Shown: positions 1 to 64,000 of the stretch, one piece after another | Layout: the number at the start of each line of letters is the position of its first letter | How positions within the stretch are numbered: the stretch's first letter is position 1 | Origin: Ilyobacter polytropus DSM 2926 | Lineage (GTDB): Bacteria > Fusobacteriota > Fusobacteriia > Fusobacteriales > Fusobacteriaceae | Length of the DNA: 64,000 bases | Direction of reading: 5' to 3' | Assembly (NCBI RefSeq): GCF_000165505.1 | Contig: NC_014632.1 | Coordinates: 124,001 to 188,000 of the forward strand | Made by a program: the position numbers and the translations under genes | The notes under the pieces: generated by a model | Database searches by the model: none | What the model was told of the DNA's origin: nothing | What the model saw: the letters and a program-made list of their open reading frames with translations, nothing else

Positions 1-1
1 T

Positions 2-727
2 ATCATCGGTGAATTGCAAAACTTATTAAAATATATGCCTCAATTAAAAGAGTTGAACTCTCTTCAGGATCTTAATGAGGATTATCCTAAAGTTTTGAAT
101 AAAATGATTACTGGTGTAAATAGATGTGGAGATAAAACTATAAATGTACTAGGGGCTGTAGCAGGTTCTTTTTCAGATATAGCTTTAGAGAAAGCCATAG
201 AGTTGGGTGCAAGTAGAGTAATAATCAACAATGGTGGAGACATAGCTTTTAAAGATATGAGCGGTGATCCGGTAAAAATTGGAATTCCTTTAAATAGAGA
301 TTTGAGCAGAAATCAATTAGTAATGACAATCACCGACGATATGAATATCCGAGGAATCTGCACAAGTGGATTGGGAGGGAGAAGCTTCACAAAGGGTGTT
401 GCAACTGCTTCGGTTGTATTGGCAGATAATGCAGCGGTGGCAGATGTCTGTGCAACATATTTAGGTAATATGACCAATGTTGAAGATGAAAGAATTACTC
501 GTTGTTTTGCAGAAGATATTGATTCTGGTACCGATATCCCAGGACATATGGTTACCTTGAGTGTCGGTAATATTTCTAAAGAAAAAATCTATCAGGCACT
601 ATTGAACGGAGCAAACGCTGCGGAAAAATTATATGAAAAAGGAATAATAAAGGGAGCGTTATTATGTGTTAAAAATGAAATTGTAATGATCCCAGATAAT
701 ATCAATTATATTGAAAATAGAAATTAG
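2..727 (+). CDS. UPF0280 family protein, 5' end cut by the window edge
   Basis: The reading frame is open to the first base of the window, so the true start lies upstream and at least 241 codons are present. The central part has glycine-rich stretches (GAVAGSFSDIAL, then VIINNGGDIAF) of the kind seen in UPF0280 proteins, which have an ApbE-like fold. UPF0280 has no established reaction. The next gene (AA_synth family) starts 16 bases after the stop with its own strong ribosome site, so the two are probably one operon. The pair faces a minus-strand purine/hydantoin operon and may belong to the same N-heterocycle metabolism, but that is inference from position only. The family call is fairly sure; the function is unknown. 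Confidence 0.75.
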   Translation: MIGELQNLLKYMPQLKELNSLQDLNEDYPKVLNKMITGVNRCGDKTINVLGAVAGSFSDIALEKAIELGASRVIINNGGDIAFKDMSGDPVKIGIPLNRDLSRNQLVMTITDDMNIRGICTSGLGGRSFTKGVATASVVLADNAAVADVCATYLGNMTNVEDERITRCFAEDIDSGTDIPGHMVTLSVGNISKEKIYQALLNGANAAEKLYEKGIIKGALLCVKNEIVMIPDNINYIENRN

Positions 728-743
728 ATATCAGGAGGAGTTT

Positions 744-1331
744 ATGGATATTAAGATTAGAAAATTTTGTACTTTTGTAGAAGAGATCATGATAGACGGG
801 GAAAAAACTATCCAAGGAAAAGTTAACAAAAGATCTTCAGCGGCAGTAATTATTAAAAATCCTTTTGCAGGAAAGTATGTTGAAGATTTATCTCAACTGA
901 CTGAATGGAGCGTTGAAATAGCCCCTATACTTACCAAAAAAGCTTTAGAAGCGGCTGGAATGGAAATGGGTGAAGTTGAAAGTTATGGGAAAGCCGCAAT
1001 TGTAGGGGGAAATGGAGAGCTAGAGCATGCTGCTAGTATACTACATCCAAAATTAGGAAAACCGTTTCGTGATGAAGTTGGTGGAGGAAAAGCAATTATT
1101 CCTTCCTCCAAGAAAATGGGCTACCCAGGATGTACAATAGATGTCCCGCTACACTATAAAGATGCGGCGTTTGTAAGGTCTCATTTTGATGCTATGGAAG
1201 TAAGAATTCCAGACGCTCCAAGAGGTGACGAAATAGTTGTTATTTTATCCATTACAAATTGTGGCAGACCACATCCTAGAGTAGGTGGACTGAAAAAAGA
1301 TGAGGCTAAATGTGAAGACGGATTGAGATAA
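744..1331 (+). CDS. AA_synth ('amino acid synthesis') family protein
   Basis: The product has 195 residues. I chose the ATG at 744 because AGGAGGAG lies at 733-740 just before it; an open frame upstream to 711 lacks such a site. The C-terminal part (ITNCGRPHPRVGGL) and the central GGNGELEHAASILHPKLGKP segment are typical of the AA_synth family (PF06684). The family name rests on weak historical evidence and the reaction is not established. Members are often found near amidohydrolases and UPF0280 proteins, as here. There is no signal peptide or membrane segment, so the protein should be cytoplasmic. It probably forms an operon with the UPF0280 gene and the AEC transporter that follows 39 bases later. 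Confidence 0.72.
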   Translation: MDIKIRKFCTFVEEIMIDGEKTIQGKVNKRSSAAVIIKNPFAGKYVEDLSQLTEWSVEIAPILTKKALEAAGMEMGEVESYGKAAIVGGNGELEHAASILHPKLGKPFRDEVGGGKAIIPSSKKMGYPGCTIDVPLHYKDAAFVRSHFDAMEVRIPDAPRGDEIVVILSITNCGRPHPRVGGLKKDEAKCEDGLR

Positions 1332-1370
1332 ATAATAGCATAGAATTGAAATATTTTAGGAGTGATACAT

Positions 1371-2297
1371 TTGAGTAGAATAATCAGCAGTGTTATACTT
1401 GTAATGTTAATGGTAGGTACGGGGTGTTTTTTAACGAAAAAAGAGATATTGGGGGAGGAAAGTAACAAACTTTTTTCTCAGCTTGTATTAAAAATATGCC
1501 TCCCTGCACTTATAATCCAAGGTCTTACTGGACGTTTTACAAGGGAAGGACTTATAAAATCCGCCCAGTGGTTGGGTTTGTCTTTTATTATAATTATTGT
1601 TTTAATAATAGCTTCTAAGGTGATTATTCTAAGCAAGCATATAAAAAGAAAGGCACTTTTTCAAATTTCATTTATATTTGCAAATACTATATTTGTAGGC
1701 CTTCCTGTAAACATAGCTCTTTTTGGAGATGAAAGTATACCTTATATTTTTCTTTATTATTTTGCTAGCACCACTTTCTTCTGGACCTACGGTATATATT
1801 GTGTACAAGGAGAAGGAAATATAAGAGAGGGTTTAAAAAAACTTTTGACTCCTACCACTACGGCATTTTTTATAGGGGTGATTTTGCTGTTATTCAAAGT
1901 TCCTATACCAGGATTTATTGCAACTTATATGAAATATATTGGTGGAATGACTACTCCTCTTGCTATGCTTTATCTAGGAACATCTATGTATAGCCTGGGA
2001 ATAAAATCCTTGAAACCTGACTTTGAATCTGTAATAGGATTAGTTTCAAAATTTATTATAGCTCCAGCTATTGTTTTTATTATCATAAAAATAGCCGATG
2101 GTTTTTTGATTCTTCCACTGCTTCTAAAAAAAGTTTATTTTATACAAACAACAATGCCACTAATGACCAATGTAGCAATAGTAAGTGGTTATTACAACAA
2201 AAGTCCAAAGGAAGCATCAAAACTTGTTGGCCTTTCTACAATTTTGGTAATTGTAACTATACCATTTTATGCAATTTTAACAGAGTTTATCTTTTAA
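1371..2297 (+). CDS. AEC (auxin efflux carrier) family transporter
   Basis: This is a 308-residue integral membrane protein with about ten hydrophobic segments, starting SRIISSVILVMLMVGTG. A five-helix repeat pattern and the conserved LKICLPALIIQGL stretch near residue 40 fit the AEC/malonate-type permease family. I placed the start at TTG 1371, since AGGAG at 1358-1362 leaves eight bases before it; the in-frame GTG at 1362 overlaps the ribosome site. The substrate is probably a small organic anion. It follows AA_synth and ends the plus-strand trio. No plus-strand terminator with a good T-tract is obvious, although the hairpin at 2509-2542 may also stop this transcript. Confidence 0.8.
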   Translation: MSRIISSVILVMLMVGTGCFLTKKEILGEESNKLFSQLVLKICLPALIIQGLTGRFTREGLIKSAQWLGLSFIIIIVLIIASKVIILSKHIKRKALFQISFIFANTIFVGLPVNIALFGDESIPYIFLYYFASTTFFWTYGIYCVQGEGNIREGLKKLLTPTTTAFFIGVILLLFKVPIPGFIATYMKYIGGMTTPLAMLYLGTSMYSLGIKSLKPDFESVIGLVSKFIIAPAIVFIIIKIADGFLILPLLLKKVYFIQTTMPLMTNVAIVSGYYNKSPKEASKLVGLSTILVIVTIPFYAILTEFIF

Positions 2298-2508
2298 AAA
2301 ATTAAGATTGTATTTTTAGGTAGCTTAAATTTTTTTGTTTTTAAATCCTTCTTTTAATTACTGGACGATATTGTTGTATCTGTGAAATTAATGGGATGAT
2401 TTTTTTATAGATGTTAGCATATAAGTCACTTTTCATTAAGTTTTCTAGAGTAAGAATTCTTAGAAAGTGGAATCAAATAATTACACATATGGCAATTAAA
2501 CCTAAAAA

Positions 2509-2542
2509 CAGGCTCCTAGAATATTTTATTCTAGAGAGCCTG
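2509..2542 (-). terminator. intrinsic terminator of the ridA end of the purine operon
   Basis: Arms caggctcctagaat and attctagagagcctg (one bulged base) form a stem of about 14 bp. On the minus strand the stem is followed by five T residues in TTTTTAGG. It lies 53 bases past the ridA stop. It also lies between convergent genes and may act on plus-strand transcripts. The rest of 2298-2594 holds nothing I recognise; a short plus-strand open frame there (2411-2653) runs antisense into ridA and looks spurious. Confidence 0.75.
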
Positions 2543-2594
2543 TTAGTTTATTTAGTAATTAAACTTTGGATGATAAAAAAAGTTTTATATTGGC

Positions 2595-2978
2595 TTATTT
2601 ACCAACATAGGCAATTACTTCGATTTCAACTCTTACATCTAGTGGCAATCTAGCTACCTCTACACACGCCCTAGCTGGCTTGTTGTCGGTAAAGTACTCA
2701 GAGTATACTTCATTTATAGCTCCAAATTCATTCATGTCTTTAATAAAAACTCCTGCTTTTACCACATTGTTTAAAGAGGCTCCAGCTTCTTCTAAGATAG
2801 CCTTTACATTTTCTAATGATTGTCTTGTCTGCTCACGAATATCTTCAGATACGAGAGTCATTGTCTCTGGTACAAATGGGATTTGTCCAGATACAAATAT
2901 CATATCTCCTGCTCTCATGGCCTGTGAATATGGTCCTACTGCTGCTGGTGCATTCTTAGTAAATATTGCTTTGTTCAT
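2595..2978 (-). CDS. ridA: RidA family enamine/imine deaminase
   Basis: The 127-residue protein starts [20 protein letters not shown] and contains the family signature ([20 protein letters not shown] near residues 85-105, and [24 protein letters not shown] at the end). RidA proteins hydrolyse reactive 2-aminoacrylate and related enamines released by PLP enzymes to keto acid and ammonia. This fits the operon: YgeX, the PLP-dependent diaminopropionate ammonia-lyase encoded upstream, should form aminoacrylate as an intermediate. It is the last gene of the long minus-strand operon, 32 bases after the xanthine dehydrogenase stop, with AAGGAG before its ATG. Length is normal for the family. Confidence 0.93.
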
Positions 2979-3010
2979 TATTTTTTCTCCTTTTGTATTT
3001 AAGATTTTTG

Positions 3011-5566
3011 TTATTTTTTATATGCTGTTTTTTTGAGAGGAAGTTCTGTTCTGAATTCACCGTCAAAGTTATAATAAGCTCCCTGTACTGCTGGCGCTGT
3101 TGGAATAACGGTTATTTCTCCCACACCCTTGGCACCGTAAGCTAATTCTTCTGTATTTTTTTCTATAATTATCGATTTAATTTCTGGAACCAGGGTTGAC
3201 CTTAATAATCCTAGTGTTCCAAACTTTACTTGCGGCATCCCATTTTCAAACGGCATTATTTCAGTAAGAGCATAGCCAAGCCCCATTACAACTCCACCTT
3301 CAATCTGTCCTTCTACTGATTTAGGATTTATCGCCTTTCCTACATCGTGGGCTGCTACTACCTTTTCTATTTTTCCACTTTCATTTAATACAACAAGTTG
3401 AGTAGCATATCCATAAGCTATATGACTTTTTGGATTTTCTTTAAAGCTTCCTATTTTATCAGTAATTCCAGAGTATTCTTCAGTGTGATCATACCCCTCA
3501 ATCTCTTTTAATGTTTTTCCTTTGAGAGTATTTTTTAGTTCCAATGCTGCTAGTCTTACTGCTTCACCTGTAAAAACAGTTTGTCTTGATGCTGTTGTTG
3601 TTCCAGAATCAGGAGTCACGTGAGTATCTGGAGTTTCGATGATTATATTCTTAGGATCAAGTCCTGTAGTTTGGCATAATATTTGTAAGTTAACTGTTCC
3701 TACTCCCTGACCGATACACGCTGCAGAAGTTCTTAGATGTACTTTACCGTCTATTACAGTTAGTCGGCATCTCCCGATATCTGGAAGACCTACTCCTATT
3801 CCGGAATTTTTAAAGGCACAGGCTAACCCTACATATTTATTTTTGTAGAATTCATCTTTTACAGCTTCTAGAGTTTCTACAAGTCCTGTTCCTGCATCTG
3901 CAATCTGTCCGTTAGGTAATATTTGTCCAGGCCTTATCGCATTTCTAGACCTGATTTCCCAAGCTGAAATTCCAGCTAATTTCGCCAACTTATTGATGTT
4001 TGATTCGCTGGCAAAAGTAGATTGAGTTACTCCGAATCCCCTAAAGGCTCCTCCAGGAGGGTTGTTTGTATAATAAGCTTTTCCGTCTATCTCGATGTTA
4101 TGATAGTTATAGGGGCCCGATGCATGGGTACATGCTCTTTGAAGGACCGGCCCCCCTAAAGATGAATAGGCTCCTGTATCAGATAAAATAGTTGTTTTCA
4201 TTGCTGTTAATATCCCATTTTCATCACAGGCAGTGGTCATTTCAATTTCCATAGAATGCCTTTTAGTACTCACATAAATACTCTCCTGTCTAGACAATGT
4301 TACCTGTACAGGAACTTGTAAAACATACGCCAGTAATCCAGCGTGATGCTGAACAGTCATATCTTCTTTTCCGCCAAAGCCTCCTCCTACTAAAGTAGAA
4401 GTTACCCTTACTTTAGACGGTTTCACTCCTAATAATCTGCTTACTTCTCTTTGCTCATCAAAGATGGATTGAGATGAAGTATATAATTGAATTCCGTCAT
4501 TTGTTGGTAGTGCAGTTGCACTTTCAGGTTCTAAATAAGCATGTTCTGTTGCAGGAGTATTATAAATCTCAGTAACTACGTATTTTGAATCAGATATTGC
4601 TTTTTCTACATTTCCCTTGCTCAACTTTTGATGAAATAAAAGATTCCCATTTTCATGAATTTTTGGTGCATTTTCGTCTTTTGCTCCCTCTATACTCAAA
4701 ACAGGAGTTAACTCCTCATACTCTATCTTCACGGCCTTTTTAGCTGCCTCTAGTGTTTCCTTATCTTTAGCTGCCACCAGTGCGATGGCGTCTCCTCTAT
4801 ACCTGGTTATTTTCCCAACTGGAATCAAGGCATCCCAGTCTGAGATAAAAGATAAGTGACCTATATTATTGATTCCCGGGACATCTTCTGCTGTCAATAC
4901 TTTAAGTACCCCTTCCATCGCCTCAGCTTCACTTACATCTATGGATAATACCCTTGCCCTGGGATATAGAGATCTTACAGCGCCTCCATAATACATGCCC
5001 TCTATTCTTATATCTTCTGCATAAACTCCTTCACCTATTGCTTTAGCAGGTCCGTCGATCCTATGTACATGTTCTCCTACCATTCCCTTACAATCTCTTT
5101 TTGGTATCTCTCTTTCTGTTCTTAGTATTTCAGCAGCGAGTTCAATGGCCTCTTCTATTTTCACATAACCGGTGCATCTGCAAATATTCCCTGTTAAACT
5201 CTTTTTTATCTCATCTTTAGTTGGTTCCAAAGTTTTTAAAAATAGAGCCGTGGCACTCATAACCATGCCTGGAATACAGAAACCACACTGAACGGCTCCC
5301 ACTTCTGTAAAAGCATATGCGAAGACGTCCCTTTTCCTTTGTGATAAACCCTCTAAAGTAGTTATTTTTTTCCCCTTTAATTTATCTGTCTTAAGAACGC
5401 ATGCTTTTATAGCTTTTCCATCTACAAGAACTGTACATGTTCCGCATGCACCTTCTTCACATCCGTTTTTGGCAGCCTTCAAATCAAGATCGTCTCTTAA
5501 ATATTTTAATAAATTTTTGACTTTATCTGTCTTAGTAAGTTTTCCATTTACAATAATTTCATACAT
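3011..5566 (-). CDS. fused molybdenum hydroxylase, selenium-dependent xanthine dehydrogenase type
   Basis: This 851-residue single-chain enzyme has an N-terminal [2Fe-2S] ferredoxin domain (cysteines 36, 41, 44 and 56), a second [2Fe-2S] domain with [10 protein letters not shown] and NICRCTGY, and then a large molybdopterin domain. The FAD domain of classical xanthine dehydrogenase is absent. Length and domain order match the selenium-dependent xanthine dehydrogenase family (TIGR03311 type). The C-terminal GAKGVGE carries the expected catalytic glutamate. Such enzymes hydroxylate purines such as hypoxanthine or xanthine, and selenium would be a labile cofactor ligand rather than selenocysteine; I see no in-frame TGA. 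It sits between hydantoinase and ridA. Selenium dependence and the exact substrate cannot be read from sequence. Confidence 0.85.
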
Positions 5567-5584
5567 ATTCAGCCCCCGGCTTTC

Positions 5585-6961
5585 TTAAAATATAGTCTTT
5601 CTCTTTAAGTATCTCCCCCTACCCTTTTGTCCTATAAACTTATTATTTTTTACTATTATTTCTCCCCTTGAGATAGTCATAATAGGATATCCTTTTAGTT
5701 TCATGCCTTCATATAGTGTATAATCTACATTTTCGTGGAGGTTTTCATGTTGTATTGTCACTTGTTTATCAGGATCTATGACCATGAGGTCAGCATCTGC
5801 CCCTATAGAGATAGAACCCTTTTTCGGATACAGTCCAAATAATTTGGCTGGTGCCGTACTTACAACATCAACAAATTTATTTATGCTTATCCTATTTTTA
5901 CCCACACCCTCAGAAAACATAAGAGCTATCCTGGTTTCTACACCTGGCCCTCCATTAGGGCACTTTGTAAAATCCTCGCTTCCAAGCTCTTTTTTTAATT
6001 TAAAATCAAAGGGACAATGATCTGTAGCGACAGTTTGGATATTCCCTTCGGCTATTCCACTCCAAAGTCTTTCGTTGTTACTTTTTTCCCTGATAGGTGG
6101 ACTCATTACATACTTAAGCCCTCTGTCTTGATCCTCTAGATACCTCTCATCATCCAGAAATAAATATTGAGGACAGGTTTCGGCGTAAACGTTCCGTCCT
6201 TCAGCTTTTGCTTTTTTTATGACGTCTAAACCGTCACCAGAAGATAGGTGAACAATGTATAGAGGTGCATCATTAGCCTCTTTTGACATTTTTATCATTC
6301 TTTTTATAGCTTCTACCTCGGTTTTAACCGGTCTTGACTTGGCGTGGTATATGGCATCAGTTTTACCCTTAGATATATATTTTTCTCTTAGTTCTAGTAT
6401 CTCTTCGTGGACTTCTGCATGAATTGTTGTCATTGCACCTAGGGATCTAAGTCTTTTCATAACAAGTTTGATTTCTTCATCTTGTAATTTATTATCATAG
6501 GTCATATAAGCCTTAAATGAAGTTACTCCGTCTTTCACCATAGATTCCATCTCTTCTAATATTTCTCTGTTTAAATGTTGAATTACCCCGTGAAATCCAT
6601 AGTCAATTACTGCATCTTTTTCTGCATCTGACTTATATTTATTTAGTTGATGATGGAGTGTACAATTTTTAGGTCCAAACCCCATGTGATCTATTATTGT
6701 AGTTGTCCCTCCGCAAGCAGCTGCCAAAGTCCCTGTATAAAAATCATCCTTTGCGACAGCTATACCTACATCCAAATTAAAGTGTGTATGAACGTCTACT
6801 CCACCTGGCATAACATATTTTCCACCTAGATCTACAACTTCCCCTTTATCTATTTCCAAGTTTTTCCCGATCTTAGATATCAATCCATTTTCTATGAGAA
6901 TGTCTTCCTTAAATACTTTATCACTTGTTACTATAGTTCCGTTTTTTAGAAGAAGTTTCAT
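5585..6961 (-). CDS. hyuA: dihydropyrimidinase / D-hydantoinase
   Basis: This is a 458-residue cyclic amidohydrolase. GGVDVHTHFNLD near residue 55 supplies the first metal-binding histidines. SFKAYMTY near residue 150 has the lysine that is carboxylated in this family, and VATDHCPFD has the late catalytic aspartate. These enzymes open hydantoin, dihydropyrimidine or related ureide rings. HyuA is a recognised part of the anaerobic purine-degradation clusters that carry ygeX, ygeY and ssnA. Two ATG codons are adjacent; the second (6961) has the better distance to GGAGG. It follows the PreA-like gene by 10 bases and is surely cotranscribed. Confidence 0.9.
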   Translation of the reverse strand: MKLLLKNGTIVTSDKVFKEDILIENGLISKIGKNLEIDKGEVVDLGGKYVMPGGVDVHTHFNLDVGIAVAKDDFYTGTLAAACGGTTTIIDHMGFGPKNCTLHHQLNKYKSDAEKDAVIDYGFHGVIQHLNREILEEMESMVKDGVTSFKAYMTYDNKLQDEEIKLVMKRLRSLGAMTTIHAEVHEEILELREKYISKGKTDAIYHAKSRPVKTEVEAIKRMIKMSKEANDAPLYIVHLSSGDGLDVIKKAKAEGRNVYAETCPQYLFLDDERYLEDQDRGLKYVMSPPIREKSNNERLWSGIAEGNIQTVATDHCPFDFKLKKELGSEDFTKCPNGGPGVETRIALMFSEGVGKNRISINKFVDVVSTAPAKLFGLYPKKGSISIGADADLMVIDPDKQVTIQHENLHENVDYTLYEGMKLKGYPIMTISRGEIIVKNNKFIGQKGRGRYLKRKTIF

Positions 6962-6971
6962 CATAAGCCTC

Positions 6972-8072
6972 CTATCTAGAGATTGTCATAGCATCTTTAG
7001 GGCACTTTGACACGCATACTCCACATCCAAAACATTTATCAGCATCAATTACAGCAAGTTTATTTTCATTTATATGAATTGCATGGTAAGGGCAAAGATC
7101 TGCACAAATACCACAGCCGATACATTTTTCCTTTGATACTGATGGTGGTGTAGTTACATAATTAGGAGCTGTTCTTTTGTTTAAATGTCTTCCTGCAATT
7201 CCTCTTATGTCATCAAGGCTGTCATAACCGTGATCATCTAACCATTTTTCAGTTTCTCTAACTATTCTTCCGAAGGCTTTTGGACCTTCGATAATTGCCT
7301 GGGTACATACCTGAACCGCTGTTGCACCGGCCATTATAAATTCAATTACATCTTCCCCTTTGCTTATACCGCCTACTGCAAAGACAGGAATCTCAACTGC
7401 AGAAGACAGTTCATATACCACCCTCATAGCAATAGGCTTGATGGCAGCTCCTGACATCCATCCATATCCGTTTTTAGACCCCATGTGAGGTTTTCCCGTC
7501 TCAATGTCGATAGAAAGACAAGGCCCAACTGAGTTTATAGCCACTAGACCATCTGCACCATTTGCTTCTAGTTCCCTAGCTACTTCACTTAAGTTTTCTA
7601 TTCCAGGTGAAACCTTCATAAATACAGGCTTTTCAGAAAGTTCTTTCGCTGCTCTCAGAGTGCTGAGCATAGGTGTCAAGTCTCTTCCTACATAGTGGCT
7701 CGAGATTTCATAGGCATCTGCAAATTTATCAATCATTGGGATTAATTTTCTGATATCAGCCTCAACGTATCCAAGTCCAATGATTAAGGGTTCATTTGCC
7801 GCCTTACATCTGGCATACTCATTTTCGACCCAGTGCTCAGGTGATTCTTCAGACCATAACTCGGTGTTTAGAAAATGCTTTCCCTTAAAGTCATGCATGC
7901 AAGGTTTGGGAATCTCAGCAGCAACAGATGAGATAGTCTTTGTCACTACTCCTGCTGCTCCGTTTTCCACGGCTCTCACACAAGTCTCAGCATCTTTTGA
8001 CGGTGGCCCTGCTGCAACAATTACAGGATTTTCATATTCTAATCCTGCAAAATTTACTTTTATATTTGCCAT
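6972..8072 (-). CDS. preA: PreA-like dihydropyrimidine dehydrogenase / dihydroorotate dehydrogenase family flavoprotein with ferredoxin domain
   Basis: This protein has 366 residues. Residues 1 to about 300 form a dihydroorotate dehydrogenase-like FMN barrel (NPVIVAAGPPSKD, FMKVSPGIENLSEVA, VFAVGGISKGEDVIEF). The C-terminus holds two [4Fe-4S] clusters (CIGCGICADLCPYH and CFGCGVCVSKCPKD). This is the PreA layout, but PreA normally works with PreT, and no preT lies in this window. In this operon it could reduce or oxidise a purine-derived ring or move electrons for the molybdenum hydroxylase. It might fill the redox place held by YgfK elsewhere; that is inference. AGGGGGG precedes the ATG. Confidence 0.85.
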   Translation of the reverse strand: MANIKVNFAGLEYENPVIVAAGPPSKDAETCVRAVENGAAGVVTKTISSVAAEIPKPCMHDFKGKHFLNTELWSEESPEHWVENEYARCKAANEPLIIGLGYVEADIRKLIPMIDKFADAYEISSHYVGRDLTPMLSTLRAAKELSEKPVFMKVSPGIENLSEVARELEANGADGLVAINSVGPCLSIDIETGKPHMGSKNGYGWMSGAAIKPIAMRVVYELSSAVEIPVFAVGGISKGEDVIEFIMAGATAVQVCTQAIIEGPKAFGRIVRETEKWLDDHGYDSLDDIRGIAGRHLNKRTAPNYVTTPPSVSKEKCIGCGICADLCPYHAIHINENKLAVIDADKCFGCGVCVSKCPKDAMTISR

Positions 8073-8129
8073 TAAAAATTCCCCCCTAATTCTAAGTTTA
8101 AATTTTATTTAAATCCGATTATATTTTCT

Positions 8130-9458
8130 TTACATTCTATCCCACATCTGTTTTGATGTTTCCCTAGACTTTTTTAAAATCATGTCCTCGTCTACTGACA
8201 GAATCTTCCTGTCTCTCATTATTATTTTTCCATCGATGATAGTTGTATTTACACTTCTGCCCATCAATCCAAATAATATATGACTGTTATAGTTTGTTTC
8301 ATTCATAGGTGTCAAAGGGTTATAATCAGCAATAATAATATCTGCTGCTGAACCTTCTGTTAATACTCCTATATTTCCATCAAAATATTCAGCTACAATC
8401 TTTCTGTTGTTTTCAAATAACATTTGCGGAGTTTCCATCCATGCTACAGATGGATCTGCCTTTACGTGCTTATGAATAATATTGGCTACCTTCATAGACT
8501 CAAACATATCATTTGTATACCCGTCTGTTCCAAGCCCTACATTTATACCTTTTGCTAATAGGTCTAAAGCCGGAGAACATCCCACAGCATTTCCCATATT
8601 AGATTCTGGGTTGTGTACTACTTGGGTACCTGTCCTTTTGAGGATATCCATCTCTTTCTCATTGACGTGAATACAGTGAACTGCTATTGTTTTCTCTCCT
8701 AAAATCCCGTATTCATTAAGTCTTTCTACAACTCTTTTGTTATATTTTTTAATTGAATCTTCAAGGTCGTCTATAGCCTCAGCTGTGTGTATGTGGTATC
8801 CGACGTCTAGCCCTTTTATAGCTTTTACACATTTTTTCAATGATTCATCTGAGAGAGTAAAGGAAGCATGCATCCCAAACATTCCCTTTATCATATTTTG
8901 ATCTTGCAGATTATAATGTCTTATAAAATCGGTGTTTTCCTTTATACCTTCTTCTAATATCTCTATTCCATCTCTGTCTGACACCTCATAACAAAGGCAA
9001 GTTCTTATTCCTATCTTTTTAGCTGCGTCAGCTATTGTAAATAAACTGTTTTTTACTGACATAGGGCTTGCATGGTGGTCAAACACTGTTGTTACCCCGT
9101 TTTTTATGCTTTCTATATACGTTGCAAATGCACTATATTTTATTTCTTCTAAATTTAGATTTTTATCTACCTTCCACCAGAGGTTTTCTAGGATGTCCAT
9201 AAAATTTTTAGGTGCAGGTTTATTAGATGTCATTCCACGGGCAAAAGCACTATAGATATGGTGGTGAGTGTTTATCATGCCAGGCATGATAAGTTGTCCC
9301 TTGGCATCAATAAACTCAGCCTCTGTATACTTAGCTCTTATTTCTTCTGTTTTCCCAGTTTCAACTACTTTATTGCCTTTTACCGCAACAGCTCCATTAT
9401 GAAAAAAAGGATTTATTTGATCGTGAGTTATTAACCTTCCGTTTCCAACTACAAACAT
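8130..9458 (-). CDS. ssnA: SsnA putative aminohydrolase
   Basis: The 442-residue amidohydrolase-superfamily protein has PGMINTHHHIYSAFARGM near residue 65 (metal-binding histidines), GMHASFTLSD, GYHIHTAEA and GLGTDGYTNDMFESMK (late aspartate). These match SsnA, a close relative of guanine and chlorohydrolase-type deaminases. SsnA genes occur next to ygeX/ygeY/xdh in enterobacterial and clostridial purine-degradation islands and are thought to deaminate or open a purine-derived intermediate. The exact substrate is not settled. It lies 57 bases upstream of preA and 9 bases downstream of the D-aminoacylase-like gene in the same operon. Confidence 0.88.
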   Translation of the reverse strand: MFVVGNGRLITHDQINPFFHNGAVAVKGNKVVETGKTEEIRAKYTEAEFIDAKGQLIMPGMINTHHHIYSAFARGMTSNKPAPKNFMDILENLWWKVDKNLNLEEIKYSAFATYIESIKNGVTTVFDHHASPMSVKNSLFTIADAAKKIGIRTCLCYEVSDRDGIEILEEGIKENTDFIRHYNLQDQNMIKGMFGMHASFTLSDESLKKCVKAIKGLDVGYHIHTAEAIDDLEDSIKKYNKRVVERLNEYGILGEKTIAVHCIHVNEKEMDILKRTGTQVVHNPESNMGNAVGCSPALDLLAKGINVGLGTDGYTNDMFESMKVANIIHKHVKADPSVAWMETPQMLFENNRKIVAEYFDGNIGVLTEGSAADIIIADYNPLTPMNETNYNSHILFGLMGRSVNTTIIDGKIIMRDRKILSVDEDMILKKSRETSKQMWDRM

Positions 9459-9467
9459 ATCTCCTCC

Positions 9468-11057
9468 TCAACTTCTTTTAATTACCTTTCCTGCTAGAAC
9501 TTTATTATAAATTCCTTCATCTATAACATGGTGACCGTTTATAAAAACGTTATCTATTCCCACTGGGAACTGTACAGGATCTATATAGGTTCCTCTATCA
9601 GATACAGTTTCCATATCGATTACCAAGATGTCCGCATGCCGACCGACCTCTAAGCTACCTCTGTTTTTTATCCCCATAGCTTCAGCTGCTTTTTTTGTCA
9701 TTTTATTAATTGCCTGCTCTATAGTTAATACCTTCTGCTCTCTTACATATCTTCCTAGTATTTTTGGAAAAGATCCGTAAGCTCTTGGATGTGGCTTCCC
9801 CTCAGACATCAGTCCGTCTGTACATACATTTTGCTCTGGCCTTTGCATGAACTTTATTACGTGTTCTTCTTTACCATAAAAATCGACCATTCCAACTGCA
9901 TTTTCTTCGTCTAGTAAGAGATCAAAAGTTGCATCTAGTGGATCCTGTTTTCTGTACTTACCTAACTCTTCAAGACTCATTCCCACCACATCCTGATTTT
10001 TTTCGTTTTTTACAGATGTGATAAATATTTGATCTATTCCGGCAAAGTCTACAAAGTTATCCCATCCAGGTATTCCATCGACAATATCTTTTTTCATCTT
10101 TTCTCTGTCAGATTTATTACCCAACCTTTTGATTAATTCATCAGTTCCACCATTATGTGCCCAGGGAGGTAAGATTACCCCTAGCATGGTGCTTCCTGCT
10201 GCATATGGATACTGGTCAAAAGAGATCTTTATTCCCAGTTTTTTAGCTTCTTCCAAGAGCTCTATCACATCATCGATATACTTCCAGTTTTGCTTTCCGC
10301 AGACCTTAAAGTGTGAGAAATGTACCTTTACTCCCGATTCTTTTCCTATTTTTATGATCTCTTTCATAGAGCCTAGTATCGTATCTGCTTCACTTCTTTG
10401 GTGAACCACAAATACGCCATCGTATTCTGCCACTATTTTACACATTTCAATAACTTCTTTTGTTTCTGAATAAGCACAAGGCATGTAGATTAGTCCGGTG
10501 GAAAGCCCGTAAGCTCCGGCCTCCATCTCTCTTCTTGTGATTTCACACATCTTTTCAATTTGCTCATCTGAGGCTATTTCTCCAGAAAGTCCCATAGCTT
10601 CCATTCTTATGTTACCGTGGGGTACAAGATAAGCCTCGTTAAGTCCTACACCTTTTTCTGCCATCATGTTCAGATAGTTTTCTGTTGTTTTATATTCCCA
10701 GTTTATTTCGTCTGAGTCTCCATCAAGTCCAGCTAGATTTTTTCTCCAGGGACTTATATACTCAACAGGGAGTGGGGCCATAGATATGCCGTCTTGTCCT
10801 AATACTTCAGTTGTTACTCCCTGTCTGATTTTTACCTCATTATAGGGGTTAAGTAACATTATCAAATCTGAATGACTGTGGGTATCTATGAATCCTGGAG
10901 ATACCAGACGTCCTCTAGCATCTACCACCTTTTTAGCTTCCACATGAATATCCGTACCTATAGCCTGAATTATTCCATCCTTTATATAAATATCCCCCGT
11001 AAAAGGCTTTTTTAGAGTACCGTCAACAATATTTCCATTTTTTATTAATATATCCAT
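9468..11057 (-). CDS. N-acyl-D-amino-acid deacylase (D-aminoacylase) family amidohydrolase
   Basis: The 529-residue protein has DTHSHSDLIMLLNP near residue 65, a long insert, HFSHFKVCGKQNW near residue 245 and CTDGLMSEGKPHPRAYG near residue 410. These are typical of the D-aminoacylase branch of the amidohydrolase superfamily. Known relatives deacylate N-acyl-D-amino acids, and some hydrolyse N-carbamoyl compounds. Inside a purine operon it may hydrolyse a ureido or formyl intermediate such as an N-carbamoyl amino acid; that is inference. An upstream in-frame GTG (11069) is possible, but ATG 11057 is better spaced behind the GTGGGTG stretch. Confidence 0.8.
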   Translation of the reverse strand: MDILIKNGNIVDGTLKKPFTGDIYIKDGIIQAIGTDIHVEAKKVVDARGRLVSPGFIDTHSHSDLIMLLNPYNEVKIRQGVTTEVLGQDGISMAPLPVEYISPWRKNLAGLDGDSDEINWEYKTTENYLNMMAEKGVGLNEAYLVPHGNIRMEAMGLSGEIASDEQIEKMCEITRREMEAGAYGLSTGLIYMPCAYSETKEVIEMCKIVAEYDGVFVVHQRSEADTILGSMKEIIKIGKESGVKVHFSHFKVCGKQNWKYIDDVIELLEEAKKLGIKISFDQYPYAAGSTMLGVILPPWAHNGGTDELIKRLGNKSDREKMKKDIVDGIPGWDNFVDFAGIDQIFITSVKNEKNQDVVGMSLEELGKYRKQDPLDATFDLLLDEENAVGMVDFYGKEEHVIKFMQRPEQNVCTDGLMSEGKPHPRAYGSFPKILGRYVREQKVLTIEQAINKMTKKAAEAMGIKNRGSLEVGRHADILVIDMETVSDRGTYIDPVQFPVGIDNVFINGHHVIDEGIYNKVLAGKVIKRS

Positions 11058-11081
11058 TTTTACACCCACTTAATCTTTTTT

Positions 11082-12272
11082 CTATTTGTTATACACTGAC
11101 TTAAGGATTCCATAGTACCCCTTTGCCCCTAAACAAAGTTGTTCAATTTCGATGTATTCGTCGATTGTATGAGCAAGATTTTCTTTTGATGGTCCAAATC
11201 CGATGGTTTGAATTCCGGCCTCTCCTGCATAATGAGAACCGTTGGTACAGAATGAATACTGAGTTATTTTAGAATCAATTCCAGCCTCTTTTAAACCTCT
11301 ATACGCCGTCTGAACAAAGTCATCATCCTCAGAGTAAAGCCATCCCGGGAAGAATCTCTCTCCCTCTATAATGTTTCCTGTGTAGCAAGTCTCTCTTCCG
11401 ATTGCATATGATACTTTTGCTTTTAACTCTGGGTCTTCTGCCATCATCTCTTCCAATAATTCTTTGATGGGAGCAAGAACTGATTCCTTTGTTTCCCCTA
11501 CTAGGACTCTCCTGTCAAATGTCACTCTGCAGTACTCAGGAACTACAGATGCCCCAGGATATGGCTCTGATTTGATGTCAGTAAGACATAGAATTCCTTT
11601 TCCTAATTCAGGATGTTCAGTTGGTACCAGTTGTTCTATTCTTTCTATTACTTTAGCCATTTTTACCACAGAATTGATTCCCTTTTCAGGATTGGCTGAA
11701 TGAGCTGGTTTTCCGAAAATTTCAACTACTATTTCTCCTCTGCCTCTCTGACCTATTTTGAGGTTTAACTCAGAAGATTCTCCAATAACCACATAGTCAG
11801 GTTTTATATTTTTTGAGATTTCTCTTGCTGCTATCCCCTCAAAAAGTTCCTCGTGTACCACACCGGCCACATAGATTTCACCAGCAAAATCTTTATTTAC
11901 ATCTTCAGCAAAGTATGATGCTGCTGCAATCATAGCAGAAGTTTGCCCCTTCATATCTGAAGTCCCTCTTCCGTAGATCTTTCCTTCTATTATATCTCCA
12001 CCAAAGGGATCATAATTCCATACAGATTCATCAGTCACAGGTACTGTATCGATGTGTCCGTCAAAAAGAATTGATTTTCCAGGCTTATTACCTTTGATTC
12101 TTCCTATGACATTTCCATATTTATCTATCTGTACATCATCAAATCCAAATTCTTCTAACATCGCCTTTTTCGTGGCTTCTGCTACTTTTTCTTCTTTTCC
12201 TGATACAGATGGATTTCTTATTAATTCTTGGCATAGTTCTATTAATTTTTCTTCTCTAGTTTGGCTTAACAT
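11082..12272 (-). CDS. ygeY: YgeY family M20 metallopeptidase
   Basis: This 396-residue M20-family enzyme has the metal-binding series ILFDGHIDTVPVTD near residue 70, GRGTSDMKGQ, and GVVHEELFEG (catalytic and metal glutamates). It matches YgeY, a putative dizinc deacetylase/peptidase found beside ygeX in purine-degradation islands. The natural substrate is not firmly known. A role in cleaving an open-ring ureide or N-acyl-diaminopropionate before YgeX acts would suit its position. The gene follows ygeX by 30 bases with AGGAGG before its ATG. Length and motifs look intact. Confidence 0.88.
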   Translation of the reverse strand: MLSQTREEKLIELCQELIRNPSVSGKEEKVAEATKKAMLEEFGFDDVQIDKYGNVIGRIKGNKPGKSILFDGHIDTVPVTDESVWNYDPFGGDIIEGKIYGRGTSDMKGQTSAMIAAASYFAEDVNKDFAGEIYVAGVVHEELFEGIAAREISKNIKPDYVVIGESSELNLKIGQRGRGEIVVEIFGKPAHSANPEKGINSVVKMAKVIERIEQLVPTEHPELGKGILCLTDIKSEPYPGASVVPEYCRVTFDRRVLVGETKESVLAPIKELLEEMMAEDPELKAKVSYAIGRETCYTGNIIEGERFFPGWLYSEDDDFVQTAYRGLKEAGIDSKITQYSFCTNGSHYAGEAGIQTIGFGPSKENLAHTIDEYIEIEQLCLGAKGYYGILKSVYNK

Positions 12273-12302
12273 TTATTTCCTCCTAGGCTTAGAATATTTT
12301 GA

Positions 12303-13508
12303 TTATTTAGTGTGAGCACCTTTCCACACTATATCTCTATAAACTTCCGGGTCTGTATCTCCCTCTGTTGAAAATACTAGTACTTTTGAGTTTTCGTCTA
12401 ACTTCAGATCTTTTTTCATCTGTGCATATTCTGGATTTGTCATTACTTCAAACAGCAGTCCAGTTGTAACTGCCCCAGATTCTCCTGATATTACCTGGTC
12501 GTCTCCCTTTAAAGGGTTTCCTAGGATTCTCATTCCGTTAGCGGCAACCCAGTCAGGGCAAGATACAAATGCTGCTGAGTGGTTTTTTAGTACTTCCCAT
12601 CCGATTGTATTTGGTTCCCCGCAGGCTAAACCTGCCATTATTGTTTGCATATCTCCGCCTACATACTTCATCTCTCCGGCCTTTGCCGATTTATATAGAC
12701 AGTCTGCAAGATTTGATTCTACTATTATAGTTGTTGGGCATTCATCTCCGTAGATAGATGCAAATACACCCTGAACAGCTCCTGCTAATGAACCTACTCC
12801 TGCCTGTAAAAATACATGAGTTGGTTTTTCAATTTCATTAGCCCTTAGTTGCTCAATAGACTCAAGGGCCATAGTTCCATAGCCTTGCATAATCCATGCT
12901 GGGATCTCCTCATATCCTTCCCAGGCTGTATCTTGTATTACTACCCCATTATTTTCATTGGCATAATCTGTAGCTATTCTCACTGCTTCGTCATAGTTGA
13001 CCTCAGTAATACTAGCTTCAGCCCCCTCAGATCTTATATTTTCAAGTCTTGTTAATGACGATCCCTTTGGCATATACACTACTGATTTTTGATTTAGTTT
13101 GTTCGCTGTCCAGGCAACTCCCCTACCGTGGTTTCCATCAGTTGCTGTAGCAAATGTTATATCTCCTAGTTCTTCTTTTATTTTGTCTGAGATCAATTCC
13201 TTATATCCGAGCTCAGAGATATCTTTCCCAAGTTTTGAAGCTAGGTATTTACCCATTGCAAATGATCCCCCGAGCACCTTAAATGCATTTAATCCAAATC
13301 TATAAGATTCATCTTTAACATATACTCCATCTAACCCTATATGTTTAGCAAGTTTATTTAGGTCAGCAAGTGGAGTTACTGTGTACTGATCAAAACTTTC
13401 ATGAAATTTTTTGGCCTTTCCGACCTCTTCCTTACTCAGAAATTCAATGCATTGCTTATAGTTGGTTCTTTCCATATTATTTGTTGTCCATTTAATATTT
13501 TTTTCCAC
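12303..13508 (-). CDS. ygeX: diaminopropionate ammonia-lyase
   Basis: The 401-residue fold-type II PLP enzyme has Lys77 in the GLNAFKVLGGS motif and a glycine-rich phosphate site later (VGGDMQTIMAGLACGE region, near residue 285). It cleaves 2,3-diaminopropionate to pyruvate and two ammonia molecules. In anaerobic purine breakdown YgeX is believed to handle the diaminopropionate-like end product, supplying pyruvate for fermentation by enzymes such as the PFL encoded further right. The start codon is GTG with AGGAGG eight bases upstream. It lies just downstream of the permease, with ygeY next. RidA at the operon end would remove leaked aminoacrylate. Confidence 0.92.
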   Translation of the reverse strand: MEKNIKWTTNNMERTNYKQCIEFLSKEEVGKAKKFHESFDQYTVTPLADLNKLAKHIGLDGVYVKDESYRFGLNAFKVLGGSFAMGKYLASKLGKDISELGYKELISDKIKEELGDITFATATDGNHGRGVAWTANKLNQKSVVYMPKGSSLTRLENIRSEGAEASITEVNYDEAVRIATDYANENNGVVIQDTAWEGYEEIPAWIMQGYGTMALESIEQLRANEIEKPTHVFLQAGVGSLAGAVQGVFASIYGDECPTTIIVESNLADCLYKSAKAGEMKYVGGDMQTIMAGLACGEPNTIGWEVLKNHSAAFVSCPDWVAANGMRILGNPLKGDDQVISGESGAVTTGLLFEVMTNPEYAQMKKDLKLDENSKVLVFSTEGDTDPEVYRDIVWKGAHTK

Positions 13509-13566
13509 GTTATTTTCCTCCTTTAAACCGATTGCTTTGATATTTTATTTTTTATGCCAATTCATA

Positions 13567-14913
13567 TTATAAAGCTGACTCTTCATTTATTTCAGATGAA
13601 ACAGTTTCTTCTACTTCATCCTTTGGAAGGACAATGTTTAATAGTATTGCTACCAATGTAGCTACTGCTACCCCTGATCCCTCAAATAACATTTTAAATA
13701 AGTGCGGGAAATTCTGTGATGCACCGGGAACCAAGCTGAATCCCACTCCCAATCCGATGGAAACCGCAAATATTGTAGTATTTCTACCTGCCAAAGGTTC
13801 CTCTGTGATTTGGTTTATTCCGCTTACCACCATCATACTAAACATTAATACGGCAGCCCCACCTAAAACACTTGCAGGCATTACAGCAATTATTGCTCCA
13901 ACTTTTGGGAATAATCCGGTTATAAGTAGAAATACTGCTCCTGTTGCTATTGAAAATCTATTTATTATCTTAGTCATAGTAATTAATCCCACATTTTGAC
14001 CATAAGAAGTGTTTGGCAGTACGTTAAATAGGGCAGCAAAACTACTTCCTAATCCATCTGCTATAACTGCTCCGGAAACTTCTCTATCAGTGGCTTCTCT
14101 CCCAAGTCCCCCTGAAACTATACCACAGGTATTTCCAACGGTTTCAACAGTAGAGATAACAAACATTATCAATATCGATAGTATGGCATCGAAATGAAAC
14201 TCTATCCCGTATTTAAGGGGAATTGGAAATGCAAACCAACTAGCGTTTGCAACAGATGTAAAATTGATTTTACCCATTGGTATAGCTATTAGATATCCGA
14301 CTATAAGAGCTATAAGTACAGAAGACATGCTCGTTATACCTTTGGTAAAGTGCTTTAAAATCAGTATGATAAGAAGTACGGTAGTACCTAAAAGAAGGTT
14401 TGCGGAAGATCCAAAGTCTGGTGCTCCGACTCCACCTGCAAAATATTTCATCCCAGTTGCAACCAATGACAGTCCGATGGAAACAAGTACTATTCCTGTG
14501 ATCAACGGCGGAAAATATTTTCTTAAATGCTTTAGGAAAAATCCCAATATTACTTGGAATATCCCTCCGATCATTGTTGCTCCCAATACACCAGCTAATC
14601 CGTATTTAGAAGCTATGGCCAAACATACAGGCAGAAATCCAAAACTTGTTCCCATTATAATAGGAAGTCTTGCTCCCACAGGACCTATAGGATAGCATTG
14701 AATTAAAGATACAACCCCAGATACCAGCATAGCACTTTGAATCAAAAACGCCTTTTGATCAATTGGAAGTTTTAACATACCAGAGATTATTATTATTGGG
14801 GTTACATTACCCACAAACATAGCAAGCACATGCTGCAGACCTAAAAGGATGGCCGTATTAAGTGGCGGTTTCCCATCCAGTTGATAGATAAAAGAATTCT
14901 TATTATTTTTCAT
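13567..14913 (-). CDS. NCS2 family uracil/xanthine-type permease
   Basis: This 448-residue membrane protein has about 12-14 hydrophobic segments. The NCS2 signature is visible in TSYGQNVGLITMTKI near residue 305, and EFHFDAILSILIMFVISTVETVGNT carries the conserved helix with an acidic residue. Members of this nucleobase-cation symporter family import xanthine, uric acid or uracil. As first gene of the operon that holds YgeX, YgeY, SsnA, hydantoinase and xanthine dehydrogenase, it most likely imports xanthine, urate or a related purine. AGGAGGAG precedes the ATG. Its 5' leader holds the riboswitch-like element at 15061-15197. Confidence 0.9.
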   Translation of the reverse strand: MKNNKNSFIYQLDGKPPLNTAILLGLQHVLAMFVGNVTPIIIISGMLKLPIDQKAFLIQSAMLVSGVVSLIQCYPIGPVGARLPIIMGTSFGFLPVCLAIASKYGLAGVLGATMIGGIFQVILGFFLKHLRKYFPPLITGIVLVSIGLSLVATGMKYFAGGVGAPDFGSSANLLLGTTVLLIILILKHFTKGITSMSSVLIALIVGYLIAIPMGKINFTSVANASWFAFPIPLKYGIEFHFDAILSILIMFVISTVETVGNTCGIVSGGLGREATDREVSGAVIADGLGSSFAALFNVLPNTSYGQNVGLITMTKIINRFSIATGAVFLLITGLFPKVGAIIAVMPASVLGGAAVLMFSMMVVSGINQITEEPLAGRNTTIFAVSIGLGVGFSLVPGASQNFPHLFKMLFEGSGVAVATLVAILLNIVLPKDEVEETVSSEINEESAL

Positions 14914-15060
14914 GTACTCCTCCTACTTGATGATAGTGATTTTTACATTAAACCTGTGCAACTAATTTAACTTTTACTATTGCACCCCTAGGAATTTAGA
15001 TCTTTATGAAAAGAAAATCTATCCAAATACTATCTCCATTCCAAAGAATTAAGTTGTAAT

Positions 15061-15197
15061 AAAAAAGCCGCCCATAATTCATTCGAATTTACCCCTGTCT
15101 TACGAGGGGATTTTCCAATAAAAGTAGAGCGACTTGGACATTTTTAAGATAGAAAAGAGGGTTACTCCCTTCCAGTAAAAAGGCCATCATTTACTTT
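15061..15197 (-). promoter_or_regulatory. candidate riboswitch with intrinsic terminator, copy 1 (upstream of purine permease operon)
   Basis: In RNA sense, AAAGUA (15197-15192) can pair with UACUUU (15126-15121) as P1. GAUGG (15188-15184) can pair with CCAAGUC (15137-15131, AA bulged) as P2. UUUUU/AAAAA and then GAAGGG/CCCUCUUUUC continue the hairpin, with conserved internal loops between. The strand AAGUCGCUC (15135-15127), which includes the P2 GUC, can instead pair over nine bases with GGGCGGCUU (15073-15065) before six U residues, forming a terminator. Ligand-stabilised P1/P2 would block termination, predicting an ON switch. The same conserved parts recur in copy 2. It does not show the conserved junction and loop sequences of the classical guanine/adenine aptamer. 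Class and ligand are unknown. Confidence 0.68.
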
Positions 15198-15249
15198 AAA
15201 TTATAATTTTTTCATTCATCTTGTATAAATCAGATATATGAATTTGTTG

Positions 15250-15264
15250 ATAATAATTTATTAT
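15250..15264 (-). promoter_or_regulatory. 15-bp palindrome near the predicted transcription start, copy 1
   Basis: ATAATAA-T-TTATTAT on the plus strand is a perfect 7-1-7 inverted repeat. It lies immediately downstream of the predicted -10 box (15272-15277) and is repeated exactly at 24963-24977 in the same relative place. It could be a repressor operator or a 5' hairpin of the leader RNA. Low complexity is the main caveat. Confidence 0.45.
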
Positions 15265-15271
15265 TAGAATA

Positions 15272-15300
15272 AGTTTAACCCTTTATTTTGATTTTTACAA
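15272..15300 (-). promoter_or_regulatory. promoter of the purine permease operon
   Basis: On the minus strand TTGTAA (15300-15295), 17 bases, then TAAACT (15277-15272). The same arrangement with 17-base spacing recurs upstream of the BMP operon. A second possible -10 (TATAAT, 15205-15200) lies closer to the aptamer but would start the RNA inside P1, so I prefer this one. Confidence 0.5.
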
Positions 15301-15481
15301 ATATATTATTTCAATATCGATCATTACCCTAGATTTTTTAAGGGTTTGAATTCTAGACTTAAAGATTTTCAAACTGGTGATATTTTTTTCTTAACTTTAA
15401 TAGTTTATTATTATTTGTGTTAGAAAAGCTTAAAATTAATAAAAAATTATCAAAATTTAAATTTGTATACTTTTGAAAATC

Positions 15482-15513
15482 AAAAAAAACAGCAGAAAAA
15501 TTATTTTTCTGCT
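15482..15513 (-). terminator. intrinsic terminator of the xdh subunit operon
   Basis: AGCAGAAAAAT and ATTTTTCTGCT form an 11-bp inverted repeat; on the minus strand it is followed by a run of eight T residues. It lies about 160 bases past the stop of the FAD-subunit gene and separates that operon from the permease leader. The stretch 15514-15673 shows nothing else I recognise. Confidence 0.8.
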
Positions 15514-15673
15514 TTGAATGATTAGTTTAAATCTCCTTAGAACTTTCATAAAGTATATTTTTATTTTCAATGCACTATTCCCTTGAAAATAAATATTCAT
15601 TTTCTACTAATATCCTTAAAAAATTATCCGTACTATTTAGTTTTTATTTACTATTTTATCTCCATATATAATC

Positions 15674-16516
15674 TTAACTAAGTTTTTTTAAAAAACTTTC
15701 CAACAATCTCAGTGCCACTTGTTTTCTATATTCCTTATCCGATCTTTGGTCGGTGATAGGTACTATTAAACTGGAATATTTATTGATAATTATGGATATT
15801 TTTTCTTCATTGAGTTTTTTATATGAAACAATTTCTTGCTCTATATCCTTATCTTTTACTATTGTTGGTGCAACAGCTCCAAAACTAAGTCTTATATCCT
15901 TAATTTCATTGTTATTTTCATCAATATCTGCCATTCCCATAAAAGAAAGTTTTGCAAGAGCAATAGAGTTTCTAGTTCCGACTTTTTTAAATAAAATGTT
16001 ATTAAAATTATTCAAAGGAAGGATTATTTTAGTTAAAATTTCATCACTTTTGATTATATTTCTTCCTGGGGAAGTTATAAAATCATCAATATCTACTAAT
16101 CTACGAGAATCTTTTTTTTCTAAAACCAAGCTGCTTTCACAGGCATATAATAGTGGAAGTGAATCAGCAACTGGCGAAGAGTTACAGATATTTCCTCCGA
16201 TGGTTGCGGTATTTCTAATAGCTGGAGATGCCATAGTTGCCATAACATCTTTGATATATTCTGGGACAATATCACTTTCCATTATTTCATCACATGTTGC
16301 ACAGGCACCAATATATAGAGTATTTTCCTCAATGGAAATTTTTTTTAGTTCAGGAACATTTCCAATAAAAACAGTGGATTTATTAATACACAAATCTCCT
16401 GTCCAGGATTTATTCTTTATCATAAGATCGCTGCCACCTGCAAAGAGAAGACAATCTTTTTTAGAGACAATTTCAAGGGCCTCATCTAAAGATTTTGGGA
16501 TATAATTTTCTACCAT
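15674..16516 (-). CDS. molybdenum hydroxylase FAD-binding subunit (XdhB-like)
   Basis: The 280-residue protein carries the FAD-binding motifs of the CoxM/XdhB family: LLFAGGSDLMIK near residue 25 and MASPAIRNTATIGGNICNSSPVADSLP near residues 95-120. It passes electrons from the iron-sulfur subunit to NAD or another acceptor. The gene overlaps the end of the small [2Fe-2S] subunit gene by seven bases, so translation is coupled. It completes a three-subunit enzyme with the genes at 16510 and 16996. Unlike the fused enzyme at 3011-5566, this one has an FAD module and so could couple directly to NAD(H). Confidence 0.88.
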   Translation of the reverse strand: MVENYIPKSLDEALEIVSKKDCLLFAGGSDLMIKNKSWTGDLCINKSTVFIGNVPELKKISIEENTLYIGACATCDEIMESDIVPEYIKDVMATMASPAIRNTATIGGNICNSSPVADSLPLLYACESSLVLEKKDSRRLVDIDDFITSPGRNIIKSDEILTKIILPLNNFNNILFKKVGTRNSIALAKLSFMGMADIDENNNEIKDIRLSFGAVAPTIVKDKDIEQEIVSYKKLNEEKISIIINKYSSLIVPITDQRSDKEYRKQVALRLLESFLKKLS

Positions 16517-16980
16517 ATTTCTTTCCCCCTTTCTGCAGCTAGTTCAATGGCTTCAATAATCATATTGTAACCTGTACATCTACAGAGATTTCCAGAGATT
16601 CCTTCCTTGATTTGCTCTAGTGTAGGAGTTTTATGTCTTCTGAATAGAGCTTCTGCGGCCATCATCATTCCAGGAATACAGAAACCACATTGTACTGCTC
16701 CAGCATCTTCAAAAGATTTTTTCAAGATACTGTATCTTTCTGTTTTTTCAAGCCCTTCGATAGTAACAATCTCTTTTCCATGGATATTTGCTACGGGAAC
16801 CATGCATGAGTTAACAATTTTATCATCTAGAATAATTGCACATGCGCCGCACTCCCCATCTCCACACCCCTCTTTTGTGGCAAATAGTCCGAACTCTTTT
16901 CTCAGTAAATCAAGAGTTCTCATTAGAGGATTAATCTCTATTTCTATCTCTTTATAGTTTAAAGTAAAGTTGATTTTCAT
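16510..16980 (-). CDS. molybdenum hydroxylase [2Fe-2S] subunit (XdhC-like)
   Basis: The 156-residue protein has the two [2Fe-2S] motifs of the family: GCGDGECGACAII near residue 40, and [12 protein letters not shown] with GNLCRCTGYNMI near residues 100-140. It relays electrons between the molybdenum and FAD subunits. Two in-frame ATGs lie six bases apart; the second (16980) has the better distance from GAGG. It sits between the large-subunit gene, which ends about 15 bases upstream, and the overlapping FAD-subunit gene. Gene naming within Xdh families varies, so I leave the symbol empty. Confidence 0.9.
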   Translation of the reverse strand: MKINFTLNYKEIEIEINPLMRTLDLLRKEFGLFATKEGCGDGECGACAIILDDKIVNSCMVPVANIHGKEIVTIEGLEKTERYSILKKSFEDAGAVQCGFCIPGMMMAAEALFRRHKTPTLEQIKEGISGNLCRCTGYNMIIEAIELAAERGKEIW

Positions 16981-16995
16981 TGTCATACACCTCGA

Positions 16996-19131
16996 TTATT
17001 TAACTAGTTTGATTAATTCTTCAGGTTTAATGGGAATTTTATTTATCTCCATGTCCAAGGCATTTGATACAGCCAGTGAATATGCAGGAGCAGTTCCTAT
17101 AAGTGTAAGCTCTCCGAGGCCTTTTGCCCCATAGGGTCCGTGGATATATGGAACATTCATAAGTTCAGATGTAATTTTAGGTACATCTTTTGAAGTAGAA
17201 ATTATATAATCTGTTATGCTCTTTTGCTGAATTTTACCCTTTTTAACTTCCATAACTTCCAATCCACCATAGCCGAGCCCCTGTATAATTCCACCCTCTA
17301 TTTGCCCACGCACAACCATTTCGTCAATAGCTTTTCCAATATCGTATATTGCCCAGATGTGGTCAACGTCTACTTGAAATGTAATGGGGTCAACACTTAC
17401 CTCTACTACATTAACTCCCCATGAGTATGAGTTGTACACGTCACCTATGAAGTTTTTGTCATCCCAGTTAAAGCCTTTAGGCTGTCTATAGTTTGTGATA
17501 ATTGTCTGTTCTTTATCATCTATCCAGTTAGCTTTTAGTTCTTCACAGGCCTCTTGAACCAGTTTACCTACAACCATTATTGTCCTAGATGCCGCAGTAG
17601 GTCCTGAATCCATAGTATAATCTGTGTCAGGGTTATTGTAAGCTATAGACTCAATGGGAAGATCAAGAGTTTTAGCTGCAATTTTTTTCATAGTAGTATG
17701 GACACCTTGTCCCATCTCTACATTTGCTAAAAGTAAATTTATTTTTCCTTCACTGGATTTATGAAGTTTTATCTTTGCTTTTATGTGGTCTTGTTCACCA
17801 CTCCCTGTAAATCCTCCCCCATGGAAGAATATTGACATTCCGATACCTTTTAGCTTTTCAGGATTGGTTTTATTGTACTTTGAAAACTCAGCTTTCTTCT
17901 TTCTAAACTTACTTAATTCATCAGTTCTTTCTACCATTTCAGGCAAAATAATAGGATCTCTCATAATACCATTTGTTGACGACCTATCATTTTGTTTCAT
18001 TAGATTTTTTAGTTTAAAATCTAATGCATCAACTCCCATTTCTTTTGCACATTTTTCCATATGAGTTTCCAGTGCAAAGATTGATTGTGGTGCTCCAAAT
18101 CCTCTAAATGCTCCGCTAGGAACTGTATTTGTGGCTATGGCCTGTCCTCTTACAAAGACATTTTCTACATTATAAACACCAATTGCTGCAAACATTGATC
18201 TTTGCAGAACAATAGCAGATAGAGTAAGATATGCTCCACCCTCGAGCTTTATATCAGCTTCCATACCCATAATTTTGTGATTTTGATCAATGTATGAAGT
18301 TAAATGAATAATTGAAGGATGTCTCTTAGGAGTTACTTCTACATCCTCCTCCCTGCTGAAAATAAGTTGTACAGGCTGTTTAGCTTTATAAGCAGCTACA
18401 GCTACATGTCCTGCAATTAATGAAGGGTAATCTTCTTTTCCGCCAAAGGCTCCTCCTGTAGTAGTTTGGACAATTCGGACATTTTCAGGATCAAAGCCCA
18501 TGCATTGCTCAACTGCACCTTTTATATAATAAGGGCACTGCATAGAACCGTGTACTTCAACTTTACCGTTTTTATAAATTCCTACAACTCCTTGAGGTTC
18601 TAGATACATCTGCTCTTGATAACCTGTTTTATATTCACCGCTTATAACATATTTTGCTTTAGATTTGACCTCTTCCAAACTATTTTTAGAGTAATGGTAA
18701 TCAGCAAAGCAGTTATCAACTCCAAATATGGGATTTGAAGTTTTTAATCCATCTTCTATAGTGTAAATTGCTTCTAAATCTTCATATTCTATCTCTATTT
18801 GTGATATTAAATCTAGAATTTTATATTTTGACTCACCTATAACTAATGCAATAGGTTCACCAATATAATTTACAACACCATCTGCAAAAAAGGGCTGGTC
18901 ATTTTCTATTGCTTTCACTTTATTTAATCCAGGAACATCATTTTTATCAACGATAAAATAACCCTTAGGAAGTTTAGGGTATTTAATTGATTTAATTTTT
19001 GCCCGCACCCTATCTGAACGGACTGTTTTTGCAAAGAGCATATTTTCAAACTCAATATCCCCTATATATTTTGATTTTCCAAGTAGTTTATCTTCAGCAT
19101 CAACTCTAATAATTTTTTTGCTTATGTCCAT
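16996..19131 (-). CDS. molybdenum hydroxylase large (molybdopterin-binding) subunit, XdhA-like
   Basis: This 711-residue subunit has an N-terminal hammerhead domain, GGAFGGKEDYPSL near residue 225, AFRGFGAPQS near residue 340, and the C-terminal GAKGLGELTLIGTAPA with the catalytic glutamate. It binds the molybdopterin cofactor and hydroxylates the purine or another heterocycle. First gene of a compact operon with the iron-sulfur and FAD subunits. It is a paralogue of the molybdopterin half of the fused enzyme at 3011-5566, so the island encodes two different molybdenum hydroxylases. The substrate may be xanthine, hypoxanthine or a related ring; sequence does not decide. The 160-bp leader has no copy of the riboswitch element. 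Confidence 0.9.
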   Translation of the reverse strand: MDISKKIIRVDAEDKLLGKSKYIGDIEFENMLFAKTVRSDRVRAKIKSIKYPKLPKGYFIVDKNDVPGLNKVKAIENDQPFFADGVVNYIGEPIALVIGESKYKILDLISQIEIEYEDLEAIYTIEDGLKTSNPIFGVDNCFADYHYSKNSLEEVKSKAKYVISGEYKTGYQEQMYLEPQGVVGIYKNGKVEVHGSMQCPYYIKGAVEQCMGFDPENVRIVQTTTGGAFGGKEDYPSLIAGHVAVAAYKAKQPVQLIFSREEDVEVTPKRHPSIIHLTSYIDQNHKIMGMEADIKLEGGAYLTLSAIVLQRSMFAAIGVYNVENVFVRGQAIATNTVPSGAFRGFGAPQSIFALETHMEKCAKEMGVDALDFKLKNLMKQNDRSSTNGIMRDPIILPEMVERTDELSKFRKKKAEFSKYNKTNPEKLKGIGMSIFFHGGGFTGSGEQDHIKAKIKLHKSSEGKINLLLANVEMGQGVHTTMKKIAAKTLDLPIESIAYNNPDTDYTMDSGPTAASRTIMVVGKLVQEACEELKANWIDDKEQTIITNYRQPKGFNWDDKNFIGDVYNSYSWGVNVVEVSVDPITFQVDVDHIWAIYDIGKAIDEMVVRGQIEGGIIQGLGYGGLEVMEVKKGKIQQKSITDYIISTSKDVPKITSELMNVPYIHGPYGAKGLGELTLIGTAPAYSLAVSNALDMEINKIPIKPEELIKLVK

Positions 19132-19261
19132 ATTTATACCCCCGATTTCTATTGCACAATTTTCTTTATTATTGATCTAATTGTAAACAGAGAAAAAGAT
19201 TATATTTCTAAGTTGATTCACCTTTGAAAAAGTGTTTAAAGTTAATAAAAATTTAAATATA

Positions 19262-19285
19262 AGGGACGTATCGATATACGTCCCT
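19262..19285 (-). terminator. probable terminator of the nucleoside ABC transporter operon
   Basis: A perfect 10-bp stem (agggacgtat / atacgtccct) with loop CGAT lies just past the stop of the last permease gene. On the minus strand it is followed by an interrupted T-rich stretch (TTATATTTAAATTTTTATT), so termination may be partial. Confidence 0.6.
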
Positions 19286-19298
19286 ACAGTGAAATATA

Positions 19299-20225
19299 TT
19301 ATAATCTTGACTCTCTATTGTATGGTATTCCTAGATCAGCAGGCTTTACATGTTTTGACTTTGATGAAAATGCCAAGACAACAATTACCAAAACATAAGG
19401 AATCATTACAGCCAGCTCATAAGGAAAATCTATACCATAAACCTGTAGAGAACGCTGTAAAGCATGAGCTAAACTAAATAATAATGCACCAAACATAACT
19501 CCTTTTGGTTTCCATTTACCGAAATAAACTAATGCAACAGCAATAAATCCTCGACCTGCTGTAATATTGTCTGTGAATATCTGTGTTTGACAAAGGGTAA
19601 TATATGCTCCTCCTAGTCCGGCCATGATTCCACCGAGAATAACACACTGATATCTAATTGCGTTAACATTTATACCGACAGTATCAGCAGCCCGTGGTTT
19701 GGTACCTACAGCCCTTACTTTTAGTCCCCAGGCCGTTTTATTTAGAGCGTACCAGCTAATAGGAACTAATGCAAATCCTATATAAACCATAATATTGTGT
19801 TTGAAAAACAGATCTCCAAGAATAGGGAGCTTACTTAAAAAAGGGACATTAAGTGCCTGAACTCCATCTATTGTAGTTATTGCTCCCAAATAAATTCTAA
19901 AAAACGTACTTGCTAGTCCCCATCCAAATAGGTGCAGACCGATACCTGCGATTCCTTGGACAACTCGGAGTGTTACCGCAAGGTAAGCGTAGATAGCTCC
20001 CATGAGTCCTCCTGCAATCATGGCCATGATAAACCCTAAAAATGAACTTCCTGTTTTTAGCTCAGTAAAGAATGCAAAGAATGCACCTACCATCATTATT
20101 CCCTCTACTCCAAGGTTGAAAACTCCTGATTTTTGTCCAAACATCTCTCCTAGTCCGGCAATCATATAAGGTATACACAGCATTATACCTGCCGAAATAA
20201 TTCCAACAATAAATTCAACGACCAT
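19299..20225 (-). CDS. nucleoside-type ABC transporter permease, second subunit
   Basis: This 308-residue membrane protein has about eight to nine hydrophobic helices. MLCIPYMIAGLGEMFGQKSGVFNLGVEGIMM at the N-terminus and the GRGFIAVALVYFGKW segment near residue 225 are typical of BPD_transp_2 permeases paired with BMP-family binding proteins. It forms the membrane channel with the 384-residue permease encoded directly upstream; its ATG abuts that gene's stop codon. These systems import nucleosides such as guanosine or inosine. Last gene of the operon, followed by a hairpin. Confidence 0.9.
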   Translation of the reverse strand: MVVEFIVGIISAGIMLCIPYMIAGLGEMFGQKSGVFNLGVEGIMMVGAFFAFFTELKTGSSFLGFIMAMIAGGLMGAIYAYLAVTLRVVQGIAGIGLHLFGWGLASTFFRIYLGAITTIDGVQALNVPFLSKLPILGDLFFKHNIMVYIGFALVPISWYALNKTAWGLKVRAVGTKPRAADTVGINVNAIRYQCVILGGIMAGLGGAYITLCQTQIFTDNITAGRGFIAVALVYFGKWKPKGVMFGALLFSLAHALQRSLQVYGIDFPYELAVMIPYVLVIVVLAFSSKSKHVKPADLGIPYNRESRL

Positions 20226-21380
20226 CTATACCTCCTCCGTTTCCAATGTATCTGTCTTGGTATTGTTTTCTATTTTATCTTTCTTTTGAAAGAAAATTTT
20301 TTTTAGAATTTTTTCTTTGATTTTCTTATCTGTCAAAAAAATTCTTGTTGATACGATAGCCAATATTATAAGTCCTTGAATTGCAAGAACTATTGCCGAT
20401 GGAACCTCAACAGCTCTCTGCATCATATCGGCCCCAAGAATTAGAAGTCCAAATAGTGCAGATGCTGGAATTATTCCAAGTGGATGTAGTCCTCCGAATA
20501 AAGCGACGACAATTCCACTGAATCCGTAACCTGCTGATAAACCTTCTAATCCTCTATGATGTACTCCCAAGGCTTCAACTGCTCCTGCCATTCCACAGAA
20601 ACCACCTGAAATCATAATTGCCATTACAAGATAAAGTTTTACATTCATCCCTGCATAATTAGCGGCTTTTGCCTCAGCTCCTACAGCTCTTAATTTATAG
20701 CCAAGGGTTGTTTTCCATAGCATTATATAAATTAAAACTGATAAGACTATTGCAATTATAATTCCTGTATGCAACCTTGTGCCTTTAATAAGTTTTCCAA
20801 GCCATGCAGTTTTAGTCAAAAGTTCAGTTTGAGCTATACCTGTACCACTTGCTATCTCTTTAGGGTCAATTAACGGACCTCTAATCAAGAAGACATAAAT
20901 CTGAGCAGCAATATAGTTGAGCATAACGGTACTCAGTATTTCATTTACCTGCAAATAAGCCTTCATATATCCGGCAATCCCTGCCCAAAGAGCTCCTCCG
21001 ATAAAGCTGGCAATAAATGCAGAGGGGATAAGTACTGATCTAGGTAAGTCTTTGAAAATTAGAGTGAAAGCTATTCCTGCAGCAGCTCCCATCATTATCT
21101 GACCTTCTCCACCTATATTCAGGATACCGCTTCGGAATGCCACTGATATTCCTACTCCTACAAACATCAGTGGTGCAGCACGGACAAGCATCTCAGTTAT
21201 ACCGAATTTATTTCCAAGAGGTTTTGTAAACATTACTGCATATGCCTCAAATGGATTTGCACCAGCCATTAAAAATAGAATTCCTCCCAGAAAAAGTGCA
21301 ATAAATATAGCAGTCACAACTATTCCTAATTTGTAGCATGTATCGATATAGTGTTTATTTTTAATATTTTTATTTTCCAT
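20226..21380 (-). CDS. nucleoside-type ABC transporter permease, first subunit
   Basis: The 384-residue membrane protein contains FRSGILNIGGEGQIMMGAA near residue 85 and AGYGFSGIVVALFGGLHPLG near residue 285, as in permeases of BMP-dependent nucleoside importers. I chose ATG 21380 because AAAGGCGG stands just upstream; the open frame extends 13 codons further to an ATG with no ribosome site. The charged C-terminal tail is lysine- and glutamate-rich and should be cytoplasmic. It pairs with the permease at 19299 and the ATPase at 21463. Confidence 0.9.
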   Translation of the reverse strand: MENKNIKNKHYIDTCYKLGIVVTAIFIALFLGGILFLMAGANPFEAYAVMFTKPLGNKFGITEMLVRAAPLMFVGVGISVAFRSGILNIGGEGQIMMGAAAGIAFTLIFKDLPRSVLIPSAFIASFIGGALWAGIAGYMKAYLQVNEILSTVMLNYIAAQIYVFLIRGPLIDPKEIASGTGIAQTELLTKTAWLGKLIKGTRLHTGIIIAIVLSVLIYIMLWKTTLGYKLRAVGAEAKAANYAGMNVKLYLVMAIMISGGFCGMAGAVEALGVHHRGLEGLSAGYGFSGIVVALFGGLHPLGIIPASALFGLLILGADMMQRAVEVPSAIVLAIQGLIILAIVSTRIFLTDKKIKEKILKKIFFQKKDKIENNTKTDTLETEEV

Positions 21381-21462
21381 TTTATATTGCCGCCTTTCTA
21401 AAAATATAAAACCATTCATTTGGTTTTAAAATATGTAAAAATTAAATTAAAAATTTATCTTT

Positions 21463-22980
21463 TTACGAAGATACCCCTGCCATTAGTAGTCCAAGTTTTG
21501 ATTTTGTAACATCTTTTTTGGATAAAACATCTAAGATTTTACCCTCATAAATAACTGCTATTTTGTCACAGATATTTATAAGCTCATCTAACTCTTCTGA
21601 GATAACCATAATTGCCATATTTCTGTCTCTGGCTTCAAGAAGCTGATTGTGTACATATTCCGCAGCCCCTATATCAAGTCCTCTTATTGGATAAGCTGCA
21701 ACTAACATTTTAGGATCTCTTGTTATCTCTCTGGCAAATATTACTTTCTGTATATTCCCTCCTGATAAAGTACCGCATGCAGTATCAATGTCAGGACATT
21801 TTATGTTAAATTTTTCTACAAGTCTTTTAGCATTTCCAATAATTCGCTTACGGTTTAAAAAACTAAATTTCGAAAAACTGTCTTTGAAATAATCTTTCAT
21901 GATTAAATTTTCTTTGATACTAAAACTAGGAATTATTCCCTCGTGATTTCTATCTTCAGGAATATAACCCATATGTTTTTTTATAATTTTCTTTGCTGAT
22001 AAGTTGGTGATATCCTCATCTTTAAATATTATGTTTCCATTTTTTACTTTTCTAATTCCGTTGATTACTTCAGCAAGCTCTTTTTGACCATTTCCAGAAA
22101 CACCTGCTATTCCAACTATTTCACCTTCTCTGATAGTTAGAGAAACTCCATTTAGTGCAAAGGTACCTCTGTCTCCTTTTGCCCAAACGTCTTTTAATTC
22201 AAGAACAGCCTTTCCAAAGTTTTCTTTTTCTTCACTTACATGAATATGAATATCATGACCTGCCATTTTAGCAGCTAGTTCTTCTTGAGAATGATCGTCT
22301 GTTGCACCGTTATAAACCAGCTTACCATTTCTAAGAACAGCTACTTTGTGAGTTACACTTTTAACTTCATTTAGTTTATGACTTATAAATATAATTGAAC
22401 ATCCTTCTTCGGCCATTTTTCTCAACAAAATAAGAAGTTCATCTGTTTCTTGTGGTGTTAGTGCAGCAGTCGGTTCATCTAATATCAGTAGATTGGCACC
22501 AAGGCAAAGAGTTTTTACAAGTTCGACTCTTTGTTGTTCGCCGACACTTAGTTGCCAAATAAAAGCATCAGGATTAACAGAAAGATCATATTTATTTGTT
22601 ATCTCTTTTATTTTTTCTCGGATTTCTTCCAAGTCTAGCTTGATTGTGTTTGTATTTCTGATTCCAAGTGCGATGTTTTCCAAAACGGTAAGGTTCGGAA
22701 CAAGCATGAAATGCTGATGCACCATACCAATTCCCAGTTTAAATGCAGCTTTTGGAGAATTAATTTTAACTTCTTTATCATTGATTCGAACGACACCTTC
22801 ATCTTGGTGATAAAGTCCATAGAGGATATTCATAAGAGTAGTTTTTCCTGCACCATTCTCTCCTAATAAAGCTAGAATTTCACCTTGTTTTAATTCGATG
22901 CTGACATTATCGCAGGCTAAAACTCCCGGAAATCTTTTGGTTATATTTTTCATTTCTAATTGCTTGATACTTTCTCTCAT
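21463..22980 (-). CDS. nucleoside-type ABC transporter ATP-binding protein (two ATPase domains)
   Basis: The 505-residue protein has two ABC domains. The first has GENGAGKTTLMN near residue 40, LSVGEQQRVELVK and LLILDEPTAALTP. The second has the degenerate Walker A GVSGNGQKEL near residue 295, LSGGNIQKVIFARE and a modified Walker B. This layout is usual for sugar- and nucleoside-type importers (RbsA/YufO-like). It energises import with the two permeases. It follows guanine deaminase by 24 bases, and AGGAGG precedes its ATG. Confidence 0.92.
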   Translation of the reverse strand: MRESIKQLEMKNITKRFPGVLACDNVSIELKQGEILALLGENGAGKTTLMNILYGLYHQDEGVVRINDKEVKINSPKAAFKLGIGMVHQHFMLVPNLTVLENIALGIRNTNTIKLDLEEIREKIKEITNKYDLSVNPDAFIWQLSVGEQQRVELVKTLCLGANLLILDEPTAALTPQETDELLILLRKMAEEGCSIIFISHKLNEVKSVTHKVAVLRNGKLVYNGATDDHSQEELAAKMAGHDIHIHVSEEKENFGKAVLELKDVWAKGDRGTFALNGVSLTIREGEIVGIAGVSGNGQKELAEVINGIRKVKNGNIIFKDEDITNLSAKKIIKKHMGYIPEDRNHEGIIPSFSIKENLIMKDYFKDSFSKFSFLNRKRIIGNAKRLVEKFNIKCPDIDTACGTLSGGNIQKVIFAREITRDPKMLVAAYPIRGLDIGAAEYVHNQLLEARDRNMAIMVISEELDELINICDKIAVIYEGKILDVLSKKDVTKSKLGLLMAGVSS

Positions 22981-23004
22981 GTGTTTCCTCCTGTTAATTT
23001 AAAA

Positions 23005-23484
23005 TTAATCCCAAAATCCCATATGTGGTTTAACAATTGCCTGTTCTAGTTCAGGTGAGGCTATAGGACCTGTTACTTTGATATTTTTTTGTCCCTTTGC
23101 AATAATTTCTCTACAAGGAACATCAAAAGTCGGATTTTTTTCATTACTTCCTGTCAGTTCTAAAAGTTTTTTTTCACTAATCCCATAGACAACATTTCCT
23201 ATGTTGGCCCAATAAATGGCACCGGTACACATACAGCAAGGCTCTGCCGTTGTATATAACGTAGTTTCCCATAGAAACTCCTTAGAATATTTTTTTCCTG
23301 CCAATTTAGCAACTGTAGTTTCAGCATGTCCGGTAATATCTTTTTCAGTTACTTCGATATTTCCCGATTCTATTAAAATATTTCCCTCTTTATCAACAAG
23401 AAGTGCCCCAAAGGGGTTATTTCCACTAGCAACTGACTCTTCTGAAATTTCTATACATCTTCTTAAATATTTTTCATGATCCAT
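23005..23484 (-). CDS. guaD: guanine deaminase-type cytidine-deaminase-fold hydrolase
   Basis: The 159-residue protein has the zinc motif of the cytidine/deoxycytidylate deaminase fold: GHAETTVAKL near residue 52 and TTAEPCCMCTGAIYW near residue 80. Length, the NNPFGALLV start and the C-terminal PHMGFWD resemble bacterial guanine deaminase GuaD, which converts guanine to xanthine and ammonia. Its place between the BMP binding protein and the ABC genes suggests that imported guanosine or guanine is channelled to xanthine for the Xdh enzymes. Other CDA-fold deaminases are possible but less likely. Confidence 0.85.
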   Translation of the reverse strand: MDHEKYLRRCIEISEESVASGNNPFGALLVDKEGNILIESGNIEVTEKDITGHAETTVAKLAGKKYSKEFLWETTLYTTAEPCCMCTGAIYWANIGNVVYGISEKKLLELTGSNEKNPTFDVPCREIIAKGQKNIKVTGPIASPELEQAIVKPHMGFWD

Positions 23485-23504
23485 TTTAGTCTCCCTGATA
23501 TTAT

Positions 23505-23537
23505 TTTATAGGGGTAGAAAGAGTCTACCCCTATAAA
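23505..23537 (-). terminator. intercistronic hairpin between BMP protein gene and guaD
   Basis: Arms tttataggggtag and ctacccctataaa form a perfect 13-bp stem with a 7-base loop. No long T-run follows on the minus strand. It probably acts as a partial terminator or an mRNA end-stabiliser that raises the level of the binding protein relative to the downstream transporter genes, a common pattern in ABC operons. Confidence 0.6.
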
Positions 23538-23553
23538 TATAAGTTTTATTTTC

Positions 23554-24570
23554 TTACTTTACTATTGCTTCTACTTTTCTTGAACCAGTTTTAATTTCAT
23601 CCATTGCAACATTAATTTTTTCAAGTTCTTCACCTGTGAAAATGTCTTTTAATTCATCGTTGAAAGTGAGATCTAACATTTTATTTTCTAGTGTCATATG
23701 GAATCCTTCTCCACCTTTAACACCTGCTGCTCTTTTTTCAACAAATTGAGAGATTAAACCTTCGAAAATATATAGCTCACACGCTAATATTGAATTTGGA
23801 GCCAAAACAGTTTGATCGATGTTATTTCCAAACCAGTAAATTCCGTCATATTGACTGACAACTTTGATAGCACCAACACTCTGCTGGGAAGTTCCAGTTA
23901 AAATATCCGCCCCGGCATTAACATGAGTTCTAGCAATTTCCCCTGCAGCAACTGTATCACCAAAAGAACCGGTATAAGCGATTCTTACGTCAGCTTCAGG
24001 GTTAACATATTTAACTCCTTGAATGAAACCACTGTTATATTTAATAGATTCCCCTGCAGCAACTGGTCCGACGATTCCTATGATATTTGTTTTTGTTTTC
24101 AATCCCGCAAGCATTCCTAAAAGGAATGACCCTTCATGTGCATCAACATCATAACCAAATACGTTATCAGCTTTAACACCGTAGCCACCATATGCAAAAG
24201 AGACTTCAGGGAAATCAGCTGCAACTTCGCTTATTACTGATTCATACTGTGCACCGTGGGCTATGACTATGTCGTAGTCTTCAGATGCATATTCTCTGAG
24301 TGCCACACCTGCTTCAATAGGATTTCCTAATCTTTCACTGAATTTTAATTCTACTTTATCTTCTCCAAGTTTTTCTTGGACTGCTTTTGCACCTTCATAC
24401 ATAGCCTGGCTCCAAGCCATATCATCAATAGTACTAGGAAGTATCAGTGCTATTTTGATAGCTTCACTGCTGCTTTCTTCGGCTTTCTTACCACAACCAA
24501 AGAAAGTGAATACGCTGACAAACATCAATAACCCCATTATAAATTTTGACAAAAACTTCATCCTTTTCAT
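23554..24570 (-). CDS. BMP family nucleoside-binding lipoprotein
   Basis: The 338-residue protein has an N-terminal lipoprotein signal (hydrophobic LLMFVSVFTFFGC, with the cysteine near residue 26) and a BMP/Med-type periplasmic binding fold. ALILPSTIDDMAWSQAMYEGA and FAYGGYGVKADNVFGYDVDAHEG are characteristic. It should deliver a nucleoside, perhaps guanosine, inosine or xanthosine, to the ABC importer encoded downstream. First gene of its operon. The leader carries the second copy of the riboswitch-like element, linking its expression to the NCS2 permease operon. AAGGGAGGG lies upstream of its ATG. Confidence 0.9.
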   Translation of the reverse strand: MKRMKFLSKFIMGLLMFVSVFTFFGCGKKAEESSSEAIKIALILPSTIDDMAWSQAMYEGAKAVQEKLGEDKVELKFSERLGNPIEAGVALREYASEDYDIVIAHGAQYESVISEVAADFPEVSFAYGGYGVKADNVFGYDVDAHEGSFLLGMLAGLKTKTNIIGIVGPVAAGESIKYNSGFIQGVKYVNPEADVRIAYTGSFGDTVAAGEIARTHVNAGADILTGTSQQSVGAIKVVSQYDGIYWFGNNIDQTVLAPNSILACELYIFEGLISQFVEKRAAGVKGGEGFHMTLENKMLDLTFNDELKDIFTGEELEKINVAMDEIKTGSRKVEAIVK

Positions 24571-24771
24571 TTTAAATCCCTCCCTTAAAATTCTTATATA
24601 TACTACAAACTTTTATATTTAATACGCTTTCTTCTGTTTAATTGAATATTTTATATCTCCTTGTAAACTTACTTGCTAAATCATAATTATAAAAACAAAC
24701 AAGAATGTTCTATTGTTCAAAACTGTCTGTCACTGTGTAAGTACGAGCCCCTATAAAATATAAGCTTAAAT

Positions 24772-24909
24772 AAAAAAAAGTCGTCTACTCCATTAGAAAA
24801 TTGACCCTCATTTGATGAAGGAAACTGCTAATAAAAGTAGAGCGACTTGGACATTTTAGGATAAAAAAGAGGGTTGCCCTTTTTCAGTAAAAATACCGTC
24901 ATTTACTTT
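24772..24909 (-). promoter_or_regulatory. candidate riboswitch with intrinsic terminator, copy 2 (upstream of BMP operon)
   Basis: RNA-sense P1 is AAAGUA (24909-24904) with UACUUU (24839-24834). P2 is GACGG (24900-24896) with CCAAGUC (24850-24844, AA bulged). AUUUU/AAAAU and the GGG-CAA-CCC hairpin continue it. The alternative arm AAGUCGCUCUACU (24848-24836) takes up the P1 and P2 3' strands and pairs with AGUAGACGACUU (24789-24778) before about eight U residues. Relative to copy 1, P2 changes C-G to U-G and the terminator 3' arm differs in sequence but stays complementary, which supports real pairing. About 200 bases separate the terminator from the BMP start codon. Confidence 0.68.
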
Positions 24910-24962
24910 AAATTATAAAAATATACATCTGACTAATATAAACCAAATATATAAAATTGCTG

Positions 24963-24977
24963 ATAATAATTTATTAT
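24963..24977 (-). promoter_or_regulatory. 15-bp palindrome near the predicted transcription start, copy 2
   Basis: This is an exact repeat of the 7-1-7 palindrome found at 15250-15264, again directly downstream of the predicted -10 box. Its identity across two otherwise partly diverged leaders suggests a regulatory role, possibly as operator for the regulator encoded at 25214-25855. Confidence 0.45.
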
Positions 24978-24984
24978 TATAATG

Positions 24985-25013
24985 ATTTTAACTCTTTATT
25001 TAAATTATTACAA
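24985..25013 (-). promoter_or_regulatory. promoter of the BMP/nucleoside ABC operon
   Basis: Minus-strand TTGTAA (25013-25008), 17-base spacer, TAAAAT (24990-24985). It aligns base for base in spacing with the promoter of the permease operon at 15272-15300. Confidence 0.5.
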
Positions 25014-25130
25014 ATATATTATTTAAATATAAACTATTACAGTTTTAATAAAGATGTTGGAATAAAAAGCCTGAAATAATTTTGCTTTGTACAAATGGTT
25101 CTTAATAAAAACTTATCAAAATAATTTATA

Positions 25131-25162
25131 AAAAAAAACAGCGAAAAATAATTATTCGCTGT
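25131..25162 (-). terminator. intrinsic terminator of the YheO/DauR-like regulator gene
   Basis: ACAGCGAA and TTCGCTGT, with an A+T-rich inner part, form a hairpin followed on the minus strand by a run of eight or more T residues. It lies about 50 bases beyond the regulator stop and isolates it from the BMP operon leader. Confidence 0.75.
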
Positions 25163-25213
25163 CAGTTGTTATTTACTCTTATTGCAATTTTTTCAGAAGA
25201 GGTATTTATATGA

Positions 25214-25855
25214 TTATTCACTTGTATCTTTAATTTTACTTAGGTATCTATAGATACTAGGCTCTGATATATCTAGAAGTTTGGCTATTTTTTGGACAGT
25301 ACCCTTAACTAAGAACACTCCCTTTCTGTTAAAATCCTCTATAAGTTTTAATTTTCTATCTAAACTCATTTCAGGATTCTTATCCTTAAACTCATTTATA
25401 GTGTTATCTATAATATTTGATGCGATAATTTCGATGCTGTCTAAATCTTTATTTTCACTTTTTCCCATCATATCAAAATTTAACAGTGAATCGACTTTTT
25501 CTTTTATTATCTCTAAATCTGAATAATCTGCATTTATTCCAAGTAATCCAATGGTTTTATTGTTTTCATCCTTTATAAAAAAAGTTGAAAATTTAACGGG
25601 TTTTCCGGCTTTAGAAAAGCCATCATAGTTAATTATGTAGTCTTGTTCAAAATCTAATTGGTTATTTGAAATTCTGTCACTTATACTGCTTATGGGTCCC
25701 CAAAAAGAATCACCTATTTTTCTGGTACTGTTGGCTGAAGCTATAATAGAGCCGTCTAAATTTTCTAAGTCATGAAGAATGATTTCAAAATTTTTACCTA
25801 GAACTTTCCCCAAAAACTCTACGATTTGAATATATGGTTTAAGTCTTGTATTCAT
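25214..25855 (-). CDS. YheO/DauR-like transcriptional regulator (PAS-like domain plus HTH)
   Basis: The 213-residue protein has an N-terminal YheO-type PAS-like ligand domain (GKNFEIILHDLENLDGSIIA, later KFSTFFIKDENNKTIGLLGIN) and a C-terminal helix-turn-helix (VQKIAKLLDISEPSIYRYLSKI), the layout of PF08348 with HTH_22. The C-terminal part from NRKGVFLVKGTVQKIA matches the DauR group. Such regulators control catabolism of amino acids or other nitrogen compounds. It has its own terminator and a 16-bp inverted repeat upstream. Its place beside the BMP operon makes it a candidate regulator of the purine island, perhaps through the shared 15-bp palindrome; that is inference. Confidence 0.85.
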   Translation of the reverse strand: MNTRLKPYIQIVEFLGKVLGKNFEIILHDLENLDGSIIASANSTRKIGDSFWGPISSISDRISNNQLDFEQDYIINYDGFSKAGKPVKFSTFFIKDENNKTIGLLGINADYSDLEIIKEKVDSLLNFDMMGKSENKDLDSIEIIASNIIDNTINEFKDKNPEMSLDRKLKLIEDFNRKGVFLVKGTVQKIAKLLDISEPSIYRYLSKIKDTSE

Positions 25856-25940
25856 TATTGTCCCCCTTTTTTCTTTTTATTATCTATAAAAATTAAACAT
25901 TATAATTAAGCCTAAGATACAAACATCTATATTTTACATT

Positions 25941-25986
25941 ATGAAGAAAATTAAAAGAAATGTCCATAAATTTTAATTTTCTTCAT
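25941..25986. promoter_or_regulatory. perfect 16-bp inverted repeat upstream of the regulator gene
   Basis: Arms atgaagaaaattaaaa (25941-25956) and ttttaattttcttcat (25971-25986) are exact complements separated by 14 bases. It lies about 85-130 bases upstream of the regulator start on the minus strand, a position suited to an operator or a leader hairpin. No long T-run follows on either strand, so it is not an obvious terminator. The remaining parts of 25856-26131 hold no gene I can support. Confidence 0.5.
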
Positions 25987-26131
25987 TTTAAAATCCGATT
26001 TTTTCAATAGATTTGTATAAAGAATTTGTCTGATTTATCTCAGGATCTCTAAGGTTATAAGTAATGATTAAGAAATTTAAATATTTTTTATTTTATTCTT
26101 TTTTTGAGGATGATTTAATTTTAACTACAAC

Positions 26132-26168
26132 AAAAAAAGACTCTCTAGAATATCTATTCTAGAGAGTC
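26132..26168 (-). terminator. intrinsic terminator of the AtoE/dehydrogenase/BKACE operon
   Basis: A perfect 14-bp stem (gactctctagaata / tattctagagagtc) with a 2-base loop is followed on the minus strand by seven T residues. It lies about 70 bases past the AtoE stop. Its core resembles the terminator at 2509-2542. Confidence 0.85.
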
Positions 26169-26239
26169 TGCATATTGAGTTTCAGGAAATGTACACAGGG
26201 TGTTTATCAACTGTTTTTTGTGATTAGGAAAATAGCGAT

Positions 26240-27625
26240 TTACAGTATTGATGGTAAAATAAGTAAGCCTACAGAAGTTACAATTGCCCATACAAACCAG
26301 ATAAAGGCCATGAATCCCCAAACACTTTTAAGTTTCATTCCAACTAATGATAATGCTGGTATAACGTATAGAGGCTGAATCAGGTTAGTTGCTTCATCCC
26401 CTAAGATAAATGCATTTACTATTGTAGGCATATGTGCTCCCACTGATTTACCTGCTTCTACTAAAATCGGACCTTGTATAATCCACTGTCCACCTTGAGA
26501 TGGTACAAATAGATTTACTACTGATGCTGATAAATATGCAAATAAAGGCATAGTATTAGGTGTAGCAATTGAAATCATTGCATTGGCCACTATAGTAGCT
26601 AAGCCTGATACTGCCATAAGACCCATTATACCACTGTAAAATGGAAATTGAATCATTACAGGTGCAGCAGATTTAATTGAATCGGAAAAAGCTCCTGTAA
26701 ACTTTGTAGGTGTCTTATATAAAAATACATTTAATACTAAGAACATAAATATTACAAAGTTAAAGTTTAAAGAATTTAAGAAACCTTTTGAAAATATAGA
26801 TGTTGCTATAACAATTAAACCAGCTATTCCCAATAAAAACATGATAAATTTATTGTTATTCATTTTATCTGCCGGAGTCATCTCAGATTCAACGGTTTTT
26901 TCTTCAGCTACTGCTGCATCTAAATCTCCCTCAAAGCTAACTACTTCATCAGCTGGTGCCTTAGTTAAAATAACTATCCCTATTGTAACTGCGGCAATTA
27001 TGAAGAATAATATTGTATTTATAGGGTTATAAGTTGTCATACTCTGTGGCATAACTCCTAGCTGATCAACTAGAAAATGGTCCTTACCGGCTAGTAGTGC
27101 GTATGCGGATGCACTAGGACACCATGATTGACCCAATAACATAGTGGAATATCCTGCTGCTATAAGCAGCGGGAAATGTAAACCCTTTACATTTTTAGAC
27201 AGTTGTCTTGCAAATATTGGTGTAAGGATTAGTGAGAATGACCAGTTTATAACTGATGAAGCCAGTCCAAATATTAAAAGCATAACAATGGCCATATTAC
27301 GTGTTTTGGCAATCTTGGATATTTTTTCCAGTCCAGCACTGATTTGTGGAGATTTGGCCGCCGCCCCACAGACTATAACCATTAAAGACATTTGAAAAGC
27401 AAAGCCGTTCATGGCCCATATCTTTCCATACCAACCATTTATCAAATCAATTGGAGAACTTCCTGCTACCATACCAAAAACAAAGATTACAAGTGTCAAT
27501 ATTACACAAAACACAAATGAATCAGGTATTACTTTATCTGCTGCAAATTGAAATTTTTTGGAAAATCTCCAGAGAAATGAACCCTTATCACTGCTTAGCG
27601 ATATTTCTTGAGTGTTATTAGACAT
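26240..27625 (-). CDS. atoE: AtoE-type short-chain fatty acid transporter
   Basis: The 461-residue membrane protein has about 12 hydrophobic segments and the family stretches SFVFCVILTLVIFVFGM, LLIAAGYSTMLLGQSWCPSASAYALL and FVPSQGGQWIIQGPILVEAG. This matches the short-chain fatty acid transporter family (AtoE). It probably moves acetoacetate, 3-hydroxybutyrate or a similar acid. It ends a three-gene operon with a 3-hydroxyacyl-CoA-type dehydrogenase and a BKACE enzyme, which can yield acetoacetate. A 100-bp gap separates it from the dehydrogenase. AGGGGGG precedes the ATG. Confidence 0.9.
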   Translation of the reverse strand: MSNNTQEISLSSDKGSFLWRFSKKFQFAADKVIPDSFVFCVILTLVIFVFGMVAGSSPIDLINGWYGKIWAMNGFAFQMSLMVIVCGAAAKSPQISAGLEKISKIAKTRNMAIVMLLIFGLASSVINWSFSLILTPIFARQLSKNVKGLHFPLLIAAGYSTMLLGQSWCPSASAYALLAGKDHFLVDQLGVMPQSMTTYNPINTILFFIIAAVTIGIVILTKAPADEVVSFEGDLDAAVAEEKTVESEMTPADKMNNNKFIMFLLGIAGLIVIATSIFSKGFLNSLNFNFVIFMFLVLNVFLYKTPTKFTGAFSDSIKSAAPVMIQFPFYSGIMGLMAVSGLATIVANAMISIATPNTMPLFAYLSASVVNLFVPSQGGQWIIQGPILVEAGKSVGAHMPTIVNAFILGDEATNLIQPLYVIPALSLVGMKLKSVWGFMAFIWFVWAIVTSVGLLILPSIL

Positions 27626-27725
27626 TTTATCCCCCCTTATATCATTCTTTAAAATTTTTACGATGACCCAATTCCCAATTTACCATCATGAATTTATTCA
27701 AGTTACATATTTTTTAGGGATCTTC

Positions 27726-28670
27726 TTAAATATAATCTTTAGAGACTTTTAGTTGCTTTAATAATTTTATGGTGTAAGCTTCTTTAGCTGTCTTGGCTGC
27801 CTCAGTACCTTCGTATTTATAAAAACCTTCTCCAGATTTAAGTCCAAGCTTTCCTTCTTCCACCTTCTTTTCTAGCAATGGATTAGCCTTTTGTGTATTA
27901 TCCATTACGGCTAGGAGGTTGTCCCCTACTATTTTCCAGATATCAAGTCCTCCGAAATCTGCTATCTCCAACTGCCCAGTACTGCAGTATCTAAATGCAG
28001 GACCAAATTTTAATGCTCTGTCTATATCGGCAGGCTCTGCTACTTCCATCTCTATTAGTGAAAATACCTCTCTTGCCACTGCCTGCTGTATTCTGTTGGC
28101 AACTAAACCATCGACTTCTTTGAGTACCTTGACTATCTGTTTGCCTATTGATTTGTAAAGTTTTTCCACTTTATCATAGGTCTCTTGTGAGGTGTCGCCA
28201 AAGAATGTGAGCTCGGCAATGGGCATGATATGTGGAGGGTTGTACCAGTGATTTATTATGCAGTTTTTCTTTCTCTTTTCTGATGCCTCAGAGACCATAT
28301 CTGAAAGTTTAAGACTAGAAGTGTTTGAAGCAAATATGGCTTCAGCAGGAGCTAATTTATCAAGTTTCTTGAAAAGTTCCTTTTTTATATCCAGTCTTTC
28401 TAAAACAGACTCTATGATATAGTCTGCCTCTTTTGCTGCCGATTCTAGGTCTTCACATAGAGTTATTCTGCCGATTATTTCATCTATTTCATCTGATTTT
28501 ATTACTTTTTCGCTGGCAAGAATCAAAAGCTCTTCTCTGATTGCTGCTATGGCCTTCGTAAGTGCTTCTGCAGACAAATCAAATAAATTTACGTTATATC
28601 CATGAATGGCAAAGGCTTCAGCTATACCATGTCCCATAGTACCTGCCCCAACTACAGTTATATTTTTCAT
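27726..28670 (-). CDS. 3-hydroxyacyl-CoA dehydrogenase family NAD-dependent dehydrogenase
   Basis: The 314-residue protein begins with the Rossmann motif VVGAGTMGHGIAEAFAIHGY. NHWYNPPHIMPIAEL near residue 145 contains the catalytic histidine, and DGLVANRIQQAVAREVFSLIE near residue 190 starts the C-terminal dimer domain. It oxidises a 3-hydroxy acid or acyl-CoA to the 3-keto form. The gene overlaps the upstream BKACE gene by one base (TAATG). Together they suggest oxidation to a beta-keto acid and then cleavage with acetyl-CoA, as in carnitine breakdown by carnitine dehydrogenase plus BKACE. The substrate is not shown by sequence. Confidence 0.85.
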   Translation of the reverse strand: MKNITVVGAGTMGHGIAEAFAIHGYNVNLFDLSAEALTKAIAAIREELLILASEKVIKSDEIDEIIGRITLCEDLESAAKEADYIIESVLERLDIKKELFKKLDKLAPAEAIFASNTSSLKLSDMVSEASEKRKKNCIINHWYNPPHIMPIAELTFFGDTSQETYDKVEKLYKSIGKQIVKVLKEVDGLVANRIQQAVAREVFSLIEMEVAEPADIDRALKFGPAFRYCSTGQLEIADFGGLDIWKIVGDNLLAVMDNTQKANPLLEKKVEEGKLGLKSGEGFYKYEGTEAAKTAKEAYTIKLLKQLKVSKDYI

Positions 28671-29494
28671 TATGCCTCCTTCTTTAGACCCAGTATCTCT
28701 CTGGCCTCATCAGGTGTAGCTACTTTATTTCCAAATTCTTCTACTATTCTGGCTGCTCTTTCTACAAGTTGTCTGTTAGATTTTGCCAGCTCGTTTTTTG
28801 AATACATAACATTGTCTTCTAATCCTACTCTAACGTGGCCACCCATAGCAAGAGAAGTCAATAATATAGGAAGATGACCTTTACCTATACCTAATGCCGA
28901 CCATGTAGACCCTTCAGGTATTAGGCTTTTTAGGTAGACTAAGTTTTCTACAGTAGCAGTACTTCCTCCTGCTGCTCCTAATACAAATTGATAGTGGATG
29001 GGAGCTTTTAAAATTCCTTTTTTAAGATAATATAATGAGTTGTATACCATACCGGCATCAAATATTTCTATTTCAGGCTTTACATTACACTCCTGCATAG
29101 TAGTTCCCAATTCCTCTAAAAATTGAGGAGAGTTGATAAATAATCCTGAATGACCCCAGTTCATACTACCACAGTCATAAGATGCCATGTCAGGTCTTAG
29201 TTCTTTAAGGTGTGCCTGTCTTGTTTCATCTGTGGCATTTAGGTCTCCAGATGTAGTCATGTTTATTATTATGTCGCATTTTTCTTTTATGAGTGCTGCA
29301 GTTTCTTTAAATTTTTCTTTGTCCATTGTTCCTTTACCCTCTTCATCACGCATATGTAAATGAGCTACTGCTGCACCTGCTTTATAGCAATCATATACAT
29401 CGTTTGCTATCTCCTGTGGAGTTAAGGGAACATTTGGATTATCTTTTTTTGTTGGCCATGCTCCAGTTGTTGCTACGGTAATAATAGTTTTCAT
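28670..29494 (-). CDS. beta-keto acid cleavage enzyme (BKACE, formerly DUF849)
   Basis: The 274-residue TIM-barrel protein has AHLHMRDEEGKGT near residue 45 (zinc-binding histidines), an INMTTSGD motif near residue 77, and GGHVRVGLEDNVMYSK near residue 232 (zinc and substrate residues). BKACE enzymes condense a beta-keto acid with acetyl-CoA to give acetoacetate and a new CoA ester. The best known is 3-keto-5-aminohexanoate cleavage in lysine fermentation, but other members act on dehydrocarnitine and other substrates. First gene of the operon, with AGGAGG before the ATG. No lysine aminomutase genes are nearby, which argues against the lysine pathway. Confidence 0.9.
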   Translation of the reverse strand: MKTIITVATTGAWPTKKDNPNVPLTPQEIANDVYDCYKAGAAVAHLHMRDEEGKGTMDKEKFKETAALIKEKCDIIINMTTSGDLNATDETRQAHLKELRPDMASYDCGSMNWGHSGLFINSPQFLEELGTTMQECNVKPEIEIFDAGMVYNSLYYLKKGILKAPIHYQFVLGAAGGSTATVENLVYLKSLIPEGSTWSALGIGKGHLPILLTSLAMGGHVRVGLEDNVMYSKNELAKSNRQLVERAARIVEEFGNKVATPDEAREILGLKKEA

Positions 29495-29785
29495 TTAAAT
29501 AACCTCCTGTGTATCTTTTGTGGTTTTAATGTTCTTTTTATTTACATGTGATTAAAAATCATTACGTAAATCTATTTCTATTTAATTATTACAACGAAAT
29601 TTTCGATATGTCAATAAAAATTGCATCGTTTTTTTCGATGGGTTGGATAATTTTTTAAAAAAGATAGTGATAACTAGGAATTCTGAGTGATTAAAAAAAG
29701 AATTAATAAATAACTAAATTTGTAATTTGAAAAAATCTTATAAATTTACTACTTTAATCTGAATGGAAACAGTAAATTATGTTAA

Positions 29786-29825
29786 ATAAAAAAAAGACTA
29801 TCAATTTTTTCGATAGTCTTTTTTC
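29786..29825 (-). terminator. bidirectional intrinsic terminator after lysR
   Basis: AAAAAGACTATC and GATAGTCTTTTT form a strong stem with T-rich tails on both strands. It lies downstream of the LysR gene and upstream of the BKACE operon, so the two are separate transcripts. The flanking A+T-rich DNA (29495-29785 and 29826-29992) shows no gene; TTGACA on the minus strand near 29900 could be part of a promoter but lacks a convincing -10. Confidence 0.8.
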
Positions 29826-29992
29826 TGGATAAATTATTTTTTATATCTTCTCTTAATAAGTTTTGGTTTAATCTTTTATTTGGTGGTGTGTCATGTCAAA
29901 CGCACCAATTCACTTTTTCCCATGGCGAATATGGGTTACAAAGATATACTTTTAAGCCTAATTCCTTTTTAATTTCTGTGAAGGTGAATTTT

Positions 29993-30934
29993 TTATTTCT
30001 CATAATTATTTCTAGATTCAATGTTTTCTTCTCTCATTGAAGTCATGATTATTTTAGAGAATATCTTTGTTGCTTTGGAGACATAGCCTGACGCTGGATA
30101 AGCCAAAGCCAAAGAACGATAAAGTCCTTCTGGACCGATTGAATAATACTCTAAGTCCTTATTTTTATAGGTATACAGTTCGGGCATAAGTGTTGTTCCA
30201 ACACCGACCTTGACTAGGCTTAAGACGGTATTAAAACTGTTTTTAGTATTGCTTATTCTTAAGTTTTCTCTATATTCTTTTTTAACCTTGTCAAAAAATT
30301 CACTCATTATTAGACTTGAAACATTAAAGGTCAAAAATGGCAAATCTTTTACTTCATCTAGATCGATCCAAGGTTTTCCGGTTTTTCCGGCAGTTTTAGC
30401 TATTTTATTTAACCCGAATGATTTATGGGCACACAGCAGAACCTCTTCTTTGAATATCAGGTCATATTTTAATTTACTGTTTGCCAAAGGCAAACTTACC
30501 AGGGCGACGTCTACTTTTTCATGTAATAAAAGAGATTCCTGGTATGCTATATCAGCCTCTATAATCTCCACATCTATATTTTCATATTTTTCTTTAAACT
30601 TTGGAAGCACCTGAGGTAATAAATAAGGGGCCTTAGGTGAGGAAATTGAAAATATTACCTTACCTCTTTTAAGGTTAGATACATCGGCTATTTCGTTTGA
30701 AAGTTTTTTCTTTATGTTTAAAATAGAATCAGCTGCCTTTAAGTATAGTTCCCCCTCATAGGTTGGTCTGAGTCCACCATTGGACCGAATAAATATTTCG
30801 TATCCTATTTGCTTTTCGTAATTTTTTAAAAAATGGCTGAGAGAGGACTGGGCCATAGAAAGTTTTTTAGCGGCTTTTGAGATACTTCCGCATTCATTTA
30901 TCTCGGTGACGTAATTGAGTTCTTTGAGTTCCAT
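29993..30934 (-). CDS. LysR-type transcriptional regulator
   Basis: The 313-residue protein has an N-terminal winged helix-turn-helix (NYVTEINECGSISKAAKKLS, followed by QSSLSHFLKNYEKQIG) and a two-lobe effector domain (VALVSLPLANSKLKYDLIFKEE). These are standard for LysR regulators. It is transcribed toward the BKACE-dehydrogenase-AtoE operon but separated from it by a strong terminator. It probably senses a substrate of that pathway; this is inference from position. AGGG lies before the ATG. Confidence 0.9.
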   Translation of the reverse strand: MELKELNYVTEINECGSISKAAKKLSMAQSSLSHFLKNYEKQIGYEIFIRSNGGLRPTYEGELYLKAADSILNIKKKLSNEIADVSNLKRGKVIFSISSPKAPYLLPQVLPKFKEKYENIDVEIIEADIAYQESLLLHEKVDVALVSLPLANSKLKYDLIFKEEVLLCAHKSFGLNKIAKTAGKTGKPWIDLDEVKDLPFLTFNVSSLIMSEFFDKVKKEYRENLRISNTKNSFNTVLSLVKVGVGTTLMPELYTYKNKDLEYYSIGPEGLYRSLALAYPASGYVSKATKIFSKIIMTSMREENIESRNNYEK

Positions 30935-31252
30935 TCGATCCCTCCAAAAAAATTATTGTATTTGATGATGTATATCTTTCAACAATAAGCGATATTTATC
31001 AACATCATACACTTAAATTTAATATATAACAATGATCAATTTAAAGATTGATTGTAATTCTTTAAAATTCTAAATAGTTATAAACTGTCTTATCAGAACA
31101 AAAGGATAAGTTAGATAACAGCAAATATTAAGGTAAGAACTGAATTCAGAGTAAAGTTAATTGACGATAAAGTTTTTTTAAAATTTTTTTATTTTTTTGA
31201 AGTTGTTTCTATATCTTATAAGAGTAAAATTGTAAATTTTAGGAGTGGTTTT
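30935..31252. other. intergenic region between divergent lysR and RND exporter genes
   Basis: This 318-bp stretch is very A+T-rich. ATGATGT (30965-30971) and ACATCAT (31002-31008) are inverted, 30 bases apart, and could be part of a LysR operator. A weak plus-strand promoter (TTGTTT, 16 bases, TAAAAT) lies about 20-50 bases before the RND start. I see no RNA gene or open frame here. Confidence 0.35.
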
Positions 31253-33844
31253 GTGTTGGTAAAAATAGGAAAATTTGTTCAGAAATTTCATAAGATAATT
31301 TTGTCTGTTTCTTTAGCAGTCACTTTTATTATGCTGTTTTTTATGAGCCAACTTCAGATGAATATGCAGTTTACAGATCTTCTTCCAAAGACCGAAAAAA
31401 CTGTCATATCATATAAAAATGCCATGAAGAACTTTGATACGTTAGATTCTATAGTTGTAGCAGTAAAAGGCCGAGAGGAAGATATAAAAAACTTTTTAGA
31501 AAAAGGTGCCAGAGATATAGAAAAGATAGATGGAGTCAAAACAGTAAGCTATGAAAATCAGGTAAATTTTATGGAAAAAAACATTTTTCTTCTGATGAAA
31601 GAGAAAGATTTGAAAAATAGAGAAGATGCTCTGACTGCAGCTAATCTCAAAGATTTTTTTTACGGAGTAAATGAGGGGTTTGAAAAGGAATATATTCAGG
31701 AATCTCAAAGTGGGAAAATAGATAAAGACAGGATAAAAATCTTAAATTTTCTGAATTTTTTAGAAGAGATAATTTTAAAAATAAAGAAAAACAAAATAAG
31801 TCCGGAAGATGGAAAAAGATTTGTGAGAGGTGAAAGATATATTGTATCTCCAGATAAAAGTATGGGTTTACTGGTGGTGAAGTCCGCAGTGAGTATAGAT
31901 GATTTTGAAAATGTCATAAAAACTGTGAATTCCCTGGAAGAATATTTTCAGAAAGAGTCTAAAAAATACAATGTAGAAATTGAAATGACAGGTCTTCAGG
32001 TGCTATCAAGAGATGAAATGGTGATATCACAGAGAGACATGGAAATTTCTAGTCTTTTATCTTTGATGCTGGTTCTTGGAATATTTATTTTTAGCTTTAA
32101 AATAATAAGATATTCTCTGCTGGCTCTTGTACCTCTTATCACTGGAATCATCTGGACAATGGGGCTGACTTATCTCATCATAGGAACACTCAATATGATG
32201 ACTGCCATGATGGGAGCCATATTGATAGGCTTGGGAATAGATTATTCTATACATATAATATCGGTATTTCTACAAGAGAGAAACAAAGGAATGAATATAG
32301 AAAATTCTGTATCTGCCATTTATTCTAAGGTGATGAGAGGAGTGACCACAGGAGCAGGAACCACAGCTGTAGGTTTTTTTATGTTTGTGTTTAGTGATTT
32401 TCCAGGGTTTCGAGAGTTTGGACTGGTTCTGGGACTGGGGATAATATGCACGCTGATATCGTCGGTTTTTTTACTTCCATCTTTACTCATAATTTTTGGC
32501 AGAAAAACAGGTATAAAAAAACCTAAGAACAGCCAGTTACTAGAAAAAAGTCAATACTTTCTCATAGGTAGAAAAAAAAGTTCTTTCATCATAATTATTC
32601 TTATACTAATAGTAATAGGATCAAAGGCAGGCAAGGTGGAATTTGAAAATGATATGTTGAAAATAGAACCTAAAAATCTTCAGAGTGTGGCCTTGAACAG
32701 GGAAATTATAGATAAATTTGATTTTAGTTCTGACAGCACTATCATTGTGTCTGAAAATTTAGAAAAAGCACAAAAGATTTATGACAAGGCAGACAAACTG
32801 AAAAGTATAGGAGTGATATCTTCAGTTGTATCGTATCTTCCATCTGAAGAAAAGCAGATAAAAAGAATAGAAGCCGGAAAGAAAATAAAAGAAAAAACCG
32901 GCATAGTTCCAGAAAATGAAATCTATGCAGAAGAACTGACAGAAGAGCTTGTGAGACTTGAAAATAACCTTATAGAGTTAGGGGACTTGTCTTATATCGG
33001 AGGAGAGGAAGATATAAGACAAAAGTGTGACAAAATATTAGAGGAGGGGATTATAAGTGAACTAGCTGAAAACATGGATATCTACAAGAAAAACCTTGAA
33101 GAATCTCAGAAAATATTTATAGGGGAGTTGCAGAGTATAATAAGAAAAAGTAATACTGAAAAAATAATAAATCTGAAAGATCTTCCAGATAAAATAAAAG
33201 ATGAGTTTGTAGGAAAAAACAAAACATATATAAGCACCTTTTATCCAAAGGAAGACATATGGAAATCTGATTTTCAGAAAATATACATGAAGGAGATAGA
33301 TACCTTAGGTGAAAATACAACTGGGAGTGTCAAAATATTTCTCAAGGTAATAGAGATATCTGCAACAGAGGGAAGAAAAATTCTTATTCTGACTTTGGCA
33401 GCCATATATTTTGTGTTGGTAGCAGACTTTAGAAGTCTGAAATATGCCACTGCTGCCATTCTTCCAATGACTTTTTCGGTGTTTGGAACTCTAGGGATAA
33501 TGGGTTGGACAGGATTTAAATTTGACATGGTCAACATAATAGGGATACCGCTGATAATAGGTATAGGGGTGGACGACGGAGTTCATATTATACACAGATA
33601 CCTTGTGGATAAAAATTTATTTGTGGCACTAAAAAGCACTGGAAAGTCTGTAACTTTAACAACAATTACAACAGTAGCAGCTTTCGGGACTTTGATGTTA
33701 GCAAGGTATAGGGGCTTTGTTCATTTTGGGATACTTCTAACTATAGGGGTTCTGTTTGCTTATCTTCTAACTATGAGCTTACTTGTGAGTCTTATCTCCA
33801 TATTAGACCGAATAGAAAAAAAATCGGAAGGTGATAAATTATGA
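31253..33844 (+). CDS. RND superfamily exporter (MMPL/HpnN-type)
   Basis: The 863-residue membrane protein has an RND layout: a transmembrane helix near residue 15, a large extracytoplasmic loop, five helices at about 270-425, a helix near 450, a second large loop and five helices at about 705-850. Sterol-sensing-like helices carry GAILIGLGIDYSIHIIS and IPLIIGIGVDDGVHIIHR, with the conserved aspartates expected for proton coupling. Single-chain RND proteins of this group often move lipids or hydrophobic molecules. It is followed, with a four-base overlap, by a LolA-like protein and then an outer-membrane barrel, suggesting a trans-envelope lipid or lipoprotein route. Start is GTG with AGGAG seven bases before. 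Confidence 0.88.
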   Translation: MLVKIGKFVQKFHKIILSVSLAVTFIMLFFMSQLQMNMQFTDLLPKTEKTVISYKNAMKNFDTLDSIVVAVKGREEDIKNFLEKGARDIEKIDGVKTVSYENQVNFMEKNIFLLMKEKDLKNREDALTAANLKDFFYGVNEGFEKEYIQESQSGKIDKDRIKILNFLNFLEEIILKIKKNKISPEDGKRFVRGERYIVSPDKSMGLLVVKSAVSIDDFENVIKTVNSLEEYFQKESKKYNVEIEMTGLQVLSRDEMVISQRDMEISSLLSLMLVLGIFIFSFKIIRYSLLALVPLITGIIWTMGLTYLIIGTLNMMTAMMGAILIGLGIDYSIHIISVFLQERNKGMNIENSVSAIYSKVMRGVTTGAGTTAVGFFMFVFSDFPGFREFGLVLGLGIICTLISSVFLLPSLLIIFGRKTGIKKPKNSQLLEKSQYFLIGRKKSSFIIIILILIVIGSKAGKVEFENDMLKIEPKNLQSVALNREIIDKFDFSSDSTIIVSENLEKAQKIYDKADKLKSIGVISSVVSYLPSEEKQIKRIEAGKKIKEKTGIVPENEIYAEELTEELVRLENNLIELGDLSYIGGEEDIRQKCDKILEEGIISELAENMDIYKKNLEESQKIFIGELQSIIRKSNTEKIINLKDLPDKIKDEFVGKNKTYISTFYPKEDIWKSDFQKIYMKEIDTLGENTTGSVKIFLKVIEISATEGRKILILTLAAIYFVLVADFRSLKYATAAILPMTFSVFGTLGIMGWTGFKFDMVNIIGIPLIIGIGVDDGVHIIHRYLVDKNLFVALKSTGKSVTLTTITTVAAFGTLMLARYRGFVHFGILLTIGVLFAYLLTMSLLVSLISILDRIEKKSEGDKL

Positions 33845-34563
33845 AAAAAATATCGGTGATTTTTTTTATGCTGATTAATATATGTGCTTTTTCGAAAGAT
33901 GCCTCGGAGATACTAAAAAAAATGGAGGATGCTCAAAACTATACAACTTCAAAGGGTGAGTATCTTATGGTTATAGAAAATAAGGGTAAAAAAATAACAT
34001 TGGGATTTGAAGGCTATCATAAAAAATCTCAGGAAGACCTCCAGCTCATGAGATTTACTTTTCCACCTAGAATAGAAGATACTGCAATTCTTATAAAAGA
34101 TGAAAATATATGGTACTACAACAAGAGAAGCAACAGGGTGAGGCTCTTATCAAAAAACGCAAAAAAAGGAAGTATGATGGGATCTAGTTTTAGCTATGAC
34201 GACCTCAACATAGATTATGTGGATGATTTTACAGGGGAAATAATAGAAGAAACAGAGAATTATTATATGCTGAAAGTCTATCCTGTGGATAAGGATAGAA
34301 GTTATAAATATATATTGGCAAAAGTGAGAAAAGATAATTATATAGAGGAAAGTCTAGAGTATTATGACGATAATGAAATAAAATATAAGTTTATGACCAC
34401 TCAGGATGTGAAGCTGGTAAAAAAAAGATGGGTTCCTTTGAAATTGACTATGACAGATCTCATAAGTGGTAAGGTGACTTATATAGAAACAGAGGAAAAA
34501 AGCCTGGATTTTGATTTTTTTATTGAGGACTCCAAATTTTCCGAGAAAAACTTAAAAAAATAA
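33841..34563 (+). CDS. LolA-like outer membrane lipoprotein-sorting protein
   Basis: This 240-residue protein has an N-terminal signal (MKKISVIFFMLINICAFS). The rest resembles the LolA-like family (PF17131 type), with YEYLMVIENK-type beta strands, FTFPPRIEDTAILIKDENIWYY near residues 75-95 and the GSSFSYDDLN motif near residue 120. Such periplasmic proteins bind lipid or acylated partners. The gene overlaps the RND exporter by four bases (ATGA), so they are translationally coupled. It probably accepts a hydrophobic cargo from the exporter and passes it to the outer membrane; this is inference from the family and gene order. Confidence 0.8.
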   Translation: MKKISVIFFMLINICAFSKDASEILKKMEDAQNYTTSKGEYLMVIENKGKKITLGFEGYHKKSQEDLQLMRFTFPPRIEDTAILIKDENIWYYNKRSNRVRLLSKNAKKGSMMGSSFSYDDLNIDYVDDFTGEIIEETENYYMLKVYPVDKDRSYKYILAKVRKDNYIEESLEYYDDNEIKYKFMTTQDVKLVKKRWVPLKLTMTDLISGKVTYIETEEKSLDFDFFIEDSKFSEKNLKK

Positions 34564-34575
34564 GAGGTGATAAAA

Positions 34576-35613
34576 ATGAAGGTATTTGGATTTGTCCTTA
34601 TTTTTTTAAGTATCACATATACTGTGTTTTCTATGGAATTGGTTACAGAATTAAAATATCAGGGATTTGATACTGAAAAAATAGATTTTGATGATGAGGC
34701 ACTAGGCAGGGTGACACTAAAGGACAATTCCAATGAAAATTATTCGTTTTTTATTGAGTATGTATTTGGAGACGGAACAGACAGGGTGGACGCCGGTCAG
34801 ATTAAAATTATGAAAAATAATATGGATTTTGAAATAGGACGCAACAGAATAGGCTGGGGCTCTGGTTACAATCTAAATCCAACAGATATATTTAATGATA
34901 TCCCAGTGGGAAGTGCCTATGATCCTACTTATGTAAAAAACGGAAGAGACAGCATTATAGGCACCTATTACACAGAAAACAGTTCTATCCAGGGGATATA
35001 TGCCATAAAAGATGATTCTGAGAAAGATGAGGATTACGGAATAAAGTATAAAACCAGCTTCTCAGAATATGATTTAGACGCAGTTTATATACACAAGGGG
35101 AATAGAAGTGCAGTTTGGGGAGAAGAGGAGAAAGATGATATTATAGGGGGAGATATTAGTACTAGCATACCTGACTTAAATTATGGTGTTTGGATAGAGG
35201 CGGCCTATTATTTGGATAAAAGGGATCTAGTTTATATAATAGGAATTGATAATTATTTTGGTGAGAAATACCGAGTGATGTTTGAATATCTTTATTACGG
35301 TCTTGGTGAAGACAAGAAAGGAAATTATAATGTCAGCAGGATATTGGCAGGATTCCCTGAAGGAAAAAGCTACCTTATGCCGTCTATTACCTATGAATAT
35401 TCAGAAAAAATATCTGTGACAGGATACTGCTATATAAATACCGAGGATTCTAGTTATCTTCTAGGTACTACAATAAGCTACCTCTATACTGACCATATAG
35501 ATATAAATCTCATGCCTTTTTATGCAGATGGGAAAACTGGAAGTGAGTACGGTGTCCTTGGAGAGAGTTTCGGGAATATAGGGGTTAGTTTTGTAATGAG
35601 AGTGGTATTTTAA
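34576..35613 (+). CDS. probable outer-membrane beta-barrel protein
   Basis: The 345-residue protein has a signal peptide (FGFVLIFLSITYTVFS) and alternating hydrophobic strands throughout. It ends in phenylalanine (VSFVMRVVF), the usual C-terminal signal for barrel assembly. MEFEIGRNRIGWGSGYNLNP-like sequence near residue 95 is typical of porin or DUF1302-like barrels found with RND/LolA pairs. I cannot name a precise family. ATG 34576 is preferred over the GTG at 34567, which overlaps the AGAGG ribosome site. Third gene of the RND/LolA operon. Confidence 0.75.
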   Translation: MKVFGFVLIFLSITYTVFSMELVTELKYQGFDTEKIDFDDEALGRVTLKDNSNENYSFFIEYVFGDGTDRVDAGQIKIMKNNMDFEIGRNRIGWGSGYNLNPTDIFNDIPVGSAYDPTYVKNGRDSIIGTYYTENSSIQGIYAIKDDSEKDEDYGIKYKTSFSEYDLDAVYIHKGNRSAVWGEEEKDDIIGGDISTSIPDLNYGVWIEAAYYLDKRDLVYIIGIDNYFGEKYRVMFEYLYYGLGEDKKGNYNVSRILAGFPEGKSYLMPSITYEYSEKISVTGYCYINTEDSSYLLGTTISYLYTDHIDINLMPFYADGKTGSEYGVLGESFGNIGVSFVMRVVF

Positions 35614-35630
35614 GTCAGAATTTTTTGAAC

Positions 35631-36072
35631 AAATTACTGAATTTATAAGAATATTAGAGTCAAAGGATTTTGTCACGAATGAAAACCTATAAAATTCAAA
35701 AAAATTAACACGAATAAGGATAAAACCTTTTGACCACAGAGGGCACAGAGAAAAAGAGAGAGTTTCACAGAGTGAAAATAAAAATATTTTAATTTTTAAA
35801 CTACTTTCCCCTTTAAAAAATGCCGTTAAGAAATCATCTTGTGAAATCCACTTTCATTGAAATAAGGAGGTTTACCGACTATATTTCAATAGAAAGTTAG
35901 TTCAGAAGTGATTTGACTTAGAAAATAATGAGTGGAACGAATATATTTTCTAGTTCTTGTAAAATTTATTTTTACAAGTTTCATTAGTTTTAATTGGGGT
36001 GCCTTTTCTTTGGTTACTTTCTTTGGGCAAGCAAAGAAAGTAACACAGGTTTTTGGAGAAATTCAATACTTT
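35631..36072 (+). repeat. dispersed 442-bp repeat, copy A
   Basis: This non-coding stretch is nearly identical over most of its length to 46010-46482. Both begin with aaattactgaattta and end with aattcaatactt. Near its right end it has a perfect palindrome, GTTACTTTCTTTG (36013-36025) and CAAAGAAAGTAAC (36032-36044), with a 6-base loop. It also holds the inverted pair ATTGAAATA/TATTTCAAT. I find no transposase and no clear target-site duplication. It fills most of the gap between the barrel gene and the LPS kinase gene. Confidence 0.88.
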
Positions 36073-36239
36073 AAATTTACTTATTTCAAATATCAGCTTT
36101 AATAATTTATTTTCTCTTCTAAAAGTTTGGAGTTTTTAAAACTTAATGAAAGAGAGGTTTAATTGAAAAAAATATATAAAAGTGATAAAATAGAGTGTGA
36201 AATTTATAAAATATTTTATGGAAAAGTGGTTAATAACTT

Positions 36240-36938
36240 ATGGATAAAATAAAAAAAGGCAAGGTAAGCATATATCTTCAAGATGATAAATATAGAGGAC
36301 TTGCAGAAGTGATTCTCCAGGGAGACTACAAGGTGATCAAAGTCTTGAAAAATGATCAGAGGAGCAGGGTAAAGCTTATAGAGTATGAGCAGGAAAAACT
36401 TGTTCTTAAAATCCCCCTTGAGAAAAACAGAAGACGATGGCAACGGTTTTTATCTGCATTTCGTGGAAGTTCGTCTAAAAGAGAGTATGAAAATTGTTTG
36501 AAAATTCTGTCTGAGGGATTTTTGGGTGCAAAACCTGTTTTAGTAATAGATAAAAAAATAGGGCCTTTTGTCAAAGAGTCGTGTTTTGTATCAAATTTTA
36601 TAGAGGGACAGGAAGGAAATTTTCAGCATCTGAAAGAGATAGGAGAAGAGCTTAATAAAATCCATAATGCAGGCTACCTTCACGGAGATTCACAACTTGT
36701 GAATTTTATGGTTTCTAATGAAGAAATATACCTAATAGACTGTAAGCTTCAAAAGAATATATTTGGAAAGTTCGGGAGCAGGTATGAATTTATATATTTA
36801 GAGGAGAGCTGTCCTAAAAAAATAGATATATACAGAAAAGATGATCTATACTATAGAGGAGCGAAACTTTTAAATAGCTATCTTCACTGGTGGGGAAGAA
36901 CCAGAAAAAAATTAAAAGGCAAAGAATTGACAAAATGA
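36240..36938 (+). CDS. LPS core heptose kinase-like protein (RfaY/WaaY family)
   Basis: The 232-residue protein has a small kinase-like fold: LVLKIPLEKNRRRW near residue 55 (ATP-binding lysine), AGYLHGDSQLVNFMV near residue 140 (catalytic loop HGD...N) and IYLIDCK near residue 160 (metal aspartate, in place of DFG). This matches lipopolysaccharide core heptose kinases such as RfaY/WaaY. It should phosphorylate an inner-core sugar in the cytoplasm. A GT9 glycosyltransferase gene follows after 18 bases, consistent with an LPS-core operon. The ribosome site is weak (AGTGG). Confidence 0.8.
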   Translation: MDKIKKGKVSIYLQDDKYRGLAEVILQGDYKVIKVLKNDQRSRVKLIEYEQEKLVLKIPLEKNRRRWQRFLSAFRGSSSKREYENCLKILSEGFLGAKPVLVIDKKIGPFVKESCFVSNFIEGQEGNFQHLKEIGEELNKIHNAGYLHGDSQLVNFMVSNEEIYLIDCKLQKNIFGKFGSRYEFIYLEESCPKKIDIYRKDDLYYRGAKLLNSYLHWWGRTRKKLKGKELTK

Positions 36939-36956
36939 GCAAAAGAGGAGAAAACG

Positions 36957-37949
36957 TTGAGGGTATTGGTAATAAGACTCAGTTCTATAGGGGATATAAT
37001 CCTTACCACTCCTGTATTAAAGGAGTTTAAGAAAAAATATCCAGACGCAGTGGTTGATTTTATGGTACTGGATAAATTTAAAGATTCTATAGAAGGGTGT
37101 CCCTATGTGGACAACCTTATTATTTTTAACAAAAAAGAGCACAGAGGGATAAAAGGGCTTAAGAAATTTTCTGACAGCATAAAGGATAATGGGTATGATT
37201 ATGTATTTGATCTCCATTCTAAACTGAGGTCTGTTGCTATCTCTATTTTTATAGGGACTAAAACCTTGAGATACAGGAAAAGAGCTCTCTGGAAGACCCT
37301 TCTTGTAAAGGCGAGGTTAATAAAATACAGTGCAGACGATACCATTGTAAAAAATTATTTTGGAGCATTGAAAAAGCTGGGGGTAGAATATAAGGGAGAA
37401 GATTTAAATTTCACCTTTTCTGAAAAAGATATAAAAGCAGTTTCAGAATATAAAGATTTTGTGGTTTTTGCTCCTGGTGCATCTAAAAATACAAAAAAAT
37501 GGACTACAGAGGGCTTTGGAAATCTAGCAAGACTGCTGAGGGAAAAATATGGTAAAAAAATAGCACTTATCGGTGGAGCTGGTGACAAAGAAATATGTGA
37601 AGAGATAAATTCTATAAGTCATGAAAGCTGTGTTAATCTGGCTGGAAAGCTTTCTTTAAAAGAAAGTGGTGCCCTTTTGTCAGAGTCTGATTTTCTTGTT
37701 ACAAATGATTCAGGGCCATTTCATATCTCGAGAGGGGTAAAGAAAAAAGCCTTTGTAATCTTTGGGCCTACTGATCCAAAGATGTTTGAGTATGATCAGT
37801 ACGGGGTACTGGTATACAGAGATGAACCTTGTTCTCCATGCAGCTTACACGGTGATAAAATCTGTCCAAAGAAACACTTTAACTGCATGAAAAATCTAAA
37901 AGCTGAAGATGTATTGAAAATAATAGAAAAAAATATGGGATGGTGCTAA
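36957..37949 (+). CDS. glycosyltransferase family 9 (LPS heptosyltransferase-like)
   Basis: The 330-residue protein begins RVLVIRLSSIGDIILTTPVL, a hallmark of ADP-heptose:LPS heptosyltransferases. FAPGASKNTKKWTTEGFGNLA near residue 170 and FLVTNDSGPFHISRG near residue 250 form the nucleotide-sugar site. It adds a heptose or related sugar to the LPS core at the inner face of the membrane. Start is TTG with AGAGGAG before it. It ends the LPS pair. Which heptose it adds (WaaC, WaaF or WaaQ type) cannot be told from sequence alone. The CSPCSLHGDKICPKKHFNC segment near the end is cysteine-rich. Confidence 0.88.
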   Translation: MRVLVIRLSSIGDIILTTPVLKEFKKKYPDAVVDFMVLDKFKDSIEGCPYVDNLIIFNKKEHRGIKGLKKFSDSIKDNGYDYVFDLHSKLRSVAISIFIGTKTLRYRKRALWKTLLVKARLIKYSADDTIVKNYFGALKKLGVEYKGEDLNFTFSEKDIKAVSEYKDFVVFAPGASKNTKKWTTEGFGNLARLLREKYGKKIALIGGAGDKEICEEINSISHESCVNLAGKLSLKESGALLSESDFLVTNDSGPFHISRGVKKKAFVIFGPTDPKMFEYDQYGVLVYRDEPCSPCSLHGDKICPKKHFNCMKNLKAEDVLKIIEKNMGWC

Positions 37950-38199
37950 CCGTCCATTTTTTTTTAAAACTTTGTTTCCAATGATTATTTGATTATACAA
38001 AATCTGATTAAAAAGGAAAATTAACTTTGAAGAATATAAATACTTTGTGAGAAAATTTAATTTTTTTAAATATTAATATCTGGAATTATTTATTTTTGAA
38101 AAAACTTAAAAAAGGACGAAAAAAGAAAAATAACGAATCAAATGCTTAAATTCAATGTGAAAGACAAAGTTAATTTCATGTAATTAGCTATAGTTGGAT

Positions 38200-38228
38200 T
38201 TAGAAGGGAGTAGCTTATCTGCTATAAT
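38200..38228 (+). promoter_or_regulatory. probable recA promoter
   Basis: TTAGAA (38200-38205), 17 bases, then TATAAT (38223-38228), 58 bases before the recA ATG. I found no LexA-type box of the enteric (CTGT-N8-ACAG) or Gram-positive (GAAC-N4-GTTC) kind nearby. The rest of 37950-38286 is A+T-rich without other recognisable features. Confidence 0.5.
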
Positions 38229-38286
38229 CTGATTAAGATGTAAAAAGTATAGGAAAATAAATATTGAATCAAAAGAGGGGGATAGA

Positions 38287-39348
38287 ATGGCGAAGGCAAA
38301 AAAAGAGATAGCTGACAAAGATAAGGCACTAGAAGTTGCGATGAAACAGATTCAAAAGGATTTTGGAGAAGGCTCAATAATGAAACTCGGGGCCAATACT
38401 CACATGAACGTAGAGACAATATCAACAGGAAGTATAGGTATAGATATGGCTCTTGGACTAGGTGGCGTACCTAGAGGAAGAGTGGTTGAGATATACGGTG
38501 CAGAGAGCTGCGGAAAGACAACTGTAGCACTTCATATAGTAGCAGAAGCACAAAAAAAAGGTGGTATAGCAGCATTTATAGATGCAGAACATGCTTTGGA
38601 TCCGGCTTATGCAAGGGCTCTAGGAGTAGACGTAGATGAGCTACTTATATCACAGCCTGACAACGGAGAACAGGCTTTGGAAATCGGGGATATGCTAGTA
38701 AGATCCGGAGCTGTAGACGTAATAGTAGTAGACTCTGTGGCTGCCCTTGTACCAAAATCAGAGATAGAGGGAGAGATGGGAGATCAGCAGATGGGTCTTC
38801 AGGCCAGACTTATGTCTAAGGCTTTGAGAAAACTTACAGGAAGTCTAAATAAATCAAAGACAACAATGATATTCATAAACCAAATAAGAGAAAAAATCGG
38901 AGGATTCGGATTTGGACCTCAGACAACAACTACAGGTGGAAGAGCACTTAAATTTTACTCATCTGTAAGAATGGAGATAAAAAGAATAGGTAGTGTGAAG
39001 CAGGGGGATAATGTAATAGGAAATGAGACCTCAATCAAGATAACAAAGAATAAGATAGCTCCTCCTTTTAAAGAGGCTAAATTTCAGATCATGTATGGAA
39101 AGGGTATCTCAAGAGCCGGAGAGATATTGGATATGGCTATAGACAATGATATAGTTTCAAAATCAGGAGCATGGTTTAGTTATGGTGATATAAGGCTAGG
39201 ACAGGGTAAAGAAAATGTAAAATTGAGACTGGAAGAGGAAAAAGATCTTCTAGGACAGATAGAGAGTGATTTAAACAAAATTCTTTTTCCCGAGGCTGAA
39301 GTAAGTGAAAAGGCAGAAAATGAAGATACTGAATCTAAAGAGAAATAA
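38287..39348 (+). CDS. recA: recombinase RecA
   Basis: The 353-residue protein is complete: [14 protein letters not shown] near residue 25, Walker [10 protein letters not shown] near residue 75, [22 protein letters not shown] near residue 150, and [15 protein letters not shown] with [15 protein letters not shown] in the DNA-binding loops. RecA forms filaments on single-stranded DNA for recombination and the SOS response. The C-terminal tail is acidic and lysine-rich. AGAGGGG precedes the ATG. The recX gene overlaps its 3' end. Confidence 0.97.
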
Positions 39349-39871
39349 ATTATATTTAGAGGACAATGAAATAATAGATGTAAGTCCTGATATAATTTAT
39401 GAGATGAAGCTCTCTGGAAAAGAAGAACTGAGTATAGAGGAATATAAAAGGGTAGTCTATCTGGCTGCCCTTTCAAAGTCCTACTATTTATTATCTAGAA
39501 GAGATCATACTTCTAAGGAGTTAGAGAAAAAACTCCGAATGAAATTCCGGGAAAAAGAGATAATAAAAATAGTAATTTCGGTGATAGAGGAAAAAGGTTA
39601 TATAGACGACTATTCCTATGCAAAATCCTTTATTGAAAAAAGCAAAGAAGGAAGAAAAAAAATAGAATATGATTTAAGGTTAAGGGGAATAAATTCTGAA
39701 ATTATAAGAGAAGCATTTGAAGAAGAGGGTAACAAAGAGGTTCCTAAGATAAAAAGGCTTTTGCATAAAATAAGTGGAAAGCCCTATGATAAGAAAATAA
39801 ACTACCTTTTGAGAAAGGGCTTTGATTATGAAAATATAAAAAGAGCTCTAAACAATGAGGATGAAGAATAA
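39320..39871 (+). CDS. recX: RecA regulatory protein RecX
   Basis: The 183-residue protein contains RecX repeats: [23 protein letters not shown] near residues 50-75 and [32 protein letters not shown] near residues 97-130. RecX binds RecA filaments and limits their activity. ATG 39320 lies 29 bases inside the end of recA, so the two genes are translationally coupled; a GTG at 39305 is the alternative. It is transcribed with recA. Overall length is typical. Confidence 0.88.
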
Positions 39872-39934
39872 CTTTATAAAAATAGTATTTTGTGATAATA
39901 TTACAAGAGTAATATTTTAATCGGGAGTGGTTTT

Positions 39935-40666
39935 ATGTTGGGGTTGGTACTTGCTCTTGTGTCGGGGCTTAGTTTTTTCATTTATATGACACTATTTTAT
40001 CTTCCTATAATAGTGTTTTCAGGGGAAGAAAAATCAGCGCGGCTTGCAAGGAGAGAATTTAAAAAGTTTGGAACCTGGGTTCTGGGATCTATAGGGGCTA
40101 AACTTGAGGTTATATACGAAGATAAAGAAGCAATAGAAAATCTCAAAGCAGATGACGGAATAGTGGTGGTAGGAAACCATCAGAGTAACATGGATATTCC
40201 GGTACTGTTAGCAGGATTTCCTTTTGTTGTAGGATATGTAGCCAAAAAAGAAATGGAGAAATGGCCTTTCTTCGGAGTATGGATGAAAAAATCTCACTGT
40301 GTATTTCTAGACAGAAGTAATCCGAGAGAGGGAATAAAAAGTATAAAAAAGGCTGTAGAGATTATAAAAGCCGGTTATCCAATAGCCATTTTCCCTGAGG
40401 GAGAAAGATCTCAAACTGGAGAAATAGGGGAATTTAAAAAAGGCAGCTTTAGGCTGGCAACCGAGACAAAAGGAATAATAGTGCCTGTGACAATAAAGGG
40501 TACATATGAGATTCAAAAAAGAGGCAGTGTAAAAACAAAAATGGGTAAAAATGTAAAACTTATAATTTCAAAACCTATATATGTAAAGGATATGGAGACT
40601 GCTGAGATAAAGAAGCTAGACAAAATAGTAAGGGATATAGTTGTGGAGAACTTTGAGAAATTTTAG
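39935..40666 (+). CDS. plsC: 1-acyl-sn-glycerol-3-phosphate acyltransferase
   Basis: The 243-residue protein has an N-terminal membrane helix and the acyltransferase motifs VGNHQSNMDIPVL near residue 88 (catalytic HX4D), CVFLDRSNPREG near residue 125 and AIFPEGERSQTG near residue 152. It acylates lysophosphatidic acid to phosphatidic acid at the inner membrane. AGTGG before the ATG is a modest ribosome site. A small hairpin-like region (atatt...aatat, 39898-39916) separates it from recX. A terminator overlaps its stop codon. Confidence 0.9.
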   Translation: MLGLVLALVSGLSFFIYMTLFYLPIIVFSGEEKSARLARREFKKFGTWVLGSIGAKLEVIYEDKEAIENLKADDGIVVVGNHQSNMDIPVLLAGFPFVVGYVAKKEMEKWPFFGVWMKKSHCVFLDRSNPREGIKSIKKAVEIIKAGYPIAIFPEGERSQTGEIGEFKKGSFRLATETKGIIVPVTIKGTYEIQKRGSVKTKMGKNVKLIISKPIYVKDMETAEIKKLDKIVRDIVVENFEKF

Positions 40667-40679
40667 TTCTCCTTTTTTT
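40645..40679 (+). terminator. intrinsic terminator of plsC
   Basis: GGAGAAC (40645-40651) and GTTCTCC (40666-40672) form the stem, followed by seven T residues. The 5' arm lies in the last codons of plsC and the loop holds the stop codon. Confidence 0.85.
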
Positions 40680-40726
40680 ATGCCAAGGTTACATAAGTTA
40701 CCGAAAAATAAAAAATAGTGTATTAA

Positions 40727-40752
40727 TATGTTCTTGAAAACAAAAGAACATA
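40727..40752. promoter_or_regulatory. inverted repeat in the long region upstream of pflB
   Basis: TATGTTCTT (40727-40735) and AAGAACATA (40744-40752) form a perfect 9-bp inverted repeat with an 8-base spacer. No T-run follows, so it is more likely an operator than a terminator. It lies about 285 bases before the pflB promoter. Confidence 0.4.
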
Positions 40753-41011
40753 CCGTAAAAACACAAGTTTTGATATTCTTTAGTAATTTGATAAAAAAAC
40801 TTGAAAAATTTTTCACTGTATGTTATCCTCCAATAAAGTGTAACAATTACAAAAAAATAAGAATTTCAAACAGGAATAAGAAGTATAGGTTAACAAAATA
40901 AGTATTTTTCATTAATTATAATTTTATTTTTTACACAAAAAAACACTATTAAGATAATAAAATAATGAACAATTAGATGGGGTGTTTTTAAATAGTACAC
41001 TGTAATAATGT

Positions 41012-41040
41012 TTGACATAGTTTAATACTTGTGATATACT
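41012..41040 (+). promoter_or_regulatory. pflB promoter
   Basis: TTGACA (41012-41017), 17 bases, TATACT (41035-41040): a near-consensus housekeeping promoter. It gives a leader of about 135 bases before pflB. The motif TAAAGTGT occurs at 40834, 41076 and 41114 around it and may bind a redox regulator; this is inference. Confidence 0.75.
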
Positions 41041-41075
41041 TATTCCGATCATTCCAAAAATGTTAATAATTTCTC

Positions 41076-41102
41076 TAAAGTGTAAAATTTCACTTCACTT
41101 TA
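41076..41102 (+). promoter_or_regulatory. hairpin in the pflB leader
   Basis: TAAAGTG (41076-41082) and CACTTTA (41096-41102) can pair, with an alternative inner pairing AAGTG/CACTT. The right arm touches the AAGGAGG ribosome site at 41102-41108 of the small leader ORF, so folding could affect its translation. Confidence 0.45.
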
Positions 41103-41117
41103 AGGAGGAAGCGTAAA

Positions 41118-41168
41118 GTGTCGTTAAATATCGTTAAAAAATGTAATTATAACTATATAAAAATCTAG
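41118..41168 (+). CDS. possible 16-codon leader peptide upstream of pflB
   Basis: AAGGAGG (41102-41108) is followed nine bases later by GTG and a short frame encoding MSLNIVKKCNYNYIKI. It stops at TAG 41166-41168, inside the pflB ribosome site TAGGAGG, twelve bases before the pflB ATG. Strong ribosome site, tight overlap and position after a hairpin suggest translational coupling or attenuation. It could also be chance in A+T-rich DNA. No known leader peptide family is recognised. Confidence 0.4.
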   Translation: MSLNIVKKCNYNYIKI

Positions 41169-41180
41169 GAGGAACTCAAT

Positions 41181-43412
41181 ATGTTTGAACAATGGCAAGG
41201 GTTTAAAGGAGATCTCTGGAAAAAAGAGATCAACGTAAGGGATTTTATCCAAAACAACTATACTCCATACACTGGGGACGAGAGCTTCTTAGTTGAGCCA
41301 ACTGATGCTACTAAAAAACTATGGAACAAGCTTTCAGAGATGTTTAAGGTAGAGCAGGAAAAAGGTGTCTATGATGCTGAGACGAAAGTTCCTTCTGCAT
41401 TAGATGCATACGGACCTGGGTATATTGACAAAGATCTTGAAAAGATCGTAGGAGTGCAGACTGATGCCCCTCTAAAAAGAGGAATATTTCCTAAAGGTGG
41501 AGTAAGATTAGTAGAGCAGGCTCTTGACGCATACGGGTATGAGCTTGATGCCTTTACAAAAGAGATCTTTACTAAATACAGAAAGCACCATAACCAAGGT
41601 GTATTTGATGTATACACTCCTGAAATCAAAGCAGCTAGAAGTAACGGTCTAGTAACTGGACTTCCTGATGCTTACGGAAGAGGAAGAATCATCGGAGATT
41701 ACAGAAGAATAGCTATTTACGGGTTAGATAAACTTATTGAAGATAAGAAATCTCAACTTGATCTTCTAGATGTAGATACAATGACAGACGATATCATAAG
41801 AAGAAGAGAAGAAGTTTCCGAGCAAGTAAGAGCTCTTCAAGCATTTGGAAAAATGTGTGCATCTTATGGGTTTGACATATCAAAGCCAGCTGAAACAGCT
41901 CAAGAAGCTATACAGTTTGTATACTTCGCATACCTTGGGGCAGTAAAGGACCAGGATGGAGCAGCAATGTCACTGGGAAGAACAGCAACATTCTTGGATA
42001 TATACATCAACAGAGACTTAGAAAACGGAAAAATAACTGAAGAAGAAGCTCAAGAGTTTATAGATCAGTTCATCATGAAGCTTAGAATCGTAAGATTCTT
42101 GAGACCGCCTGCATACAATGAGTTATTCTCAGGAGATCCAGTGTGGACTACTGAGGTTCTTGGAGGAGAAGGTACAGACGGAAGAACTCTAGTAAGTAAA
42201 ACTTCATTCAGATACCTAAATACACTATACAACCTAGGACCAGCACCTGAGCCAAACTTAACAGTACTTTGGTCTAGAAAATCTCCAGAAAACTGGAAAA
42301 AATTCTGTGCAAAAGTATCTATTGATACATCAGCACTTCAATATGAAAATGACGACCTTATGAGACCTCAATTCGGAGACGACTATGCTATCGCTTGTTG
42401 TGTATCTCCTATGAAAGTCGGAAAAGGGATGCAGTTCTTCGGAGCGAGAGTAAATCTTCCTAAAGCACTTCTTTACGCTATAAATGGCGGTAAAGATGAG
42501 AAATCAGGAAAGCAGGTTGCACCTCACCTTGCACCTATAACTTCTGAATACCTTGACTTTGACGTAGTAATGGAAAGATATGAAGAGGTACTTAAGTGGC
42601 TTGCAGGAGTATATGTAAGAGCTCTAAACATCATCCACTACATGCACGATAAATATGCTTATGAAACATTTGAAATGGCTCTACATGACCTTGAGATCGA
42701 AAGAACTCAGGCTCACGGGATAGCAGGAGTTTCAATTGTGGCAGACTCACTTGCAGCTATCAAAAATGCAAAAGTAAAAGTAATAAGAGATGAGGCTGGA
42801 ATGGCAGTAGACTTCGAAATCGAAGGAGACTACGAGGCATTTGGAAACAACCATGACGAAACTGACCAATTTGCTGTTTCAATTACTAAAAAATTCATGG
42901 ACATGATAAGAACTCATCAAATGTATAGAGGAGCTAGACCTACTCAGTCTATCCTAACTATAACTTCAAACGTTGTATATGGTAAGAAAACAGGAGCGAC
43001 TCCTTGCGGAAGAAAATCTGGAGCACCATTTGCACCAGGAGCAAACCCAATGAACGGAAGAGATAAAAAAGGAGCTATAGCAGCCCTTACTTCAGTAGCC
43101 AAGCTTCCGTTTGAGCATGCAAATGATGGAATCTCTTATACATTTGCAATCACACCTGCAACTCTTGGAAAAGAAAAAGAGGACAGATGCAACAACCTTG
43201 TGAACTTAATGGATGGATACTTTGAACCAGCTGGTGGACATCACCTAAATGTAAACGTATTTGACAAGGCACTTCTAGAAGATGCAATGGCACATCCTGA
43301 GAAATATCCACAACTTACAATCAGAGTTTCTGGTTATGCAGTTAACTTCACAAAACTTAACAAAGAGCAGCAGCTTGACGTTATATCTAGAACAATCAAT
43401 GAAAGAATTTAA
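41181..43412 (+). CDS. pflB: pyruvate formate-lyase
   Basis: The 743-residue glycyl radical enzyme has the active-site pair Cys406-Cys407 in AIACCVSPM and the radical-bearing Gly718 in [12 protein letters not shown]. It splits pyruvate with CoA to acetyl-CoA and formate under anaerobic conditions. Length matches the PFL family rather than shorter or divergent glycerol-dehydratase-type paralogues. The activating enzyme gene follows. Codon use in this gene is more biased (many ATC, GGA, AAC and CTT) than in neighbours, as expected for an abundant protein. AGGAGG lies before the ATG. Confidence 0.96.
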
Positions 43413-43427
43413 TTTGTAACTGTAAAG

Positions 43428-43458
43428 AATAAGGGGAATCCTAGGGATTTCCCTTATT
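43428..43458 (+). terminator. hairpin between pflB and pflA
   Basis: AATAAGGG and CCCTTATT enclose gaatcctagggattt, giving a strong stem, followed by a T-rich but interrupted stretch. It may terminate most pflB transcripts, leaving pflA at a lower level, or protect the pflB 3' end. Confidence 0.65.
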
Positions 43459-43548
43459 CAACTTATTTAATAATTTTTAATAGGAAGATTTTTGGCAAAA
43501 TCTCCGTATTAAGAATTATAAAATTATTTATAAGGATGGAGATGAAAA

Positions 43549-44283
43549 ATGGGTAAAGTATTGGGAAAGTTACACTCATACGAAAGCTGTGGAACAGTAG
43601 ACGGACCGGGTCTGAGATATGTAGTTTTTACACAGGGATGTCCTTTGAGATGCAAATACTGCCATAACCCGGATACTTGGCATATGCCAGATGCCAGCTA
43701 TGAAGAGGATGCCAACTATATAGTAAAAGAGATATCTAGATACAAACCTTTCTTTAGAAACGGCGGAGGAATGACTCTTTCAGGAGGAGAACCTTTTATG
43801 CAGGCTGAGTTTGCAAAGGAGTTATTCAGGTTGTGTAAAGAAAATGACATCAATACCGCGGTTGATACCAGCGGAATATATCTAAATGATACAGTCAAAG
43901 AAGCGCTAGAATATGTGGATCTAGTTCTTTTGGACATAAAGTGTATAGATCCTGAAATATATAAAGATCTCACAAAGGTGGAGTTAGAGCCGACACTTAA
44001 ATTTGCAAGATATCTGTCTGATATAAAAAAACCTGTATGGATAAGGCATGTCCTTGTACCTGGGATCACTGACAGAGAGGATTTGCTAGAAAAGCTGGGC
44101 GACTTTATAGCTAGCCTAGAAAATGTAGAGAAAATGGAGATACTGCCTTACCACAGCCTAGGCGAATATAAGTGGGAGGAGCTAGGATATGAATATGAAC
44201 TTAAGGGTGTAGAGCCTCCTACAAAAGAGGCTGTGGAAAAAGCTAAGGAGATATTCAGAAAAAAAGGTGTACCGATAAGATAG
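43549..44283 (+). CDS. pflA: pyruvate formate-lyase activating enzyme
   Basis: The 244-residue radical SAM protein has SCGTVDGPGLRYVVFTQGCP near the start and the CxxxCxxC cluster motif CPLRCKYCHNPDTW near residue 30, then TLSGGEPFMQAEF near residue 75. It uses S-adenosylmethionine and a [4Fe-4S] cluster to place the glycyl radical on PflB. It lies 136 bases after pflB, past a hairpin. AAGGATGGAG precedes the ATG. Length is typical. Confidence 0.95.
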   Translation: MGKVLGKLHSYESCGTVDGPGLRYVVFTQGCPLRCKYCHNPDTWHMPDASYEEDANYIVKEISRYKPFFRNGGGMTLSGGEPFMQAEFAKELFRLCKENDINTAVDTSGIYLNDTVKEALEYVDLVLLDIKCIDPEIYKDLTKVELEPTLKFARYLSDIKKPVWIRHVLVPGITDREDLLEKLGDFIASLENVEKMEILPYHSLGEYKWEELGYEYELKGVEPPTKEAVEKAKEIFRKKGVPIR

Positions 44284-44319
44284 ATCTATCTAAAACCGAA
44301 CACCGAATCGTTCTTAAAC

Positions 44320-44348
44320 TTGTCAAAAAATATAATTCATGATATAAT
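44320..44348 (+). promoter_or_regulatory. promoter of the SulP transporter gene
   Basis: TTGTCA (44320-44325), 17 bases, TATAAT (44343-44348), then about 67 bases to the ATG at 44416. Confidence 0.7.
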
Positions 44349-44415
44349 AGTGTCTGATTTATGAAAAATGATTTTTTTTTAAGATATATTAGTTTGTATT
44401 TTGACAGGAGGAAGA

Positions 44416-45942
44416 ATGAGTAGTTTTTTAAAAGAAAAATTGAGTATCAAGGATGATGTCTTGGCTGGACTTACTGTGGCTTTTGCCCTTGTTCCAGAAG
44501 TGGTTGCCTTTGCTTTTGTAGCGGGGATTGACCCTATAGTGGGACTTAATTCGGCAGTTATAATCGGTCTTTGTACAGCGATCTTCGGAGGAAGACCTGG
44601 GATGATTTCCGGGGCGGCAGGAAGTATTGCGGTAGTATTTACTGCATTGGTGGCTCTGCATGGTGTAGAGTATTTATTTGCAACAGTTGTGGTTATGGGA
44701 ATAGTCCAGATATTGGTAGGAGTATTAAAATTTGGAAAATTTGCCAGAATGATACCACATTCTGTGATGCTTGGATTTGTAAATGGTCTGGCAGTGGTAA
44801 TATTTTTGGCTCAACTGAGTCAATTTAAGGTAGACGGCGTGTGGATGTCTGGAATTCAGCTATATGCAGTTTTAGGTTTGGTGGCACTTACAATGGGTAT
44901 AATCCATTTTCTTCCAAAGCTGACAAAGGCTGTACCTGCCTCACTAGTGGCAATAGGAGTCACAACCGGACTTTCTATGTGGAGTAACAAGATGGGAATT
45001 CACATACCAAATGTTCTTGAATTCTCAAAGGGTGGTATAGCCGGAGGATTACCCAAATTTCACATTCCAGAAGTGCCTTTAAGTTTTGAAACTTTAAAAA
45101 TTGTACTTCCTTTTGCAGTGACTGCGGCAATGGTAGGACTTATCGAGTCACTTCTTACAATGTCTCTTATAGATGATCTTACAGACACCAGAGGACAGGC
45201 CAACAGAGAGAGTATCGGACAGGGGATAGGAAACTTCATAAACGGACTGATGGGTGGAACAGGTGGTTGTGCTATGATAGGACAGTCTATGATCAACCTA
45301 ACAAGTGGAGGAAGAGGAAGAATTTCCGGAGTATCTACAGCCCTTGCTTTATTGTCATTTGTGTTATTTGGTTCAAAGATTATAGGGATAATACCACTTG
45401 CAGCTTTGGTCGGTGTAATGTTTATGGTTGTTATTGAGACATTTGCATGGGAAAGTCTGAAATATAGGAAGAGAATACCTAAAAAAGATTTCCTTATTAT
45501 AGTTATTGTTGCAATAATAACTATAGAACACGATCTGGCTCTCGCAGTAATAGTTGGGATAATAATATCTGCCCTTATCTTTGCATGGGAAAAAGGAAAA
45601 AGAATCTCGGCAGAAACAAAGGTCAGTGAAAGCGGGACTAAGACATATATTTTAGAAGGACCTCTGTTTTTTGGATCTGCAGCAAACTTCAAAGAGTTGT
45701 TTGATGTACAAAATGATCCTAAAGTTGTGGCAATTGACTTTTGTAAATCAAAGGTTACAGACCACTCGGCTATAGAGGCGATCAATAATATAACAGACAA
45801 GTACAGACAGGCTGGGAAAAAGCTGAAGCTTAAACATCTTAGCAGTGACTGTTATGAACTTTTGAAAAATGCAGAAGAGATAATAGAGATAAATATAGTA
45901 GAAGATCCAAAATATTTTGTGGCAGACAACGAACTTGCCTAA
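44416..45942 (+). CDS. SulP family inorganic anion transporter
   Basis: The 508-residue protein has about 12-14 membrane helices followed by a C-terminal STAS domain (about residues 400-490, with VVAIDFCKSKVTDHSAIEAIN). LAGLTVAFALVPEVVAFAFVAGIDP near residue 20 and GQGIGNFINGLMGGTGGCAMIGQS near residue 280 are typical SulP sequences. It may transport sulfate, bicarbonate or another anion. The frame is open to a TTG at 44401, but AGGAGG lies inside that extension, so ATG 44416 is the start. It has its own promoter and terminator. Confidence 0.9.
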   Translation: MSSFLKEKLSIKDDVLAGLTVAFALVPEVVAFAFVAGIDPIVGLNSAVIIGLCTAIFGGRPGMISGAAGSIAVVFTALVALHGVEYLFATVVVMGIVQILVGVLKFGKFARMIPHSVMLGFVNGLAVVIFLAQLSQFKVDGVWMSGIQLYAVLGLVALTMGIIHFLPKLTKAVPASLVAIGVTTGLSMWSNKMGIHIPNVLEFSKGGIAGGLPKFHIPEVPLSFETLKIVLPFAVTAAMVGLIESLLTMSLIDDLTDTRGQANRESIGQGIGNFINGLMGGTGGCAMIGQSMINLTSGGRGRISGVSTALALLSFVLFGSKIIGIIPLAALVGVMFMVVIETFAWESLKYRKRIPKKDFLIIVIVAIITIEHDLALAVIVGIIISALIFAWEKGKRISAETKVSESGTKTYILEGPLFFGSAANFKELFDVQNDPKVVAIDFCKSKVTDHSAIEAINNITDKYRQAGKKLKLKHLSSDCYELLKNAEEIIEINIVEDPKYFVADNELA

Positions 45943-45948
45943 GAGAGG

Positions 45949-45974
45949 CAGCCTGGTTTCAGGCTGTTTTTTTT
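45949..45974 (+). terminator. intrinsic terminator of the SulP gene
   Basis: CAGCCTG-gttt-CAGGCTG is a perfect 7-bp stem with a 4-base loop, followed by eight T residues. Confidence 0.9.
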
Positions 45975-46009
45975 AATTAACTCAGGCTACTATTTGAAAA
46001 TATTGTTAT

Positions 46010-46482
46010 AAATTACTGAATTTACAACAATATTAGAGTCAAAAGATTTTGTCACGAATGAAAACCGATAAAAGGCAAAAAAATTAACACGAATAAAGAT
46101 AAAACCTTTTGGCCACAGAGGACACAGAGAAAAGAAGAGAGTTTCACAGAGTGAAAATAAAAATCTTTTAATTTTCAGACTACTTCCCCCCTTTAAAAAA
46201 TATCGTTAAGAAATCATCTTGTGAAATCCACTTTCATTGAAATAAGGAGGTTTACCGACTATATTTCAATAGAAAGTTAGTTCAGAAGTGATTTGACTTA
46301 GAAAATAATGAGTAAAACGAATATATTTTCTAGTTCTTGTAAATTTTTTTACAAGTTTCATTAATTTTAATTGGGTGCCTTTTCTTTGGTTACTTTTGCC
46401 CTGACCAAAGGGAGGAAATGCCCTTGGGGTACTTTGGGCAAGCAAAGAAAGTAACAGAAGCTTTTGGATAAATTCAATACTT
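46010..46482 (+). repeat. dispersed 473-bp repeat, copy B
   Basis: Same orientation and near-identical sequence to 35631-36072, with scattered substitutions. It differs mainly by an insertion of about 36 bp in the GTTACTTT palindrome, between 46389 and 46433 (containing ccctgaccaaaggg). The insertion itself has palindromic halves resembling the outer palindrome. It has no open frame worth reporting, and lies between sulP and tsaD. Confidence 0.88.
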
Positions 46483-46579
46483 GGTTTAACTTAGTAAGAG
46501 GTGTTTGGATTCTTTTTTTTTTAGATATTTAATGGTATAATTTTAAAATGGAATAAACTACAAAAGGGAGTTGAAAACA

Positions 46580-47593
46580 ATGATAATTTTGGGAATAGAA
46601 ACTTCCTGCGATGAGACTTCTGTTTCAGTGGTCAAAGACGGGAAGGAGATCCTTTCAAATATAATATCTTCTCAGATAGAGATACATAAAGAGTACGGCG
46701 GGGTCGTGCCAGAGATAGCATCTAGACATCATATCAAAAACATAGCTGCCATAATGGAGGAAAGTTTATCTGAGGCAAAAGTGACCTTAGATGATATAGA
46801 CTATATAGCTGTAACTTATGCTCCTGGACTTATAGGGGCTCTCTTAGTGGGCTTGTCATTTGCAAAGGGGATATCCTATGCCCATGACATACCGATAATA
46901 CCTGTGCATCATATAAAGGGGCATATCTACAGCAACTTTGTGGAAAATGACGTGAAGCTACCTCTTATTGCCCTGGTAGTATCTGGGGGACACACAAACA
47001 TAGTGCATATAGATGAAAATCATAAGTTCACCAATCTCGGGGGAACTCTAGACGATGCTGTGGGAGAGAGTTATGACAAGGTATCTAGGGTAATGGGTCT
47101 AGGTTACCCAGGAGGACCTGTGATAGACAAACTAGCGTACCTAGGGGACAAGGACTCTATAAAAATGCCTGAACCTAAGGTGGGAGAGTATGACTTCAGC
47201 TTTTCAGGGATAAAAACTTCTGTGATAAACTATGTGAATAAGATGAAGATGAAGGGTGAGACTTTCAGAGAGGAAGACCTGGCTGCGGCCTTTCAGCATA
47301 AGGTAGTAGAGATACTGTGCAAGAAGACCATAGGAGCAGCTGTGGAGAAAAAAGTGAATAACATAGTAATAGCAGGAGGAGTGGCTGCAAACTCACTCCT
47401 CAGAAAAGAGCTGAAAGAGAAGGCTAAAAAATCAGGTATAGAGGTGTATTATCCGTCTATGGGTCTGTGTACAGATAATGCCGCCATGATAGCTGTGGCA
47501 GGATACTATAAGGTGACATACGGAGATGAAAAAAACAAGTTTGGTGATCTAAGGTTAAACGGGATAGCCACCCTGCCTATAGACAGGGACTAG
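46580..47593 (+). CDS. tsaD: tRNA N6-adenosine threonylcarbamoyltransferase
   Basis: The 337-residue protein starts MIILGIETSCDETSVSVV and has the metal-binding VHHIKGHIYSNF near residue 115, LVVSGGHTNIVH near residue 135 and GGVAANSLLRKEL near residue 270. With TsaB and TsaE it forms t6A37 on ANN-decoding tRNAs. ATG 46580 is preferred over TTG 46571 because the GGGAG ribosome site abuts the TTG. A -10 like TATAAT is at 46536-46541. The secretion genes follow after 8 bases, so tsaD may share their transcript. Confidence 0.95.
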   Translation: MIILGIETSCDETSVSVVKDGKEILSNIISSQIEIHKEYGGVVPEIASRHHIKNIAAIMEESLSEAKVTLDDIDYIAVTYAPGLIGALLVGLSFAKGISYAHDIPIIPVHHIKGHIYSNFVENDVKLPLIALVVSGGHTNIVHIDENHKFTNLGGTLDDAVGESYDKVSRVMGLGYPGGPVIDKLAYLGDKDSIKMPEPKVGEYDFSFSGIKTSVINYVNKMKMKGETFREEDLAAAFQHKVVEILCKKTIGAAVEKKVNNIVIAGGVAANSLLRKELKEKAKKSGIEVYYPSMGLCTDNAAMIAVAGYYKVTYGDEKNKFGDLRLNGIATLPIDRD

Positions 47594-47601
47594 GAGGAAA
47601 A

Positions 47602-48105
47602 ATGAGGAAGAAGCTGGGGACGAGCTATACAGAGGTGCTTATTGCGATATCTATATTTTTGGTGGGAGTGATCCCTCTCTTAGCAAGTCTCAACTTATCC
47701 TTTGAAGCCACTATTTACAACAGAAACTTTACCAAGGCTCTGGAATACAACAGACAGCTCATGGAGGAGATAAGCTCCTATCTTCCTACTGAGGTAAGCG
47801 GTTACGATAATCTAGGTACAATTTATGATGAGATAGAAGATATATGTGGGGAAAGAAGTGAAAGTAAAAGTGAAACAAAAGGAATCTATACGATGCCTGA
47901 CTGGGATGACAGTGACTTTGATTTTGCTGAAAGTAAACTTGTGGACGACAGCATCTACAGGACAGTTGAAGTAGGAAGTTTTACCGAAGGAACTGATGAA
48001 AGTTTCGATGTGACGGTGACTAGCTACCTCACGAGAAACAACGAATATCTTGCTAAAAGCATATTAAAAATAAATCTTGTGGACGAAACGAAAACGTCTG
48101 AATAA
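47602..48105 (+). CDS. type II secretion pseudopilin, GspI/PilV-like
   Basis: The 167-residue protein has a class III prepilin leader: MRKKLG before TSYTEVLIAISIFLVGVIPLL, with glycine at -1 and glutamate at +5. The short positively charged leader and single hydrophobic helix mark it as a prepilin substrate of a peptidase (PilD/GspO). Position before two further pseudopilins and before GspL/M/C/D-like genes suggests the GspI minor pseudopilin role. The C-terminal part is acidic and I do not recognise it. It starts 8 bases after tsaD. Confidence 0.8.
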   Translation: MRKKLGTSYTEVLIAISIFLVGVIPLLASLNLSFEATIYNRNFTKALEYNRQLMEEISSYLPTEVSGYDNLGTIYDEIEDICGERSESKSETKGIYTMPDWDDSDFDFAESKLVDDSIYRTVEVGSFTEGTDESFDVTVTSYLTRNNEYLAKSILKINLVDETKTSE

Positions 48106-48120
48106 TGTGGAGGTGAGTCT

Positions 48121-48990
48121 TTGAAAAAGAAAAAAGCCTATTCTATGATAGAGCTGATAATGGCAATAGGCTCACTTCTGCTTGTTTTGGGAGTTTTTTC
48201 TGTGATAGTTAAAACATATCTGGAGGAGTTCAGCGAAGGGACACTTGGTGAGAGGAAATGGGCCGATGTCCAGACTTTTTTCACCTATGTGAACAGGGAT
48301 CTAGAGGAATTATCTGAGGGTATGGGATCAGGGGAAACACTGGAAATTAACTCCAACGGAACTATAGAGATAAAGTCATCAGAGGGGACTACGACTGATT
48401 CTGTTGTTTATTCGGTGGATAGTACAGGGAATATAAGCAGAGACGGAACTGCGATTGTAAAGGTGAATAAAAATTTTAATATAGATGGATTGGGGTTAAA
48501 AGTATATGAAAACACCCTAGTGGAAAACAGTATAAATTCCAATTGGGAATATGACGAACTAGAGGACGATCCTGTAATAATTACTTCTGAAGACGGATCG
48601 AATTATTACATAGAGCCGGTAATAAGCCTGTCAGAGGGCAGTGAAATAACGGGTGGATATGCCCTGAGGTTTGAGAATGTAACCACGACAACAGAGCTTA
48701 CAACAGAATGGACCCAAACAGTAACAGAAGCTGATTTAAGCACGATAACTATAAGTGACACAGGTTATGTTGGTGAGATAAGAGACATTATGCTAACGGC
48801 TACGTATAGTAGTGGTAATAGTAATAAAATTAACAGTGTAAAATATAATGGGACTACGGATACTACTACACCATATGAGTGGGAAGGCCAAAGTATTGGT
48901 TCTACTATGGAATTTATATTTAATATGGCAAATGGTGCCAATGGTAGCAATAAATATATTGAAATCACAGTTACTCTCAGTGAGCCTTGA
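48121..48990 (+). CDS. type II secretion pseudopilin, GspJ-like
   Basis: The 289-residue protein has the prepilin leader MKKKKA followed by YSMIELIMAIGSLLLVLGVF, with glutamate at +5. The mature part is long for GspJ and rich in serine, threonine and acidic residues, with a C-terminal beta-rich section ending KYIEITVTLSEP. Start is TTG 48121 with GGAGG before it. The end of this protein resembles the end of the next one (KTIEITVTLTPN). Codon use near the 3' end is more A+T-rich than in the rest of the operon. Confidence 0.75.
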   Translation: MKKKKAYSMIELIMAIGSLLLVLGVFSVIVKTYLEEFSEGTLGERKWADVQTFFTYVNRDLEELSEGMGSGETLEINSNGTIEIKSSEGTTTDSVVYSVDSTGNISRDGTAIVKVNKNFNIDGLGLKVYENTLVENSINSNWEYDELEDDPVIITSEDGSNYYIEPVISLSEGSEITGGYALRFENVTTTTELTTEWTQTVTEADLSTITISDTGYVGEIRDIMLTATYSSGNSNKINSVKYNGTTDTTTPYEWEGQSIGSTMEFIFNMANGANGSNKYIEITVTLSEP

Positions 48991-49003
48991 TAGGGAGGGG
49001 TCG

Positions 49004-49522
49004 ATGAATAGAAAAGCATTTATACTACCTTTAGTTTTACTCATACTTGCCCTCATGAGTGGTATAGCTGTGGTGCTAGGGAGGCTCTCTAGTGAGAAGA
49101 CTCTGTCGCTAAAAAATCAGGAGAGGTCCTATTATGCTGAGGAGATAACTGTGATACTAGTTGATGAAGAAACAACTGATGATTCTAGTGGTGAAGATAC
49201 AGGAGATGAAAGTGAAACTGAAGATTTGATAGGACCCAAAGTATATACATTACAATTATATGGTAAAAACCAAGGAAAGACTACTGTATCTATTGAAACT
49301 ATTTTTGATGGGGTTGCTTTTGAATATGGAGATTATATCGTAAAAATAGTTAGTAATTCTGATAAACTATCAGCAGTAGAGGTTGATACAACATCTATCT
49401 CTTTGGAAAACGATATATTTGAAGGGCCAGCTAATATTACGGCAGGATCAAAATTGTATCTTACCAATAAGTCAAATGCACTTAAGACGATAGAAATAAC
49501 TGTGACGTTAACACCTAACTAA
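49004..49522 (+). CDS. pseudopilin-like protein, GspK/PilX position
   Basis: The 172-residue protein has a leader MNRKA and helix FILPLVLLILALMSGIAVVLG, but no glutamate at +5, as is usual for GspK- and PilX-type minor pilins. RLSSEKTLSLKNQERSYYAEE follows, as in PilX proteins. The remainder is much shorter than GspK and carries an acidic linker (about residues 50-75) and a beta-rich end. ATG 49004 follows GGGAGGGG. Function as a tip or priming subunit is inference from position. Confidence 0.65.
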   Translation: MNRKAFILPLVLLILALMSGIAVVLGRLSSEKTLSLKNQERSYYAEEITVILVDEETTDDSSGEDTGDESETEDLIGPKVYTLQLYGKNQGKTTVSIETIFDGVAFEYGDYIVKIVSNSDKLSAVEVDTTSISLENDIFEGPANITAGSKLYLTNKSNALKTIEITVTLTPN

Positions 49523-49567
49523 TTTAAGTTAAGAAGCAAAAGATATTCCAAGCAACTGGAGGGGCAG

Positions 49568-51136
49568 ATGAAGAAAAGACTATCTATAGAGCTTACTGAA
49601 AATTCAATAAAGTTTATATTAGGTGCCCAGGGAAAGAACGGGATAAGTATAGAGGATATACACAGAGAGGCTATTTCTTCTGAGCAGAAAGGGAATATAT
49701 CTTCCTCTGTGGAAAAGATAAAAGAGATAATAGAATCCAAGGGCTGGACAAGATACAAAAAAGTATTATTATGCAGAATAGACAGCATGGAACATGTGAT
49801 GATAGAGCTTCCCAATGTACCTGAAGAGGAGATGGAGTCGATAATCAGGAGGAAACTTGAAAATCAAAAACTGGTAGACGATGCTGACAAGATAGCCTAC
49901 GGGGCTATAGGGGATTTTAGCCCAAAAATGCTGCAAGGTGTCTATACGCAAGTTATGACACAGGAGTTTCTTGAAAAAATATCTTTGCTTAAGCTTCATG
50001 GGATAGACTTCGAACCCTTTGCCGCTGACAGAGGAATGAGGAAATACGCAAATAAAAAAGAAAACAGTTTCTTTATAGATATACAAGATACACACACTAT
50101 AGCGGCAATATATTTTAAGGATAAGCTGTCTTTATACAGAAAAATCAACGTGGGAAGAAGGGATTTTGTAAAAAGTATCTCTGAAATACTGAATATAGAA
50201 AAAGAAAAAGCGGATGAATACCTCAAAGAACACAGCTATGTAAGTAATATAAAGGCAACGGAGCTAATGGAAAGAGGCGTAGATATAGGGCCTCAGCTAA
50301 ACATGGCCTGTGAATCTACCTTGGCCAAGATCCTAAGGAAGGCTGTACAGTATATAGATTATTTTCAGTTTAAACATTCCGGTGAGGTTCTCAATACAGT
50401 TTATTTCTCAGGAGGCGAGCTAAAGACTGAAGATATAAGGGCTGCCCTTGAAAGAGAACTGTACATAGGAAACATTTACGACTACAACGTGAAATCCGGA
50501 TTCCTAGAAAGTGATCTTACCCAGGAAATTTTTAGTGATAACAATTGGAATCTATTGGCCGGAACGATGCAGAGTGAAGAGGGAATATACAGGCTTAAGA
50601 GCAAGCTTAAGCTTCCCTTTAAAATAAATAAAAACCCTGTGTATATCTTTTTAGCGATAGTATTTGTTATGTTCTGCAGCATAAAGTTTGGATATTATAA
50701 GATGCAGGAATTAGAGCAGACAAAACAGATAAAGATGATATCTGAAAAAAACAGAGAACTTTCTGATTATATAAAAGAGTCAGATGCTTTAGAAAAAAAG
50801 ATAAAAAATGTAAAAAAAGATACGGATTATCTTTCTAAAAGAATAGGTAAAAATACAATTTTCAACAATTTTTTATATGAGGTATCTGAAATTCTCCCTG
50901 AAGAAATATATTTTGAGGAGATAAAGTATTCTGGTGATAGGGTTCACCTGGAGGGAAAGGCAATCTCAGATGATGATTATGCAGAAGTTTATATAAATGA
51001 ACTTTTGAGCAGTCTAGAGGGAATAACGGGCTCTGTAAGGTTACTGAAAACTGTGAAATTTCAGCAAAATAACAGAATAAATGATTTTTCTATAGAGGTC
51101 AAACTTTCCGGCGGTGAAAAAAATGAAAAAAAATGA
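49568..51136 (+). CDS. PilM-PilN fusion (GspL-like) inner-membrane assembly protein
   Basis: The 522-residue protein has an N-terminal actin-like domain of PilM/GspL type (residues 1 to about 350). One membrane helix follows (VYIFLAIVFVMFCSIKFGYY near residue 360), then a coiled coil (about 375-430) and a periplasmic ferredoxin-like domain typical of PilN (about 435-510). This layout equals GspL, which anchors the secretion ATPase GspE in type II systems. The gene overlaps the next by 23 bases. Whether to call it GspL or PilM-N depends on the missing E, F and G genes. AGGGG lies before the ATG. Confidence 0.78.
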   Translation: MKKRLSIELTENSIKFILGAQGKNGISIEDIHREAISSEQKGNISSSVEKIKEIIESKGWTRYKKVLLCRIDSMEHVMIELPNVPEEEMESIIRRKLENQKLVDDADKIAYGAIGDFSPKMLQGVYTQVMTQEFLEKISLLKLHGIDFEPFAADRGMRKYANKKENSFFIDIQDTHTIAAIYFKDKLSLYRKINVGRRDFVKSISEILNIEKEKADEYLKEHSYVSNIKATELMERGVDIGPQLNMACESTLAKILRKAVQYIDYFQFKHSGEVLNTVYFSGGELKTEDIRAALERELYIGNIYDYNVKSGFLESDLTQEIFSDNNWNLLAGTMQSEEGIYRLKSKLKLPFKINKNPVYIFLAIVFVMFCSIKFGYYKMQELEQTKQIKMISEKNRELSDYIKESDALEKKIKNVKKDTDYLSKRIGKNTIFNNFLYEVSEILPEEIYFEEIKYSGDRVHLEGKAISDDDYAEVYINELLSSLEGITGSVRLLKTVKFQQNNRINDFSIEVKLSGGEKNEKK

Positions 51137-51644
51137 GAAACAGGCAGTGCTACTACAACTACTTGTATGCCTTACCTTTTATATACTTTTTCAAAATATA
51201 ATAATGGTAAATTTGAAAAAAAGAGTTGAGAGCAACAAAAACACAATAATACAGCAGAAACAGAAGTATGTGGAAGATGTCAATAAAATAAATTCACTGG
51301 AGAAAAGATACAGAGATTATTACAAAATGAAATATCAAAGGGATTATATGCAGGCAAAGCTTGTAGGTAAGGGAGAAGAAAGATATCTTACTGAGGAGCT
51401 GACAAAACTCAGTAAGAAAAATAATATAAAACTGTCAAATATAAACCTCGCTCAAAACATGAGTGAAAATGACCATAAATATATATTTAATACTGAGTTT
51501 GAAACGGATTTTCTAACTTTGAAAAACTTTTTAGACGATATAGATAACCTAGAAAAGAATATAAACCTAGAAGATATGAATATCTCGAGGGAAAACTTTA
51601 ATTTGATTGTGAAGGCTACTTTTTCTATATATACAACAAACTGA
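51114..51644 (+). CDS. PilO/GspM-like inner-membrane assembly protein
   Basis: This 176-residue protein has one N-terminal membrane helix (LLQLLVCLTFYILFQNIIMV), a coiled coil (residues about 40-75) and a ferredoxin-like C-terminal domain, the PilO/GspM plan. It partners the GspL-like protein in the inner-membrane platform. An ATG at 51123 (MKKNEKQAVLL) is a possible alternative start with GGCGG upstream; I kept the longer form with doubt. The 23-base overlap with the preceding gene suggests coupled translation. Confidence 0.7.
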   Translation: MKKMKKNEKQAVLLQLLVCLTFYILFQNIIMVNLKKRVESNKNTIIQQKQKYVEDVNKINSLEKRYRDYYKMKYQRDYMQAKLVGKGEERYLTEELTKLSKKNNIKLSNINLAQNMSENDHKYIFNTEFETDFLTLKNFLDDIDNLEKNINLEDMNISRENFNLIVKATFSIYTTN

Positions 51645-51667
51645 TATCTGTAAATAAGGGGCTTTTT

Positions 51668-52141
51668 ATGAGGAAAAAACTTGATTTTCAAAATTTAAAA
51701 ACCAAAGCGACTGGAATTGGGAAAATACATGTTATAATTGCTGGAATTATTATATTTCTTTTTATGGGATTGTATCTGAAATTTTCAGAAAAAGATAATT
51801 TTAATATGCTTATGGAGATAAGCCCTAGACATGATTTTTCCGGGGATAAGATAAAAGATGAAGAGTGGAAGAAATTTCAGAGTAGTATAGAGGCTGAAAA
51901 TAATGAGAAAAAAGAGCTTACAAGGAATATATTTCATTCCTACGGACAGGGTGAAGACGGGAAACCAGAATTGACCGGGATTATCCTTGGTAAAAAAAAG
52001 AGTGCAACTTTTTCAGACGGTCAGATTTTACAGGAAGGAGATAGTTTTAATAGTCTTGTTGTGAAGTCTATAAACCGCAGAGAGGTGGTGCTGGTAGACA
52101 AGAAAGGTGAAAAAAAAGTACTTGAACTTTGGAGGCAATAA
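51668..52141 (+). CDS. GspC/PilP-like periplasmic linker protein
   Basis: The 157-residue protein has one membrane helix (IHVIIAGIIIFLFMGLYL, residues 21-38), a charged linker and a C-terminal beta domain (LTGIILGKKKSATFSDGQIL, then VVKSINRREVVLVDKKGEKKVLEL) like the homology region of GspC or PilP. This domain normally contacts the N0 domain of the secretin, encoded three bases downstream. There is no PDZ domain. Position between the M-like and D-like genes supports the call. Confidence 0.72.
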   Translation: MRKKLDFQNLKTKATGIGKIHVIIAGIIIFLFMGLYLKFSEKDNFNMLMEISPRHDFSGDKIKDEEWKKFQSSIEAENNEKKELTRNIFHSYGQGEDGKPELTGIILGKKKSATFSDGQILQEGDSFNSLVVKSINRREVVLVDKKGEKKVLELWRQ

Positions 52142-52144
52142 AAT

Positions 52145-53809
52145 ATGGGGGAGACGATAAAAAAAGGGGTAAGACTTATAACAGCTTTTTCAATTCTTGG
52201 ATCGACAATTTTTGGTGCCGGGTATAACGGAGAGATTATAGCCCCTGATCAAAAAGTTACGGTGGACTATAATAAAGCTGATTTAGTAAATGTTTTGAGG
52301 ACACTTTCTTTCAGCAACGACCTAAATATAGTGATAAGTGACAAAGTATCCGGAACCGTGACCATGAGTGTAAAGGATACTCAGCTTGACGATCTGCTAG
52401 AAGCGATACTTAGATCCAATGGTTATACTTATGTGCAAAGCGGAAATCTAGTGGAAATAATGAGTTTAGAAGAAGCGAAAACAATGCAAGAATCAGACCG
52501 ATCAGTATCAAAAGTATTTTCACTTAAGAAAATAGATGCTTCTGAAGTGGCAGAAGATGTGAAGCTTTTTCTTAAAGATGGCGATACTTCTGTGGTAAAT
52601 GAAGGAACGAACTCTATCACTGTAAGGGCTAAAAAATCAGAACTTATAAGTGTAAAAAGTTTTTTAGATGAACGTGACGGAATAAAAAAAGAGGATGCTC
52701 AGAAAAATGTAGAACTTATAAGAGTGAAGCATATGACTCCTCAAAAAGCCTATGAAATATTGGGAGAGATTGGTTATAAGATAGCAGGAGATATAAAATA
52801 CAGTGAATCTCTGGGAGGACTCCTTGTAATCGCATCAAGTGAAGAGGCTGACACACTGAAAAATATTATGGATAAGATAGACGTACCTGATCTGCAGGTG
52901 GTTATAGAAGCCAGAATTTTGGAGGTACAGGAAGGAACCGGGAGAGACTGGGGAATGAGCTGGGGCTATAATTCTAACAATCTGACAGAGGCTGACAGCA
53001 GTGATGGAAGCGGAGGCTATCTATCTGGAACAGACAGCTACTATGACGCTTCTAGTCTCTCTGACGGAATAACTCTGGGTCTGGGACTTCTAGGAAGTGA
53101 CCAGTTTAGTGCAGTATACAGAAATGTGGTAGAGGACAATACTACAGAGATACTTGCCAAACCTGTGATAACAACTTTAAATGGGAAAAAAGCAACGATA
53201 GAACTAACTGAAGAGGTACCTTATAAGGAGCTAGAATATGTAAGTGACAGCGGAGATGCAACATCTACAAGTTATGAGTTTAAAGATGTGGGGATTACCC
53301 TGGAGGTAACTCCTGTAATAACAGACGACGGAATGATAAAAATAGAGGTTACACCTGAAATAAGTGAGGTAACTGGGTATACTGATGACGGTGTGCCTTA
53401 TGTATCATCAAGAAAGGTAGAAACCAATGTAATTGTAAGAAATGGTCAGACTTTAGCCATAGGCGGTCTCATAAAGGATACAAAGTCAACTACCGATACC
53501 AAAGACCCCTACTTGAGTAAGATACCGATATTGGGTTATCTTTTCAAGAGTTCTAGTAATGAAAAGTCAAAGACCAACCTTATGATCTTTATAACTCCCA
53601 AAATAATAATGAGCAGAGATATGTCACAGAGATTTAACTTGGTCAAGGGGTCTAGTAGCAGTGTACTTAAAACCATAAAAAATCCAGAAACTATGGTTAC
53701 TGAGAAAACCACAAAAGTAAAAGACGATGGAGATACTCTAGAGACTACATATGAAGAAAAAGTAACAGGCATAGATAAGATACAGCAAAAACTCAGCGAG
53801 AGTAATTAA
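52145..53809 (+). CDS. gspD: secretin (GspD/PilQ family)
   Basis: The 554-residue protein has a signal peptide (about residues 1-28), an N0/STN domain (VDYNKADLVNVLRTLSFSND near residue 40), N1 and N2 domains (FSLKKIDASEVAEDVKLFLK; ELIRVKHMTPQKAYEIL), and the secretin core with LEVTPVITDDGMIKIEVTPE and VPYVSSRKVETNVIVRNGQT near residue 425. IGGLIKDTKSTTDTKDPYLS near 440 and PILGYLFKSS near 460 are conserved. It forms the outer-membrane channel. It ends with a charged tail. Confidence 0.92.
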   Translation: MGETIKKGVRLITAFSILGSTIFGAGYNGEIIAPDQKVTVDYNKADLVNVLRTLSFSNDLNIVISDKVSGTVTMSVKDTQLDDLLEAILRSNGYTYVQSGNLVEIMSLEEAKTMQESDRSVSKVFSLKKIDASEVAEDVKLFLKDGDTSVVNEGTNSITVRAKKSELISVKSFLDERDGIKKEDAQKNVELIRVKHMTPQKAYEILGEIGYKIAGDIKYSESLGGLLVIASSEEADTLKNIMDKIDVPDLQVVIEARILEVQEGTGRDWGMSWGYNSNNLTEADSSDGSGGYLSGTDSYYDASSLSDGITLGLGLLGSDQFSAVYRNVVEDNTTEILAKPVITTLNGKKATIELTEEVPYKELEYVSDSGDATSTSYEFKDVGITLEVTPVITDDGMIKIEVTPEISEVTGYTDDGVPYVSSRKVETNVIVRNGQTLAIGGLIKDTKSTTDTKDPYLSKIPILGYLFKSSSNEKSKTNLMIFITPKIIMSRDMSQRFNLVKGSSSSVLKTIKNPETMVTEKTTKVKDDGDTLETTYEEKVTGIDKIQQKLSESN

Positions 53810-53847
53810 AATAATCAGAAATCCTTAAAAAAACCGAAGGTGATGAC

Positions 53848-55581
53848 ATGAGATTTATATATCTATTTTTTATGATAATATCAATATTATCATACGGAGA
53901 AACTGAGGGGAGATATGAACTTCGAAATTCAAAGGAACTGACTATGTTTTTTCCAAAATCAGATTCTGAGTACATAGATTATCTTTCGGGAAAAAAAGAT
54001 GCCGAAGCTTATTTTGAACTAGCTGTTATTTATCTGAAAGAAGGTTCAAAATCAAAGTCTAAAGATTATCTGAACTTATATATAAAGGAAGAAAATGACC
54101 CGAGAAAACTTTTGGAATATTATAATATTGAGAAAAATTATAAAAAAATAGAGGAGAATCTAGATCGTATTATCTCTTCTGCAGACGACCTAGAATCAGT
54201 TCAATATAAAAAGAAGATATACAGGGAAATAGCAAATAAAAAACTTCCGATTTCAAAAGAAAAATACAAAGTAAATAAAATCAAGGAGTTTTTGTCTTAT
54301 GAGGGTAAAGAAGAAAAGCAGAGACACTTTTTTAACTCTAACAAATGGACTAAAGGTGATATAAGAAAAATAGTAGATAAATTAAAAAAATATAAGCTGA
54401 AGGAGAAAAGTCCTTCTAAAAAATTATTTGATATGTTTGCAACGAAAAAAGACAGACTAGAAAATAAGTACCATAATATAAAAAACTTGGAGGATGTTGA
54501 GGGTTACTATGATTATTTTGACTTTGCCAAAAGTGAGGATATCAAAGCGGACCTAAAGACTCCTGCAGAAAAACTGCTGTATCTGAAATATGAAAAAAAT
54601 ACAGAGGGATATAAAGCAGCAAAAGAAAAATTTGTAAAAGAATATTTGGAGAAAAAAAATAACAGAGTCCTCTATACCCTTTGGACAGTTACAAAAGATA
54701 ATAATATTATCCAATATCTAAAGACCCAAAGTGAGGAATACCACCACCTCTATCTAAAAGAACTTTTGGAAAAAAATAAAAAGTCACTTTTTTACTCAGA
54801 AGGAGAAAAATTCTTGTATCTCTATCCCAAAAGTTTTTACAGAGAGGAGATCTTAAAGCAACTTTTTGCACTGGCCAGTGAATCACAAAAATCCAATCTT
54901 GTAAAAACGTATACTGAGGTAATAGACAGCAGAGTTTTAGACAGGGAAAGAATAAAGAGTTCCGACGGACCTTTGAAAATAAAGTTGATGGAAAAGGAAA
55001 TATTAAAGGGCAGCAGTGATTATACGGAAAAACTTATTGAAGAGTTAGAAGACCAGTATATAGACAGGGAAGTGGCAGAGAAACTAAAAAGAATGGGGAA
55101 CAGAGAGCCCTATGCAGTTTATTTGATACAAAATGATCTGGTTGTTCCAGCTGAGTATAGAGGTGCCGCTGCACGGTATTTATATACAGAAGGAGAGATA
55201 GACGCCCTCTATCCCTACAGAAAATATATTGGAAAGTCAGAACTGAAAGAACTTTCTAAAAGTTATCCTAGATACAAAGAAGAATATGCCACTAGATATC
55301 CCTTAGAAGAAGGAAACACAGACAGTTCTAAGGAAAGTTATATCTATTTTTCAAAAAACCCAGTTCTCCAAGAATCAATTGTTAAAGAGATAGAAAACAA
55401 AAAAATAATGGAGCCTCACGAGATGTACTATGCAGCTTTGTATTATAATCAGAAAAAAGATTATATAAAAAGTTATAGACTCAGTGATCTTTTAAATGAA
55501 AAATATAGTTTCTCAGAAAAAATAGTGAAATTACACCGAGATAATATCCAAAAATTAAAGAAAATAAATTTAAAAAAATAA
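53848..55581 (+). CDS. exported protein of unknown function following the secretin
   Basis: I do not recognise this 577-residue protein. It has a signal peptide (FIYLFFMIISILSYG) and is then highly charged, helical and lysine- and glutamate-rich throughout. AEAYFELAVIYLKEGSKSKS near residue 50 looks like a tetratricopeptide helix pair, so a helical-repeat scaffold is plausible. It begins 39 bases after the secretin and ends at a shared terminator. Gene order suggests a periplasmic accessory of the secretion system. GAAGGTG lies before the ATG. Confidence 0.75.
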   Translation: MRFIYLFFMIISILSYGETEGRYELRNSKELTMFFPKSDSEYIDYLSGKKDAEAYFELAVIYLKEGSKSKSKDYLNLYIKEENDPRKLLEYYNIEKNYKKIEENLDRIISSADDLESVQYKKKIYREIANKKLPISKEKYKVNKIKEFLSYEGKEEKQRHFFNSNKWTKGDIRKIVDKLKKYKLKEKSPSKKLFDMFATKKDRLENKYHNIKNLEDVEGYYDYFDFAKSEDIKADLKTPAEKLLYLKYEKNTEGYKAAKEKFVKEYLEKKNNRVLYTLWTVTKDNNIIQYLKTQSEEYHHLYLKELLEKNKKSLFYSEGEKFLYLYPKSFYREEILKQLFALASESQKSNLVKTYTEVIDSRVLDRERIKSSDGPLKIKLMEKEILKGSSDYTEKLIEELEDQYIDREVAEKLKRMGNREPYAVYLIQNDLVVPAEYRGAAARYLYTEGEIDALYPYRKYIGKSELKELSKSYPRYKEEYATRYPLEEGNTDSSKESYIYFSKNPVLQESIVKEIENKKIMEPHEMYYAALYYNQKKDYIKSYRLSDLLNEKYSFSEKIVKLHRDNIQKLKKINLKK

Positions 55582-55601
55582 GGATGGCTGAGCCATCCTT
55601 T
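55580..55601. terminator. bidirectional intrinsic terminator between convergent genes
   Basis: AAGGATGGC-tga-GCCATCCTT forms a strong stem. It has T residues on the plus side (TTTTAG) and an interrupted T-run on the minus side (ATTTTTTT). It serves the 577-residue gene on the plus strand and the 520-residue gene on the minus strand, whose stop codon it touches. Confidence 0.85.
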
Positions 55602-57163
55602 TAGTTTATACTGATCTGATAAACAACTTTCTCTTTATCAAGAGAGTATTTTTTTTTTTGACTTTTATAAGTGATGTTTATCTCATGTGAAGAAGTGTTG
55701 TAGGAGATTATTCCGTTTGAATCTGATGTTATATTTTTGCCGTCAAGGTCAAATAATGAATTTTTTACAGGAGTATCAGAGGCGTCTGTGATCTCTAGAA
55801 TCACCTGCCTAGATCCTCGATTCATTATTATATTAAAATTGCTTATTGCTTCTTTTAAAGTCATCTCAGAAGATTCGTAAGGTTTAAAATCCGAGATATT
55901 TACAGAGACCTTGAAGGTAGCCGTAGCTGGGATGTCTAAAAATTCAAAATATCCATTTTCTCCTGATAGTGTAGAGGCAATTCTTTTTCCTTTAAGATTT
56001 ATAAGGTCGATTTTTTGGGATTTTATTGGTTTCACTCCATCAGATAAAATTCCGCTTATTTTATAGAGTTTTCTTTTCAACTGGATTTCTAAGTTAGAAA
56101 TAGTGGAGAATTTCTCGACCCTTCGAACTAAACCTTGGGAGAAGAATCCGTCTTTATTCACTTTTATCATTACAAGTCCTGGATTTGCAGTTCCTCTAAA
56201 TCTACCAAAACTGTCGGTGAATGATTTTTTTTCTGCATCGCCGCTTTTTATTACTACCTCTGCATTTGCCACAGGTAAATTTTTATCGTCAATTATACGA
56301 GCCTCTATAAAACTAGGAGCCTCCTCTAGCTCTAGGTTCAGGGTAAACTTTTTATCCTCATCGGTGAAATCATATATAAGCTGATTCTCTTTTTTCAGAA
56401 AATATCCGAATTTTTTCACAGAAAGCTTATACTTTTTAGACGGGATGTTACCGGAAAATTTACCTGAGAAATCACTTGTAAGTGTATAGCTGTTATTTTT
56501 TACATCAGTAAATATAATATCTGCACCTCCGAGATACATATCGTTGATTCTTAAGACTCCTTCAACGGGTACCTCTATAGGTTGCACAAAAAAGTTTAGA
56601 TATTCTCCGTATCTTTCATTTACAGGAAACCTCTGTACTCTGAACAGTGTTTTATCTAATTCTTTTATAACGATATCATACTGTCCAAAATTAAGGTTTA
56701 TCTTCTGCAACAGAGAATCTGAATCGACTGTTTTTACCAGTTCTCCCTCTTTGTAAAAAAGAATAGAGATGTCGTTTAGTATGTGTGGTGTATTAGGTGG
56801 TTCATTGTGAAAATATAGCTGGTTTTTACCACTTTTTCTAACAGAGATAAAAAAATCACCTGATTTTTTTGAAAAGTCTATATTATAACTTTGATATTCC
56901 CTTGAGATTGATATAACCCTTTCAACTGGGAAGTATGACGGAGAAAAAAACTGAAATTTATAATTTCCAGGTTTCAAATCTAGAAGGGCCTTGCTGTCGG
57001 TAAAGTTTATTCCGTATTTCGACTGATCTGAAATATCTGTAAACTCTATGTATCCTCTGGGAGTGTTAAAATAAAAAGATGCAGTTCCATCTTTTTTATC
57101 CTCTGCCCAAAGAATGGTCGAAAAAAGGAAAACAAATATTATTGCGAAAACTTTTTTTAGCAC
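55601..57163 (-). CDS. exported protein with tandem carboxypeptidase-regulatory-like beta domains
   Basis: The 520-residue protein has a signal peptide (VFAIIFVFLFSTILWA). An N-terminal PEGA-like section (YIEFTDISDQ... LKPGNYKFQFFSPSYFPVE) is followed by several repeated beta-sandwich units with the pattern 'd-G-kF-g-i...Y-l-V-k-GY'. Examples are DFSGKFSGNIPSKKYKLSVK near residue 230, DSFGRFRGTANPGLVMIKVN near 320 and ENGYFEFLDIPATATFKVSV near 400. These resemble CarboxypepD_reg/PEGA folds. No catalytic motif is visible. It lies convergent to the secretion-linked gene and may be a surface or periplasmic protein. Function unknown. Confidence 0.75.
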   Translation of the reverse strand: MLKKVFAIIFVFLFSTILWAEDKKDGTASFYFNTPRGYIEFTDISDQSKYGINFTDSKALLDLKPGNYKFQFFSPSYFPVERVISISREYQSYNIDFSKKSGDFFISVRKSGKNQLYFHNEPPNTPHILNDISILFYKEGELVKTVDSDSLLQKINLNFGQYDIVIKELDKTLFRVQRFPVNERYGEYLNFFVQPIEVPVEGVLRINDMYLGGADIIFTDVKNNSYTLTSDFSGKFSGNIPSKKYKLSVKKFGYFLKKENQLIYDFTDEDKKFTLNLELEEAPSFIEARIIDDKNLPVANAEVVIKSGDAEKKSFTDSFGRFRGTANPGLVMIKVNKDGFFSQGLVRRVEKFSTISNLEIQLKRKLYKISGILSDGVKPIKSQKIDLINLKGKRIASTLSGENGYFEFLDIPATATFKVSVNISDFKPYESSEMTLKEAISNFNIIMNRGSRQVILEITDASDTPVKNSLFDLDGKNITSDSNGIISYNTSSHEINITYKSQKKKYSLDKEKVVYQISIN

Positions 57164-57272
57164 GATAAGCCTCCTCGGAGCTTTTAGTAAAAGAATTTTA
57201 TAGAAAAACTAAAAAAATTAACCTACTTAATTTATAACATTTTTTTTATTAGCAATCAAGAAATGTAACTTC

Positions 57273-57301
57273 TTTTGAAAAAACATTGTATGTGATATAA
57301 T
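57273..57301 (+). promoter_or_regulatory. probable promoter of the YueI-like gene and murA
   Basis: TTTTGA (57273-57278), 17 bases, TATAAT (57296-57301), or TTGAAA with a 15-base spacer, about 55 bases before the ATG at 57357. Confidence 0.55.
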
Positions 57302-57356
57302 TAGATGTAAATGGATAATTATATCTGGACTTATTCTTATAGGCAGGTGAAATTAG

Positions 57357-57911
57357 ATGAGTTTTAAAAATATTATCGACGAGAGAGAAAAAGGAAAAAT
57401 AAGATTTGCCAAGTCTCAGGTGGAAAAAGCTTATTATTTGGGCGAATTCAAGGAAAATATTATAGTAGCACTTCATAAAAACCAACTTGAAGAAGACAGT
57501 GTGTATATGGAGATTATCGAGGCAATGAAAGAAAAAGATGCTGTTCTTATGAAAATGAGAAGGGATGTTTCCTTAAAAAAACTAAAACCTTATATTGATG
57601 AGGCTGAAAAATTGGGAATAAAATATCAACTTGTAGACGGCATTTCTTACAGAGGAGATGTTGCTCTTGTAGTGGTTTCAGAGGAAGCTATGGAAAATTC
57701 AGATGAAGACCTTGTGCTAAGAGACATGGATCAAGACTTTATCGACGCAGGCCTTGGAGAAGATTTTAGTAAAGCCAGAGGAAAAAAAATATGTAAAAGT
57801 TGTTTTAAAGATCTAGAGGAAAAACTTCCTGATTACAGGGGGAGTTTTAAAAAAATGAATATTTTCGACAAAATAATAGGGCATAAATGCCCTGTGTGCG
57901 GGAAAAAATAG
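57357..57911 (+). CDS. YueI family protein (DUF1694) with C-terminal cysteine motifs
   Basis: The 184-residue protein starts [15 protein letters not shown] near residue 30, and [35 protein letters not shown] fits the YueI/DUF1694 family, whose fold resembles a ribosomal L7Ae-like or nucleotide-binding domain. Function is not established. The last 50 residues add [17 protein letters not shown] and HKCPVCGKK, two CxxC pairs that could bind zinc and are unusual for the family core. It ends eight bases before murA and is probably cotranscribed. AGGTG precedes the ATG at a slightly long distance. Confidence 0.72.
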
Positions 57912-57919
57912 GAGGCATA

Positions 57920-59188
57920 ATGGTAGAAGCATTCAGAATAAACGGTGGAAAAGAATTGAGCGGTGTTTTAGAGGTGAGCGGGGCAAAAAATGCAGCCCTT
58001 CCTATATTGATAGGAACTCTTATAGAAAAGGGAACTTATATAATTAATAATGTTCCTGATTTACGAGATATAAAGACTCTTATAAAGTTAATTGAAAGTC
58101 TGGGAGTACAGTCAGAGAGACTGGATAAAAATTCCTATAAATTTGTCAACAACGGAATTACAAACCTAACGGCTTCTTATGATCTTGTAAAAAAAATGAG
58201 AGCATCATTTTTGGTTATGGGTCCTATGCTTGCACATGAGAAAAAGGCCACAGTCTCTCTCCCAGGTGGCTGTGCTATAGGTGCTAGACCTGTAGACCTT
58301 CACTTGAAGGGATTTGAAGCTATGGGAGTAAAAATAAAGATCGAACATGGATATGTAGAGGCTGAGGTAGAGGAGCTGACTGGATCCAATGTTATATTTG
58401 ATTTCCCTAGTGTGGGTGCTACTGAAAATGTCATAATGGCAGCGGTAAAGGCAAAGGGGACAACAGTTCTTGAAAATGCAGCCAGGGAGCCTGAAGTAGA
58501 TGACCTTTGCAAATTTTTGATAGCAATGGGAGCAAAAATAGAGGGAGTTGGAACTGGAAGACTCGTTATAGAGGGAGTGGAAAAGCTGGTTCCTTGCGAA
58601 TATACAGTAATGCCAGACAGGATAGAAGCCGGTACTTATATAGTTGCATCTCTTATGTTTGACAGCAAGATCCAGGTAAAGGGAGTTGAGAGAGTCCATA
58701 TCGAGAGTTTCATGATGAAGCTTGAGGAGATGGGGGCTGTATTTGAAATAAAGGACGACCTCTTGAAGGTGACTTCTAAATTTGAAGATTTGAAACCAGC
58801 TAAGGTGACAACTATGCCGCATCCGGGTTTTGCCACAGATCTTCAGTCACAGATGATGACTCTCATGAGTCTTATAGAGGGTCACAGTGAGATAAAAGAA
58901 ACTATTTTTGAAAATAGATTTATGCATGTGCCTGAATTAAATAGAATGGGAGCCAATATTCACATAGATGGACATGTTTCCCTGATAGATGGAGTAGATA
59001 AATTTTCATCTGCCGAGGTTATGGCAAGTGACTTGAGAGCTGGAGCATCCCTTGTCTTAGCTGCCTTAAAGGCTGATGGGCAAAGTATAGTAAACAGGAT
59101 TTACCATGTGGACAGAGGTTATGAGAGACTAGAGGAAAAACTGAAAAAAATAGGTGCAGATATAGAAAGAATAAAGGCTGAAGCCTAA
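57920..59188 (+). CDS. murA: UDP-N-acetylglucosamine 1-carboxyvinyltransferase
   Basis: The 422-residue enzyme has [15 protein letters not shown] near residue 20, the active-site loop [21 protein letters not shown] with the cysteine near residue 117, [14 protein letters not shown] near residue 160 and [15 protein letters not shown] near residue 370. It transfers enolpyruvate to UDP-GlcNAc, the first committed step of peptidoglycan synthesis. The active-site Cys, absent in fosfomycin-insensitive variants, is present. ATG 57920 follows GGAGG. The frame extends further upstream but without a suitable start signal. Confidence 0.95.
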
Positions 59189-59268
59189 GTTTTATATTGT
59201 AAATAAACCAAATATAAATTTGACTTTTTTGTGACAATAATGAATATTTTAATATAAAGGAGTGTTTG

Positions 59269-59979
59269 ATGGAAAAAATTATAGGATTAAATCCTGTAAC
59301 AGAGGCGTTGCAGAATCCGGAGACCAATATTGAGAAGATTGAGATATTTAAGGGGCTCAAAGATGACAAAATAGGCAGGATAAAATCTCTTGCATCTAAG
59401 AGGAACATAAAGATACATTTTACAGATAAAAGAGCTGAAAATTCTCAAGGGGTAGTAGCTTTCATAAGTCAATATGATTATTACGTGGATCTAGGGGCCT
59501 TTCTTGAGAAGGTGGCAAAAGATGAAAAATCAATAGTTCTAGTGCTAGACGGTGTCCAGGATCCTAGAAATTTTGGTGCGATTGTGAGAAGTGCTGAAAT
59601 TTTTGGTGTAAAAGGAATAATAATTCCAGAAAGAAACTCAGTAAAAATAAATGAAACAGTTGTAAAAACTTCTACAGGAGCAATAGAACATGTTGACATA
59701 ATAAAAGTTACCAATATTTCTGAGGCTATTCAAAAGCTTAAAAAGCTTGATTACTGGGTTTATGGAGCCGAAGGAAGCGGTAAAAAATGTTATTATGATG
59801 AAAAATATCCAAACAGAACAGCTCTCGTAATGGGTGGTGAGGGCTCTGGAATAAGAAAAAAAGTAAAGGAAAATTGTGATATCTTAGTAAATATCCCTAT
59901 GTACGGAAAAATAAATTCTTTGAATGTTTCCGTTGCAGGGGGGATACTTCTTTCTGAAATTGCGAAGAAGATATACTAG
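59269..59979 (+). CDS. rlmB: 23S rRNA 2'-O-methyltransferase, RlmB/TrmH family
   Basis: The 236-residue SpoU-family enzyme has an N-terminal substrate domain (IGLNPVTEALQNPETNIEKI) and the methyltransferase motifs LDGVQDPRNFGAIVRSAEIFGV near residue 90, ALVMGGEGSGIRKKV near residue 187 and VNIPMYGKINSLNVSVAGGILL near residue 208. It methylates the ribose of G2251 in 23S rRNA (RlmB) or a nearby site. ATG 59269 is chosen over the adjacent TTG 59266 because of spacing to AAGGAG. The frame follows murA with an 80-bp gap. Confidence 0.9.
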   Translation: MEKIIGLNPVTEALQNPETNIEKIEIFKGLKDDKIGRIKSLASKRNIKIHFTDKRAENSQGVVAFISQYDYYVDLGAFLEKVAKDEKSIVLVLDGVQDPRNFGAIVRSAEIFGVKGIIIPERNSVKINETVVKTSTGAIEHVDIIKVTNISEAIQKLKKLDYWVYGAEGSGKKCYYDEKYPNRTALVMGGEGSGIRKKVKENCDILVNIPMYGKINSLNVSVAGGILLSEIAKKIY

Positions 59980-60035
59980 AATGTTAGAATTAATGTGTTC
60001 TCTTGGTTAGGGTATAGGGGTTAAGGGGGTATTCT

Positions 60036-60647
60036 ATGGCGGTTGAAATGATTACTGATGAAATTTTGACAGAAGCTCAAAATGGTGATCAAGAAGCGGT
60101 TAGAAAGGTTTTTGACTATTACAAAAATTTTGTTTTTTTGAAAGCTAAGAATTACTTTTTAATTGGAGCAGACAGGGACGATCTGGTTCAGGAAGGTATG
60201 ATAGGTCTTTTGAAAGCTATAAGGGCCTACGATACGGAAAAAGCTGCATCTTTCAAAACCTTTGCAACCATTTGTATAAAGAGGCAGCTTATCACTGCAA
60301 TAAAGTCTGCTAATTCACAAAAGAATTTTGCACTGAATTCTTCAGTGGGAATATACAACGACTCTAATGAAGATAGGGAAGTCCCCTATGCTAGAGGTCT
60401 AGAATCCTATGTTACATACAACCCTGAAGAGATGTACCTGACAAAAGAACAGATCACTGGATTAAAAGAACATCTACAGAGTACCTTGAGTGAATTTGAA
60501 AATGAAGTTTTTCAATATATGCTTCTAGGTCATACTTATAAAGAGATATCTAGAAAGCTAGACAAAAAGGTGAAATCTGTGGACAATGCTATACAGAGGA
60601 TAAAAAGAAAAAGTGAAGCCTGGCTGGAAACATATAGAAAGGCTTAA
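60036..60647 (+). CDS. sigma-70 family RNA polymerase factor, SigH-like
   Basis: The 203-residue protein has region 2 (DRDDLVQEGMIGLLKAIRAYD near residue 50, then SFKTFATICIKRQLITAIKSA) and region 4 (LSEFENEVFQYMLLGHTYKEISRKLDKKVKSVDNAIQRIKRK near residues 150-195). The arrangement matches the sporulation-type SigH factors of Firmicutes, although the host is not expected to sporulate. It starts 57 bases after rlmB, with AAGGGGG before the ATG. It may direct a competence- or stress-like regulon. No anti-sigma gene lies next to it. Confidence 0.85.
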   Translation: MAVEMITDEILTEAQNGDQEAVRKVFDYYKNFVFLKAKNYFLIGADRDDLVQEGMIGLLKAIRAYDTEKAASFKTFATICIKRQLITAIKSANSQKNFALNSSVGIYNDSNEDREVPYARGLESYVTYNPEEMYLTKEQITGLKEHLQSTLSEFENEVFQYMLLGHTYKEISRKLDKKVKSVDNAIQRIKRKSEAWLETYRKA

Positions 60648-60651
60648 AAAT

Positions 60652-60684
60652 AAAGGGCTACCTTTTAGTAAGGGGCCCTTTTTA
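60652..60684 (+). terminator. intrinsic terminator after the SigH-like gene
   Basis: AAAGGGC (60652-60658) and GCCCTTT (60675-60681) form a stem with a 16-base loop, followed by further T residues. Confidence 0.75.
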
Positions 60685-60686
60685 TC

Positions 60687-60715
60687 TTGAGGATTTTTTT
60701 TATTTGTGTTATATT
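60687..60715 (+). promoter_or_regulatory. probable leuS promoter
   Basis: TTGAGG (60687-60692), 17 bases of T-rich spacer, TATATT (60710-60715). A start near 60722 would give a leader of only about 30 bases, too short for a T-box attenuator. Confidence 0.5.
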
Positions 60716-60753
60716 TATATGGAAAATGATTTCATAAAAAGGGAGTGAAACCT

Positions 60754-63363
60754 GTGAGGGAATACGATTTTAAGAGTATAGAATCAAAATGGCAGGAGAA
60801 GTGGAAACAGGACAACATTTTTAAATCTGATAATAAAGTAGAGGGAAAAGAAAATTACTATGTTCTTGAAATGCTTCCCTATCCATCTGGAAAGCTTCAT
60901 ATGGGGCATGTTAGAAACTATACAATTGGAGATGTAATAGCAAGATATAAAAAAATGAAGGGATATAATGTACTTCACCCTATGGGTTGGGATTCCTTTG
61001 GACTTCCTGCAGAAAATGCAGCTATACAAAATGGGGCACATCCTGCAGTATGGACAAAATCAAACATCGAAAACATGACAACACAGCTTAAAAGCCTGGG
61101 ATTTTCATATGACTGGGACAGAGAGATAGCTTCTTACAGAGATGATTACTATAGATGGAATCAATGGATTTTTAAAAGAATGTATGAAAAAGGTCTAGTG
61201 TACAAGAAAAAATCTTCTGTGAACTGGTGTCCAGACTGTCAGACTGTTCTTGCCAATGAACAGGTAGAGGATGGAAAGTGTTGGAGACATTCTAAAACTG
61301 ATGTTATTCAGAAAGAGCTTGAGCAATGGTATTTTAAAATCACAAACTATGCTGACGAACTTTTAGAAGGGCATAAAGAACTAAAAGGTGGATGGCCTGA
61401 AAAAGTTATTACAATGCAGAAAAACTGGATTGGAAAATCTTACGGAACAGAGGTTAATTTTAAGGTTGTTGAAAACGGGGAGGATCTTTCTGTTTTTACA
61501 ACTAGGGTTGATACACTTTGCGGAGTTACTTACTGTGTTATAGCACCTGAACATCCTATGGTAAATGAGATCATAAAATCAAATCCTTCGATAAAAGAAG
61601 CTGTATCTGCTATGACAACTGAAGATGTAATAAACAGAACTGCAGAAGGAAAAGAAAAAAACGGAGTATTTACAGGATGGCATGTTATAAATCCTGCAAA
61701 TAATGAAAAGGTACAACTTTGGATCGGAGACTATGTACTTATGGGATATGGTACCGGAGCTGTAATGGCTGTTCCTTGTCACGATGAAAGAGATCTTATG
61801 TTTGCTAAAAAATATGATCTTCCTCTAAGAGTTGTAATAAATCCTGTAAACAAAAAAACCAAAGAAGAAGTGATACTAAAAGAAGATGAAATGACAGAAG
61901 CCTTTACAGATTATGGTATTATAACTAATTCTGGAGAATTTAACGGACTATCATCTAAAGAGGCTCTTGTTAAAATTGCCGAATATCTAGAAGAGAAAAA
62001 ATGCGGAAAAAGAACAATAAACTATAGACTTAAAGACTGGGGAGTCTCTAGACAGAGATATTGGGGGACACCTATTCCTGCACTTTATTGTGAAAAGTGT
62101 GGGACTGTTATGGAAAAAGACGAAAACCTCCCTGTAAAACTTCCTGGGGATGTAATCTTTAGTGGTAATGGAAATCCCATAGAAACATCAGAAGAGTTTA
62201 AAAATGCAGTTTGTCCAGAATGCGGCGGGAAAGCTAAGAGAGAAACTGATACAATGGATACCTTTGTGGATTCTTCTTGGTATTTCTTGAGATACTGTGA
62301 TCCTAAAAATACCGACCTTCCATTTGACAAAGATATAGCTGACGGATGGTTTCCTGTAGATCAATATATCGGAGGAGTAGAACATGCAGTTATGCACCTT
62401 CTATATGCTAGATTTTTCCATAAAGTTTTAAGAGATCTAGGTCTTTTATCTACAAATGAGCCATTTAAAAGGCTTCTTACTCAAGGAATGGTTCTTGGTC
62501 CATCATACTTCTCGGCCAATGAAAACAGATATCTTTACTCTGAAGAAGTAGAAATTTCTGGGGATAAAGTTTTAGCTAAAACAACAGGAGAAGAGTTGGT
62601 TGTTAAGGTTGAAAAAATGTCTAAATCAAAAAACAACGGAGTTGATCCAGAAAATATAGTAGCTACCTATGGTGCAGATACAGCTAGATTATTTACAATG
62701 TTTGCTTCTCCTCCTGAAAAAGAGCTTGAGTGGAATGAAAACGGACTGGCTGGATCTTACAGATTCCTAAACAGAGTTTGGAGAATGGTAAGTGAAAGCA
62801 AAGCTTTCTTTGAGGCTGGATCTATAAACCTTGAAAATTTAAACAAGGCTGATAAAGCGATATTGAGAAAATTACACCAAACTATAAAAAAAGTTACTGA
62901 ATCCATAGAAAACGATTACCATTTTAATACTTCAATAGCTTCAAATATGGAGCTTATAAATGAACTTCAGGACTATAAGGTGAATGTTTTAGAAAAGGGA
63001 GATATTACTTCAGAATCTAAAAAGCTGTTCACTGAAGCCGTAAATAAAATGGTTATTATGCTTTCGCCTTTTGTTCCTCATATATGTGATGAACTCTGGT
63101 CAGAGTTGGGGAATGAAGGTTTCCTTTTTGAAGAAAAATGGCCTGAACATGTTGAGGAATTAACTGTTTCAGACGAGGTATCTATAGCGGTGCAGGTAAA
63201 CGGAAAAGTAAGAGGAGCTGTGCAGGTAACTAGAGGAACTTCCAAAGATGAACTTGAAAAAATGGCTCTTGAAATGGAAAATGTAAAAAAACATATCCAA
63301 GATAAAAATATAGTTAAAATGATTATTATACCAGAAAAAATAGTAAACATTGTTGTAAAATAA
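60754..63363 (+). CDS. leuS: leucyl-tRNA synthetase
   Basis: The 869-residue class I enzyme has the HIGH-type motif [15 protein letters not shown] near residue 40, a CP1 editing domain (about residues 220-410, with [15 protein letters not shown]) and KMSKS as [17 protein letters not shown] near residue 625. The anticodon-binding and C-terminal domains follow. It charges tRNA-Leu and edits mischarged products. GTG 60754 is preferred over GTG 60745, which overlaps the GGGAG ribosome site. Length and zinc-type cysteines ([34 protein letters not shown]) look normal. Confidence 0.96.
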
Positions 63364-63385
63364 GGCTGCTTTTGCAGCTTTATTT
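63363..63385 (+). terminator. weak intrinsic terminator after leuS
   Basis: AAGGCTGC and GCAGCTTT form a stem around TTTT, followed by a T-rich tail (TATTTTAT). It may only partly separate leuS from proB, whose start is 23 bases on. Confidence 0.5.
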
Positions 63386-63407
63386 TATATTTCCAAGGGA
63401 GTTGGTT

Positions 63408-64000
63408 GTGTTGGATAGAAAAAAACATATGAAAAAAATTAAGAGGATTGTTGTTAAAGTGGGAACCTCGACTTTAACACATGAAAATGGACTTCTTAAC
63501 ATTTGGAGAATAGAAAAACTGGTAAGAACTCTTTCGGATCTGGCTAATTTGGACTATGAAATTATCCTTGTTACATCTGGAGCCGTAGGTGCTGGGATGG
63601 GTGTCTTAAAATTGGATGAAAAGCCAAAGACTCTTGATGAAAAACAAGCCGTAGCGGCAGTTGGGCAGGTTTCTCTTATCCATCTTTACAGAAAACTTTT
63701 TTCTGAGTATGGAAAAAATATAGCTCAGCTTCTCGTCAATGGAGAAGATATATCTAAAAGAAACAGATATATCAATATAAGGAATACTTTTTCTGCTTTA
63801 TTTGACAAAAAGGTGATACCTATAGTTAACGAAAATGATGCAGTGGCCGTAGAAGAGATCAAGGTGGGAGACAATGATACCCTTTCAGCTTATGCTGCAA
63901 GTGCCGTAGATGCAGACCTTTTAATCTTGCTGTCTGATATAGACGGTCTTTATACATCAAATCCCAGACAAGATAAAAATGCTAAATTTATAAGTGTGGT
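63408..64000 (+). CDS. proB: glutamate 5-kinase, 3' end beyond the window
   Basis: The open frame runs off the window end; about 197 codons are visible. VVKVGTSTL near residue 16, [16 protein letters not shown] near residue 60, and [25 protein letters not shown] near residue 140 are diagnostic of the amino acid kinase domain of ProB, the first enzyme of proline synthesis from glutamate. The start is GTG 63408, six bases after AAGGGAG, or the adjoining TTG 63411. Presence of a C-terminal PUA domain cannot be judged here. Confidence 0.92.

Follow-up and report, generated by a model that had tools for sequence, protein, structure and literature searches.

A multi-copy transcription attenuator before nitrogen and amino-acid operons of Ilyobacter, putatively worked by a DUF3870 antiterminator

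Two operon leaders in a 64,000-nucleotide stretch of Ilyobacter polytropus DNA (the window; contig C1, positions 124001–188000) carry copies of an RNA element that would belong to an undescribed attenuator family of a nitrogen regulon, worked by a DUF3870 antiterminator; to this reading, drawn from sequence comparison, we assign a probability of about 0.6. We know of no account of how nitrogen genes are controlled in the nitrogen fixer Ilyobacter and its ANTAR-less relatives. What emerges is a regulon comprising 18 or more operons, a new and strongly covarying RNA family, and a candidate function for DUF3870.

Results

Leader structure and genomic setting

The window belongs to the Ilyobacter polytropus CuHbu1T genome (PMC3035301), which comprises 3,132,314 bases, with 2,046,464 in chromosome I. 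Both window leaders fold on the minus strand into a long interrupted hairpin (Table 1). For the element alone, the minimum-energy fold of the window copy and three near relatives consists of P1 (AAAGUA/UACUUU), P2 (UGAY-GG/CC-AA-GUCG) and an inner hairpin; this is the stem that the initial annotation had drawn, although the two conserved internal loops described along with it are kept only among the four closest copies. The fold of the 150-nt leader has a z-score of –3.7, with 0/200 shuffled sequences as stable, and the G-C of the P1 stem is kept in 22 of 23 distinct copies. Strand AAGUCGCUC doubles as the 5′ arm of a terminator (AAGUCGCUC/GGGCGGCUU, then U6), and folding of full-length leader 1 prefers this terminator over the interrupted hairpin. 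The second copy, also put forward at the outset, is genuine: its terminator arm is altered yet still paired.

Table 1. Features of the two window leaders (window coordinates)
Feature	Position	Strand	Basis or remark
Putative antiterminator element 1, leader of PbuX permease operon	15119..15199	minus	model R2, 74.2 bits, E 6e-12
P1 5′ strand AAAGUA, element 1	15192..15197	minus	fold
P2a 5′ strand UGAU (partner GUCG), element 1	15186..15189	minus	fold and alignment
P3 hairpin, element 1	15150..15174	minus	pentaloop UAACC at 15160-15164
Shared strand AAGUCGCUCUACUUUUA, element 1	15119..15135	minus	P2a/P1 3′ side and terminator 5′ arm
Terminator 3′ arm GGGCGGCUU and six-U run, leader 1	15061..15073	minus	
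Element 2, leader of BMP-type lipoprotein/ABC operon	24832..24911	minus	model R2, 73.3 bits
P3 hairpin, element 2, pentaloop CAACC	24862..24886	minus	
Shared strand, element 2	24832..24848	minus	
Terminator 3′ arm AGUAGACGACUU and U run, element 2	24772..24789	minus	
NCS2 permease, PbuX subfamily, first gene after leader 1	13567..14913	minus	TIGR03173 above cut-off
BMP/PnrA-like lipoprotein, first gene after leader 2	23554..24570	minus	PF02608
TATAAT immediately 5′ of element 1	15200..15205	minus	possible –10 box
Conserved AT-rich palindrome TAATAATAAATTATTATC, upstream of leader 1	15249..15266	minus	same at 24962-24979

The PbuX operon continues with genes for diaminopropionate ammonia-lyase, a YgeY-type hydrolase, SsnA, a PreA-like dehydrogenase, dihydropyrimidinase and a molybdenum hydroxylase, and the BMP-ABC operon behind leader 2 includes a deaminase. 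Two AT-rich palindromes, the one listed in Table 1 and a second at 15298–15311 and 25011–25024, are identical 5′ of both leaders and nearly identical in a congener. We infer the first to be a promoter or regulator site; the palindromes may be sites of the PAS_6/HTH_22 regulator (25214–25855), adding a second layer of control at transcription initiation. Elsewhere in the window, a long repeat containing TTTGGGCAAGCAAAGAAAGTAACA occurs twice (35631–36071 and 46010–46482), and short matches to it recur in C1 and C2 of Ilyobacter polytropus and in a further Ilyobacter genome (G043).

A covarying RNA family with a common regulon theme

BLAST with the leader returned only the four closest copies, two of them in a congener. 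A covariance model built from these four (R1) matched further copies in three Ilyobacter genomes, and the covariance-model search of Fusobacteriota suggested by the initial annotation, carried out with a model from 24 copies (R2), yielded 46 copies of covarying structure. Ilyobacter polytropus has 18 of these and two congeners have 16 and 11, all at E 2e-4 or better; a single further copy lies in Propionigenium maris. Locus L137 of a Fusobacterium-type genome (E 0.057) was dropped because it has no matching terminator. In a 24-copy alignment, made with MAFFT and our own structure, 54 cells were changed on both sides, compared to 24 ± 4 in shuffled and 7–20 in slid controls; the corresponding figures for 47 copies aligned to the covariance model, an alignment that leans towards the model, were 118, 45 ± 5.5 and 20–43. 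Covariation peaked in the region from P2b through P3 and was modest across P1/P2a. We rejected a multi-copy mobile repeat, given that the copies are located in leaders, diverge strongly in sequence and covary.

At the gathering score, Rfam matched nothing in the window or in 20 relatives, the purine, NMT1/xanthine-I, PRPP and ykkC models included, and in 13 clostridial and Propionigenium loci it matched only c-di-AMP and PyrR elements located elsewhere. Recovery of c-di-AMP, PyrR and tRNA served as positive controls for these scans, and permissive scans around the leader (up to E = 10) added chance matches and a tRNA only. A search of open-access text found no published description of the family. 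Together with the covariation, these negatives uphold the earlier proposal of an undescribed structured leader that falls in no Rfam family.

The genes downstream, some named by eye from translations, share the theme of nitrogen and amino-acid economy. Copies precede nifH-nifI1-nifI2-nifDK, glnB-amtB-glnB and other nif-cluster genes; Liv-type ABC, TRAP, APC and NhaC-type transporters; an NRAMP transporter with D-glutamate cyclase; ornithine cyclodeaminase-like, C-N hydrolase, M20 hydrolase, 5-oxoproline-type and xanthine dehydrogenase-type operons; and an Asp-Al exchanger/methylmalonyl-CoA mutase operon. The initial annotation had identified the element by its control of the purine operon, as a riboswitch for a ligand such as xanthine, urate or guanine, and the genes behind both window copies are indeed purine-related (the permease/catabolic operon for one, the BMP-ABC operon and its deaminase for the other). 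However, at least 16 of the at least 18 copies in this one genome lie beyond the window pair, before nifH, amtB-PII, Liv, TRAP, APC, NhaC-type and other genes, and the relevant Rfam families are unmatched; rejected by these remaining copies, a purine-specific riboswitch is in our view very improbable. Tandem attenuators also occur (L130, 4804–5083; L272; L217, 1146–1336): two full copies stand 5′ of an APC transporter in Ilyobacter, a DUF3870 gene of Clostridia is followed by two attenuators, and an NhaC-type operon is preceded by a partial copy.

A strand shared between two exclusive structures

The either/or layout first suggested for leader 1, in which the 3′ strand of the hairpin is the 5′ arm of the terminator, recurs throughout the family. 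In the lowest-energy fold of the full leader, 11–17 bases of the shared strand lie in the terminator in 46/46 accepted copies, and the terminator lies outside the covariance model. Across 20 groups, each shared strand pairs better with its own terminator arm (–16.9 kcal/mol) than with swapped arms (–12.9 ± 0.6 kcal/mol; 0/20000 permutations); for the 5′ P1/P2a strand, an equivalent swap gave no significant result. Where the AAGUCG motif varies, to AAUCCG (L063), AAGCCAGA (L064), AAGUUGAU (L072) or AAGUCAU (L120), the terminator arm has changed in each case, and in L063 and L064 the P2a 5′ strand has changed as well. The shared strand is found in mutually exclusive antiterminator and terminator structures, and action by transcription attenuation is strongly supported by these comparisons. 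Folding also agrees with the earlier expectation of a default OFF state that would require an ON signal.

Attenuation could also be coupled to translation of a leader peptide, and UAAAUGGC does occur in many copies with a possible AUG. This AUG is nevertheless not conserved (UAAGAGGC in L124, UAAAAGGC in L128, UAAAGGGC in L134), and neither a common peptide nor a common stop position is apparent; contradicted in this way, the leader-peptide model retains next to no probability.

Linkage to DUF3870 in Fusobacteriota

A DUF3870 (PF12986) gene lies directly 5′ of the Asp-Al exchanger copy in Ilyobacter and Propionigenium, and one of the three DUF3870 genes in Ilyobacter genome G000 stands immediately before copy L073. 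Of 98 Fusobacteriota genomes, 18 encode the domain. Each of the 18 has a type I or type II attenuator, versus 1/80 of the genomes lacking the domain, a comparison to which we attach no probability because type II was defined after inspecting DUF3870 neighbourhoods and the genomes are related rather than independent. Type II, which follows DUF3870 in Fusobacterium-type genomes, reads ACACUU...AAGGUCUAAAAUU with a stem that varies but remains paired; a genome-wide scan for this pattern returned eight DUF3870 genomes, G052 and one spurious match. In G052 (L213), where no DUF3870 gene was detected, a type II attenuator persists upstream of a disrupted permease, and the system may be decaying there. 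Scanning for the terminator signature of type I returned Ilyobacter, a few unrelated repeats and genus g14, whose members consistently carry it about 40 nt 5′ of the DUF3870 domain (in G057 by one mismatch). Within the Ilyobacter polytropus genome, only 1/18 attenuators is adjacent to DUF3870. At L191, L194 and L195, DUF3870 genes (the second Ilyobacter one) are followed by a strong simple terminator whose arm, GGUCGGUUUACUCUC, resembles the shared strand of the family; no antiterminator was found before these terminators.

Linkage to DUF3870 in Clostridia

A combined set of 56 distinct DUF3870 genes from Clostridia and Fusobacteriota includes 22 with an NNNCC pentaloop hairpin of at least 7 pairs within 300 nt downstream, where 0.6 were expected (shuffle maximum 2) and 1 was found upstream; the 22 include L191, which is AT-rich and probably spurious, and some near-duplicates. 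The loop is that of both window copies, with the UAACC of element 1 falling in the class seen 3′ of clostridial DUF3870 genes, and the window copies likewise combine an NNNCC P3 hairpin with a switching terminator. In a set of 22 such hairpins, a strand switches between an upstream helix and a terminator at 22/22, and does so by at least 7 bases in 21/22, compared to 15/77 control hairpins. R2, which was trained only on Ilyobacter, scored below E = 3 across 292 kb of relatives solely at L145, L163, L159 and L148, all adjoining DUF3870 genes; the three weak matches in clostridial loci (E 1–2.7) lie within about 200 nt downstream of such genes. A third model (R3), built from clostridial leaders before the Asp-Al exchanger, retrieved its own members, one per genome, and weak matches only. 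A pair of attenuators is frequent in clostridial operons: one precedes the Asp-Al exchanger, and the other lies between DUF3870 and a CoA-transferase gene (L148, L154–L159, L161, L162 and L173).

This linkage bears on whether a metabolite could act on the RNA directly. A true riboswitch, in which a nitrogen-status metabolite (e.g. 2-oxoglutarate, glutamine or ammonium) stabilizes the hairpin and DUF3870 is merely a gene of the same regulon, would suit an element that is present in many copies, covaries strongly, has an either/or terminator and serves a single regulon theme, in a genome where no known antiterminator protein domain (ANTAR, CAT_RBD) was found. Yet none of the internal unpaired columns is conserved in at least 18 of 20 group representatives (the best reaches 17), which argues against a metabolite aptamer and differs from the conserved junction of NMT1/xanthine-I (PMC7373994); moreover, the family tracks DUF3870 in two phyla, both up- and downstream of attenuators. 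The riboswitch class originally assigned is thus doubtful, and we consider a nitrogen-metabolite aptamer possible though unlikely.

The DUF3870 protein

The predicted DUF3870 fold has three strands and three helices (pLDDT 88) and weakly resembles IscU and enolase N-terminal domains (best Foldseek E 0.007); the fold search matched no known RNA-binding domain. Its pI ranges from 5.2 to 9.5, and the only paper found on DUF3870 in open-access text concerns a neighbouring domain. The protein could instead be a regulated metabolic one. Depending on the lineage, however, its gene is found either 5′ or 3′ of attenuators, an arrangement that suits a regulator better than an enzyme that is itself only a target of regulation. 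That DUF3870 lacks a known RNA-binding fold, and that the shared strand is conserved beyond the needs of pairing alone, would also suit another RNA-binding regulator or a small RNA reading the nearly invariant strand UUACUUUC; but no such factor is known, and the 18/18 co-occurrence with DUF3870 would then have to be due to accident or common regulation, which makes this explanation rather improbable.

Discussion

The element is probably a general, protein-dependent attenuator of the nitrogen regulon, as judged from sequence, and the purine-riboswitch reading was probably too narrow and wrong in kind. We propose that the nascent RNA would first form the long interrupted P1-P2-P3 hairpin, with a 3′ strand that alternatively serves as 5′ arm of an intrinsic terminator. 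Unaided, folding predicts that the terminator wins and the operon stays off, whereas stabilization of the hairpin by some factor would allow RNA polymerase to read through, presumably under nitrogen need. The signal would be general nitrogen or amino-acid status rather than purine, because the operons preceded by the same element in this genome, 18 or more, cover nitrogen, amino-acid and purine genes alike. Genome linkage points to a DUF3870-family protein as the most likely stabilizer, and hence as the candidate RNA-binding antiterminator of the element, which would recognize the P3 pentaloop hairpin and the P1 strand. Against pentaloop recognition, the loop is not of the CC type in 19/47 aligned copies. 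Ilyobacter P3 loops fall into two classes (alignment A7, columns 38–42), NNNCC (28/47) and UYYAG-like, and the three DUF3870 paralogues might differ in which class they match. Since each attenuator hints at the purpose of its operon, many transporters without known substrate can be placed in nitrogen nutrition.

Comparison with known systems

Several riboswitches share features with the element. NMT1/xanthine-I, reported only in Proteobacteria, has an aptamer with a conserved junction and mostly acts on the ribosome binding site (PMC7373994); like it, the Ilyobacter element is a hairpin with internal bulges 5′ of purine-related genes, but one that has no Rfam match and no conserved junction nucleotides and uses a terminator. 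Guanine/adenine and PRPP/ykkC riboswitches are likewise found in purine-gene leaders of anaerobes, but the Ilyobacter element lacks a three-way junction and these classes are absent among its Rfam matches up to E = 10. Across 20 representatives it shows no conserved unpaired pocket such as riboswitches generally have for their ligands.

Protein-dependent antitermination offers closer parallels. ANTAR proteins (NasR, EutV and AmiR) antiterminate nitrogen genes, including PII, ammonium-transporter and nitrogenase genes (PMC3369931), and share with the present family the antiterminator/terminator choice in nitrogen-gene leaders and multi-copy regulons. Their RNA target comprises two hexaloop (A1, G4) hairpins, in contrast to the single long interrupted hairpin of Ilyobacter; both loops occur in only 1/47 copies, and single ones conflict with the covarying fold. 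The ANTAR domain (PF03861), present in 42/98 Fusobacteriota genomes, has 0 matches in the three Ilyobacter genomes (G000, G042 and G043). With the protein absent and the RNA structure different, an ANTAR target was rejected. In the bgl system, the regulator gene and then an attenuator lie ahead of the structural gene, an order that the DUF3870 loci share. The RAT element bound in BglG/LicT systems is ~30 nt, compared to about 80 nt for the Ilyobacter element, and CAT_RBD (PF03123) gave 0 matches in 7 genomes while control genomes were positive; with this domain absent and the structure different, a BglG/LicT target was also rejected.

The broader possibility, for which we see about even odds, is that DUF3870 proteins are unrecognized RNA-binding antiterminators that, with the new leader RNA, would provide ANTAR-independent control of nitrogen and amino-acid genes across Fusobacteriota and Clostridia, extending in Ilyobacter to ~18 operons including nitrogenase. 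Such a system would parallel BglG with its RNA target, as well as ANTAR with its RNA, while being unrelated to either.
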